Assembly: GCA_013152685.1 (NCBI GenBank)
Contig: JAADFX010000010.1
Location: forward strand, 1-36,111
DNA from: Methanobacteriota archaeon
Lineage (GTDB): Archaea > Hydrothermarchaeota > Hydrothermarchaeia > Hydrothermarchaeales > BMS3B
Direction: 5' to 3'
Length of the DNA stretch: 36,111 bases
The notes beneath the pieces were generated by a model. The model had not been told where the DNA came from. It did no database searches and saw only the letters and a program-made list of their open reading frames with translations. The position numbers and the translations under genes were made by a program. Each line of letters opens with the position of its first letter. Positions within the stretch are counted from its first letter, which is position 1. Positions 1 to 36,111 of the stretch are shown in pieces.

Positions 1-400
1 TTGCGATGACGAACTGCACCCACAGGGAGTAGGGCAGCCTGTCCACGGGTAAGCCAACGAGGTCGCCGTAGAGCAGCAACAGCAGCACAAAGCCGGAGCT
101 GAACCCGGCTATCACCCTGCGCCTCAGCTCGGCGATGTACCTCTCTCTTGCCTCCCTCTCGGCGTCCTGCTCCTCCTCCTCGGCGACGCCGATGTAGGTG
201 TAGCCCGTCTTCTCTATAGCCTGCCTGATGTCCTCAAGGCTCACCATGCCCGGGTCGTAAACCACCCGTGCGCTCTCTGTTCCCAGGTTTACGCTGACCT
301 CCTGCACTCCTTCCAGGCCCTTTAGCGCCTTCTCTATGGTTGCCACGCACATGGCGCAGGTCATTCCCGTTATCCTGAGACTAGCCTCTTTAGCAGCCAT
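1..400 (-). CDS. copA: Copper-type P1B ATPase, N-terminal part (cut by window edge)
   Basis: Reading the minus strand from the ATG at 400 gives about 133 residues that run off the window, so the ORF track missed it. Residues 5-70 form a heavy-metal-associated (HMA) domain with the metal-binding motif GMTCAMC. An acidic, charged linker follows, then a hydrophobic stretch (FVLLLLLYG) that begins the first membrane helix. In this family the HMA domain binds Cu(I) or Ag(I) and the pump exports it across the cytoplasmic membrane; the ATPase core lies outside the window. The start is preceded by GGAGGATAAAGG, a good ribosome binding site. It overlaps the small gene upstream by 11 nt, so the two are probably one transcript. 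Copper specificity is inferred from CxxC and family resemblance; the decisive transmembrane motifs cannot be seen. Confidence 0.85.
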   Translation of the reverse strand, partial: MAAKEASLRITGMTCAMCVATIEKALKGLEGVQEVSVNLGTESARVVYDPGMVSLEDIRQAIEKTGYTYIGVAEEEEQDAEREARERYIAELRRRVIAGFSSGFVLLLLLYGDLVGLPVDRLPYSLWVQFVIA

Positions 401-572
401 CCTTTATCCTCCACTTTCCCCGGCGCAGTGCGCTCTCAATCTCCCACACCTGCATCCGTGTGAGCCCGTACTTCCTTATTATCTCCTCTTCCTGCACAAC
501 GCCGGTAATCAGCTCCACCAGGTCGCGCAGCTTCAGCGTCACCTTCATGGATAGAGTGTCTGCGTCCTTCAT
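390..572 (-). CDS. Small hypothetical protein upstream of and overlapping the copper ATPase gene
   Basis: This encodes 60 residues, or 52 if the second ATG (548) is used. It is mostly charged, with no Cys or His cluster except a C-terminal Cys, and no membrane segment. The second half (EEEIIRKYGLTRMQVWEIE) reads like a short helix-turn-helix of the kind found in DUF433-like antitoxins, but this is only a resemblance. Its stop lies inside the first codons of the ATPase gene (11-nt overlap), which argues for translational coupling and for it being real. A TATA-like element and a palindrome sit just upstream. It could be the metal-responsive regulator of the operon, an antitoxin-like remnant, or a leader peptide; I do not recognise it firmly. 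Confidence 0.55.
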   Translation of the reverse strand: MKDADTLSMKVTLKLRDLVELITGVVQEEEIIRKYGLTRMQVWEIESALRRGKWRIKDGC

Positions 573-579
573 AAATAAA

Positions 580-599
580 CCTTTTTGTTTTCAAAAAGG
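580..599. promoter_or_regulatory. Perfect palindrome, candidate operator of the copper ATPase operon
   Basis: CCTTTTTG-TTTT-CAAAAAGG has 8-bp perfect arms and a 4-nt spacer. It lies 7 nt upstream of the small gene's ATG (572) and about 25 nt downstream of a minus-strand TATA-like stretch (614-623), so it would cover the transcription start. Position and symmetry suggest a repressor site; the binding protein is unknown. Confidence 0.5.
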
Positions 600-613
600 C
601 AACACCCATTCCA

Positions 614-623
614 ATTTATTATT
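614..623 (-). promoter_or_regulatory. TATA-like box of the copper ATPase operon
   Basis: AATAATAAAT on the minus strand is the most TATA-like stretch upstream of 572. It would place transcription start near 590, inside the palindrome. Confidence 0.4.
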
Positions 624-650
624 CATATGGAACAGCCCTGCCAACTATCC

Positions 651-661
651 ACAAAATAAAG
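651..661 (+). promoter_or_regulatory. TATA-like box for the CoA-binding protein gene
   Basis: ACAAAATAAAG lies about 30 nt upstream of the ATG at 687, the spacing expected of a leaderless or near-leaderless archaeal transcript. Confidence 0.4.
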
Positions 662-686
662 ATTCGGGATTGGTAGCCTTTTCATA

Positions 687-1157
687 ATGAAGTACGAGAT
701 TACCGAGGTGAAGCTTCCGGGCACGGGCGGTGGTGTTATGGCAGAGCCGAGCGATGAGGAGATAAGGGAGCTGCTCAGGAGCGCCAGGACGATTGCGGTG
801 GTGGGCTTCTCCACCAACCCAGCTAAGGATGCCCACAGGGTGCCAAAGAGGCTCATGGAGCTGGGCTACCGCGTCATACCCATCAACCCCTTCGCTGAGG
901 AGATTCTGGGTGAGCGGAGCTACCCCTCCCTTCTGGACGTGCCCAGAGACATCAAGGTGGACATAGTGAATGTTTTCCGCCCCGCCGAGGAGGTGCCCGA
1001 GATAGTGGAGCAGGCAATCCAGATTGGAGCCAGGGCGCTGTGGCTGCAGCTGGGGATAACCCACGAGGAGGCGGCCGAGCGAGCCCGGAGAGCCGGGCTC
1101 ACGGTGGTCCAGAACAGGTGCATCAAGGTGGAGCACCGGCGCCTGCTGGGGGAATAA
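687..1157 (+). CDS. CoA-binding domain protein (YccU family)
   Basis: This is a 156-residue single-domain Rossmann protein of the CoA_binding_2 / YccU type. The nucleotide-binding start IAVVGFSTNPAKDAHRV and the later VNVFRPAEEVPEIV and LWLQLGI segments are characteristic. Members bind CoA or acyl-CoA, but their cellular role is not well defined. Two starts are possible. The ATG at 687 fits the TATA box at 651-661. The ATG at 738 follows GGTGGTG and gives 139 residues, the usual family length; the extra 17 residues carry no recognised motif. It stands upstream of coaBC on the same strand, separated by 32 nt that hold what looks like a separate promoter. A link to CoA metabolism is attractive but is inferred from position and family only. 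Confidence 0.85.
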   Translation: MKYEITEVKLPGTGGGVMAEPSDEEIRELLRSARTIAVVGFSTNPAKDAHRVPKRLMELGYRVIPINPFAEEILGERSYPSLLDVPRDIKVDIVNVFRPAEEVPEIVEQAIQIGARALWLQLGITHEEAAERARRAGLTVVQNRCIKVEHRRLLGE

Positions 1158-1166
1158 GTATTTAAT
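1158..1166 (+). promoter_or_regulatory. TATA-like box of coaBC
   Basis: GTATTTAAT lies immediately after the preceding stop codon and about 28 nt before the coaBC ATG (1190). This predicts a leaderless mRNA for the CoA-synthesis operon. Confidence 0.5.
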
Positions 1167-1189
1167 CAGCGCGGGAGAAAATTTCAGCA

Positions 1190-2344
1190 ATGCGTGAGAA
1201 GAGTCGGAGGCTCTCGGGAAGGCGCATAGCGCTCTGCGTCACCGGAAGCGCTGCTGCAATCGAGGCGCCCAAGCTTGCGAGGGAGCTCCGCAGGCACGGC
1301 GCCAGGGTCAGGGCGTACATGAGCGAGGGGGCGACGGAGGTTCTCCACCCCAATGCGATGGAGTTTGCCACGGGTGAGAAGCCCGTGACAGGAATCACCG
1401 GCGCCCTGGAGCACCTGGAGGAGTACGACCTGGTGCTCGTGGCACCTGCCTCGGCGAACACCATCGGCAAGCTCGCCCACGGCATAGCGGATACCCCGCC
1501 GGCGCTGCTCTTCCTGGCTTCCGAGGCCAAGCTCATTGTGGCGCCTGCAATGCACCTCTCAATGCACCGCAAGCAGGTGGTGGTGGAGAACCTGGAGAAG
1601 CTCAGGGAGATGGGGGCTCTGGTTGTGGAGCCGGTAATCGCCGAGGGTGCGGCGAAGCTCGCGCCCGTGGAGGAGATTGCCGAGCACGCGATCCGCGCGC
1701 TGGGCGGCGGGGAGCTGGCCGGGAAGAGGGTGGTTATAACCGCGGGCGCCACCGAGGAGGCGATAGATGCGGTCCGCGTCATAACCAACAGGAGCTCCGG
1801 CAGGATGGGTCTTGCGCTGGCGAAGGAGGCCTTCTACCGCGGCGCTGAGGTCACCCTTATTGCGGGCAGGATGGGCGTTTCTCCCCCCGGCTACCTGCGC
1901 ACAGTTAGAGCGCTTACCATTGAGGAGATGCGCAGGGCCGTGGAGAGGCACTCTGAGGGGGCGGATGTGTTTATCTCCGCCGCCGCGGTGGGCGACTTCG
2001 TGGTGGAGCCTAAGGTGGAGGGCAAGCTGGACTCCTCGCGGGAGGTTACTCTCACCCTGAAGCCGGCGCCCAAGGTGCTCGCCGCGAGCAGGGGGGCAAG
2101 CTTCAGGGCCGCCTTCAAGGCGGTGCACGGCGCCAGCGGGGAGGAGCTCGTTGAAGCGGCTAAGGCGCTGATGGAGGGGGAAGGCCTTGACCTGGTGGTG
2201 GCCAACGACGTTTCCCGGGGGGTGTTCGGCTCTGAGGAGAATGAGGTGGTGCTCGTGACCCGCGACGGGGCGCTTTCCCTGCCCAGGATGCCCAAGAGCG
2301 AGGTTGCGAGGCACATCTTCGACCTGGTGGTAAAGAGGCTCTGA
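1190..2344 (+). CDS. coaBC: Bifunctional phosphopantothenoylcysteine decarboxylase / phosphopantothenate--cysteine ligase
   Basis: This 384-residue cytosolic protein carries out two steps of CoA synthesis: joining cysteine to 4'-phosphopantothenate (CoaB) and decarboxylating the product to 4'-phosphopantetheine (CoaC). The N-terminal flavoprotein half (to about residue 175) shows CVTGS, VAPASANTIGKLA and the FMN/substrate motif APAMHLSM. The C-terminal ligase half begins GKRVVITAGAT, followed by ITNRSSGRMG, ISAAAVGDF and VVANDVS, all typical of CoaB. Only one cysteine is present (residue 16). The catalytic Cys found in the substrate clamp of bacterial CoaC is not visible; the equivalent region reads EPVIAEGAAKLAP. 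The pantoate kinase gene begins one base after the stop, so the genes form an operon. Confidence 0.95.
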   Translation: MREKSRRLSGRRIALCVTGSAAAIEAPKLARELRRHGARVRAYMSEGATEVLHPNAMEFATGEKPVTGITGALEHLEEYDLVLVAPASANTIGKLAHGIADTPPALLFLASEAKLIVAPAMHLSMHRKQVVVENLEKLREMGALVVEPVIAEGAAKLAPVEEIAEHAIRALGGGELAGKRVVITAGATEEAIDAVRVITNRSSGRMGLALAKEAFYRGAEVTLIAGRMGVSPPGYLRTVRALTIEEMRRAVERHSEGADVFISAAAVGDFVVEPKVEGKLDSSREVTLTLKPAPKVLAASRGASFRAAFKAVHGASGEELVEAAKALMEGEGLDLVVANDVSRGVFGSEENEVVLVTRDGALSLPRMPKSEVARHIFDLVVKRL

Positions 2345-2345
2345 G

Positions 2346-3218
2346 ATGCGTGCTGGAGCTTTTGTTCCGGGGCACATTACCGGCTTCTTTGAGGTGTTTT
2401 TAACCGGAGACGCGCTGACCTCTGGCTCCAGGGGCGCGGGCGTGGTGCTCAGCGAGGGCGTTGTGACCCGGGTGGAGGTGAGGCGCGCCTCTGAGCCCAG
2501 CATAGAGGTGGAGCTCAACGGCGAAGCTTGCGAGTGCGAGGTGAGTGAGCGCGTTGCCACGGCTCTGCTGCGCAGTTGCGGCTCGGGGTATGCGCTGAAA
2601 ATCTCCCACACCACCCCTCTGCCCGTGATGCAGGGCTTCGGCACCTCCGCCGCCGGTGCTCTTGGCACAGCGATTGCCCTGAATGAAGCTTTAGGCTTGA
2701 GGATGAGCGCCCTGGAGCTTGCCAGGATAGCGCACTGCGCCGAGGTGGAGTGCCGCACCGGCTTGGGGGATGTGGTTGCCCAGCTCAGCGGCGGGCTGGT
2801 GGTGCGCACCCGTGCCGGAGCCCCCGGTGTGGGGGAGGTGAGGAAGTTCTACTCCAGCGCGGGGCTGGTGGTCTTCCTTGTGGGCAGGGGTTTGAAGACC
2901 AGGGAGGTGCTCTCCTCTCCGGGGGTGCTGGAGAGGATAAACCGCATTGCGCGGGGTTGCCTCGAGGAGCTGCTCAGGGCTCCCTGTGCTGAGCGCTTTA
3001 TGAGCCTTTCAAAAAAATTCGCCCTGAAGAGCGGGCTTGCGAGGGGAAAGGTCAGGGAGGCGATTTATGAGCTGGAGGAGCACGGGATTGAGGCGAGCAT
3101 GGCGATGCTGGGCGAGGCTGTATTTGCGCTTTCTGAAAAACCTGATGAGCTTGTTAACCTTCTGGATTTTCCCAGTATAATCGCGAGAGTTGACAACTGC
3201 GGGGCGAGACTGCTATGA
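2346..3218 (+). CDS. Pantoate kinase (GHMP family, archaeal CoA pathway)
   Basis: This 290-residue GHMP-superfamily kinase phosphorylates pantoate with ATP, the first of the two archaeal steps that replace bacterial PanC/PanK. The glycine-rich ATP loop GFGTSAAGALGTA lies near residue 97, following a P-x-x-x-G-like lead (TTPLPVMQ). The N-terminus (FVPGHITGFFEV) is typical of archaeal pantoate kinases. Assignment to this branch rather than to another GHMP kinase rests on the motif pattern and on its position between coaBC and the ligase of the next pathway step. Its start is one base after the coaBC stop, and its end overlaps the DUF502 gene by ATGA. Confidence 0.9.
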   Translation: MRAGAFVPGHITGFFEVFLTGDALTSGSRGAGVVLSEGVVTRVEVRRASEPSIEVELNGEACECEVSERVATALLRSCGSGYALKISHTTPLPVMQGFGTSAAGALGTAIALNEALGLRMSALELARIAHCAEVECRTGLGDVVAQLSGGLVVRTRAGAPGVGEVRKFYSSAGLVVFLVGRGLKTREVLSSPGVLERINRIARGCLEELLRAPCAERFMSLSKKFALKSGLARGKVREAIYELEEHGIEASMAMLGEAVFALSEKPDELVNLLDFPSIIARVDNCGARLL

Positions 3219-3802
3219 CTCTGCTGCAGAGCATCAGGAACACCTTTCTGACGGGCCTCCTCCTGTTTATTCCGCTGGTGGCCACTGTGTACGTGCTCTG
3301 GTTCGGCTTCGACTTCCTGGACGGGCTTCTGAGGCCTCTCCTGAAGCGGGTGCTCGGCGTCTATATCCCCGGCTTCGGCGTCGTGGCGACGCTGCTGCTC
3401 ATCTTCGCCCTGGGCGCCCTCGCCAGGCTGGCGCTGGGGAAGAGGATAGTCGGCGCCCTGGAGCAGGCGATAATGCGCATCCCCCTGGTGAAGACCGTCT
3501 ACGCCACTGTGAAGCACGCCAGTGAGGCGCTGATAGACAACAGGGCGAGCGGCTTCAAGGGCGTGGTGCTGGTGCAGTACCCCAGGCGCGGATGCTACGT
3601 TATCGGCTTCACCACCGGCGCCAACATCACTGAAGCAAGGGAGAGAACCGGGAAGGAGCTGGTGAACGTCTTCGTGCCAACTGCGCCAAATCCCACCTCG
3701 GGGATGGTGATAATGGTGCCCGAGGACGAGGTTATCCCGCTGGAGATGAGCGTGGAGGACGGGCTCAAGCTGATAGTCTCGGGAGGTTTTGCCAGGAGAT
3801 GA
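3215..3802 (+). CDS. DUF502 family membrane protein
   Basis: This is a 195-residue protein with two N-terminal membrane helices (about residues 8-32 and 48-72) and a soluble C-terminal domain. The helix pair, the IMRIPLVKTVYATVKH segment and the GYVIGFTTG-like strand (here CYVIGFTTG) match DUF502. The biochemical function of the family is unknown. It overlaps the pantoate kinase gene by 4 nt (ATGA) and the next gene by 4 nt (ATGA), so it is embedded in the CoA operon and almost certainly co-translated with it. A role in pantothenate or pantoate handling at the membrane would be speculative. Confidence 0.85.
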   Translation: MTLLQSIRNTFLTGLLLFIPLVATVYVLWFGFDFLDGLLRPLLKRVLGVYIPGFGVVATLLLIFALGALARLALGKRIVGALEQAIMRIPLVKTVYATVKHASEALIDNRASGFKGVVLVQYPRRGCYVIGFTTGANITEARERTGKELVNVFVPTAPNPTSGMVIMVPEDEVIPLEMSVEDGLKLIVSGGFARR

Positions 3803-4551
3803 TTCCCCGCGACCACCCGCGGTACCACTCGCTCATGCAGCGGGAGAAGCTTGCCCGCGGCTACGAGCAGGGGGTGGTGGTGCTTGAGGGGCTTATCGCC
3901 CACGGCAGGGGTGAGGCCTTCGACTACCTCCTGGGTGAGACCACCATTGAGCCCGCGAGGCGCGCAATTAGAGCGGCTGCGGCGTCGCTTCTGCTCGCCT
4001 CCTCGCCGGTTATATCTGTGAACGGCAACACCGCCGCGCTCTGTGCGAAGGAGCTGGTGCGGCTCGCTAAGGAGGCGGGGGCGAAGCTGGAGGTGAACCT
4101 CTTCTACCGCTCCACGGAGAGGGCGAGGAGAATCGCGGAGCTGCTGCGCAGAGCGGGTGCGGAGGAGGTGCTGGGGGTTGAGCCCGAGGCTGAGATTCCC
4201 TCGCTGAGCAGCCAGCGCAGGCTGGTGGCGAGGCAGGGGATATACTCGGCTGACGTGGTGCTCCTCGCCATAGAGGATGGGGACAGAACAGAGGCTCTGG
4301 TGGATATGGGGAAGAGGGTTATTGCGATAGACCTGAACCCCCTCTCGCGCACCGCAAGGCGTGCGAGCATAACAATTGTGGACGAGGTCACGCGCGCCCT
4401 GCCGCTGCTCACGCGGGAGCTGGCTCGGCTCAGAGGTCTTGGCAGACCTGAGCTCAAAAGGCGGGCAAGCTTCGACAACTCCGCGAACCTCAGGGAGGTG
4501 CTGAGTTACATCGCGAGGCGCCTGGAGGAATTCCGGCCGGAGGATTTTTAA
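3799..4551 (+). CDS. 4-phosphopantoate--beta-alanine ligase (phosphopantothenate synthetase)
   Basis: This 250-residue protein belongs to the archaeal phosphopantothenate synthetase family (COG1701 type). It condenses 4-phosphopantoate with beta-alanine using ATP to give 4'-phosphopantothenate, the substrate of CoaB. Recognisable segments are IPRDHPRYHSL and REKLARGYEQGVV at the N-terminus, PVISVNGNTAAL in the middle and VIAIDLNPLSRTAR near residue 180. Length matches the family. It overlaps the DUF502 gene by ATGA and ends the operon; its stop codon lies inside the TATA box of the next gene. Together with pantoate kinase and CoaBC it covers pantoate to 4'-phosphopantetheine. Confidence 0.92.
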   Translation: MIPRDHPRYHSLMQREKLARGYEQGVVVLEGLIAHGRGEAFDYLLGETTIEPARRAIRAAAASLLLASSPVISVNGNTAALCAKELVRLAKEAGAKLEVNLFYRSTERARRIAELLRRAGAEEVLGVEPEAEIPSLSSQRRLVARQGIYSADVVLLAIEDGDRTEALVDMGKRVIAIDLNPLSRTARRASITIVDEVTRALPLLTRELARLRGLGRPELKRRASFDNSANLREVLSYIARRLEEFRPEDF

Positions 4552-4553
4552 AC
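4545..4553 (+). promoter_or_regulatory. TATA-like box of the GTPBP1-like gene
   Basis: TTTTTAAAC overlaps the stop codon of the upstream ligase gene and lies about 28 nt before the ATG at 4577. No ribosome binding site precedes that ATG, so a leaderless message is likely. Confidence 0.5.
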
Positions 4554-4576
4554 GTTACCTATCTCGCAGAGAAAAA

Positions 4577-6154
4577 ATGGACGAGCTCCTCACGCTGGCG
4601 AAGAGAGGCGAGGGAGGTAACGTAGAGTTCAAGGAGTACCTCTCGCGAAGGGTGCACCTCTCTCGTGAGAGAAGGCAGAGCCTGGCTTCGCAGCTCAAGT
4701 ACAGGGCCAACAACGGCTCGGGCAGGGCGGTCTATCTCCTCGGGGTGAGCGACTCCGGCGAGGTGGTCGGGCTTGAGAGGGAGAGGCTGGAGGAGAGCCT
4801 TGAGGTGCTCGCAGAGATTGCCCGCGACGTGGGCTTTGCCATTACTGAGGAGAAGGTCTACAGCATAGACTCGCGCTGCGCAGCCCTTGTGGTGCTGGAG
4901 CGCTCTCGCCTTGAGAAGGAGCACCTGCTCATCGCCACCGCGGGGCACGTGGACCACGGCAAGAGCACGCTGGTGGGCGCCCTCGTGTCGGGGGAGCTGG
5001 ACGACGGCTCGGGCAGGACGAGGCGCTACCTGGATACGCAGAAGCACGAGATTGAGCGCGGACTGAGCGCAGACCTTAGCTACGCGGTCTATGGGTTTAC
5101 CAGCTCTGGCGAGGCGATCCGCCTGCGCAATCCCCTGAGCAGGGAGGAGCGCGCGGGTGTGGTTGCAAGGGCGGCGAAGCTGGTGAGCTTTGTTGACACT
5201 GTAGGGCACGAGCCCTGGCTGCGCACAACCATAAGGGGAATAGTGGGCCAGAAGCTGGACTACGGTCTGCTGACCATTGCCGGCGATGACGGCATAACCC
5301 ACATTACCAAGGAGCACCTGGGGATTATGCTGGCGATGGACCTTCCGGTTATAATAGCCATAACCAAGGCTGACAGGGCGAGGGACCTGGGGGAGCTCCA
5401 GGGTGAGATAGCCCGTCTTCTGACACTGGTGGGCAGGGTCCCCAAGTTCATATCCTCCCCCAGAGACATAGCGGAGCTGGGAAACTTCTGGGAGAGCGGG
5501 GTGCTTGTCCCGGTTGTGGTGACCTCTGCAAAGACCGGTGAGGGGCTGGAGATTCTGGACAGGCTGTTCTACTACCTGCCCAAGCGCGTATCCCGGCCCG
5601 AGCGGGAGGCGGAGTTCATGATGTACATAGACAAGATATACAGCGTTCCCGGCGCCGGCACGGTGGTGAGCGGCAGCGTGAAGCGGGGGAGTGTAAAAAG
5701 GGGGCAGGAGCTGTTTTTGGGTCCGGATGAGAAGGGCGCCTGGCACAGGGTGAGGGGCGCCTCCATAGAGGTCCACCACCTGAGCGTTGAGAGCGCAGAG
5801 GTGGGGGAGGTGGTGGGGATAGCGATAAAGGGCGCAAAGATAAAGCCCAGGCGCGGAATGGTGCTGACCTCCAGGGAGAAGCTGCAGGCGGTGAGGAGCT
5901 TCCTCGCAGACGTTGTCGTGCTGAACCACCCGACGCGGATTGCACGCGGTTATGAGCCGGTGATTCACCTGGAGACAATCTCTGAAGCTGTGGTGCTGGA
6001 GCCTCTCGATAGAGAATTCCTCGCGGCCGGCGACAGGGGCAGGGTGAGGGTGACCTTCAAGTATGCGCCCCACTTCGTGGAGCGGGGGCAGCGCTTCGTG
6101 TTCCGCGAGGGCAGGAGCAAGGGCATAGGCGTTGTCACAGAGGTAGTTGCGTAG
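4577..6154 (+). CDS. GTPBP1-like translational GTPase
   Basis: This 525-residue protein has an N-terminal domain of about 115 residues, then an EF-Tu-like GTPase. G-motifs seen are GHVDHGKST (near 123), DTVGHEP (G3), ITKAD (G4) and TSAKTGEG (G5). The stretch after G1 (GRTRRYLDTQKHEIERGLS) is typical of the GTPBP1/GTPBP2-related archaeal family rather than of EF-1A or SelB. Two beta-barrel domains follow, with VPGAGTVVSGSV as in other translational GTPases. Eukaryotic relatives act in mRNA surveillance and rescue of stalled ribosomes; the archaeal role is inferred. The Tsr3 gene follows with a 1-nt overlap or a few bases of spacing, which suggests co-expression of two ribosome-related genes. 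Confidence 0.88.
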   Translation: MDELLTLAKRGEGGNVEFKEYLSRRVHLSRERRQSLASQLKYRANNGSGRAVYLLGVSDSGEVVGLERERLEESLEVLAEIARDVGFAITEEKVYSIDSRCAALVVLERSRLEKEHLLIATAGHVDHGKSTLVGALVSGELDDGSGRTRRYLDTQKHEIERGLSADLSYAVYGFTSSGEAIRLRNPLSREERAGVVARAAKLVSFVDTVGHEPWLRTTIRGIVGQKLDYGLLTIAGDDGITHITKEHLGIMLAMDLPVIIAITKADRARDLGELQGEIARLLTLVGRVPKFISSPRDIAELGNFWESGVLVPVVVTSAKTGEGLEILDRLFYYLPKRVSRPEREAEFMMYIDKIYSVPGAGTVVSGSVKRGSVKRGQELFLGPDEKGAWHRVRGASIEVHHLSVESAEVGEVVGIAIKGAKIKPRRGMVLTSREKLQAVRSFLADVVVLNHPTRIARGYEPVIHLETISEAVVLEPLDREFLAAGDRGRVRVTFKYAPHFVERGQRFVFREGRSKGIGVVTEVVA

Positions 6155-6162
6155 TGGTGGCG

Positions 6163-6690
6163 ATGAGGCTGCTGGTGTACCACGCGGGGCAGTGCGCGCC
6201 CAAGAAGTGCACCGCCTTAAAGCTGTCGCGCTTCTCGCTGGTCAAGCTTGTGCGCAGCATGCGTGCAATTCCGCGCGGTGCGGTTGTTCTCAACCCCTTT
6301 GCGCCGAGGCTGCTCTCGCCTCAGGATGGCGCAGGCACCCTGGTGGCGCTGGACTGCTCCTGGGAGAGCGCGCGCGAGGTCTTCAGCAGGTACCGTGGCA
6401 GGGCGAGGCACCGCTCCCTCCCGCTGCTGGTGGCCGCGAACCCCGTGAATTACGGAAAAATCGCCAGGCTGAGCACCGTGGAAGCGCTGGCGGCGGCGCT
6501 CTGCATCCTGGGTGAGGAGGAGCAGGCCAGGGCTCTGCTCTCAAAGTTCAGCTGGGGGCACAGCTTCCTGGAGCTCAACCGCAGCCTTCTGGAGGAGTAC
6601 GCCGGCGCCTCAAGCGTTGAGGCCCTGCTGGAGGTGCAGCGGGAGTACTTCGGAGAGCTGGCGGAGCTTCACGCCAAGCCTGCGGAGTAG
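6163..6690 (+). CDS. tsr3: rRNA aminocarboxypropyltransferase Tsr3 (DUF367)
   Basis: This 175-residue protein transfers the 3-amino-3-carboxypropyl group of S-adenosylmethionine to a hypermodified uridine of small-subunit rRNA. Family hallmarks are YHAGQCAPKKCTALKL at the N-terminus, LNPFAPRLLSPQD, ALDCSWES and LPLLVAANPVNYGK. The ORF track starts at a GTG at 6154, but the ATG at 6163 after GGTGGTG gives the usual N-terminus (MRLLVYHAGQ). It sits directly behind the GTPBP1-like gene. Modification of archaeal 16S rRNA at the position equivalent to the yeast site is known for the family and assumed here. Confidence 0.9.
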   Translation: MRLLVYHAGQCAPKKCTALKLSRFSLVKLVRSMRAIPRGAVVLNPFAPRLLSPQDGAGTLVALDCSWESAREVFSRYRGRARHRSLPLLVAANPVNYGKIARLSTVEALAAALCILGEEEQARALLSKFSWGHSFLELNRSLLEEYAGASSVEALLEVQREYFGELAELHAKPAE

Positions 6691-6766
6691 GCTTTACATG
6701 GAATTCACCGGGGCATGGTCCGGGTGATAGCCCCGCTGGCAGTTGTAAAATTTTATTTTAGAAAAA

Positions 6767-6774
6767 TTTTTATT
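6767..6774 (+). promoter_or_regulatory. TATA-like box of the histidine kinase gene
   Basis: TTTTTATT sits within the AT-rich tract 6748-6775, about 30 nt before the GTG at 6801. It is the only AT-rich stretch between Tsr3 and the kinase. Confidence 0.4.
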
Positions 6775-6777
6775 GTG

Positions 6778-6803
6778 CACAGTCCAAAATAGTAAAGACT
6801 GTG
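6778..6803. promoter_or_regulatory. Inverted repeat spanning the presumed start of the kinase gene
   Basis: CACAGTC - 12 nt - GACTGTG has 7-bp perfect arms. The right arm contains the GTG at 6801. Allowing one bulged base, the arms extend to GTGC-ACAGTC / GACTGTGGCAC. It lies just downstream of the TATA-like box and could be an operator or an mRNA hairpin masking the start. Confidence 0.4.
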
Positions 6804-9386
6804 GCACTGGGCGTTATGCCGAGAATACCCGTGGAGGTACCTGGGAATTTGGAAAAGTTGCTTTCAAAAACAGATAAAAAAGAGCTCCTTGAAGATGTGT
6901 TCAATTCCATGGGGGAGGGCGTAGTTGTCATAGACTTGGACTACAACATAGTGGAGGCCAACCCCGCGGCACTGGAACTTTTCGGACGCACCAGGGAGGA
7001 GCTCATCGGCAGGAAGTGCTACGAGGTTATCCACGGGGAAGATGCCCCCTGCCGGGGGATTCTCTGCCCCCTGGCGGAGTCCCCGAAGCGCGGAAGGCTG
7101 AAGGGCATAATCCACGAGCATCTGAGGGGAAGCGGCGAGCGGTGGATTGCTGAAATCTCTGCCACGCCCATCAGGGACAAAAGCGGCAGGATAGTCGGGA
7201 TAGTTGAGATAAACAGGGACGTGACCAGGCAGAAGAAGTTTGAGAAGGAGATAAAGCACCTCAACAGGGTTCTCAGGGCGATAAATGAGGTGGGGAGCGT
7301 TATAACCAGGGAGAGGGACAGGGACTCCCTCTTCCAGTCGGTGTGCGAGATCCTCCAGCGGGTGAGGGGCTACAGGATGGTCTGGATAGGCGTGCCCAGG
7401 GAGGAGACGGGGGAGGTGGTGCCGGTGGCGAAGGCGGGCGTGGACGACGGCTACTTGGAGAGGGTTCGCATCACCTTTGACGATTCCGAGACGGGCATGG
7501 GTCCGACGGGCATGGCGATAAAGACCCGGAAGCCCCAGGTTGTGCGCGACATCTCCAGCGATGAGAACTATGCCCCCTGGCGGGAGGAGGCGATGAAGAG
7601 GGGCTACAGGTCCTCGGCGTCGGTGCCCATTGTGTGCGGCGACAGGGTTTATGGCACAATAAATGTGTACTCTGACTCCAGCGACGTCTTCACCGAGGAG
7701 GAGATGGAGCTCCTGATGCGGGTGGGGGAGGACCTGGCCTTCGCCCTCAGGGTTATCGAGGATGAGGAGGAGAAGCGGAGGGCTGAGCAGGCGGCAAAGA
7801 AGAGGGCGGAGCAGCACGCTGTTATTGCGAGGCTGGGAGAGCTCTTCATGAAGGGCGTGGGCGTGGACGCGCTTATGCAGGAGGCGGTGGAGCTGGTGGC
7901 AGAGGCGCTGGGTGCCGAGTTCTGCAAAATCCTGTGGCTGGAGGGCGAGAACCTCCGCCTCATCGCCGGCGTGGGCTGGCGCCCCGGAATGGTGGGCAGC
8001 GCCACCGTAAGCGCTGATACGGCATCCCAGGCGGGCTACACGCTGCGCACCAGGAAGCCTGTGCTGGTGGAGGACCTCCGGGAGGAGAGGCGATTCAGCC
8101 CGCCCCGCCTGCTGACGGAGCACGGTGTGGTGTCGGGGATAAGTGTGCCCATGATATACATGGACAAGGTCTACGGGGTTATGGGAGTCCACTCCAGGGA
8201 GCGGAGCAAGTTTACCCAGGCGGATGTGGACTTCCTCCAGTCGGTGGCAAACATAATCACCGCCGCCTTTGAGCGAATACGCACCGAGGAGATACTCAAG
8301 GAGTCCCAGAGGAAGCTGCGCGAAATCCTGAGGGAGATGGACAGCATTCTCCACACCATACCCGCGGCAGTCCTAACCACGGATGTGGACGGGACGATAA
8401 ACTACTTCAACCGCCGCGCCATGGAGTACCTGGAGAAGGGGGAGGGAGAGATTTTCACCACCCGGATTGGAGAGCACTTCCTGGAGCCGGGGGTTGAGGA
8501 GAGGGTGCTGGAGGTCCTCAGGGGCGAGGCGGAGGAGCCGGTCACCCTGGAGGCCACACTGCTCTCGGGCAGGGTTGTGCAGCTTTCAATTTCCTCCATG
8601 AAGGACGAGGAGGGAAGGATAGAGGGGGCTGTGGTTTCCTTCGTGGACATAACAAAACAGAAGGAGGCTCAGGAGAAGCTGAAGCGCGCCTATGAGGAGC
8701 TCAAGGAGATAGATGAGCTGAAGAGCAACATAATCGCCAATGTGAGCCACGAGCTGCGCACACCCATAACCATCGCCAAGGGCTTCATGGAGCTCGCCAT
8801 GGTGGAGGAGGATGAGGAGGACAGGAGGAATGAGCTGGAGTCGGCAATCAAGGCGCTGCGCAGGCTCAACGACATAGTGGAGGACCTGATAGAGATCGCA
8901 ACTGTGCAGCGCGGGGACCTCACCCTCCACAGGAAGCGCACCAGGGTGGAGGAGATAGTGAGGAGCGCTGTGGAGGAGAGGCGGGAGCTTGCGGCTGAGA
9001 AGGGAATAGAGATGGAGCTGGAGATTGACTACAGGGGCGAGGTGGTGGTTGACCCCTTCAAGCTGAAGAGGGCCCTCCTCAACCTGCTCGACAACGCCAT
9101 TAAGTTCAACAGGCCCGGCGGGAGGGTGAGGGTGACGCTGAAGGGAGAGAATGGGAGTGTGAGGATAAGCATCAGCGATACAGGCATTGGAATCCCGAAG
9201 GACAGGCTCAAGGACATCTTCAAGCCCCTCACCCAGCTGGACCCCTCCCCCACCAGGAGGTACGGTGGAACGGGCACAGGGCTGGCGGTGACAAAGCGGA
9301 TTATAGAGGCCCATGGGGGCAGGATATGGGTGGAGTCGGAGGTGGGCAGGGGGTCCACCTTCCACGTGAGCCTTCCCGTCGAGTGA
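6801..9386 (+). CDS. Soluble multi-sensor histidine kinase (PAS-GAF-GAF-PAS-HisKA-HATPase)
   Basis: This 861-residue protein has no membrane segment. Domains in order: PAS (about 30-145), with a Cys-containing loop CYEVIHGEDAPC; GAF (about 175-320); a charged helical linker; a second GAF (about 355-500); a coiled-coil linker; PAS (about 515-635); HisKA with SHELRTP, the phospho-acceptor being His650; and an HATPase domain with NLLDNAIKFN (N box), DTGIGIP (G1) and GGTGTGLAV (G2). It should sense an internal small molecule or redox state and pass phosphate to a receiver. The gene for a receiver protein follows 40 nt downstream and is the likely partner. The start is either the GTG at 6801 or the ATG at 6816; the TATA box favours the first. 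Ligands are unknown. Confidence 0.92.
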   Translation: MALGVMPRIPVEVPGNLEKLLSKTDKKELLEDVFNSMGEGVVVIDLDYNIVEANPAALELFGRTREELIGRKCYEVIHGEDAPCRGILCPLAESPKRGRLKGIIHEHLRGSGERWIAEISATPIRDKSGRIVGIVEINRDVTRQKKFEKEIKHLNRVLRAINEVGSVITRERDRDSLFQSVCEILQRVRGYRMVWIGVPREETGEVVPVAKAGVDDGYLERVRITFDDSETGMGPTGMAIKTRKPQVVRDISSDENYAPWREEAMKRGYRSSASVPIVCGDRVYGTINVYSDSSDVFTEEEMELLMRVGEDLAFALRVIEDEEEKRRAEQAAKKRAEQHAVIARLGELFMKGVGVDALMQEAVELVAEALGAEFCKILWLEGENLRLIAGVGWRPGMVGSATVSADTASQAGYTLRTRKPVLVEDLREERRFSPPRLLTEHGVVSGISVPMIYMDKVYGVMGVHSRERSKFTQADVDFLQSVANIITAAFERIRTEEILKESQRKLREILREMDSILHTIPAAVLTTDVDGTINYFNRRAMEYLEKGEGEIFTTRIGEHFLEPGVEERVLEVLRGEAEEPVTLEATLLSGRVVQLSISSMKDEEGRIEGAVVSFVDITKQKEAQEKLKRAYEELKEIDELKSNIIANVSHELRTPITIAKGFMELAMVEEDEEDRRNELESAIKALRRLNDIVEDLIEIATVQRGDLTLHRKRTRVEEIVRSAVEERRELAAEKGIEMELEIDYRGEVVVDPFKLKRALLNLLDNAIKFNRPGGRVRVTLKGENGSVRISISDTGIGIPKDRLKDIFKPLTQLDPSPTRRYGGTGTGLAVTKRIIEAHGGRIWVESEVGRGSTFHVSLPVE

Positions 9387-9426
9387 GGCAGGAGAATGGG
9401 GCAGGCAGGACAGAGAGGTGGTTGAT

Positions 9427-9795
9427 GTGGCCAGGATAATGCTGGTGGATGATGAGCCGGAGATAAGGTACATAACCCGGAGGATGCTGGAGAGGGCGGG
9501 GCACAGCGTTGTGGAGGCGGGGGACGGGGAGGAGTGCCTCAGGAAGCTGAAAGAGGAGGAGGTGGACATTATTCTGCTTGATGTGATGATGCCCGGGATA
9601 AAGGGGTGGGAGGTGTGCCGCAGGATAAAGGCGGATGAGAGGACGCGGAGGATACCCGTGGTGATGTTTACTGTGAGAACCAGCGAGAGTGACGTGGAGG
9701 AGAGCAAGAAGTCGGGTGCGGATGCCCACATAAACAAGCCCTTCGACATGAAGGAGCTACTTGAGGTTATTGAGAGGGTGCTGGGCGATAGGTGA
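9427..9795 (+). CDS. Stand-alone response regulator receiver protein
   Basis: This is a 122-residue CheY-like domain with no output domain. The acidic pair is in LVDDEPE, the phosphorylated Asp in ILLDVMMPG (residue 52), the switch Thr in MFTVRTS and the conserved Lys in INKPFD. The ORF track begins at a GTG at 9418, but the GTG at 9427 stands 6 nt after GAGAGGTGG and gives the usual N-terminus (M-ARIMLVDDE). It follows the histidine kinase gene and probably takes phosphate from its His650. Its 3' end overlaps the end of the convergent methyltransferase gene by 39 nt. Its output partner is not apparent here. Confidence 0.9.
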   Translation: MARIMLVDDEPEIRYITRRMLERAGHSVVEAGDGEECLRKLKEEEVDIILLDVMMPGIKGWEVCRRIKADERTRRIPVVMFTVRTSESDVEESKKSGADAHINKPFDMKELLEVIERVLGDR

Positions 9796-10287
9796 GCCCT
9801 CTGGGGTCTTCCAGCCCCTCACCACGGCGAAGTGCTCGTAGTAGTCCACCTCCACCCTCGCGAAGCGCTCAAACTCAGCCACGACCTCCTCTATGTCCAG
9901 CTCGTGCTCGCACCGGAAGTCGCGGAAGGCGAGGAGGGCGAGCTTTCCCCTGGGCTCGGCGGTAATCACCAGCCTCCTCGCAACGCGGAACATCTCTTTA
10001 ATCACGGCACGCCACTCCGGGATGTGCGCCAGCGCAGACCAGGTAGCGACAACGTCGAAGCTCCCGCTGCGGAAGGGGAGAAGGCGCGCGTCTCCAGCCA
10101 CAACCTCGCCTATTCTCGCAACCCTCGCCGCGTCTATGTCCAAGCAGACCACTCTGCCGCGAATCTTCCTGGCCAGGTACCCCGAGCCGGTGGCTACGTC
10201 GAGCACCCTGCCCGAGCAGAAGCTGGCGACTCTGCGCAGCACCCGCTCGCGGCTCTCAAGCTCTCCGAGAAGAGCAAGGAGGCTCAT
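9757..10287 (-). CDS. Class I SAM-dependent methyltransferase
   Basis: The ORF track starts far upstream in an AT-rich region that belongs to the divergent gene. The plausible start is the ATG at 10287 (MSLLALLGELES), giving 176 residues. Motif I is VLDVATGSGYLA, motif II VVCLDIDAARV, then GDARLLPF and FDVVATWSALAHIPE, as in the UbiE/Methyltransf_11 group. The substrate is unknown. A TATA-like TTTAAAG lies about 25 nt upstream on the minus strand, with no ribosome binding site, so the transcript is probably leaderless. The stop (TAG, 9757-9759) is inside the response regulator gene, a 39-nt convergent overlap. Confidence 0.85.
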   Translation of the reverse strand: MSLLALLGELESRERVLRRVASFCSGRVLDVATGSGYLARKIRGRVVCLDIDAARVARIGEVVAGDARLLPFRSGSFDVVATWSALAHIPEWRAVIKEMFRVARRLVITAEPRGKLALLAFRDFRCEHELDIEEVVAEFERFARVEVDYYEHFAVVRGWKTPEGSPIAQHPLNNLK

Positions 10288-10292
10288 GTCCT

Positions 10293-10336
10293 TAAAATTA
10301 GAATAATAAACTTTAAATAGAAGCACTCTAATTTTA
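10293..10336. promoter_or_regulatory. Inverted repeat in the divergent promoter between the methyltransferase and the AT-rich gene
   Basis: TAAAATTAGA (10293-10302) and TCTAATTTTA (10327-10336) are a perfect 10-bp inverted pair with a 24-nt spacer. They lie between the divergent starts at 10287 and 10346 and flank a TATA-like TTTAAA, a layout that fits a shared operator. Confidence 0.45.
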
Positions 10337-10345
10337 GTTAGTGGG

Positions 10346-10768
10346 GTGTCTATTGTGAAAGAAATAAACCTTCCAAACGATACAAAGATAGTGGTGGCTG
10401 ACCATAAGGCTTGGTTACTGGAAAAAATTGTAAAAGATGAGGAAACAATAAAAATCATATTACAATGGTATAGCCAAAAACCTGAAAGAGAAAAAAGAGA
10501 TATATTGGCTGCCATTGGAGGTGCAATAGCAGGTTATGCGATTGACAAAAAGAGAATACGTGGAGCATCTATTGGTTCTACTATAGCAGTTGTGACCAGA
10601 ATGATTTATGACAGATTTGCAAAAGATGAAATCAAATTTACAGATGAACAGAAAAAATTGATTGAAAAATTAATAAACAGAAAACCAGGAGAGATAATTG
10701 AATTATCTGATGATGAATGCGATATTTTAATTGATTTGATCAAAAAAGTGCAAGATAAAAACAAATAG
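10346..10768 (+). CDS. AT-rich orphan protein of unknown function
   Basis: This 140-residue protein is not recognised. The coding sequence is strikingly AT-rich and uses AAA/ATA/TTA-type codons, unlike the GC-rich genes on both sides, which suggests recent acquisition. The middle (residues about 52-80) is Gly/Ala/Ile-rich (AAIGGAIAGYAID and GASIGSTIAVV) and resembles a glycine-zipper segment that could sit in or on a membrane. The flanks are strongly charged and helical, with a Lys-rich C-terminus. The start is GTG (10346); another GTG at 10355 is possible. It is divergent from the methyltransferase gene and followed by a cluster of stem-loops. A small toxin, phage or plasmid-derived protein is possible, but nothing proves it. 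Confidence 0.65.
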   Translation: MSIVKEINLPNDTKIVVADHKAWLLEKIVKDEETIKIILQWYSQKPEREKRDILAAIGGAIAGYAIDKKRIRGASIGSTIAVVTRMIYDRFAKDEIKFTDEQKKLIEKLINRKPGEIIELSDDECDILIDLIKKVQDKNK

Positions 10769-10815
10769 ATTCATGTATGGAATTAGAACTAATTGTTTCA
10801 TGCGAAGAGATAGAT

Positions 10816-10914
10816 GTGACAAAGTCACCACTAGAAGGTGAGGGAGGGTTGGTAAGGGCGGGGTTGCCCGTCTCACGCAGTAGCGTGATAGGGTGACGAA
10901 GGCGGCGCCCTTAC
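10816..10914. ncRNA. Cluster of strong stem-loops: candidate structured RNA or terminator
   Basis: GTGAC-AAA-GTCAC (10816-10828) is a short hairpin. Further on, GTAAGGGCG (10852-10860) pairs perfectly with CGCCCTTAC (10906-10914), enclosing a small hairpin (CGGG-GTTG-CCCG, 10859-10870, which competes for two bases) and a 6-bp hairpin with a 4-nt loop, TCACGC-AGTA-GCGTGA (10873-10888). The right arm of the outer stem includes the stop codon of the minus-strand DUF59 gene. This amount of nested pairing is unusual for an archaeal intergenic region. It could be a small RNA, the end of a lost mobile element, or a bidirectional terminator. I could not match it to a known RNA family. Confidence 0.35.
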
Positions 10915-11189
10915 TTGCAGAGCATCTCGTTGAGCTCCTTCTCCTGCACGTGCCCGGAGACGCGCACCTTGACCTTCGTGACCCCCTCCACCTTCTCCAG
11001 CTTCTCCTTGATCTGCATGCTTAGCTGCACACCAAGGGGGCAGAAGGGCGAGGAGGGCACAAAGGTCAGCGAGACCTCGCCGTCTTTCACCTCCAGGTCC
11101 TTTATAAGCCCCATGTCGTACACGCTTATGCCGGTGTGCGGGTCTATTATCTCCTTCAGCGCCTTTACCACAGCCTCTTTTTCCACCAT
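10911..11189 (-). CDS. DUF59 / MIP18 family iron-sulfur assembly protein
   Basis: This 92-residue protein is a MIP18-like (DUF59, SufT/PaaD-related) domain. Visible signatures are IIDPHTGISVYDMGLI near residue 14 and PSSPFCPLG with the conserved Cys near residue 50, followed by a strand rich in Lys and Val (VEGVTKVKVRV). Members help assemble or transfer Fe-S clusters to client proteins in the cytosol. It is transcribed in the same direction as and 38 nt downstream of the CysRS gene. A CysRS-DUF59 pairing may be chance or reflect cysteine/sulfur supply. Confidence 0.85.
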   Translation of the reverse strand: MVEKEAVVKALKEIIDPHTGISVYDMGLIKDLEVKDGEVSLTFVPSSPFCPLGVQLSMQIKEKLEKVEGVTKVKVRVSGHVQEKELNEMLCK

Positions 11190-11227
11190 GCTTTCACCTG
11201 CCTAAGCCTTGAGCCCTAACCTCTGAA

Positions 11228-12643
11228 CTATTTTCTCCACTTCCAGCGCGTGCCCTGGGGGGTATCTTCAACCACAACCCCGTGCCTCAAAAGCTCCTCC
11301 CTTATGCGGTCTGCGGTGGCGTAGTCCCTCCGCCTCCTCGCCTCCTCGCGCTCGCGTATCAGCCTGAGAAGCTCCTCTGGCAGCTCCCTTTTCTCCTCGC
11401 GGATTACGCCGAAGACGCGGTTGAAGTCGGCGAAGAATTGCCTGAGCGCTTCCACATCCGCGGCGCTCGCCCTGCTCGCACTTATCGCCCTGTTCGCCCT
11501 GCGCATGAGCTTAAAAACTGCCGCAAGGGCGCGGGGTGTGTCCAGGTCGTCGCAGAGGGCGGCTTCGAACTCCTCCCTTGCCTTCTCAACCTCCCTCGAA
11601 AGCTCAGTGGGCCCCTCTGCGCTGGCGGAGTAGCCCGCGAGGCGGGCAAGGAAGTCGTTGAGCCTCTCCACCGCCCGGGTGGCGTCTTCCAGGGCTTTAA
11701 AGGTGAAGTTGAGCTTCCTGCGGTAGTGCGTCGCCAGCAGCAGGTAGCGTATTGCAAGCGGGTCGTAGCCCCTCGCGAGGAGGTCCCTGAGCGTATAGAA
11801 GTTGCCGTAGCGCTTGCTCATTTTGCGCCCTTCCACGAGCAGGTGCTCATTGTGCACCCAGTAGCGCACAAAGGTCTTGCCCGTCGCCGCCTCGCTCTGG
11901 GCAATCTCATTCTCGTGGTGGGGGAAGATCAGGTCCACTCCCCCTGCGTGTATATCCAGGGTCTCGCCCAGGTAGCGCATGCTCATGGCGCTGCACTCAA
12001 TGTGCCACCCCGGCCTGCCTTTACCGAGGGGCGTGTCCCAGTAGACGTCGCCGTCCTCCTCGCTCCACGCCTTCCACAGCGCAAAGTCGCGCGCCTCCTC
12101 CTTCGCATACTCATCCTGCCTCACGCGTGCGCCCGCCTTCAGCCCCTCCAGCTTCAGCCTGGAGAGCTTCCCGTATTCTTTGAACTTTGAGATGTCGAAG
12201 TACACGCTTCCATCTTCGCCGCGGTAGGCGTAGCCCTTCTCCATGAGTTTCTGAATCAGCGCCACCATCTCCGGGATGTGCTCTGTGGCGCGGGGGTAGT
12301 ACTCCGCCCTCTCTATGTTCAGCTTCTCCAGGTCCTCGAAGAAGGCGCGCTCGTAGCGCCGCGTGTACTCGCGCAGGCTTATCCCAGCGTCGCGGCTCCG
12401 CTTTATGGTCTTGTCGTCCACATCGGTTATGTTCATCACCTGAAGCACGCGGTAGCCCAGGTACTCCAAAAACCTGCGCAGCAGGTCCTCAAAAACATAC
12501 GCGCGGAAGTTGCCTATGTGGGCGTAGTCGTAAACCGTCGGACCGCAGGTGTACATCCTCACCTCGCCCTCGCGCAGGGGCACAAAGCGCTCTTTCCTGC
12601 GCGTCATGGTGTTGTAGAGCCTGAGAGGCGGCTTTTCTGGCAT
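11228..12643 (-). CDS. cysS: Cysteinyl-tRNA synthetase
   Basis: This class I synthetase charges tRNA-Cys with cysteine. The first zinc ligand and HIGH motif are in CGPTVYDYAHIGNFRAY; NITDVDDKTI, GWHIECSAMS and HHENEIAQSEA follow. The KMSKS loop reads KMSKR (GRKMSKRYGNF). The C-terminal helical and anticodon-binding region is present to the end, with WKWRK as the last residues. The ORF track extends to 12685, but the N-terminal extension MQHLLLVVIKQV is not typical. The ATG at 12643 (MPEKPPLRLYNT), with AGG 8 nt upstream, gives 471 residues, the usual length; an ATG at 12649 is the alternative. A strong TATA box of the divergent gene lies further upstream. Confidence 0.95.
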   Translation of the reverse strand: MPEKPPLRLYNTMTRRKERFVPLREGEVRMYTCGPTVYDYAHIGNFRAYVFEDLLRRFLEYLGYRVLQVMNITDVDDKTIKRSRDAGISLREYTRRYERAFFEDLEKLNIERAEYYPRATEHIPEMVALIQKLMEKGYAYRGEDGSVYFDISKFKEYGKLSRLKLEGLKAGARVRQDEYAKEEARDFALWKAWSEEDGDVYWDTPLGKGRPGWHIECSAMSMRYLGETLDIHAGGVDLIFPHHENEIAQSEAATGKTFVRYWVHNEHLLVEGRKMSKRYGNFYTLRDLLARGYDPLAIRYLLLATHYRRKLNFTFKALEDATRAVERLNDFLARLAGYSASAEGPTELSREVEKAREEFEAALCDDLDTPRALAAVFKLMRRANRAISASRASAADVEALRQFFADFNRVFGVIREEKRELPEELLRLIREREEARRRRDYATADRIREELLRHGVVVEDTPQGTRWKWRK

Positions 12644-12719
12644 AACCATTACCTGTTTAATAACAACTAAAAGGAGATGCTGCACTTCGCGCTCCTGTTC
12701 AGCGGCATAGCCAGGTAAA

Positions 12720-12730
12720 ACTATATATAA
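12720..12730 (+). promoter_or_regulatory. Strong TATA box
   Basis: ACTATATATAA is close to the archaeal consensus. It lies about 30 nt before the ATG at 12756, and GTAAA just upstream could be a BRE. The next gene is therefore probably transcribed strongly as a leaderless mRNA. Confidence 0.6.
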
Positions 12731-12755
12731 GCTCCCCCGGGAAATTTAGGTTATC

Positions 12756-13352
12756 ATGAAGAAGAAGGTGACGATTATCGGCGAAGTCCACGACGTCGGC
12801 TACCGCCCCTTCCTCCTGGGCCTGGCTGAGAGCCTGGAAGTTGAGCGCTTTTTTGCCGACAACACCTACGTCAGCAGCAGGCAGGCGGTTTATGCTCTGG
12901 TTGACTCTTCCGAGGAGAAGGTGAACGCTTTTATCGAAATCGCTTCCTCGAAGTTCCCCGAGAACAGCCGTGTCGAGAGGGTGGAGGTTGAGGACTACGC
13001 CGGCAGTGTTATGAAGACTGAGAACTACTACCGCTACCTCACCGCAGCGCAGCTGGGCAAAATCGCCACCTACGGCGGGAAGATGCTTAAAAAGCAGGGG
13101 GAAATGCTTGAAAAACAGGATAAAATGCTCAAAAAGCAGGGTGAGATGCTCAGCAAGCAGGATAAAATGCTGGGTAAAATGGATGAAATGCTAAGCAAGC
13201 AGGATGAAACCATCCGCGCGATTAGAGAGGAGGGGGAAAGGAATAGGGAAGCCCTCAAAGACCACCTCGCAGAGGATATAGCGAGAATATACGAGGAGAT
13301 AGACGAAATAAAGGCGACCCTTGCAAGAGTTCTTGAGAAGGTTGGAGCGTAG
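12756..13352 (+). CDS. Acylphosphatase-like domain fused to a heptad-repeat coiled coil
   Basis: This 198-residue protein has an N-terminal acylphosphatase-like domain (about 1-90): IGEVHDVGYRPFLLG corresponds to the GxVQGVGYR phosphate loop and keeps the Arg, and VERVEVEDY closes the fold. From about residue 110 it contains six consecutive heptads of the type ML-x-K-Q/M-x-x (for example MLKKQGE, MLEKQDK, MLSKQDK), then a charged helix to the end. The heptads should form a long parallel or antiparallel coiled coil. Acylphosphatases hydrolyse acyl phosphates; whether this one is active is uncertain because the usual Asn-containing strand is not clearly matched. The strong TATA box suggests high expression. 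No membrane segment is seen. Confidence 0.8.
   Translation: MKKKVTIIGEVHDVGYRPFLLGLAESLEVERFFADNTYVSSRQAVYALVDSSEEKVNAFIEIASSKFPENSRVERVEVEDYAGSVMKTENYYRYLTAAQLGKIATYGGKMLKKQGEMLEKQDKMLKKQGEMLSKQDKMLGKMDEMLSKQDETIRAIREEGERNREALKDHLAEDIARIYEEIDEIKATLARVLEKVGA
13083..13208 (+). repeat. Six tandem 21-bp coding repeats
   Basis: Six in-frame 21-bp units, each starting ATGCT and encoding ML-x-K-x-x-x, lie in the coiled-coil part of the acylphosphatase-like gene. Units 1 and 3 encode the same heptad (MLKKQGE). Copy number could vary between strains. Confidence 0.8.
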
Positions 13353-13374
13353 CCATCACAAAAATCTTTGCAAT

Positions 13375-13405
13375 GTTAGTATTCTAACCACGGGTTAAAA
13401 TAACC
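13375..13405. repeat. Nested short inverted repeats upstream of the 41-residue ORF
   Basis: GTTAG-TATT-CTAACC-ACG-GGTTA-AAA-TAACC contains three mutually exclusive hairpins with 5-bp arms. They lie 14-44 nt upstream of the ATG at 13419. They may be an operator, an mRNA switch or a terminator of the preceding gene. Confidence 0.35.
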
Positions 13406-13418
13406 TGAGGTGAGGATA

Positions 13419-13544
13419 ATGGGAATGTGCGCCGGCAACTGCGGGACCCACGCCCACGCTGCGGCGGAGGAGGGCGTGCAGCTCTACGACCCCCGCAGGG
13501 TGAGGAAGCTCACAGAGGACGACCTCCTCAGGACCTACTGGTGA
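13419..13544 (+). CDS. Small Cys/His protein (41 residues), not in ORF track
   Basis: This short frame starts at an ATG preceded by GAGGTGAGG, one of the best ribosome binding sites in the window, and ends in TGA at 13544. The N-terminus MGMCAGNCGTHAHAAAEEG places two Cys and two His in ten residues (C4, C8, H11, H13), suggesting a metal or cluster site. The rest is charged and ends LLRTYW. Codon use is GC-rich like the neighbours. It lies between the acylphosphatase-like gene and the convergent Fae-Hps gene. I do not recognise a named family; a small zinc- or iron-binding protein is a reasonable guess. Confidence 0.6.
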   Translation: MGMCAGNCGTHAHAAAEEGVQLYDPRRVRKLTEDDLLRTYW

Positions 13545-13559
13545 GTCTCTAACCTCTTT

Positions 13560-14756
13560 TTAGAAGTCGGTCATTATTCTGAACTGGTCCACCTCTGTGA
13601 CGCCCATCTCCTTCAGGAAGGCCCTCGCGGCGCCGGTGACATCCTTCGCGGCGGTAATCGCCCTGCCCACCACCAGGATGTCTGCCCCCGCCTTCAGCGC
13701 CTCCTGCACGCGGTCGACGCGTATCCCGCCGGCAACCGCGACGAGGGTCTTGCCGCCGCACACGCGCTTAATCTCGGCGATGTTGCCCCACTCGCTCTCC
13801 TGCGTCTGCTCCACGTCTATGGCGCGGTGGAGTTCCACGATGTCCGGCTTGACCTTCAGCTTCTTCAGCACCGCTACCGGGTCGGGGACGTTCAGCGTGT
13901 CCATCAGCGAGAGTGCGCCCACCTTCCTGCACTCCTCGATGAACTTCTCCATGGTCTTGAGCGGGGCTAAGCCTGAGAAGCCTATTACGTCTGCGGTGGC
14001 GTCGCCCGCCATTCTTGCCTCGAGGTTGCCGGTGTCCAGGGTTTTGAGGTCCGCCACCACCACCGTCTCCGGGCGGAGCTGGTGGATCTTCTGCACCACC
14101 TCCACGCCGTAGCGCTTTATCAGGGGTGTGCCCGCTTCAATGATAATTGCGTCGCTCCTGGGCAGTGCCCTGATAATCCCTTCCACCCTGCGCCAGTCGG
14201 GTATGTCCAGCGCCACCTCCAGGTAGGGCGGGTGCTTCAGGTTGTTTATTCTGAATCCTATCATGGCATGCATAGACTTATCCTTCTCCTCTAAAACTTT
14301 ATCTATACACGGGAACTTCGCCATCGCCCTGCGCAGCGCCAGCTTCGCCGCGGCGTAGTTGTAGCGGTAGATGCGCTGGTAGTCTCTTCCGCGGGGGTGT
14401 ATGAACACCGAGGCTATGACCACGAGCTCCTCCGCCCTCTCCTTCGGGATTATGCCCTCCTCCACGGCGTCTGCCACCGCCTTGGCCACGGCGCTCTGCG
14501 CCGGGCCGAACATCTTCTCCGCGTCCTCCAGGTTTCTTATCGTCACCTTGGGCACTATAAGCGTCGCCGGCTTCGCCGGGAGGTTGGGGCGGATTACCCC
14601 GAGAATGGGTGTGTGCCCCGCCCTGGGCTGGGCGAGGGAGCTGGCGAAGGCCACTCCAGCGGCGCCGCTCTTCTTCCCCACAATCAGGTCTATGTGGGCT
14701 ATCTCGGGCTCCTCTCCAACCAGAGCCTCTCCAACGAAGAAGTCCTCATCAGTCAT
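13560..14756 (-). CDS. fae-hps: Bifunctional formaldehyde-activating enzyme / 3-hexulose-6-phosphate synthase
   Basis: This is a 398-residue fusion. Residues 1 to about 165 are Fae, with [19 protein letters not shown] (catalytic His21) and [18 protein letters not shown]; Fae condenses formaldehyde with tetrahydromethanopterin. Residues from about 170 are Hps, an orotidine-phosphate-decarboxylase-like barrel with [23 protein letters not shown] and [10 protein letters not shown]. Hps interconverts formaldehyde plus ribulose 5-phosphate and hexulose 6-phosphate. In archaea the fusion usually runs toward ribulose phosphate and releases formaldehyde that Fae captures. The start overlaps the upstream small gene by 8 nt, so both are co-transcribed. 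Confidence 0.95.
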
Positions 14757-15042
14757 AGTGGTCTATCCTGTACTCGTATCCCATCGCCTGGGCGAACTCC
14801 ACAAGCTCGCTCCTCTCGTGCCATATCCTTATGTGGATGAACCCCCGCCTGTCGTCCAGGCCCATAATCTCCCTGGCGAAGGTGGGGAAGTCCGGCGGGA
14901 GGGGACGGTCGTTCCTCAGGAGGTAGTCCAGGTAGTCCTTGAGGAAGGTGATCCTGCCCTCCTTTCCCTTCTCCTTCAGCTTCACCTTGAGCTTCTTGTG
15001 GAATACGCTCTCCTCTTCACAGCAGCAGCTCAACCCGATCAC
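14749..15042 (-). CDS. Small hypothetical protein preceding Fae-Hps
   Basis: This 97-residue protein starts at GTG (15042) about 30 nt downstream of a TATA-like GTATTTAATAC (15067-15077), probably leaderless. The N-terminus has three adjacent cysteines (GLSCCCEEE). The middle is Lys-rich ([14 protein letters not shown]), and the C-terminus ([24 protein letters not shown]) looks like a compact alpha/beta domain. It overlaps fae-hps by 8 nt, so translational coupling is likely. I cannot assign a family. Its place in front of fae-hps makes a role in pentose or formaldehyde metabolism possible but unproven. Confidence 0.75.
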
Positions 15043-15066
15043 CAGAATTCAACAGTTGCGGCGGGT

Positions 15067-15077
15067 GTATTTAATAC
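15067..15077 (-). promoter_or_regulatory. TATA-like box of the small gene/fae-hps operon
   Basis: The symmetric GTATTTAATAC lies about 30 nt upstream of the GTG at 15042 on the minus strand. Confidence 0.45.
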
Positions 15078-15230
15078 TTTCCATGTGCTATTGCCAACTT
15101 GGTGATAATCGCTCGCGCATATTATCTTTGGGTGTACAATTTCAACAAGCTGGAGATAGTATTTTTAATGTACAAACACGAAAATTTAAATATTAGGGAT
15201 ATGGTAACTGTATTGGGGGTAAATATAACG

Positions 15231-15773
15231 ATGATGGAACAAGATTTCCAATATTTTCTAAAAAGTTTAATTAAAGCGGCAGAAAATATGGAACCACATT
15301 ATTTTCAATTACCTGTTGCAGGAGGCGATGAGCCGGAGTATAGAGAACGTGTTTACTGTTATGAACTTTACCATCAACTTCGCTGCATTTTAGGAAATGA
15401 TTTTCAATCTAAATATAAGTTGAACGGCGAGGTTGATAAAAAAGGGCATCCAATTATTAGGAAAGCCAAGAAACCAGATTTTATCGTTCACGCTCCAGGA
15501 GATATGAATAATCTTGTGGTAATTGAAGTAAAATCAATAAAAGTAGAAAAGAGAATAAATGAATTGAGAAAAGATTTAGAAACTCTAGAGTACTTTTTGA
15601 ATGAGGCGGAGTATTATAGAGGTGTGATGTTAATATATGGCAGCGTTAATGGAGAATTACCAGAAAATATTAAGCGGAAGATTGCAAACATTGATGACCC
15701 AAGAATAATGGTTTTGTGGCACTCCGAACCAAATAACATAAAGATATATCATAGGCATCTAAGGCGCATCTAA
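15231..15773 (+). CDS. AT-rich PD-(D/E)XK nuclease-like protein
   Basis: The ORF track starts at a TTG at 15099, but the first about 40 residues look like translated promoter. The ATG pair at 15231/15234, about 12 nt after GGGGG, starts MMEQDFQYFLKSLIKAAE, giving about 180 residues. The nuclease signature is KPDFIVH (Asp) followed by VVIEVKS (E-x-K), as in PD-(D/E)XK enzymes; KLNGEVDKKGHPII precedes it. Related proteins occur scattered in archaea and bacteria, and some are labelled 'methionyl-tRNA formyltransferase-like', which this sequence does not support. Base composition is far more AT-rich than the neighbours, indicating transfer. It may be a stand-alone restriction or defence nuclease; the substrate is unknown. 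Confidence 0.7.
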   Translation: MMEQDFQYFLKSLIKAAENMEPHYFQLPVAGGDEPEYRERVYCYELYHQLRCILGNDFQSKYKLNGEVDKKGHPIIRKAKKPDFIVHAPGDMNNLVVIEVKSIKVEKRINELRKDLETLEYFLNEAEYYRGVMLIYGSVNGELPENIKRKIANIDDPRIMVLWHSEPNNIKIYHRHLRRI

Positions 15774-15808
15774 GTAGTGATGAATAAATAGATACCAGTT
15801 GGTGACTT

Positions 15809-17566
15809 CTACAGGTAGTAGTACTCCCCCCTCGCCTTCTGCTCCCTGTCCTTAACGCTTCCGGGCTTGTTGGCGCGGGGTCTCCCCGTTTCGGGGTCCC
15901 TGCGGAAGGTTATGTCCATGTTGCGCAGGAAGGTGTTCATGGCGGTGCGCATCTCCAGGGGTGGTGTGGCCCTGCCCCTTGTCCCGGGCTCGCCTGCGAA
16001 CACCATCGCCCTGTCGGAGATGTAGTCTATGAAGAGGATGTCGTGGTCCACCACTATCGCGAGAGCCTCGCGCTTCTCCATGACGCGGCGTATCAGCTTT
16101 GCCACGCGGAGGCGCTGCTCCACGTCCAGGTAGGCGCTGGGCTCGTCCAGCAGGTACACCTCCGCCTCCCTAGCCAGGCACAGCGCTATTGCCACGCGCT
16201 GCAGCTCGCCCCCGCTCAGCTCCCTAACGCTCAGGTCGTAGAGGGGCTTCAGCGCCAGAGGCCTGGCGATCTCGTTCTCAAAGAAGGCGTCCCCCGGCGG
16301 GGCCACCTTTGCAATGGCCTCGAGCACCGTGCCTTGGAACTCGGGCTTGATGTACTGGGGCTTGTACGCCACCCTCGCGGAGGTGCTCACCTCCCCCGCG
16401 TCCGGCTCAATCACGCCCGCGAGCATCTTCACGAAGGTGGTCTTTCCGGTGGCGTTGGGCCCCAGGACGCCCACCACCTCGCCCCTGTAAAACTCGCCTC
16501 CCTCCACCTCAAGCTCAAAGCCGTCGTAGCTCTTCCTGAGCCTCGAGAAGCTCAGCAGCAGGTTCTCCTCCCTTGCAACCACCGGCGGGCGGACCTCAAA
16601 CCTCACCGGCTCGCTCCTTATCCTGACGTTCTCCTCCCGCAGGTAGCCGTTGAGGTAGGCGTTTATCCCCTGGCGCACACTGCGCGGATGGGAGACTATT
16701 CCGTAGGCTCCCGCCCTGCCGTAGAGCACGTGCACATAGTCGGCGAGGTAGTCGAGAACAACCAGGTCGTGCTCCACCAGGATTACGCGCTTCTCCCGCG
16801 CCAGCTCGCGAATCACCCTGCCCACCCTCAGGCGCTGGGCAACGTCCAGGTAGCTGGAGGGCTCGTCGAAGATGTACACGTCGCCCTCCCGCAACAGCGC
16901 CGCCGCTATCGCCACGCGCTGCAGCTCGCCCCCGCTGAGCTGGGAGAGCTCCCTCTCCAGCGCATGCTCCAGCTCCAGCTTCTCCACAAGCTCGCGCATC
17001 CTGCCCCGCTCATCTATGCCCGAGAGCAGCTCCCGCACCTCCCCCTGGACAACCTTGGGCAGGGCGTCCACGTACTGGGGCTTGTGCACCGCCCTGAGTT
17101 CGCCCGCGTAGAGCGCCCTGAAGTACTCGTAGAGCTGCGTGCCGGCGAACTGCTCCAGCACGCGCTCCTTCTCACCCTCGCCGGAGCCGAAGTTGGGCAC
17201 CAGCTCGCCCGCGAGAATCTTCAGCACAGTGGTCTTGCCCATGCCGTTCTCGCCGATCAAACCCGTGACCGCGCCCTCCTTGGGGTAGGGCAGCCTGAAG
17301 ATGCGGAAGCCGTTCTCGCCGTACTGGTGCACCTTCTCGCTGTCCAGCTCGTCGGGGAGGTTGACTATTGTCAGCGCCTCGAAGGGGCACTTCTTTACGC
17401 AGATTCCGCAGCCGGTGCAGAGGAGCTCTGAGATCACCGGCTTGCCCCTGGCATCATCCATCACCACCGTCTCATCGCCCATGCGCACGCCGGGGCAGAA
17501 CTTTATGCACTCCAGAGAGCACTTCTTCGGCTGGCAGCGGGAGTGGTCGATTACGGCGATCCTCAA
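15809..17566 (-). CDS. abce1: Ribosome recycling ATPase ABCE1 (Rli1)
   Basis: This is a twin ABC ATPase with an N-terminal ferredoxin-like domain that splits ribosomes after termination. The first 70 residues hold eight cysteines in two clusters (RCQPKKCSLECIKFCP and CTGCGICVKKCP) for two 4Fe-4S clusters. ABC1 has Walker A GENGMGKTT and signature LSGGELQRVAIAAAL; ABC2 has GPNATGKTT and LSGGELQRVAIALCL. Walker B segments read VYIFDEPSSYLD and VYLLDEPSAYLD. The ORF track begins at a TTG at 17584; a second TTG at 17566, after GGGTGAG, gives the usual N-terminus (M-RIAVIDHSRCQPKKC) and 585 residues. AAAATATTTTT just upstream is a likely TATA box. Confidence 0.95.
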   Translation of the reverse strand: MRIAVIDHSRCQPKKCSLECIKFCPGVRMGDETVVMDDARGKPVISELLCTGCGICVKKCPFEALTIVNLPDELDSEKVHQYGENGFRIFRLPYPKEGAVTGLIGENGMGKTTVLKILAGELVPNFGSGEGEKERVLEQFAGTQLYEYFRALYAGELRAVHKPQYVDALPKVVQGEVRELLSGIDERGRMRELVEKLELEHALERELSQLSGGELQRVAIAAALLREGDVYIFDEPSSYLDVAQRLRVGRVIRELAREKRVILVEHDLVVLDYLADYVHVLYGRAGAYGIVSHPRSVRQGINAYLNGYLREENVRIRSEPVRFEVRPPVVAREENLLLSFSRLRKSYDGFELEVEGGEFYRGEVVGVLGPNATGKTTFVKMLAGVIEPDAGEVSTSARVAYKPQYIKPEFQGTVLEAIAKVAPPGDAFFENEIARPLALKPLYDLSVRELSGGELQRVAIALCLAREAEVYLLDEPSAYLDVEQRLRVAKLIRRVMEKREALAIVVDHDILFIDYISDRAMVFAGEPGTRGRATPPLEMRTAMNTFLRNMDITFRRDPETGRPRANKPGSVKDREQKARGEYYYL

Positions 17567-17611
17567 GCGCTCACCCGTGCTCAACCCGCGGAACCACGTG
17601 TAAAAATATTT

Positions 17612-18604
17612 TTATTCCCCGAGCAGCTCATTCAGCTCCCCAATAACCCGGGAGGTGAGGAGCACCTCCTCCAGCCTCACCCTCTCGCGGTGGGTGTGGC
17701 AGGGTGCAAGCTCCCCCGGACCGAAGACCACCACGTCCCACCCCGCCTTTTTGAAGTTGGAGGCGTCGCACCAGGAGGGCATGCTCCCGCAGAGGGGCTT
17801 CACCCCCTGCCGCCTGAGCGCCTCCTCCAAGAGCTCCGAGGCTTCCCCCTCCAGGGTGAAGGCCTCTTCCTCCTCCACCACCTCAACGCTTCCGTAGGCT
17901 CTGCCGATTGCAATCGCCCTGCGCCGCACCTCCTCCAGGCTAACGCCGGGGGGAAATATCAGGTCCACCACCAGGGTGCAGCTCTCCGGTACAGCGTAGA
18001 TGTCGCCTCCACCCTCTATCCTGAAGGGGGTCACCCTTGCGGGGAGCTCCCTCAGCTTCTCCAGCAGCTCGAAGGCGCGCTCAATCGCATTGCTTCCGCG
18101 CTCCGGCACAGCCGCATGCGCCGCCCTCCCGGTTACCCTGAAGCTCAGCTCCACTCCGCCGTACTGCTCCGTTGCTATGCGCAGCGAGGTGGGCTCCAGC
18201 ACAACGCAGCGCCTCGGGGAGAAGCGCTCCACAACCAGCGCCGAGCCCCTGCCTGAGGTTTCCTCCTCCACCAGGAGGGCGAACCCCAGCCTGAGCTCCT
18301 CAATCTTCTCCAGGGCCAGGAGCATCGCGGCTATGCCCGCCTTTGCGTCGCACACACCTGAGCCGAAGGCAACCCCGCCCGAGACGCGGAACTCGCCGCT
18401 CACGCTCAGCGTGTCCAGGTGGGTCGCCACCCAGAACTCCGCCCCCGGGTTCAGCAGCAGGTTGCCCTCCACTAGCTCCGCCCTGTGCCCCAGCTCCTCC
18501 ATCCTCGCGGCGATGTGCTCAGCCAGCATTTGCTCTCCGCCGGGCGGCGAGGGGATACTCACCAGCTCCCTCAGGAGCTCCGAAGCCCTTTCAAGCTCTT
18601 CCAT
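17612..18604 (-). CDS. M20 family zinc metallopeptidase/deacylase (ArgE/DapE/LysK type)
   Basis: This 330-residue protein has the di-zinc site of the M20 family: THLDT (His62), GVCDAKAG (Asp86), the catalytic EEETSGRG (113-118), LEPT and the late CHTHRER. The dimerisation domain lies between about residues 160 and 260. Relatives remove acyl groups from acetylornithine, succinyl-diaminopimelate or LysW-bound lysine/ornithine, or cleave dipeptides. The short length and CDAKAG suggest the LysK/ArgE side, but no biosynthetic neighbours are present to decide. The start is the ATG at 18604, leaderless with the TATA shared with the divergent acetyltransferase gene. Confidence 0.85.
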   Translation of the reverse strand: MEELERASELLRELVSIPSPPGGEQMLAEHIAARMEELGHRAELVEGNLLLNPGAEFWVATHLDTLSVSGEFRVSGGVAFGSGVCDAKAGIAAMLLALEKIEELRLGFALLVEEETSGRGSALVVERFSPRRCVVLEPTSLRIATEQYGGVELSFRVTGRAAHAAVPERGSNAIERAFELLEKLRELPARVTPFRIEGGGDIYAVPESCTLVVDLIFPPGVSLEEVRRRAIAIGRAYGSVEVVEEEEAFTLEGEASELLEEALRRQGVKPLCGSMPSWCDASNFKKAGWDVVVFGPGELAPCHTHRERVRLEEVLLTSRVIGELNELLGE

Positions 18605-18625
18605 CAGGTTAGATATATGGCGTGG

Positions 18626-18634
18626 TTATAAAAA
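18626..18634. promoter_or_regulatory. TATA element positioned for two divergent genes
   Basis: TTATAAAAA sits in the 49-bp gap between the ATG at 18604 (minus) and the ATG at 18654 (plus). It is about 20-30 nt from each, so both leaderless genes may use the same or overlapping TATA sequence. A second AT-rich GATATATGG lies at 18612-18620. Confidence 0.45.
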
Positions 18635-18653
18635 GGTTAATACAGGTGGTATC

Positions 18654-19115
18654 ATGGAGGTCAGAATACGCCGCGGGAGCAGGCAGGACCTCCCCGCCTT
18701 TCTCGAGGCGTACAGGGAGGCGTACCGCGGGCTGGAGGAGTACTCCTACCGCTCCCGCAGGAGGATAAAGGCCTACCTCCACTGGCTGATCACCCGGGAC
18801 AGGGAGGGCGTTTTTGTCGCCGAGGTGGGGGACAGCCTGGCGGGCTTCATATGTGCTGACTCGAACTGGGTCAGCGACACCGGCGAGACGGTGGGTGCCA
18901 TCCACGAGCTGGTGGTTCGCCCCGAGTACCGCCGCCGCGGAGTTGCCCGCAGGCTCATGGAGGCGGGTATGGAGTACCTGAGGAGCAGGGGCAGGCGCGT
19001 GATTGAGCTGTGGGTGGGAGTTGACAACCACTCCGCCAGGAGGTTCTATGAGAGCCTCGGATTCCGCGCCGGAGATGTGGTGGGCAAGTGGAGGAGAATG
19101 CTCAAAACTTTTTGA
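18654..19115 (+). CDS. GNAT family N-acetyltransferase
   Basis: This encodes 153 residues from the ATG at 18654, which follows AGGTGGT; the ORF track runs on upstream through the antisense of the peptidase gene. The acetyl-CoA site is VVRPEYRRRGVARRLMEA (Q/RxxGxG/A type), followed by IELWVGVDNHSARRFYESLGF, the typical GNAT C-terminal motif. The pattern resembles RimI-like protein N-terminal acetyltransferases, but the substrate cannot be read from sequence. It stands alone, divergent from the peptidase and upstream of the complex I operon, which has its own promoter. Confidence 0.88.
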   Translation: MEVRIRRGSRQDLPAFLEAYREAYRGLEEYSYRSRRRIKAYLHWLITRDREGVFVAEVGDSLAGFICADSNWVSDTGETVGAIHELVVRPEYRRRGVARRLMEAGMEYLRSRGRRVIELWVGVDNHSARRFYESLGFRAGDVVGKWRRMLKTF

Positions 19116-19175
19116 ACAGCCGCCGGTCTGAGAGAGCCGCCCTGTTTGACCCATCTCAAACATTGCCGTGGAAAA

Positions 19176-19217
19176 ATTTTTATATTACCTGTTGGTTAGA
19201 TAGTTGGGTTGTTGGTT
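19176..19217 (+). promoter_or_regulatory. Promoter and GTTGGTT repeats ahead of the complex I-like operon
   Basis: AATTTTTATAT (19176-19186) is a clear TATA box. Immediately after it, GTTGGTT (19191), GTTGGGTT (19203) and GTTGGTT (19211) repeat, the outer pair 20 nt apart (about two helical turns). They surround the expected start near 19205-19210. The transcript would have a leader of about 30 nt with GGGTGAT before the TTG start. Confidence 0.45.
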
Positions 19218-19240
19218 CTTCAAAATAAAAGGGTGATAGC

Positions 19241-19618
19241 TTGAGCATCGGTGAGCAGTACATCACCATTGCACTCTTCGTGATTATCGGCGTGATATTC
19301 CCAGCGGTTACGATATTTGTGGCCAGCCTCCTGAGAAAGCCGGCAAAGCCCGAGCCCCAGAAGTACCTCACCTACGAGTGCAGCGTCCTGCCCTTCGGCC
19401 CCGCCTGGGTGCAGCACAACGTGGAGTACTACATGTATGCGCTTCTCTTTGTAATCTTCGACGTGGAGACCGTCTTCCTGTACCCCTGGGCGATGACCTA
19501 CAGGAGCTTTGGACTCTTTGCCACCATCGAGGTAATAATCTTCATAGGCGTACTCGCCCTCGGCCTTGCCTACGCCTGGAAGAAAGGAGCTCTGGAGTGG
19601 ATGCGAGGATGGAAGTGA
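19241..19618 (+). CDS. nuoA: Complex I-like oxidoreductase subunit A
   Basis: This 125-residue protein has three membrane helices (about 7-30, 62-82, 92-112). The connecting loop [16 protein letters not shown] contains the conserved YECG-like segment (here YECSVLPFG), and the second helix region [15 protein letters not shown] is the family signature. It belongs to the membrane part near the quinone site. The start is TTG at 19241, following GGGTGAT. It is the first gene of a ten-gene operon and overlaps nuoB by 10 nt. The symbol follows bacterial usage; archaeal equivalents are called fpoA/fqoA. Confidence 0.93.
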
Positions 19619-20079
19619 AGCTTCCCAATGTGATACTCACGAAGCTGGACCGCCTCGTCTTCGACAGGGCGAGGCCCTACACCATGTGGCCCCTCACCTT
19701 TGGCTTAGCCTGCTGCGCCATAGAGATGATGGCCACCGGCTGCTCGCGCTACGACGCCTTCGAGCGCTTCGGCATGCTCTTCCGCGCGACGCCGAGGCAG
19801 GCCGACCTGATGATAGTGGCGGGCACCATAACAAAGAAGATGGCGCCCAATGTGCGCAGGCTGTACGAGCAGATGCCCGAGCCCAAGTACGTCATAGCCA
19901 TGGGGGAGTGCGCCATCTGTGGCGGGCCCTTCTACGACAGCTACAGCGTGGTGAACGGCGCCGACCAGATAATACCCGTGGACGTCTATGTGCCCGGCTG
20001 CCCGCCCCGCCCGGAGACGCTCATAGATGCGATAGTGAAGCTGCAGAAGAAGATAAGAGAGGGCAAGATAAAGAGGTAG
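19609..20079 (+). CDS. nuoB: Complex I-like oxidoreductase subunit B (4Fe-4S cluster N2)
   Basis: This gives 156 residues from the ATG at 19609 ([14 protein letters not shown]). The track ORF begins inside nuoA in another frame. Ligands of the terminal cluster N2 are visible: [10 protein letters not shown] (adjacent Cys pair), GECAICGG and [10 protein letters not shown]. The GECAICGG form differs from the bacterial GSCANCGG. The subunit hands electrons to the quinone or methanophenazine bound at the B-CD interface. It overlaps nuoA by 10 nt and is followed by nuoCD after 4 nt. Confidence 0.94.
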
Positions 20080-20083
20080 TGGC

Positions 20084-21730
20084 ATGGCGGAGGAGAAGTC
20101 GCAGAGTGAGGCAGGGGAAGAGCAGGTGAGGCACGAGCTCATCGACACCCTCACGTCCAAGTTTGGAGACAGGCTGCTGGAGGCGCGGGTGCAGCGGGAG
20201 CGGAGGCTGCAGGTGAGGATAAGGGGTGAGGACCTCCTGCCCGTGGTGGAGTTTTTGAAGGGCTCCGGCTTCGACCACCTCTCATGCATCTCCGGCGTTG
20301 ACTACGAGGACAGGATGGAGGCGGTGTACCACCTGTGGAGCTACTCCCGGGGAGAGCTGGTCCAGATAAACGCCGAGCTACCCAGGGATAAGCCGGAGAT
20401 TGACAGCCTGGTCCCCCTCTACCGCGCCGCGGACTGGCACGAGCGCGAGGCCTACGACATGCTCGGCATAGTCTTCAGGGGCCACCCCAATCTGAAGCGC
20501 ATGCTCCTGCCGGAGGGTTTTGAGGGCCATCCCCTGCGCAAGGACTTCAAGACCAAGCCCATGTCCTGGTATCTTGAGGGCGAGGCGGAGATGTGGGAGA
20601 CCCCTGTGGAGATTGAGCAGGATGGCGAGGGTGAGATAGAGACCATGGTGCTCAACATCGGCCCGCAGCACCCCTCCACCCACGGCGTTGCCCGGCTGGT
20701 GACCACGCTGAGCGGCGAGACGGTGGTTAAGATAGAGCCCATCATAGGCTACCTCCACAGGGGTGTGGAGAAGATAGCCGAGAACCGCACCTACCAGCAG
20801 TTCCTTCCCCTCACCGACAGAACCGACTACATCTCCTCCATAACCAATAACCTGGCCTACGTGCTGGCCGTGGAGGAGCTCATGGGCGTGCGCGTGCCCG
20901 AGAGGGCGGAGTACCTGCGGGTGATCCTCTCGGAGCTGCAGCGCATCGCGAATCATTTAATGTTCATCGCCGCCTTCGGCGCAGACCTGGGCGCCTGGAC
21001 GGTGATGATGTACGGCTTCCGGGAGCGCGAGATGGTTCTGGACCTGATGGAGCAGGTCTCCGGGCAGCGCCTGCTCTACAACTTCCTGCGCATAGGAGGC
21101 CTGAAGGAGGACGTTCCGGAGGGCTGGACTGAAGCGGTCAGGAACTTCCTGCGTGTCCTGCCCGAGCGGCTCTCCGACTATGAGACCTACTTCTTCAACA
21201 ATGAGATTTTTATAAAGAGGTGCGAGGGTGTTGGTGTCCTGGAGCCGGAGCTGGCGATTGAGCTCGGGGTCACAGGCCCAATGCTGCGCGCCAGCGGCGT
21301 TGCGCGGGATGTGCGCAGGGACGACCCCTACTCCATCTACGACCGCTTTGACTTTGAGGTTGTTACCGAGGAGGCGGGCGACACGCTGGCGAGGTTCAAG
21401 GTGCGCTTCCGCGAGATCTTCGAGAGCCTGCGAATAATAGAGCAGGCCCTCGATGACCTGCCGGAGGGCGAGGTCAGGTCTCCGGATGTGCCCAAGGTCA
21501 TACGCCCGCCGAAGGGCGAGGTGTACTCGCGGATAGAGGCGCCAAAGGGCGAGCTTGCCTACTACATTGTAAGCGACGGCAAGTCCACATCGCCCTACAG
21601 GCTCAAGATAAGGAGCCCCGCCTTCTGCAACCTCTCCGCCTTCCCCCACTACGCCACCGGTGAGATAATCCCCGACATGATTGTCAACTTTGCCAGCGTG
21701 GATATAGTCATGGGTGAAATAGACAGGTGA
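20084..21730 (+). CDS. nuoCD: Fused complex I-like subunits C and D
   Basis: This is a 548-residue fusion. Residues about 1-165 are NuoC, with [17 protein letters not shown] and HPLRKDF. Residues about 185-548 are NuoD, starting [14 protein letters not shown] (quinone-site His), then [21 protein letters not shown] and the C-terminal [18 protein letters not shown], ending in GEIDR as is usual. The first about 20 residues are acidic and probably disordered. Fusion of C and D is known in some bacteria (enterobacteria) and other lineages, whereas the genes are separate in many archaeal Fpo/Nuo clusters. It forms the connecting module with B and I. Confidence 0.94.
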
Positions 21731-21734
21731 GGCT

Positions 21735-22757
21735 ATGGTGGAAGATCTGCTGATGAAGGTGCTGCGCGGCCTGGTAGGTGTGGTGGCCGTAATCCTGTTC
21801 CTGTCCCTCAATGTGCTCTTCCTCACCTGGATGGAGAGGAAGGTCATCGCGAGAATCCACGTGCGCTACGGTCCGAACCGCGCCGGTCCCTACGGTCTGC
21901 TCCAGCCGATAGCCGACATGCTGAAGCTGCTCACAAAGGAGGACATAGTGCCCGAGAAGGCCGACAAGCTGGTGTACAACCTTGCCCCGGTGGTTGCCTT
22001 CCTCTTCGCCCTGCTCCCCGCGGCGGCGATAGGCATAGGCTCGGGGCTGATAGCCGCCGATGTGGGCGTTGGCGTGCTCTACATCACCGCCGTGGCGTCA
22101 CTCTCGACCCTGGCGGTGCTCATGGCGGCGTGGGGCTCCAACAACAAGTACTCCCTGCTGGGGGGGATGCGAACAGCGGCGCAGAGCCTGAGCTATGAGA
22201 TACCCCTGGTGCTCAGCATGATAGGCATTGTGGCGATAGTCGGCTCCCTGAGCACGCAGGACATTGTGGCGGCGCAGTCCCAGACCTGGTTCGGGATAAT
22301 ACCCAAGTGGTTCATCTTCTACCAGCCCCTCGCGTTCATAGTCTTCTTCGCCGCAGTCGTGGCTGAGATGGGCAGGATACCCTTCGACCTGCCGGAGAGC
22401 GAGTCGGAGCTCGTCGCGGGATTCCACACCGAGTACAGCGGAATGAAGTTTGCCATGTTCATGTTCGCCGAGTACATCCACTTCGTGGTGGGCTCGGCGC
22501 TGGTGGTGACCCTCTTCCTGGGCGGCTGGCACCTCCCGGTAATCTCGCCGATGGTGGAGAACCTGGGCATGCTGAAGTACCTGGTGCAGGTGGCAATTTT
22601 CGTTGCCAAGATGTATGTGATAATCTTTGTGCTCATGTGGGTGCGGGGCACACTTACACGAACAAAGGTGGACCATGTGCTGAGCTTCGGGTGGAAGGGC
22701 CTGCTTCCCCTGGCGCTGGCGAACGTGGTGATAACCGGAGTGGTGTTAAGCATTTAG
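21735..22757 (+). CDS. nuoH: Complex I-like subunit H
   Basis: This is a 340-residue membrane protein with about eight helices. Family signatures are ERKVIARIHVRYGPNR and PYGLLQPIADMLKLLTKED in the first loop, and PFDLPESESELVAGFHTEY with its conserved acidic residues near the quinone chamber. It links the quinone site to the proton-pumping arm. The ATG follows nuoCD by 4 nt (TGAGGCTATG) and the stop is followed directly by nuoI. Confidence 0.95.
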   Translation: MVEDLLMKVLRGLVGVVAVILFLSLNVLFLTWMERKVIARIHVRYGPNRAGPYGLLQPIADMLKLLTKEDIVPEKADKLVYNLAPVVAFLFALLPAAAIGIGSGLIAADVGVGVLYITAVASLSTLAVLMAAWGSNNKYSLLGGMRTAAQSLSYEIPLVLSMIGIVAIVGSLSTQDIVAAQSQTWFGIIPKWFIFYQPLAFIVFFAAVVAEMGRIPFDLPESESELVAGFHTEYSGMKFAMFMFAEYIHFVVGSALVVTLFLGGWHLPVISPMVENLGMLKYLVQVAIFVAKMYVIIFVLMWVRGTLTRTKVDHVLSFGWKGLLPLALANVVITGVVLSI

Positions 22758-22766
22758 GTGGTGGTT

Positions 22767-23222
22767 ATGCTCAAGCAGAGGCTGAAAAATCTGTCGCACA
22801 TCCTGCCAATGAGTGTCACCTTCAAGCACTTCTTCAAGCCTCCGATTACCATCCAGTATCCGGAGCAGCGCGATGTGATGAAGCCGCGCTACCGCGCCAG
22901 GCAGCGCCTCGATGACAAGAAGTGCATAAGCTGTGGCAGCTGTGCCCGCGTGTGTCCAAACAAGACGATTCAGATGAAGGTGGTGGGCGTAGAGGAGAAG
23001 AAGGTCAAGGACAGGGTGATAAAGAGGGAGAAGAAGCACCCCGAGATATACCTGGGCAGGTGCATGTTCTGCGGGCTGTGCGTGGAGGTGTGCCCCACGG
23101 GAGCGCTGAGCTGGGACAACGAGCCCATAGAGCTGGCGGAATACACCAGGGAGGAGCTCTTCTACCCCTGGTGGAAGCTCGCGGGCTATGAGAGCGATCC
23201 GCGGGGTGGTGCCGGTGATTGA
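22767..23222 (+). CDS. nuoI: Complex I-like subunit I, two 4Fe-4S clusters
   Basis: This is a 151-residue ferredoxin-type subunit with CISCGSCARVCP and CMFCGLCVEVCP, each 4 Cys, giving clusters N6a and N6b. The ORF track starts at a GTG at 22758; the ATG at 22767 after GGTGGT is a better start (MLKQRLKNLSHI). It relays electrons from an input partner to NuoB. Since no NuoEFG is encoded here, the input may dock on this subunit directly, as ferredoxin or an FpoF-like protein is believed to do in archaeal enzymes. It overlaps nuoJ by 8 to 35 nt depending on the nuoJ start. Confidence 0.94.
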   Translation: MLKQRLKNLSHILPMSVTFKHFFKPPITIQYPEQRDVMKPRYRARQRLDDKKCISCGSCARVCPNKTIQMKVVGVEEKKVKDRVIKREKKHPEIYLGRCMFCGLCVEVCPTGALSWDNEPIELAEYTREELFYPWWKLAGYESDPRGGAGD

Positions 23223-23712
23223 CCTGCTGGTCTTCCTTGTAATCTCAGCCCTGGTCATCGCAGGCGCTGTGGGCGTGGTGATGGCAGAGCGCATCTTCCA
23301 CGCGGTGCTAGCCCTGGCGCTCTCGCTTCTCGGCGTCGCCGCCCTGTTCATCACCCTGGGTGCGGAGTTCCTGGCGGCGATTCAGGTGCTGGTGTATGCG
23401 GGCGGTGTGGTGGTGCTCTTCCTCTTTGCGACGATGCTCACGCGGAGCGACCTGCAGCTGCGCAGGCCCAAGGGTGATGAGCTCGCCCCGGTGGGCGCCG
23501 TGGTCTTTGCCATAATCGCCCTCTTCTACGTCGCGAGCTCCGGGTTTGTGTCGCTGGGGGAGCGCGGCAGTGTGGCTGGCAGCGTGGAGAACGTGGGTAA
23601 GCTGATATTCGACCTGGGAACCTACGCTGTGCCCTTTGAGCTCGTGGGCCTGCTGCTGCTCGCCGCAATGGTGGGAGCGATATTCCTGGCGAAAAAGGAG
23701 GAGGCAAGATGA
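23215..23712 (+). CDS. nuoJ: Complex I-like subunit J
   Basis: This is a membrane protein of 165 residues if started at the GTG at 23215 (M-IDLLVFLVIS), which follows GGTGGT; the track start, an ATG at 23188, would add nine hydrophilic residues. It has five helices, with FLAAIQVLVYAGGVVVLFLF as the signature third helix. The last helix is at 145-163. Unlike some archaeal operons, where J is split in two, this is a single full-length J. It overlaps nuoI at the start and nuoK by ATGA at the end. Confidence 0.92.
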   Translation: MIDLLVFLVISALVIAGAVGVVMAERIFHAVLALALSLLGVAALFITLGAEFLAAIQVLVYAGGVVVLFLFATMLTRSDLQLRRPKGDELAPVGAVVFAIIALFYVASSGFVSLGERGSVAGSVENVGKLIFDLGTYAVPFELVGLLLLAAMVGAIFLAKKEEAR

Positions 23713-24014
23713 GCGTTACAGTCTTCCACTACGTGTTCCTGGCGATGCTCCTGTTCTCCATAGGCGCCTACGGCTTGCTCTCAGCGCGCAACGCCGTGAG
23801 GATGCTCATGAGTATTGAGCTCATGCTCAATGCCGCCAACATAAACCTGGTGGCCTTCTCAAGCTATCTCGGAAGCCTCAACGGGCAGGCCTTTGCCGCC
23901 TTCACCATAGCCATAGCCGCCGCGGAGGCGGGCGTGGGGCTGGCGATCCTGCTTGCCCTCTACAGAAACTTCCGCACAGTGAACCTGCGCGAAATTAAGG
24001 AGCTGAGGTGGTGA
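23709..24014 (+). CDS. nuoK: Complex I-like subunit K
   Basis: This 101-residue, three-helix subunit is related to MrpC. The key membrane glutamates are present: SIELMLNAANINLVAFS (helix 2) and AAAEAGVGLAILLALYR (helix 3). It belongs to the membrane chain of proton-transfer residues. It overlaps nuoJ by ATGA and is followed by nuoL after 1 nt. Confidence 0.94.
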   Translation: MSVTVFHYVFLAMLLFSIGAYGLLSARNAVRMLMSIELMLNAANINLVAFSSYLGSLNGQAFAAFTIAIAAAEAGVGLAILLALYRNFRTVNLREIKELRW

Positions 24015-24015
24015 A

Positions 24016-25860
24016 ATGATAGAGTACGCCTGGGTAATTCCGGTGCTTCCAGTCATCTCCTTTCTGATTATTCTGCTCTTTGGAGGCCGCATGAAGGAGG
24101 GCGGCGGCCATGTTGCAGTTGCCTTCGTGGGCATGAGCATGCTCCTCTCCCTGCTCACCATAAGGGACGTCTTCCAGGTGGGCAGGTACGAGAGCGAGGG
24201 CATAGCCTGGCTGGGCATTGAGGCGCTGCGCTTTGGCGTGCTCGTCGACCCCCTGGCGGCGGTTATGCTCTTCGTGGTCAGCTTCGTGGGCTTCCTCATA
24301 GTGGTCTACTCCCTGGGCTACATGCACGGCGATCCGGGGGTGCAGCGCTACTACGCGGAGATAAGCCTCTTCATCGCCAGCATGCTCGCCCTTGTAATTG
24401 CCAACAACCTGGTCTTCCTCTTCATAAGCTGGGAGCTGGTGGGGCTGTGCTCTTACCTGCTCATCGGCTACTGGTACCGCAAGCCGAGTGCGGCGAGCGC
24501 CGCGAAGAAGGCCTTCCTGGTCACCCGCGTGGGCGACATCCTGCTCCTCGCCGGCATACTGGTGCTCTACGCCAACTTCGGCACCCTCAACATGAGTGAG
24601 CTCTTTGAGCTCGCCCCTGCGGCGGTGCCGGCGACCCTGACCCTGGCGTCCCTGCTCCTCTTCGGGGGCGCAGTGGGCAAAAGCGCCCAGTTCCCGCTGC
24701 ACGTGTGGCTTCCCGACGCCATGGAGGGCCCCACCACTGTGAGCGCCCTCATCCACGCCGCCACCATGGTCAAGGCGGGCGTCTACCTGGTTGCCAGAAC
24801 CTACCCACTGTTTACCCCCGAGTCCCTGTTCGTTGTGGCCTGGATAGGGGGCATCACGGCGCTTATTGCCGCGACCATGGCGGTGGTGATGACAGACCTC
24901 AAGCGGGTCATCGCCTACTCCACCGTCTCCCACCTGGGCTTCATGACTCTCGCCCTGGGTGTGGGCGGCTTTGCCGCGGGCATCTTCCACCTGCTCAACC
25001 ACTCCTTCTTCAAGGCGCTGCTCTTCCTTAGCGCGGGCGCGGTGATCCACGCGGTCCACTCCCAGGATATTCGCGACATGGGCGGACTCTGGCGCAGGAT
25101 GCCCATCACCGGCACGGCGTTCTTCATAGGCGCCTGGTCGCTCTCCGGCCTGCCGCCCTGGAGCGGCTTCTGGAGCAAGGACGAGATTCTTGCTTCGGTT
25201 TACGACTACAGCACCGCCCTCTTCGCCGTCGCCGCCCTGGCGGCGCTGCTCAGCGCGGTGTACATCTCCAGGCTGTTCTTCATAGTGTTCACCGGGAAGG
25301 AGAGCGAGGCGGTGAGGCATGCGCACGAGGCGCCCAGGGTTATGACGGTACCGCTCATAATCCTCTCCGTGGGTGCGCTGTTCTCGGGCTTTGTGACCTT
25401 CGCGGGCTTCGGCGAGTTTGTGCTGGGCTCACTGCCGGAGGAGATGGCCGAGAAGCTGGCCCACCACGAGACGAGCTCGCTGGTGGTGCTCCTCTCAATA
25501 GCCCTTGCAGTCGCGGGGATAGGCGTGACGGCTCTGACCTACTTCAAACCTGTGATCTCCGCCGAGCGCGTGCGCACCACCCTTAAACCCCTGCACTCCC
25601 TGCTGGTGCACAGGTACTACCTGGACCACCTCTACCTCTTCTTCGCCACCAGGGTGGTCAGGGACACCAGCACTGTTATCAACGCCGTAGATGCCTACTT
25701 CATAGACGGTGTGGTGAACGGCGTCGGCAGGGTTACCGCCAGGGCAGGTGAGCTCCTGCGCAGGATTCAGACGGGAGTTACCCAGGACTACGCCGCCTGG
25801 CTCCTGCTGGGCGCGAGCCTGCTGCTTATCCTGGCCCGCCTTACAGGAGGTGCTGCGTGA
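24016..25860 (+). CDS. nuoL: Complex I-like proton-pumping subunit L
   Basis: This 614-residue antiporter-like subunit is at the far end of the membrane arm. It shows FLFISWELVGLCSYLLIGYW with the pump Glu, VGKSAQFPLHVWLPDAMEGP with the pump Lys, and the long helical C-terminal extension of NuoL (residues after about 480), which includes a lateral-helix-like region and a final membrane helix. Full length suggests an intact pump. The ATG follows the nuoK stop by 1 nt; its TGA overlaps the nuoM ATG. Confidence 0.95.
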   Translation: MIEYAWVIPVLPVISFLIILLFGGRMKEGGGHVAVAFVGMSMLLSLLTIRDVFQVGRYESEGIAWLGIEALRFGVLVDPLAAVMLFVVSFVGFLIVVYSLGYMHGDPGVQRYYAEISLFIASMLALVIANNLVFLFISWELVGLCSYLLIGYWYRKPSAASAAKKAFLVTRVGDILLLAGILVLYANFGTLNMSELFELAPAAVPATLTLASLLLFGGAVGKSAQFPLHVWLPDAMEGPTTVSALIHAATMVKAGVYLVARTYPLFTPESLFVVAWIGGITALIAATMAVVMTDLKRVIAYSTVSHLGFMTLALGVGGFAAGIFHLLNHSFFKALLFLSAGAVIHAVHSQDIRDMGGLWRRMPITGTAFFIGAWSLSGLPPWSGFWSKDEILASVYDYSTALFAVAALAALLSAVYISRLFFIVFTGKESEAVRHAHEAPRVMTVPLIILSVGALFSGFVTFAGFGEFVLGSLPEEMAEKLAHHETSSLVVLLSIALAVAGIGVTALTYFKPVISAERVRTTLKPLHSLLVHRYYLDHLYLFFATRVVRDTSTVINAVDAYFIDGVVNGVGRVTARAGELLRRIQTGVTQDYAAWLLLGASLLLILARLTGGAA

Positions 25861-27314
25861 TGCTGGCATACCTGGTATTACTTCCGCTGCTGGGAGCTCT
25901 CGGGAGCTACCTGGGAGAGAGGTACGGCCTTGCAAGGGCGCGCTCAGTGGCCCTCGGCACGAGCCTCCTCACAGCCCTGCTTTCAGTGCTCGTGCTGCAG
26001 CGCTATCTCGGCGGTGCCGAGATGTTCCCAGAGCAGTCGCAGGTATGGATATCTGACTTCGGCATAGGCTTCATCCTGGGCGTGGATGCCATGAGCCTCT
26101 CGCTGGTGCTGCTCACCGCCCTCCTGTACGTCGTGGCAGTGCTCGCCTCCTGGAACATATCCACCAATCCCGGCAGGTACTTCGGTCTGCTTATGACCAT
26201 GGAGGCGGGTCTGATGGGCGTATTTCTCGCCCTCGACCTTTTCCTGTTCTACGTGTTCTGGGAGATTGTGCTCATCCCCGCCTTCTTCCTGATAAACGGC
26301 TGGGGAGGTGAGCGACGCAGCTACGCCGCCATGAAGGTGCTCATCTACACCCACCTGGGCAGCCTCTTCATGTTCATAGGCATAATAATGCTCTACCTCA
26401 AGGCGGGGAGCTTCTCCTTCTTTGCCATCTCCGACATGCTCTCAGCTGCGGACGCGGGCTTCAAGAGCCTGGTCTTCCTGCTCCTCTTCGTGGGCTTCGC
26501 CTTCAAGATCCCCCTGGTTCCCTTCCACACCTGGCTCCCCGACGCCTACACTGAGGCGCCCACCCCCGTCACCATCCTGCTGGCGGGGCTGCTCTCCAAG
26601 ATGGGCGCCTACGGTCTGCTCCGCCTGGGCGTCACCCTGCTGCCCGAGACCTTCCAGAGCTACGCCTACGCCATAGCCCTGCTCGCCCTGGTGAGCGTGT
26701 TCTACGCCGCCTTCACTGCCCTCGCCCAGAGGGACATAAAGCGCCTGGTGGCCTTCTCCAGTGTTTCCCACATGGGCTTCCTGGTGCTGGGTATTGCCAG
26801 CTTCGACTTCGTCGGCATAAGCGGTGCCATCTTCCAGATGGTGAGCCACGGCTTAATTGTGGCGCTGCTCTTCTTCCTCACCGGGATGCTCGTGGAGAAG
26901 GTGGGCTCCCGGGAGATACCGCGCCTCGGCGGTCTGATAACAAGGGCGCCCTTCCTGGGCTGGGTGCTGGTGTTCGCGTCCCTGGCCTCTCTGGGCTTAC
27001 CGGGGCTCAGCGGCTTTGTTGCCGAGCTCAGCATACTGCTGGGGCTCTTCAGCACCTACCCCTTCCTGGCCTACCTGGCGGTGCTATCCCTGCCCCTGAC
27101 GGCTGGCTACTACCTCTGGATGCTCCAGCGCAGCACCTTCGGTGCCACCAGTGAGCTGGTGGAGGGGGCGCGGGGTGATGTGCGCTGGCACGAGGCGGTA
27201 CCCGTGCTCCTCCTGGTGGTGCTCATAACGCTGCTCGGACTTTATCCTGCGCCCCTGATGGAGATGATAGGAAGCACTTCCAGAGAGATAGTGGCGCTGA
27301 TAGGAGGTATCTGA
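25860..27314 (+). CDS. nuoM: Complex I-like proton-pumping subunit M
   Basis: This is a 484-residue antiporter-like subunit with about 14 helices. Signatures are LFYVFWEIVLIPAFFLINGW (Glu) and FAFKIPLVPFHTWLPDAYTE (Lys), then LLAGLLSKMGAYGLLR with the central Lys. The ATG at 25860 overlaps the nuoL stop (TGATG) and is preceded by GGAGGTG; the track's GTG at 25857 is less likely. It is one of three pump modules with L and N. Confidence 0.95.
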   Translation: MLAYLVLLPLLGALGSYLGERYGLARARSVALGTSLLTALLSVLVLQRYLGGAEMFPEQSQVWISDFGIGFILGVDAMSLSLVLLTALLYVVAVLASWNISTNPGRYFGLLMTMEAGLMGVFLALDLFLFYVFWEIVLIPAFFLINGWGGERRSYAAMKVLIYTHLGSLFMFIGIIMLYLKAGSFSFFAISDMLSAADAGFKSLVFLLLFVGFAFKIPLVPFHTWLPDAYTEAPTPVTILLAGLLSKMGAYGLLRLGVTLLPETFQSYAYAIALLALVSVFYAAFTALAQRDIKRLVAFSSVSHMGFLVLGIASFDFVGISGAIFQMVSHGLIVALLFFLTGMLVEKVGSREIPRLGGLITRAPFLGWVLVFASLASLGLPGLSGFVAELSILLGLFSTYPFLAYLAVLSLPLTAGYYLWMLQRSTFGATSELVEGARGDVRWHEAVPVLLLVVLITLLGLYPAPLMEMIGSTSREIVALIGGI

Positions 27315-27315
27315 G

Positions 27316-28779
27316 ATGCTGGAGTTGCTGCTACCCGAGCTGGTAATCGCCATCTTCGCCCTGGCGGTGATCTTCATCGACATGACGCTGCGCGAGGATG
27401 ACAAGGAGTTTCTGGGCTACCTCAGCCTCTTAGGTCTCGTGGTGGCCCTCGCCCTGGTGCTGATGCAGGCTAAGTCGGCATACACCTCCCAGCTGCTGGA
27501 TGCGGGTGTGCTCTCGGACCTTATAAGGCTCGACCTCTTCGCCATCTTCTTCAAGCTGGTGTTCCTCCTGGTGGCGCTTCTGGTGGTGCTCGGCTCCCTG
27601 GACGCCACCAGGAAGGACAGGTACAAGGGTGAGTACTACTCGCTGATGCTCCTCTCCACCCTGGGCATGATGTTCGCCGCCATGGCGGTGGACCTGGTGC
27701 TGATTTTTGTGGCGGTGGAGCTCGCGAGCATCGCCACCTTCGCCCTTGCGGCGTACCGCAAGAACCGCCGCACCACAGAGGCGGCGATGAAGTACTTCGT
27801 GATAGGCGCCTTCTCCTCGGGTTTGATAGTCTTCGGAATGTCCCTGCTCTACGGCTTAAGCGGCAGCACCAACCTCTACGAGATAGCGACTGCCCTCCCC
27901 GGTGCGGGTGAGCTGTACTGGGTGATGGTGCTCGGGGTTGTGTTCCTCATCGCCGGCTTTGGCTACAAGGTGGCGGCGGTGCCCTTCCACATGTGGGCCC
28001 CGGACACCTACCACGGGGCTGCATCCCCGGTTAGCGCCTTCCTCGCGGCAGCCACCAAGAAGATGGCCTTCGTCGCCCTGCTGCGCATCTTTGTGGTGGG
28101 CCTCTCGACGCCCGCCCTGCTCCAGGACTGGGCGCTGCTCTTCGGCGTGCTCGCCGCGGTAACCATGACGCTGGGCAATGTGGTTGCCCTGGCGCAGAGG
28201 AACATAAAGCGCATGCTCGCCTACTCCAGCATAGGCCAGGCGGGGTATGTGCTCATAATATTCGCCCTCCTCGCCTCGGAGGCAGACGTCAGCCTGAGCG
28301 TGGGTGCAGGCCTGCTCCACATCCTGACCCATGCCATAATGAAGGGCGGCGCCTTCCTTGCGGTGGCTGCGGCCAGCTACTACGCCATAGGCTCCGAGCT
28401 TGAGGACTTCTCCAACCTGGGCAGGCGCCTCCCGCTGACGGCGCTGGCGATGACCATCTTCCTCCTCTCCCTGGCGGGGATACCCTTCTTCGCAGGCTTT
28501 GTTAGCAAGTTCATGATCCTCACCGCCAGCGTGGCCGCGGGCGGCTTCTACCTCTTCCTGGGCATCCTCCTGGTAATCAACAGCGTGGTCTCCCTCTACT
28601 ACTACGCCCGGGTGATACGCTACATGTACTTCTCCGACAGGGAGGTGAAGCGCGAACGCGAGCCCAGGCTCCTGGCGGCAGCCCTGCTGATAGCCGCCTT
28701 CTTGGTGGTCTACATAGGCGTATTCCCCGACGCCTTCGTCTCCCTCTCCCTCAGCGCCGCCAGCAGCCTGTTCTCCTAG
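27316..28779 (+). CDS. nuoN: Complex I-like proton-pumping subunit N
   Basis: This is a 487-residue antiporter-like subunit. FVAVELASIATFALAAY holds the pump Glu, FGYKVAAVPFHMWAPDTYHG the Lys, and SAFLAAATKKMAFVALL the central Lys pair. The C-terminus LSAASSLFS is short. It is the last gene of the operon; its final 4 nt overlap the end of the convergent DNA polymerase gene, leaving no room for a separate terminator. Together with A, B, CD and H-M it completes the membrane arm and connecting module of the complex, without the NADH-oxidising EFG part. Confidence 0.95.
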   Translation: MLELLLPELVIAIFALAVIFIDMTLREDDKEFLGYLSLLGLVVALALVLMQAKSAYTSQLLDAGVLSDLIRLDLFAIFFKLVFLLVALLVVLGSLDATRKDRYKGEYYSLMLLSTLGMMFAAMAVDLVLIFVAVELASIATFALAAYRKNRRTTEAAMKYFVIGAFSSGLIVFGMSLLYGLSGSTNLYEIATALPGAGELYWVMVLGVVFLIAGFGYKVAAVPFHMWAPDTYHGAASPVSAFLAAATKKMAFVALLRIFVVGLSTPALLQDWALLFGVLAAVTMTLGNVVALAQRNIKRMLAYSSIGQAGYVLIIFALLASEADVSLSVGAGLLHILTHAIMKGGAFLAVAAASYYAIGSELEDFSNLGRRLPLTALAMTIFLLSLAGIPFFAGFVSKFMILTASVAAGGFYLFLGILLVINSVVSLYYYARVIRYMYFSDREVKREREPRLLAAALLIAAFLVVYIGVFPDAFVSLSLSAASSLFS

Positions 28780-31154
28780 AACCACCTGCTCAGGCTGGTC
28801 TGGGTGATGCCCTCTTTCAGGTAGTCCCGGGTGTAGCCTATCGCCTCGAAGATGCGCTGTATCGCGGGCAGGATCTGATTGTCTATGTAGTACTCCGGGT
28901 CGTAGTCCTCCAGCCTTGCGAACTCCACCGGAGTGGCGCGCTGTGATATCCCCTTTGTGCCCTTGGTTATTATGTAACCTATAATCATCCCGGGCGCCAC
29001 CTCCCTGCCGCGCTCCTTGAGCTTCTGCGCCGCCACCACGTGTGGTTCAAGGCTCTTGTAGCTCTTTATCCGCTTTGTGAGCTGGGTGTAGATGGTTATG
29101 TCCTCCAGGCTAACGCGGCGCTGGCGTATTCGCTCAATCACATCGCGCACCAGCCTGGCGGCCTTCTCGGGGTCAGCCTCCTCCAGCAGGATGCGGAGCA
29201 CCTCCTTCTGGGTCTCTCTCGCTATGGGCGCCCAGTCGCGGCGCACAAACTCGAGGCCCTTGACCACCATCTTCCCGTCCTCGCTGAGCAGCGCATACCT
29301 CTTCTTTGTGACGAAGAGCCCCCTCCTGTAGAAGCCCTCAAACTCCAGCTCAATTATGCCAGGCATGCTCTCGTTGACCTTCTGGAGGAACTTCTGCGCG
29401 AGCTCGCGCTTCTCGGGCGGTATAACGACGAAGAGCGAGTCGGTGTCGCCGTACACCACCTCCAGCTTGAACTCCTCCTCGGCGATGCGCATGACCTGCT
29501 TGATGTACATTCTCGCAAAGGCTGCCACGCTCTCGGCGCACTCGCGGCGGTACCACCTGGCGCGGGGGTAGCCCATGTAGCCGTAGAAGGAGTTGGCCAG
29601 AATCTTGAGCGCCTTCTCGGCGAAGCTCAGGGTTCTCCTCCTGTCCCCCTCGCTCCTCTTCAGCTCCCGCTTTATCTCTGCTCTCCTCCGGATAAGCTCC
29701 TTCAGAATCGCCGGGATGAAGCCCTCCCTCTCCAGGGAGAAGCAGTACTCAAGCTCCGGAGCGCGGTTCTCCTCGCAGTTGCCCACAATCAGCGTGCTCG
29801 GGTCTATGTTGTGGCTCACTATTATGCTTGGATACAGGCTGCGGAAGTCGAACACGGCTATGTGCTCCACCAGCCCGCGCTTCGGCTCCCGCACGTAGCC
29901 CCCGGCGTAGGTGGCCCTCGCTCTGGCGGCGTACTCCTCTCCGGCGGGGTGGTTGGGAATCAGCTCCCCGCGCGGTGTGGCGTAGCGCATGAGCAGCCAC
30001 TCCACCAGCTGCCCGGAGGTCATCCTGGCCACGTCGTTGAGGCTCTGCCCCACTATCGTGGAAAGCTCGCAGTAGAGAGGCAGGAACTTCTCCGCCAGCG
30101 CCAGGGTTACGCGCGCATCCTCCAGCGCATACCTTGCAAGAAGGGCGCGCTTCTCCCCGCCTTCATCCCAGTAGGTGAAGAGCCTCTCCCCGTCCAGCTT
30201 CTCCTTCTTTATGCCCAGGAGCTCCTCCACCACGCTCTCCAGCACGTAGCTGTTGAGCTTCACGTGCCGCCTCACGATGGGGTAGAGGTCCACGTGGGCT
30301 CTCCCCCTGATTCTCGCCTCGGGTAGCGCGCCCCGCCTGCTCACCTCCAGCTCCGCGTCCAGCCGTCCCAGGGGCAGGGAGATGCCCAGCTTCTTCAGCC
30401 TGTCGCGGATGTAGGGGAAGTCGAAGCTGTCGGTGTTGTAGCCCACGATAACATCGTAGTCGCCCTCTTTAATGAGCTCCGCAAACCTGAGCAGCATCTC
30501 CTTCTCGTCCTGCAGCACCTCCACCTGCTCGAGGCCCTGGACCTCCCTCCAGGTGAGCACCTTCTCCACGCCGTCGCTGGTGGCGACGCTTATCATTATT
30601 ATCTCATCCTTGCTGCTGCGAGGCGCCCCCTTGGGGTTGTACACCTCTATGTCCACCGCCGCCACCCTGAGCTCCGGGGGCTCCTCCTCCAGCTGCTCCA
30701 CACCGCGGAGCAGTGCTCTTCCGTCCCTCTCCTCCACCTCCAGGCGCAGCCAGGTGAGGGGCTTTATTCCGCGGTCTATCAGGTAGCGCCTCACAAAGAG
30801 GATGTCGTGCTCCAGTATCAGGTCCACGCCCTCCACCCGGCGTATCCGCTCCCTTATCCTGGGCACATCCTGGGGGTGGCTAACAGTAATGCGCAGCGCC
30901 ACCCTGGGCGTGCCGAAGAGCCTCTTCTCCTCTATCTCCACCTTCTGAATTGCCTCCGCCGCCCCGGAGGCGAGTATCCTCTCCTTAACCCTCTCCGGCT
31001 CATCCCCGGGAAGCGCGTAGAAGTAGGGCGAGAAGGAGTCGTCGTAAACAACGAAGCTCCCCTCCTCCCCCCTGAGGAAGAGGCGGATGAGCGCGCGGCC
31101 TTCCACAGTCTCGTAGTCGGCGTCTATCAGGAAGCCCTTCAGGATACGGGGCAT
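28776..31154 (-). CDS. polB: Family B DNA polymerase with proofreading domain
   Basis: This is a 792-residue replicative-type polymerase. The exonuclease motifs are AAVDIEVYN (Exo I), YNTDSFDFPYIR (Exo II) and YALEDARVTLA (Exo III). The polymerase motifs are DFRSLYPSIIVSHN (A), KILANSFYGYMGY (B) and VYGDTDSLFV (C), all intact. The C-terminus reads TQTSLSRWF, fitting a PCNA-interacting (PIP) motif Q-x-x-L-x-x-aromatic-aromatic. No intein is seen, although archaeal PolB motifs are frequent insertion sites. The start is the ATG at 31154, about 28 nt after a TATA box. The 3' end overlaps nuoN by 4 nt in convergent orientation. Confidence 0.96.
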   Translation of the reverse strand: MPRILKGFLIDADYETVEGRALIRLFLRGEEGSFVVYDDSFSPYFYALPGDEPERVKERILASGAAEAIQKVEIEEKRLFGTPRVALRITVSHPQDVPRIRERIRRVEGVDLILEHDILFVRRYLIDRGIKPLTWLRLEVEERDGRALLRGVEQLEEEPPELRVAAVDIEVYNPKGAPRSSKDEIIMISVATSDGVEKVLTWREVQGLEQVEVLQDEKEMLLRFAELIKEGDYDVIVGYNTDSFDFPYIRDRLKKLGISLPLGRLDAELEVSRRGALPEARIRGRAHVDLYPIVRRHVKLNSYVLESVVEELLGIKKEKLDGERLFTYWDEGGEKRALLARYALEDARVTLALAEKFLPLYCELSTIVGQSLNDVARMTSGQLVEWLLMRYATPRGELIPNHPAGEEYAARARATYAGGYVREPKRGLVEHIAVFDFRSLYPSIIVSHNIDPSTLIVGNCEENRAPELEYCFSLEREGFIPAILKELIRRRAEIKRELKRSEGDRRRTLSFAEKALKILANSFYGYMGYPRARWYRRECAESVAAFARMYIKQVMRIAEEEFKLEVVYGDTDSLFVVIPPEKRELAQKFLQKVNESMPGIIELEFEGFYRRGLFVTKKRYALLSEDGKMVVKGLEFVRRDWAPIARETQKEVLRILLEEADPEKAARLVRDVIERIRQRRVSLEDITIYTQLTKRIKSYKSLEPHVVAAQKLKERGREVAPGMIIGYIITKGTKGISQRATPVEFARLEDYDPEYYIDNQILPAIQRIFEAIGYTRDYLKEGITQTSLSRWF

Positions 31155-31176
31155 AGAATAACTATGGCAGTGCAGG

Positions 31177-31186
31177 TATAAAAAAA
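31177..31186 (-). promoter_or_regulatory. TATA box of polB
   Basis: TTTTTTTATA on the minus strand, about 28 nt upstream of the ATG at 31154, predicts a leaderless transcript. It lies in the 48-nt gap between the Alba and polB genes. Confidence 0.5.
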
Positions 31187-31202
31187 GTGGGGGAGGCCCC
31201 TT

Positions 31203-31472
31203 TCACTTGGCCAGGGTTATCTCCATGCTGGACACGTTGATGGTACTCCCGTCCTCCCTGGTTATAGTCTCTGTTCCAATCTCTATGTTCTTCACCTTGA
31301 CCTCGGGCATGAAGCGGTTTCTGACTATCTCTGCGGTGTCCACCGCCCTGGAGATTGCCTGGCCCCTCGCCTTGATTGTAACCTCATTTGCGGTGTTCAG
31401 CTGGGTGGTCACAGCCAGAACGTAGTTCATCACGGGCTTGTTGCCGATATAAACGACGTTGTCCTCGCTCAT
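31203..31472 (-). CDS. albA: Chromatin/RNA-binding protein Alba
   Basis: This encodes 89 residues from the ATG at 31472, which is preceded by GGAGGAGG; the track start at 31496 adds eight residues ahead of that site and is unlikely. [16 protein letters not shown] contains the DNA-contacting Lys of Alba, and [22 protein letters not shown] is the helix-rich signature. Alba dimers coat archaeal DNA and bind RNA. A TATA-like ATTTAAAT (31508-31515) with a 13-nt leader and a very strong ribosome site suggests abundant expression. It is upstream of polB on the same strand, but polB has its own promoter. Confidence 0.95.
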
Positions 31473-31507
31473 GCTATCTACCTCCTCCTTACACATAGGA
31501 GCGGGAG

Positions 31508-31515
31508 ATTTAAAT
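31508..31515 (-). promoter_or_regulatory. TATA box of albA
   Basis: ATTTAAAT is self-complementary and is placed to start transcription near 31485, just before the GGAGGAGG ribosome site. Confidence 0.5.
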
Positions 31516-31524
31516 AGATTTCGA

Positions 31525-32007
31525 CTATCCCCGCCTTCTCTCCTCGTAGCTCCTCAGCGCACCCCGGGCGTACTGCAGGAACGCGTCCCTGGGCACGTAG
31601 CCCATCACCCGCTCTATCACCTGGCCGTTCTCGTCGGTGAAGATAATCGCCGGCGGGTACTGCACCCCGTACTTCGGCGGAACCTCCTTGTCCCTGTCTA
31701 TGTTTATGGCCACCAGCACGAAGCGCTCCGTGAGCAGGGAGTTCACCTCGGGGTCGGGGTAGACCTCATCGTGGAGGCGCTTGCAGAACTTGCACCAGGT
31801 GGCCCAGAAGTAAAGAACCACCGGCTTCTGCTCCTGCCTGGCCTTCTCCAGCCCCGCCTCGTAGGAGTTGAGCCAGACCAGGTTTCCCACGTAGGTGTAG
31901 TTCTTGTCGCTCACCACGGGGGTGGTCTTGGCTGAGAGCACTGCGAAAGCCACAATTGCAAGCAGCGCGGCGAGGGTTATCAGGGTCTTGGGGTTTTTTG
32001 TGTCCAT
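31525..32007 (-). CDS. Membrane-anchored thioredoxin-fold protein (WCKFC)
   Basis: This 160-residue protein has one N-terminal membrane helix (about 9-25, [17 protein letters not shown]) and an external thioredoxin-like domain of the DsbD-C/thioredoxin_7 type. The active site is [13 protein letters not shown], and a cis-Pro region is YPPAIIFT. It should act in thiol-disulfide exchange or reduction outside the membrane. It is the last gene of a four-gene operon, 9 nt after the PCYCGC gene, which suggests that the Cys-rich PCYCGC protein could be its substrate or partner. Confidence 0.88.
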
Positions 32008-32016
32008 CCATCCACC

Positions 32017-32484
32017 TCACGAGGGCCAGGGTGTGGGCGTCGGGTCGGCGTACCTTCCCGCATATTTCGCGTCGATTGTAGCACGGATCTCCTGGAGGGA
32101 GTAGCCCCTGCGGTACATCTCGTAGCTCTCCAGCATCTCGTCAACGCAGATGAAGCAGTTTGCTCCGTGCGAGGTAAACCGCCCGTCGTCGCTCAGGAAG
32201 CAGTTGTACAGGCTTTTGTGCCCGGTGGGGAACTGCTCACTGCGCACGTCCTTGCAGCCGCAGTAGCAGGGCACCGCCCTGCCTATCTCAGGGTAGGCGA
32301 CGGCTATCCTGTAGGCGGTGAGCACCCTTTCATTTTTGTAGGCGTAGTCAGGAAGCTGAACCCTGGGAAGCTCCTCCTCCCCGTCCTTCGTGGCGAAGTA
32401 CACAAGCGTTCCGGCGATTACCACCAGCGACAGAATCAGCGCCGGATTTCTCTGCCTCTTCCGGGGCTTCCTCCTCTTCACCAT
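32017..32484 (-). CDS. PCYCGC-motif protein, membrane-anchored
   Basis: This 155-residue protein has a very basic N-terminus (MVKRRKPRKRQRN), one membrane helix (about 14-31) and an external domain with PCYCGC near residue 72, then GHKSLYNCFLSDDG and SHGANCFICVDEM. This matches the PCYCGC family known mostly from Gram-positive lipoproteins, whose function is unknown. Six cysteines and several His in the domain suggest metal binding or redox chemistry. Here the lipobox is replaced by an uncleaved anchor. It sits between a small membrane protein and a thioredoxin-fold protein. Confidence 0.8.
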   Translation of the reverse strand: MVKRRKPRKRQRNPALILSLVVIAGTLVYFATKDGEEELPRVQLPDYAYKNERVLTAYRIAVAYPEIGRAVPCYCGCKDVRSEQFPTGHKSLYNCFLSDDGRFTSHGANCFICVDEMLESYEMYRRGYSLQEIRATIDAKYAGRYADPTPTPWPS

Positions 32485-32532
32485 CTTATCCCTCTCCAGC
32501 GGACTAACTTAACCTTGTCAACTCTTTCGAAA

Positions 32533-32814
32533 CTACCTGGTGCTGATGTAGAGGAGCACCACCAGCGCTACCGTCTCAAAGGCCGACGCGAGCGCATGGT
32601 AGGGCTCGAAGGGGCACACGTCGTAGCCTGAGAAGAGGTAGAATATGCTGGGGCAGGACAGGAGGGCGTTTATGAAGAGCACCACCGCGAAGATAACCAG
32701 CCCCAGGGTAAAGGTGGAGCGCACCTTCCTGTAGTCCTGCAGGTAGAGGTAGATTAGGATTATCAGAAGCACCATGTTCAGAAAGTTTGAGACGGTGTAG
32801 ATGGCGTGGAACAT
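32533..32814 (-). CDS. Small three-helix membrane protein next to a winged-helix regulator
   Basis: This 93-residue protein has three hydrophobic helices (about 8-28, 34-53, 71-90), with a Cys pair in the second loop (SCPSIFYLFSGYDVCPFEPYH cut here to its ends). Proteins of this size and topology are often encoded beside ArsR-type regulators in archaea (haloarchaeal DUF7521-like); the match is by pattern, not proven. The gene starts 9 nt after the regulator's stop, so it is co-transcribed. Possible roles are membrane sensing for the regulator or a redox/metal function with the downstream PCYCGC and thioredoxin proteins. Confidence 0.7.
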   Translation of the reverse strand: MFHAIYTVSNFLNMVLLIILIYLYLQDYRKVRSTFTLGLVIFAVVLFINALLSCPSIFYLFSGYDVCPFEPYHALASAFETVALVVLLYISTR

Positions 32815-32823
32815 ACCTTCAAC

Positions 32824-33123
32824 TCACCTCCCTTTCTTTAACTTGCTTTTCCCAATTTTGCTCCAGATTTCTTCAAGCACGTGGATATTCTCCTCCATCT
32901 GCGGTGACAGAAAGTAGAGCCTCCCATACCTCTCACCCCTGGCAACAATTATCCTGTTCTTCTGGAGAACGCGCAGGTGGTGGCGCACAGTCTTGTAGTC
33001 AACACCCAGCTCCCGGGTGAGCTGATTGGCGTTGTAGGGGCGCTGCTTAAGTAGCCTGAGTATCATTGCACGGGTCTCTCCTCCCCGTGTGCCGGCGAGA
33101 AGCCACCAGAGAAGCCTTTTCAT
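32824..33123 (-). CDS. ArsR-like winged-helix transcription regulator
   Basis: This 99-residue protein has a helix-turn-helix NQLTRELGVDYKTVRHHLRVL and a wing NRIIVARGERYGRLYFLS, as in ArsR/MarR-type archaeal regulators. The C-terminal helix is Lys-rich. No Cys ligands are present, so metal sensing through ArsR-type Cys sites is unlikely. It is the first gene of a four-gene operon, and an imperfect palindrome covers its own start codon, which points to autoregulation. Confidence 0.85.
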   Translation of the reverse strand: MKRLLWWLLAGTRGGETRAMILRLLKQRPYNANQLTRELGVDYKTVRHHLRVLQKNRIIVARGERYGRLYFLSPQMEENIHVLEEIWSKIGKSKLKKGR

Positions 33124-33136
33124 TGGATATCGAATG
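33121..33136. promoter_or_regulatory. Imperfect palindrome over the regulator's start codon
   Basis: CATTgGATATCgAATG is symmetric except at two positions. It includes the ATG of the winged-helix gene and lies about 15-25 nt downstream of a TATA-like CTTTTAAG, so a bound dimer would block initiation. Candidate autoregulatory operator. Confidence 0.5.
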
Positions 33137-33180
33137 TTTTTTCAGGCTTAAAAGTTTTTCACCCCGTGGAGCGGCACACC

Positions 33181-33924
33181 CTAGGCGCTCCCCGCGGGAG
33201 TCAGGAGGGGGCAGGGATTCGGGATAGGAGGTGAAAACACATGAGGAAACCTGCCCCACAATCTATATATGAGCCTTCTAATATAAAAAGTTCTGCTAAA
33301 CCCATTTTTATCTAATTTAAAAAGTTTTTCAATCATTTTCTCCAATCCATCGCCCAGGGCACCGCCTCTATCCAGAACAACGGCGCATCCGGAGGATCTG
33401 ACCTCCTCGTACCCCGCTGCCGGTCCGGCCTCAGCCTCTGTTTTTATTATCACGTCCGCCCCGGACTCCAGGGAGGAGTACACGTGGGGAGGGTGCACAT
33501 ACTCGTGCACTGTGAAGAGGAGAACGCCGCCCATGCTCCTGGTGTAGGAGAACCTCTCCCGCAGGCGTTTTATCTGGCGCCTGTCTCCCACCCTGAAAAG
33601 AAAGGAGGAGAGGGAGTTTACAATTATGTTGCTGCTTAGCCTCTGCACGCCCGCGAGGAGGCTGTCCAGCCGCCGGCTGTGCAGCTGGCTTACCCGTCCC
33701 CTGAGCTCGGAGACCTTCCTGTAGTCCTCTATGCCCCAGCAGGTGCCGTCGATGTACAGCACCCGGGACAGCTCCTTCCCCAGTCCCAGGGACTCCTCTA
33801 TTTCCATGGGGCTGACCTCCGTGGTTATGTAGACGGCCTCCTCCCCCCTGCTCACCAGCTGCCCCAGGAGCCGGGCTGCAATTCTCCCCTTTCCCGTCCC
33901 CGGTGCCCCGGTGACCATTATCAC
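33181..33924 (-). CDS. Degenerate KaiC/RecA-like P-loop protein
   Basis: This 247-residue protein has the core of the archaeal KaiC/RadA-like family: MVTGAPGTGKGRIAARLL at the N-terminus, AVYITTEVSPMEIEESLG and IIVNSLSSFLF. Two ATPase positions are altered: Walker A ends GKG rather than GKT/S, and the Walker B Asp of the VIDSLS motif is Asn (VNSLSS). ATP hydrolysis may therefore be weak or lost. The C-terminal about 40 residues are basic and proline-rich (PPIPNPCPLLTP). The GTG at 33924 after GAGGGGTG is a better start than the track's ATG at 33957, which lies inside the receiver gene. It follows the receiver gene at once, so a joint signalling role is likely. Confidence 0.75.
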   Translation of the reverse strand: MIMVTGAPGTGKGRIAARLLGQLVSRGEEAVYITTEVSPMEIEESLGLGKELSRVLYIDGTCWGIEDYRKVSELRGRVSQLHSRRLDSLLAGVQRLSSNIIVNSLSSFLFRVGDRRQIKRLRERFSYTRSMGGVLLFTVHEYVHPPHVYSSLESGADVIIKTEAEAGPAAGYEEVRSSGCAVVLDRGGALGDGLEKMIEKLFKLDKNGFSRTFYIRRLIYRLWGRFPHVFSPPIPNPCPLLTPAGSA

Positions 33925-33931
33925 GCACCCC

Positions 33932-34312
33932 TCAGACGGTGGCGGTCCTCCCCGCATTCCTCAGCACCCACTCGATGGTTTTGAAAAGCTGCATCTTCTT
34001 AACGGGCTTGGGCACGTGGGCGTCAGCCCCCTGCTCGAAGCTCCTCTCCCTGTCGCCCACCTCGTAGAGTATTGTGAGCATTATAACCGGCGTGGTGCTT
34101 CCCAGCCTTCTCATCTCCCTCAGCGTCTCCCAGCCGTCCAGCTCCGGCATCATGATGTCCAGCAGGATTAGGTCCGGGGAGACCTCCTCCAGCATCTCGA
34201 GGGCGCGCTTCCCGCTCTCCGCCAGGTACACCTCGTAGCCCCTCTCCTCCAGCATCCTCCCCAGAATCCGCAGAAACTCCGGGTCGTCGTCCACGCAGAG
34301 TATCTTCACCAC
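33932..34312 (-). CDS. Stand-alone response regulator receiver protein
   Basis: This 126-residue CheY-like domain has CVDDDPEF, the phosphorylated Asp52 in ILLDIMMPELDG, the switch Thr in IMLTILYE and the Lys in VPKPVKK. No output domain is present. Unlike the other receiver in this window, it has no kinase gene beside it; the next gene downstream is the degenerate KaiC-like protein. A TATA-like ATAAAGTATA (34351-34360) and GGTGGTG before the ATG support the start. Confidence 0.9.
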   Translation of the reverse strand: MVKILCVDDDPEFLRILGRMLEERGYEVYLAESGKRALEMLEEVSPDLILLDIMMPELDGWETLREMRRLGSTTPVIMLTILYEVGDRERSFEQGADAHVPKPVKKMQLFKTIEWVLRNAGRTATV

Positions 34313-34350
34313 CGCTCTCCCCGCTTAAAAGCTGGGGGAGGCGGGCTACT

Positions 34351-34360
34351 TATACTTTAT
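34351..34360 (-). promoter_or_regulatory. TATA-like box of the receiver/KaiC-like operon
   Basis: ATAAAGTATA on the minus strand lies about 40 nt before the ATG at 34312, just after the hypB stop. It predicts a short leader carrying GGTGGTG. Confidence 0.4.
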
Positions 34361-34363
34361 TTT

Positions 34364-35041
34364 TCAGCGCCCAGAAGAAGTTGGCTTCAATTCCGCGACC
34401 CTGCGCAGGAAGCCGTACCAGCTGGAGAGGTTCTCCCCCGTCCTGGCCGAGAGCTGCAGCACCTCAAGCTCGGGGTTAAGCCGCCTCGCGTCCCGCGCCA
34501 TCTTCTCCGGGTCAGCGCCCACAAAGCTCGCCAGGTCGATTTTGTTGATTACCGCAAGCTGCGCCCTGCGGAAGATTCCGGGATGCTTGGCCACGATGTC
34601 GTCGCCCTCCGTCACGCTCACCACCACAACGCGCACCTGCGCCCCAAGCTCAAAGTCAGCGGGGCATATCAGGTTCCCAACGTTCTCCACGAAGATCAGG
34701 TCCAGCTCCTCCAGGGGCAGCTGCTCCAGCGCGTGCCCCACCAGGTGCGCGTCCAGGTGGCACTCCCTGCCGGTGTTGAGGGGCACCACCTCTATTCCAA
34801 GCCTCCTGAAGCGCTCTGCGTCCAGGCTTGCGACGACGTCTCCGGCAATGGCGGCGATGCGGTACTGCTTCAGCTCCCCCACGGCGAGCTCAATCAGGGT
34901 GCTCTTCCCCGAGCCTATGGCACCGCTCACCTCTACCGCCACCACGCCCTTCTCCTCCAGAAGCCTCCGGTTCCTCTCCGCCAGCTCGCGGTTCGCCTGC
35001 AGCAGGTCCTCCTGCACCTCCACCTCACTAACGCGGTGCAT
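34364..35041 (-). CDS. hypB: Hydrogenase nickel incorporation GTPase HypB
   Basis: This 225-residue GTPase delivers nickel to [NiFe] hydrogenase with HypA. It shows GAIGSGKST (Walker A, near 40), the interface metal site TGRECHLDAHLV, VENVGNLICPADF, VVSVTEGDD and VINKIDLA. The N-terminus lacks the His-rich or CxxCGC nickel-storage segment seen in some bacteria, as is usual in archaea. The start, the ATG at 35041, overlaps hypA by 14 nt. The gene ends the hypD-hypA-hypB run. Confidence 0.95.
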   Translation of the reverse strand: MHRVSEVEVQEDLLQANRELAERNRRLLEEKGVVAVEVSGAIGSGKSTLIELAVGELKQYRIAAIAGDVVASLDAERFRRLGIEVVPLNTGRECHLDAHLVGHALEQLPLEELDLIFVENVGNLICPADFELGAQVRVVVVSVTEGDDIVAKHPGIFRRAQLAVINKIDLASFVGADPEKMARDARRLNPELEVLQLSARTGENLSSWYGFLRRVAELKPTSSGR

Positions 35042-35360
35042 CCTCCACCACCTTCAGCCTTTCCAGAAGAAGCTCCTCTCCGGAGAGCACCTCCATTGCG
35101 GAGCCGCATCTCCCGCAGGTAAAGCTCTTTCCGCGCGTGCGGCAGCGCACACAGCGCAGCTCCGCCTCCACAATCCGCGTCTTGAGCTCTGCCCCCTCAA
35201 GGGCTGTGCCCCTGGAGGCTATCTCGAAGGCGAAGCGGAGCTGCTCCGCGTTTATGTGGGTGAGCTCTCCTATCGCTACCTGCACCTCAACCACGCGTCC
35301 CCTCTTAACCCTCTTCAGCGCCGCCTTCACAATTCCCAGAGCCACGCTAAGCTCGTGCAT
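35028..35360 (-). CDS. hypA: Hydrogenase nickel incorporation protein HypA
   Basis: This gives 110 residues from the ATG at 35360, with the required N-terminus MHELSVALGI, where His2 binds nickel. Zinc site: CVRCRT and CGRCGS. The track start at 35423 adds sequence that lies inside hypD and is wrong. One base separates the ATG from the hypD stop, and the end overlaps hypB by 14 nt, so the three genes are coupled. Confidence 0.95.
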   Translation of the reverse strand: MHELSVALGIVKAALKRVKRGRVVEVQVAIGELTHINAEQLRFAFEIASRGTALEGAELKTRIVEAELRCVRCRTRGKSFTCGRCGSAMEVLSGEELLLERLKVVEDAPR

Positions 35361-35361
35361 T

Positions 35362-36111
35362 CTACGCACCGTAGCGATAGGCGACGTTGCAGGTGCCCTC
35401 GCTGGAGACCATGCACGGCCCATAGGGCTTCGTGGGGGTGCAAGCTTTGCCGAACATCCTGCACTCCCTGGGCGAGAGCTTGCCTATAATCACCAGGTGG
35501 CAGCTGCACCCCGGGCGTATGTCTGTGCTTCGCCTCTGCTCTATGCCGTACCTCTCCCTGGCGTCATGGCGGGAGTACTCCTCCCTCAGCTTTAGGCCGG
35601 AGAAGGGCACCCTGCCTATTCCGCGCCAGTGCACCGTCGCAACCTCAAAGACCTCCTCCACGAGCCTCTGTGCTATGGTGTTGCCCTCGTAGCTCACCGT
35701 GCGGGTGTACTCGTTCTCCACCCTGGCATCGCCCTCCCTCACCTGCTTTATGAGCATCGCCACGCTCAGGAGGACATCCAGGGGCTCAAAGCCGGAGACC
35801 ACCACAGGCATGCTGTAAGCCCTTGCGAGCACCTCATAGGCGCGCGCGCCAATTATCGCCGACACGTGTCCGGGGGCGATGTAGCCCTCGAAGTGCAGGT
35901 CGCCCATCCCCAGCATGAGCTCCATCACCGGCACCGTAAGCCGGAGGGCGTTCAGGATGCTCAGGTTCTCCGGCAGCCCGCGCCTCACCTCTGCGGCGAC
36001 GCTGGGAGCTGTTGTATCCAGCCCGATGGAAAAGAACACGAACTCCCTCTCCGGCTCCCTCTGCGCGAGCTTCACCGCCTCGCGGATGCTGTAAACCACG
36101 CGCACATCCCC
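35362..36111 (-). CDS. hypD: Hydrogenase maturation protein HypD (C-terminal part)
   Basis: The reading frame enters from the window edge and gives about 249 residues of HypD, an iron-sulfur protein that assembles the Fe(CN)2CO group of [NiFe] hydrogenases with HypC. Visible motifs are FFSIGLDTTAPSVA, GFEPLDVL, RPGCSCHLVIIGK and the Cys-rich end FGKACTPTKPYGPCMVSSEG. The N-terminal third, including the first conserved CGTHE-type motif, is outside the window. It is upstream of hypA and hypB in one operon. Confidence 0.95.
   Translation of the reverse strand, partial: GDVRVVYSIREAVKLAQREPEREFVFFSIGLDTTAPSVAAEVRRGLPENLSILNALRLTVPVMELMLGMGDLHFEGYIAPGHVSAIIGARAYEVLARAYSMPVVVSGFEPLDVLLSVAMLIKQVREGDARVENEYTRTVSYEGNTIAQRLVEEVFEVATVHWRGIGRVPFSGLKLREEYSRHDARERYGIEQRRSTDIRPGCSCHLVIIGKLSPRECRMFGKACTPTKPYGPCMVSSEGTCNVAYRYGA

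Follow-up and report, generated by a model that had tools for sequence, protein, structure and literature searches.

A stretch of 36,111 nucleotides of DNA from a deep-sea hydrothermarchaeon (hereafter, the window) carries a genuine, conserved archaeal operon of four genes, which lie head to tail on the minus strand between positions 33123 and 31525 and encode a winged-helix regulator, a three-helix membrane protein, a PCYCGC protein and a membrane-anchored thioredoxin (Table 1). We put at even chances the reading that here the operon supplies an extracytoplasmic thiol-reducing pair, from thioredoxin to PCYCGC protein, serving apocytochromes. The wider question is by what means the thiols of apocytochromes or metal sites stay reduced on the outer side of archaeal and Gram-positive membranes.

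The genome carrying the operon measures 1.8 Mb, and its named relatives are Candidatus Pyrohabitans jungbluthii along with further Hydrothermarchaeota MAGs. The gaps between the genes are 9, 48 and 9 nt, in gene order, and from these short distances a single transcript over all four is likely. The original prediction had proposed a four-gene unit and had named separation of the genes as the observation that would speak against it. Neighbourhood comparison bore the unit out at the genus level, since the gene order does not vary among the five genomes of the genus Candidatus Pyrohabitans (Hydrothermarchaeota) examined. Beyond the genus the cohesion holds in part: the sister genus (G005, locus L023) has kept the PCYCGC–thioredoxin pair alone, with a transposase-like ORF upstream and no regulator or membrane protein there.

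Table 1. Features of the operon, its surroundings and the CcmH-like fusion genes (window positions, unless a locus is named)
Feature	Position	Strand	Evidence or remark
Winged-helix regulator, ArsR-type (HTH_5), 99 aa, without cysteine	32824..33123	-	HTH_5 E=5.9e-11
Three-helix membrane protein, 93 aa, two Cys	32533..32814	-	three predicted membrane helices
PCYCGC protein (PF13798), membrane-anchored, 155 aa	32017..32484	-	PF13798 E=3.1e-22
Membrane-anchored thioredoxin, WCKFC active site, 160 aa	31525..32007	-	Thioredoxin_2 E=4.3e-20
alba, next gene downstream	31203..31496	-	gap to thioredoxin 28 nt, with TATA-like TATTTAAAT
TATA-like element AAAACTTTTAAGC of presumed operon promoter	33146..33158	-	alignment of five upstream regions
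Imperfect 16-bp palindrome CATTGGATATCGAATG	33121..33136	.	overlaps regulator start codon; not conserved
CcmH-like-DUF1573 fusions	L043 1036-1797; L044 1036-1797; L077 8979-9821; L027 5324-6121; L028 40-837

The PCYCGC protein and its likeness to CcmH

The third gene product is a direct member of PF13798, a family without known function, with 79.5 bits against a gathering score of 25. The PCYCGC motif (P72–C77) is present together with the downstream C95, C110 and C113, and in the alignment the Cys and His columns (CYCGC, C95, H106 and C110xxC113) are nearly invariant. With respect to the NF041379 CYCXC (seleno)proteins, the score is 75.3 bits, below the curated cut-off of 90, and the protein has Cys in place of Sec; unlike NF041379 and OS_HP4, it is archaeal and encoded with a thioredoxin and a regulator. 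Selenoprotein forms of the PF13798 family carry UxxC (PMC13188914), which speaks for a redox-catalytic rather than a structural metal-binding role in this family. In the window protein, C110xxC113 is the likely redox site, because it is the sole CxxC.

The C-terminal part of the PCYCGC protein resembles CcmH in its pattern (C..C, helix, GxS-x-EI, helix, AxYxGxY-PTP). An hhalign comparison of 19 PCYCGC with 10 CcmH sequences gave a probability of 87% (E 4e-6), or 93% on the cores. The score was 41, whereas 150 column shuffles reached no more than 17.4 and the reversed profile 10; at the profile–profile level, shared ancestry of the helical core with CcmH (PF03918) is thus supported. Among 431 single targets, E. 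coli CcmH came first after a PCYCGC protein itself, and the top nine included five of the ten CcmH sequences; unrelated decoys took the remaining places with scores close to those of CcmH, and the single-sequence specificity for CcmH is therefore moderate. An AlphaFold model built from five sequences (pLDDT 75.6) was submitted to a blind Foldseek search of 350,542 PDB chains, in which the first two ranks were the CcmH structures 2kw0 (E. coli) and 2hl7 (P. aeruginosa), with probabilities of 0.72 and 0.66 and at most 0.11 for the rest. For this five-sequence model the E values are weak (0.25/0.42), TMt is 0.54/0.53, and the best match has a TM of 0.31/0.54.

On the other hand, none of the 19 PCYCGC members matched Pfam CcmH (PF03918) in single-sequence scans up to E=10, and the LRCxxCQ active-site motif of CcmH is absent from the PCYCGC protein, which has PCYCGC in its place and a CxxC further on. 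A PDB sequence search with the protein returned no match, and one with the PCYCGC profile returned chance matches only (sterol demethylase and one other). Likeness in profile and fold, combined with the missing Pfam match and LRCxxCQ motif, therefore suggests a distant, CcmH-like relative that is not a CcmH member. Like CcmH of the System I pathway of cytochrome c maturation (PF03918; the N-domain of E. coli CcmH, NrfF), it would be a membrane-anchored extracytoplasmic domain working beside a thioredoxin, and the two share by profile the C-terminal helix-GxS-xEI-helix-xYG core. Unlike CcmH, it carries a CxCxC along with an insert containing additional Cys/His, and its anchor is N-terminal whereas that of CcmH is C-terminal.

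A stretch preceding the PCYCGC start, TTGACAAGGTTAA (window 32485-32532), is conserved in all five species and is read through in frame in some of them; it may act as an internal element or belong to a longer N-terminal end of the PCYCGC protein.

Partner proteins and the cytochrome c maturation context

Fourteen full-length homologues of the thioredoxin were found at E<1e-40, seven of them linked to ccmF, one to ccdA and genes for the three-helix protein (3TM) and the winged-helix regulator (wHTH), and six to PCYCGC; this 14/14 linkage covers loci that were chosen because of their PCYCGC, ccm or 3TM genes and hence describes a biased sample. Identity to the window thioredoxin is 37–43% for the copies adjoining ccmF or ccdA, both in related genomes and in its own. 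One homologue sits in the ccmF locus L046 of G010, and a paralogue in the same genome (40% identical) lies directly beside ccmF (L095 7977-8453; CcmF_C E=1e-16). Compared with the CcmG type, the window thioredoxin has the fold, the anchor and the WCxxC, while linkage to ccm is seen in its paralogues and not in the window copy. A CcmG/ResA-like role is suggested by these traits. The likeness to the CcmG/ResA thioredoxins of the CcdA/DsbD pathway comprises the membrane anchor, the WCxxC and the ccmF-adjacent paralogue; unlike them, the window thioredoxin is encoded with PCYCGC instead of ccmF/ccdA, is of the Thioredoxin_2/7 type and falls under every NCBIfam equivalog cut-off.

No family was found for the three-helix membrane protein in a Pfam scan. 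Its two cysteines, Cys54 and Cys67, sit in the loop joining membrane helices 2 and 3, which is predicted to be extracytoplasmic by the positive-inside rule; the AlphaFold model has helices at residues 2-25, 32-52, 57-62 and 70-92. When it was used as a query against 101 genomes, relatives were located in the 3TM-Trx-CcmF-CcdA loci of G012, G018 and G019. Taken together, the regulator and the membrane protein are most closely related to the pair in the wHTH-3TM-thioredoxin-ccdA operon of G012, beside a ccmF cluster; the regulator that heads this operon is 64% identical to that of the window, and the same 10 kb contain a 3TM-Trx-CcmF-CcdA-(CcmH-like+DUF1573)-DUF1573-DUF1573 cluster.

ArsR-type metal sensing by the window regulator is unlikely, as it has no cysteine and scores 36.5 bits against NCBIfam HTH_metalloreg, below the cut-off of 55; on both counts it differs from the ArsR/SmtB metalloregulators. 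Because the regulator itself lacks cysteine, the membrane protein is a candidate thiol sensor. Two extracytoplasmic cysteines are found in 8 of 11 thioredoxin-linked 3TM copies and in two others, and in none of the copies linked to stress-protein or transporter genes, a pattern that is confounded by phylogeny. As a two-gene module, wHTH-3TM occurs in many archaea (L082-L091, L096), often adjoining universal-stress-protein (USP), TauE-type, CODH or CcdA-like genes. Since the pair adjoins stress-protein and transporter genes it is a general module, and the idea that it is specific to the PCYCGC–thioredoxin system was rejected.

The G001 genome contains a ccmABC-ccmE-ccmF operon, in which CcmE carries the described CPSKY variant (PMC3601427) and which includes neither ccmG nor ccmH. 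Four of the five Pyrohabitans genomes encode CcdA-type proteins, and multiheme cytochromes have been reported from Hydrothermarchaeota (PMC6775978, PMC6759336). The ccmABC-ccmE-ccmF set of Pyrohabitans resembles the streamlined Ccm of Methanosarcina (CcmABCEF), in which ccmG and ccdA are dispensable under reducing conditions (PMC9084895); this dispensability weighs against the cytochrome reading of the operon. Unlike Methanosarcina, the Hydrothermarchaeota add CcmH-like proteins, namely PCYCGC and a CcmH-like-DUF1573 protein. CcmH has been called universally absent from archaea (PMC9084895), with one exception reported in Ferroglobus (PMC4429474).

The separate CcmH-like-DUF1573 protein is encoded in at least G001 and G004 (PF03918 E=1.7e-4 to 5.7e-4), and PCYCGC is therefore not the sole CcmH candidate. 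The proposal that PCYCGC simply replaces a missing CcmH is weakened by this gene within the genus, by the several Hydrothermarchaeota in which Ccm is present and PCYCGC absent, and by Ccm-negative archaea that have PCYCGC. In G018 and G019, a (CcmH-like+DUF1573)-DUF1573 genes-PCYCGC-Trx locus exists in addition to separate 3TM-Trx-CcmF-CcdA loci. In the archaeal fusions (Table 1), a DUF1573 domain is joined to a CcmH-like N-part with CPCCG..., which matches PF03918 at E values as low as 1.7e-4; these fusion genes cluster with further DUF1573 genes in several genomes and lie near ccmF/ccdA in G012.

Proposed role and alternatives

The products of the operon would act as an accessory extracytoplasmic thiol-reduction module. 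Cytoplasmic electrons would cross the membrane via a CcdA protein whose gene lies at another place in the genome, and the anchored thioredoxin would take them up through WCKFC and pass them to the PCYCGC protein, whose cysteines (C110xxC113, probably helped by CYCGC) would hold the thiols of a substrate or reduce them. The CXXCH motifs of apocytochromes c, prior to heme attachment by CcmF, would most likely be the main substrate in Pyrohabitans. The winged-helix protein, which is free of cysteine, may pair with the membrane protein and its two cysteines as a two-piece sensor-regulator that tunes expression to the extracytoplasmic thiol state. What was computed is the conservation of the operon, the homology that relates its thioredoxin, membrane protein and regulator to ccmF/ccdA-linked genes, and the resemblance of PCYCGC to CcmH in profile and fold; from these we infer the electron path, the substrate and the sensing. 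The original prediction of an extracytoplasmic thiol or metal system had recognized the redox character and the right neighbourhood, but it missed the ccmF/ccdA links and the CcmH likeness of PCYCGC.

The distribution of PCYCGC argues against a purely cytochrome-related role. From genus to order level, PF13798 exceeded its cut-off in 10 of 20 genomes; outside the order, it did so in three others among the 394 archaeal genomes sampled (G231, G290 and G497), and in these three no PF01578 protein (CcmC/CcmF) was found. Bacterial plasmid copies occur in Burkholderia and Thermomicrobium; together with the three archaea outside the order, they show that the family, described in the original prediction as known mainly from Gram-positive bacteria, is not strictly Gram-positive.

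These copies bear on the chief rival, metal handling, which we consider unlikely, though less so than the other alternatives. According to it, PCYCGC, with its six Cys and two His, is an extracytoplasmic binder of copper or another soft metal, kept reduced by the thioredoxin and regulated in response to metal. Metal genes were present in four of the six bacterial plasmid loci examined, and comprised heavy-metal P-type ATPases, ArsR/SmtB regulators, a multicopper oxidase and CDF transporters, with a copper-binding protein and DsbD also among the neighbours. The G231 copy stands among genes for a cupredoxin, a Met-rich protein, a YHS-like protein and an HMA P-type ATPase (L056 6312-14272), which is likely a copper cluster, and CxCxC plus the conserved Cys/His could ligate metal. 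However, the other two bacterial loci contained no metal gene, nor did the Pyrohabitans operon or its flanks, where the regulator is moreover Cys-free and under the metalloregulator cut-off; within the order, the partner genes are ccm/ccdA.

A general extracytoplasmic disulfide reductase or isomerase, or a system for repair of oxidative damage, with no special cytochrome or metal substrate, appears improbable. It would agree with the thioredoxin fold and anchoring and with the two Ccm-less archaea in which PCYCGC precedes a gene for a CcdA/LysE-like membrane protein, but two observations speak against it, namely that homologues in relatives are repeatedly linked to ccmF and ccdA, and that PCYCGC is CcmH-like in profile and fold. 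Chance neighbourhood of the regulator–membrane protein pair and an unrelated PCYCGC–thioredoxin pair is highly improbable, for although the first pair is found beside USP/TauE/CODH genes and the second without it in G005, the order is common to five species, an orthologous wHTH-3TM pair heads Trx-CcdA in G012, and two of the gaps in the operon are of 9 nt.

To return to thiol reduction for apocytochromes, the Ccm-negative archaea, the bacterial metal loci and the separate CcmH-like-DUF1573 protein indicate that the role of PF13798 at the family level is broader, covering extracytoplasmic thiol or metal-thiol chemistry, of which the cytochrome branch would be a regional use. More tentatively, and with some doubt, PF13798 may be a divergent CcmH lineage, and the thioredoxin–PCYCGC pair of Hydrothermarchaeota a thiol branch devoted to cytochrome c maturation in archaea, under a two-piece membrane thiol sensor. 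If so, PCYCGC supplies the CcmH-like component presumed to be missing from archaea; PF13798 and the CcmH-like-DUF1573 fusions would then give the function of this family and the absence of archaeal CcmH a shared, testable answer.

Upstream region and flanking genes

The 16-bp imperfect palindrome reported on the start codon of the regulator exists, and at up to two mismatches CATTGGATATCGAATG is unique in the window. Nonetheless, 24 sites in the 36-kb window are as good (7/8 arm pairs), and the arms decay across the genus, with 6/8, 4/8, 4/8 and 3/8 pairs matched where the site aligns in the four remaining species; the palindrome was rejected as a conserved operator. As the site is not conserved, autoregulation through it is unsupported, as is the self-regulated repressor of the original prediction. 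What is kept in all five species, with one or two base changes, is AAAACTTTTAAGC, about 23-35 nt upstream of the regulator ATG. A second conserved stretch in the five species, GATA..CAATG, is next to the regulator start, and the two elements fit a TATA box followed by a leader that is very short or missing.

Upstream of the operon, the window contains a KaiC-like ATPase and a response regulator followed by hypB, hypA and hypD (33181-36105). A multiheme cytochrome gene is divergent to the operon in two species; in JdFR-16/17, it stands between the KaiC-like ATPase and the regulator. Downstream, alba probably forms a unit of its own, and a TATA-like element belonging to it lies in the intergenic gap. 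This thioredoxin–alba gap is enlarged to 224-273 nt, with GC-rich repeats, in two Juan de Fuca species (L030 9817-10040, L033 4259-4531), and measures 28-93 nt outside them.
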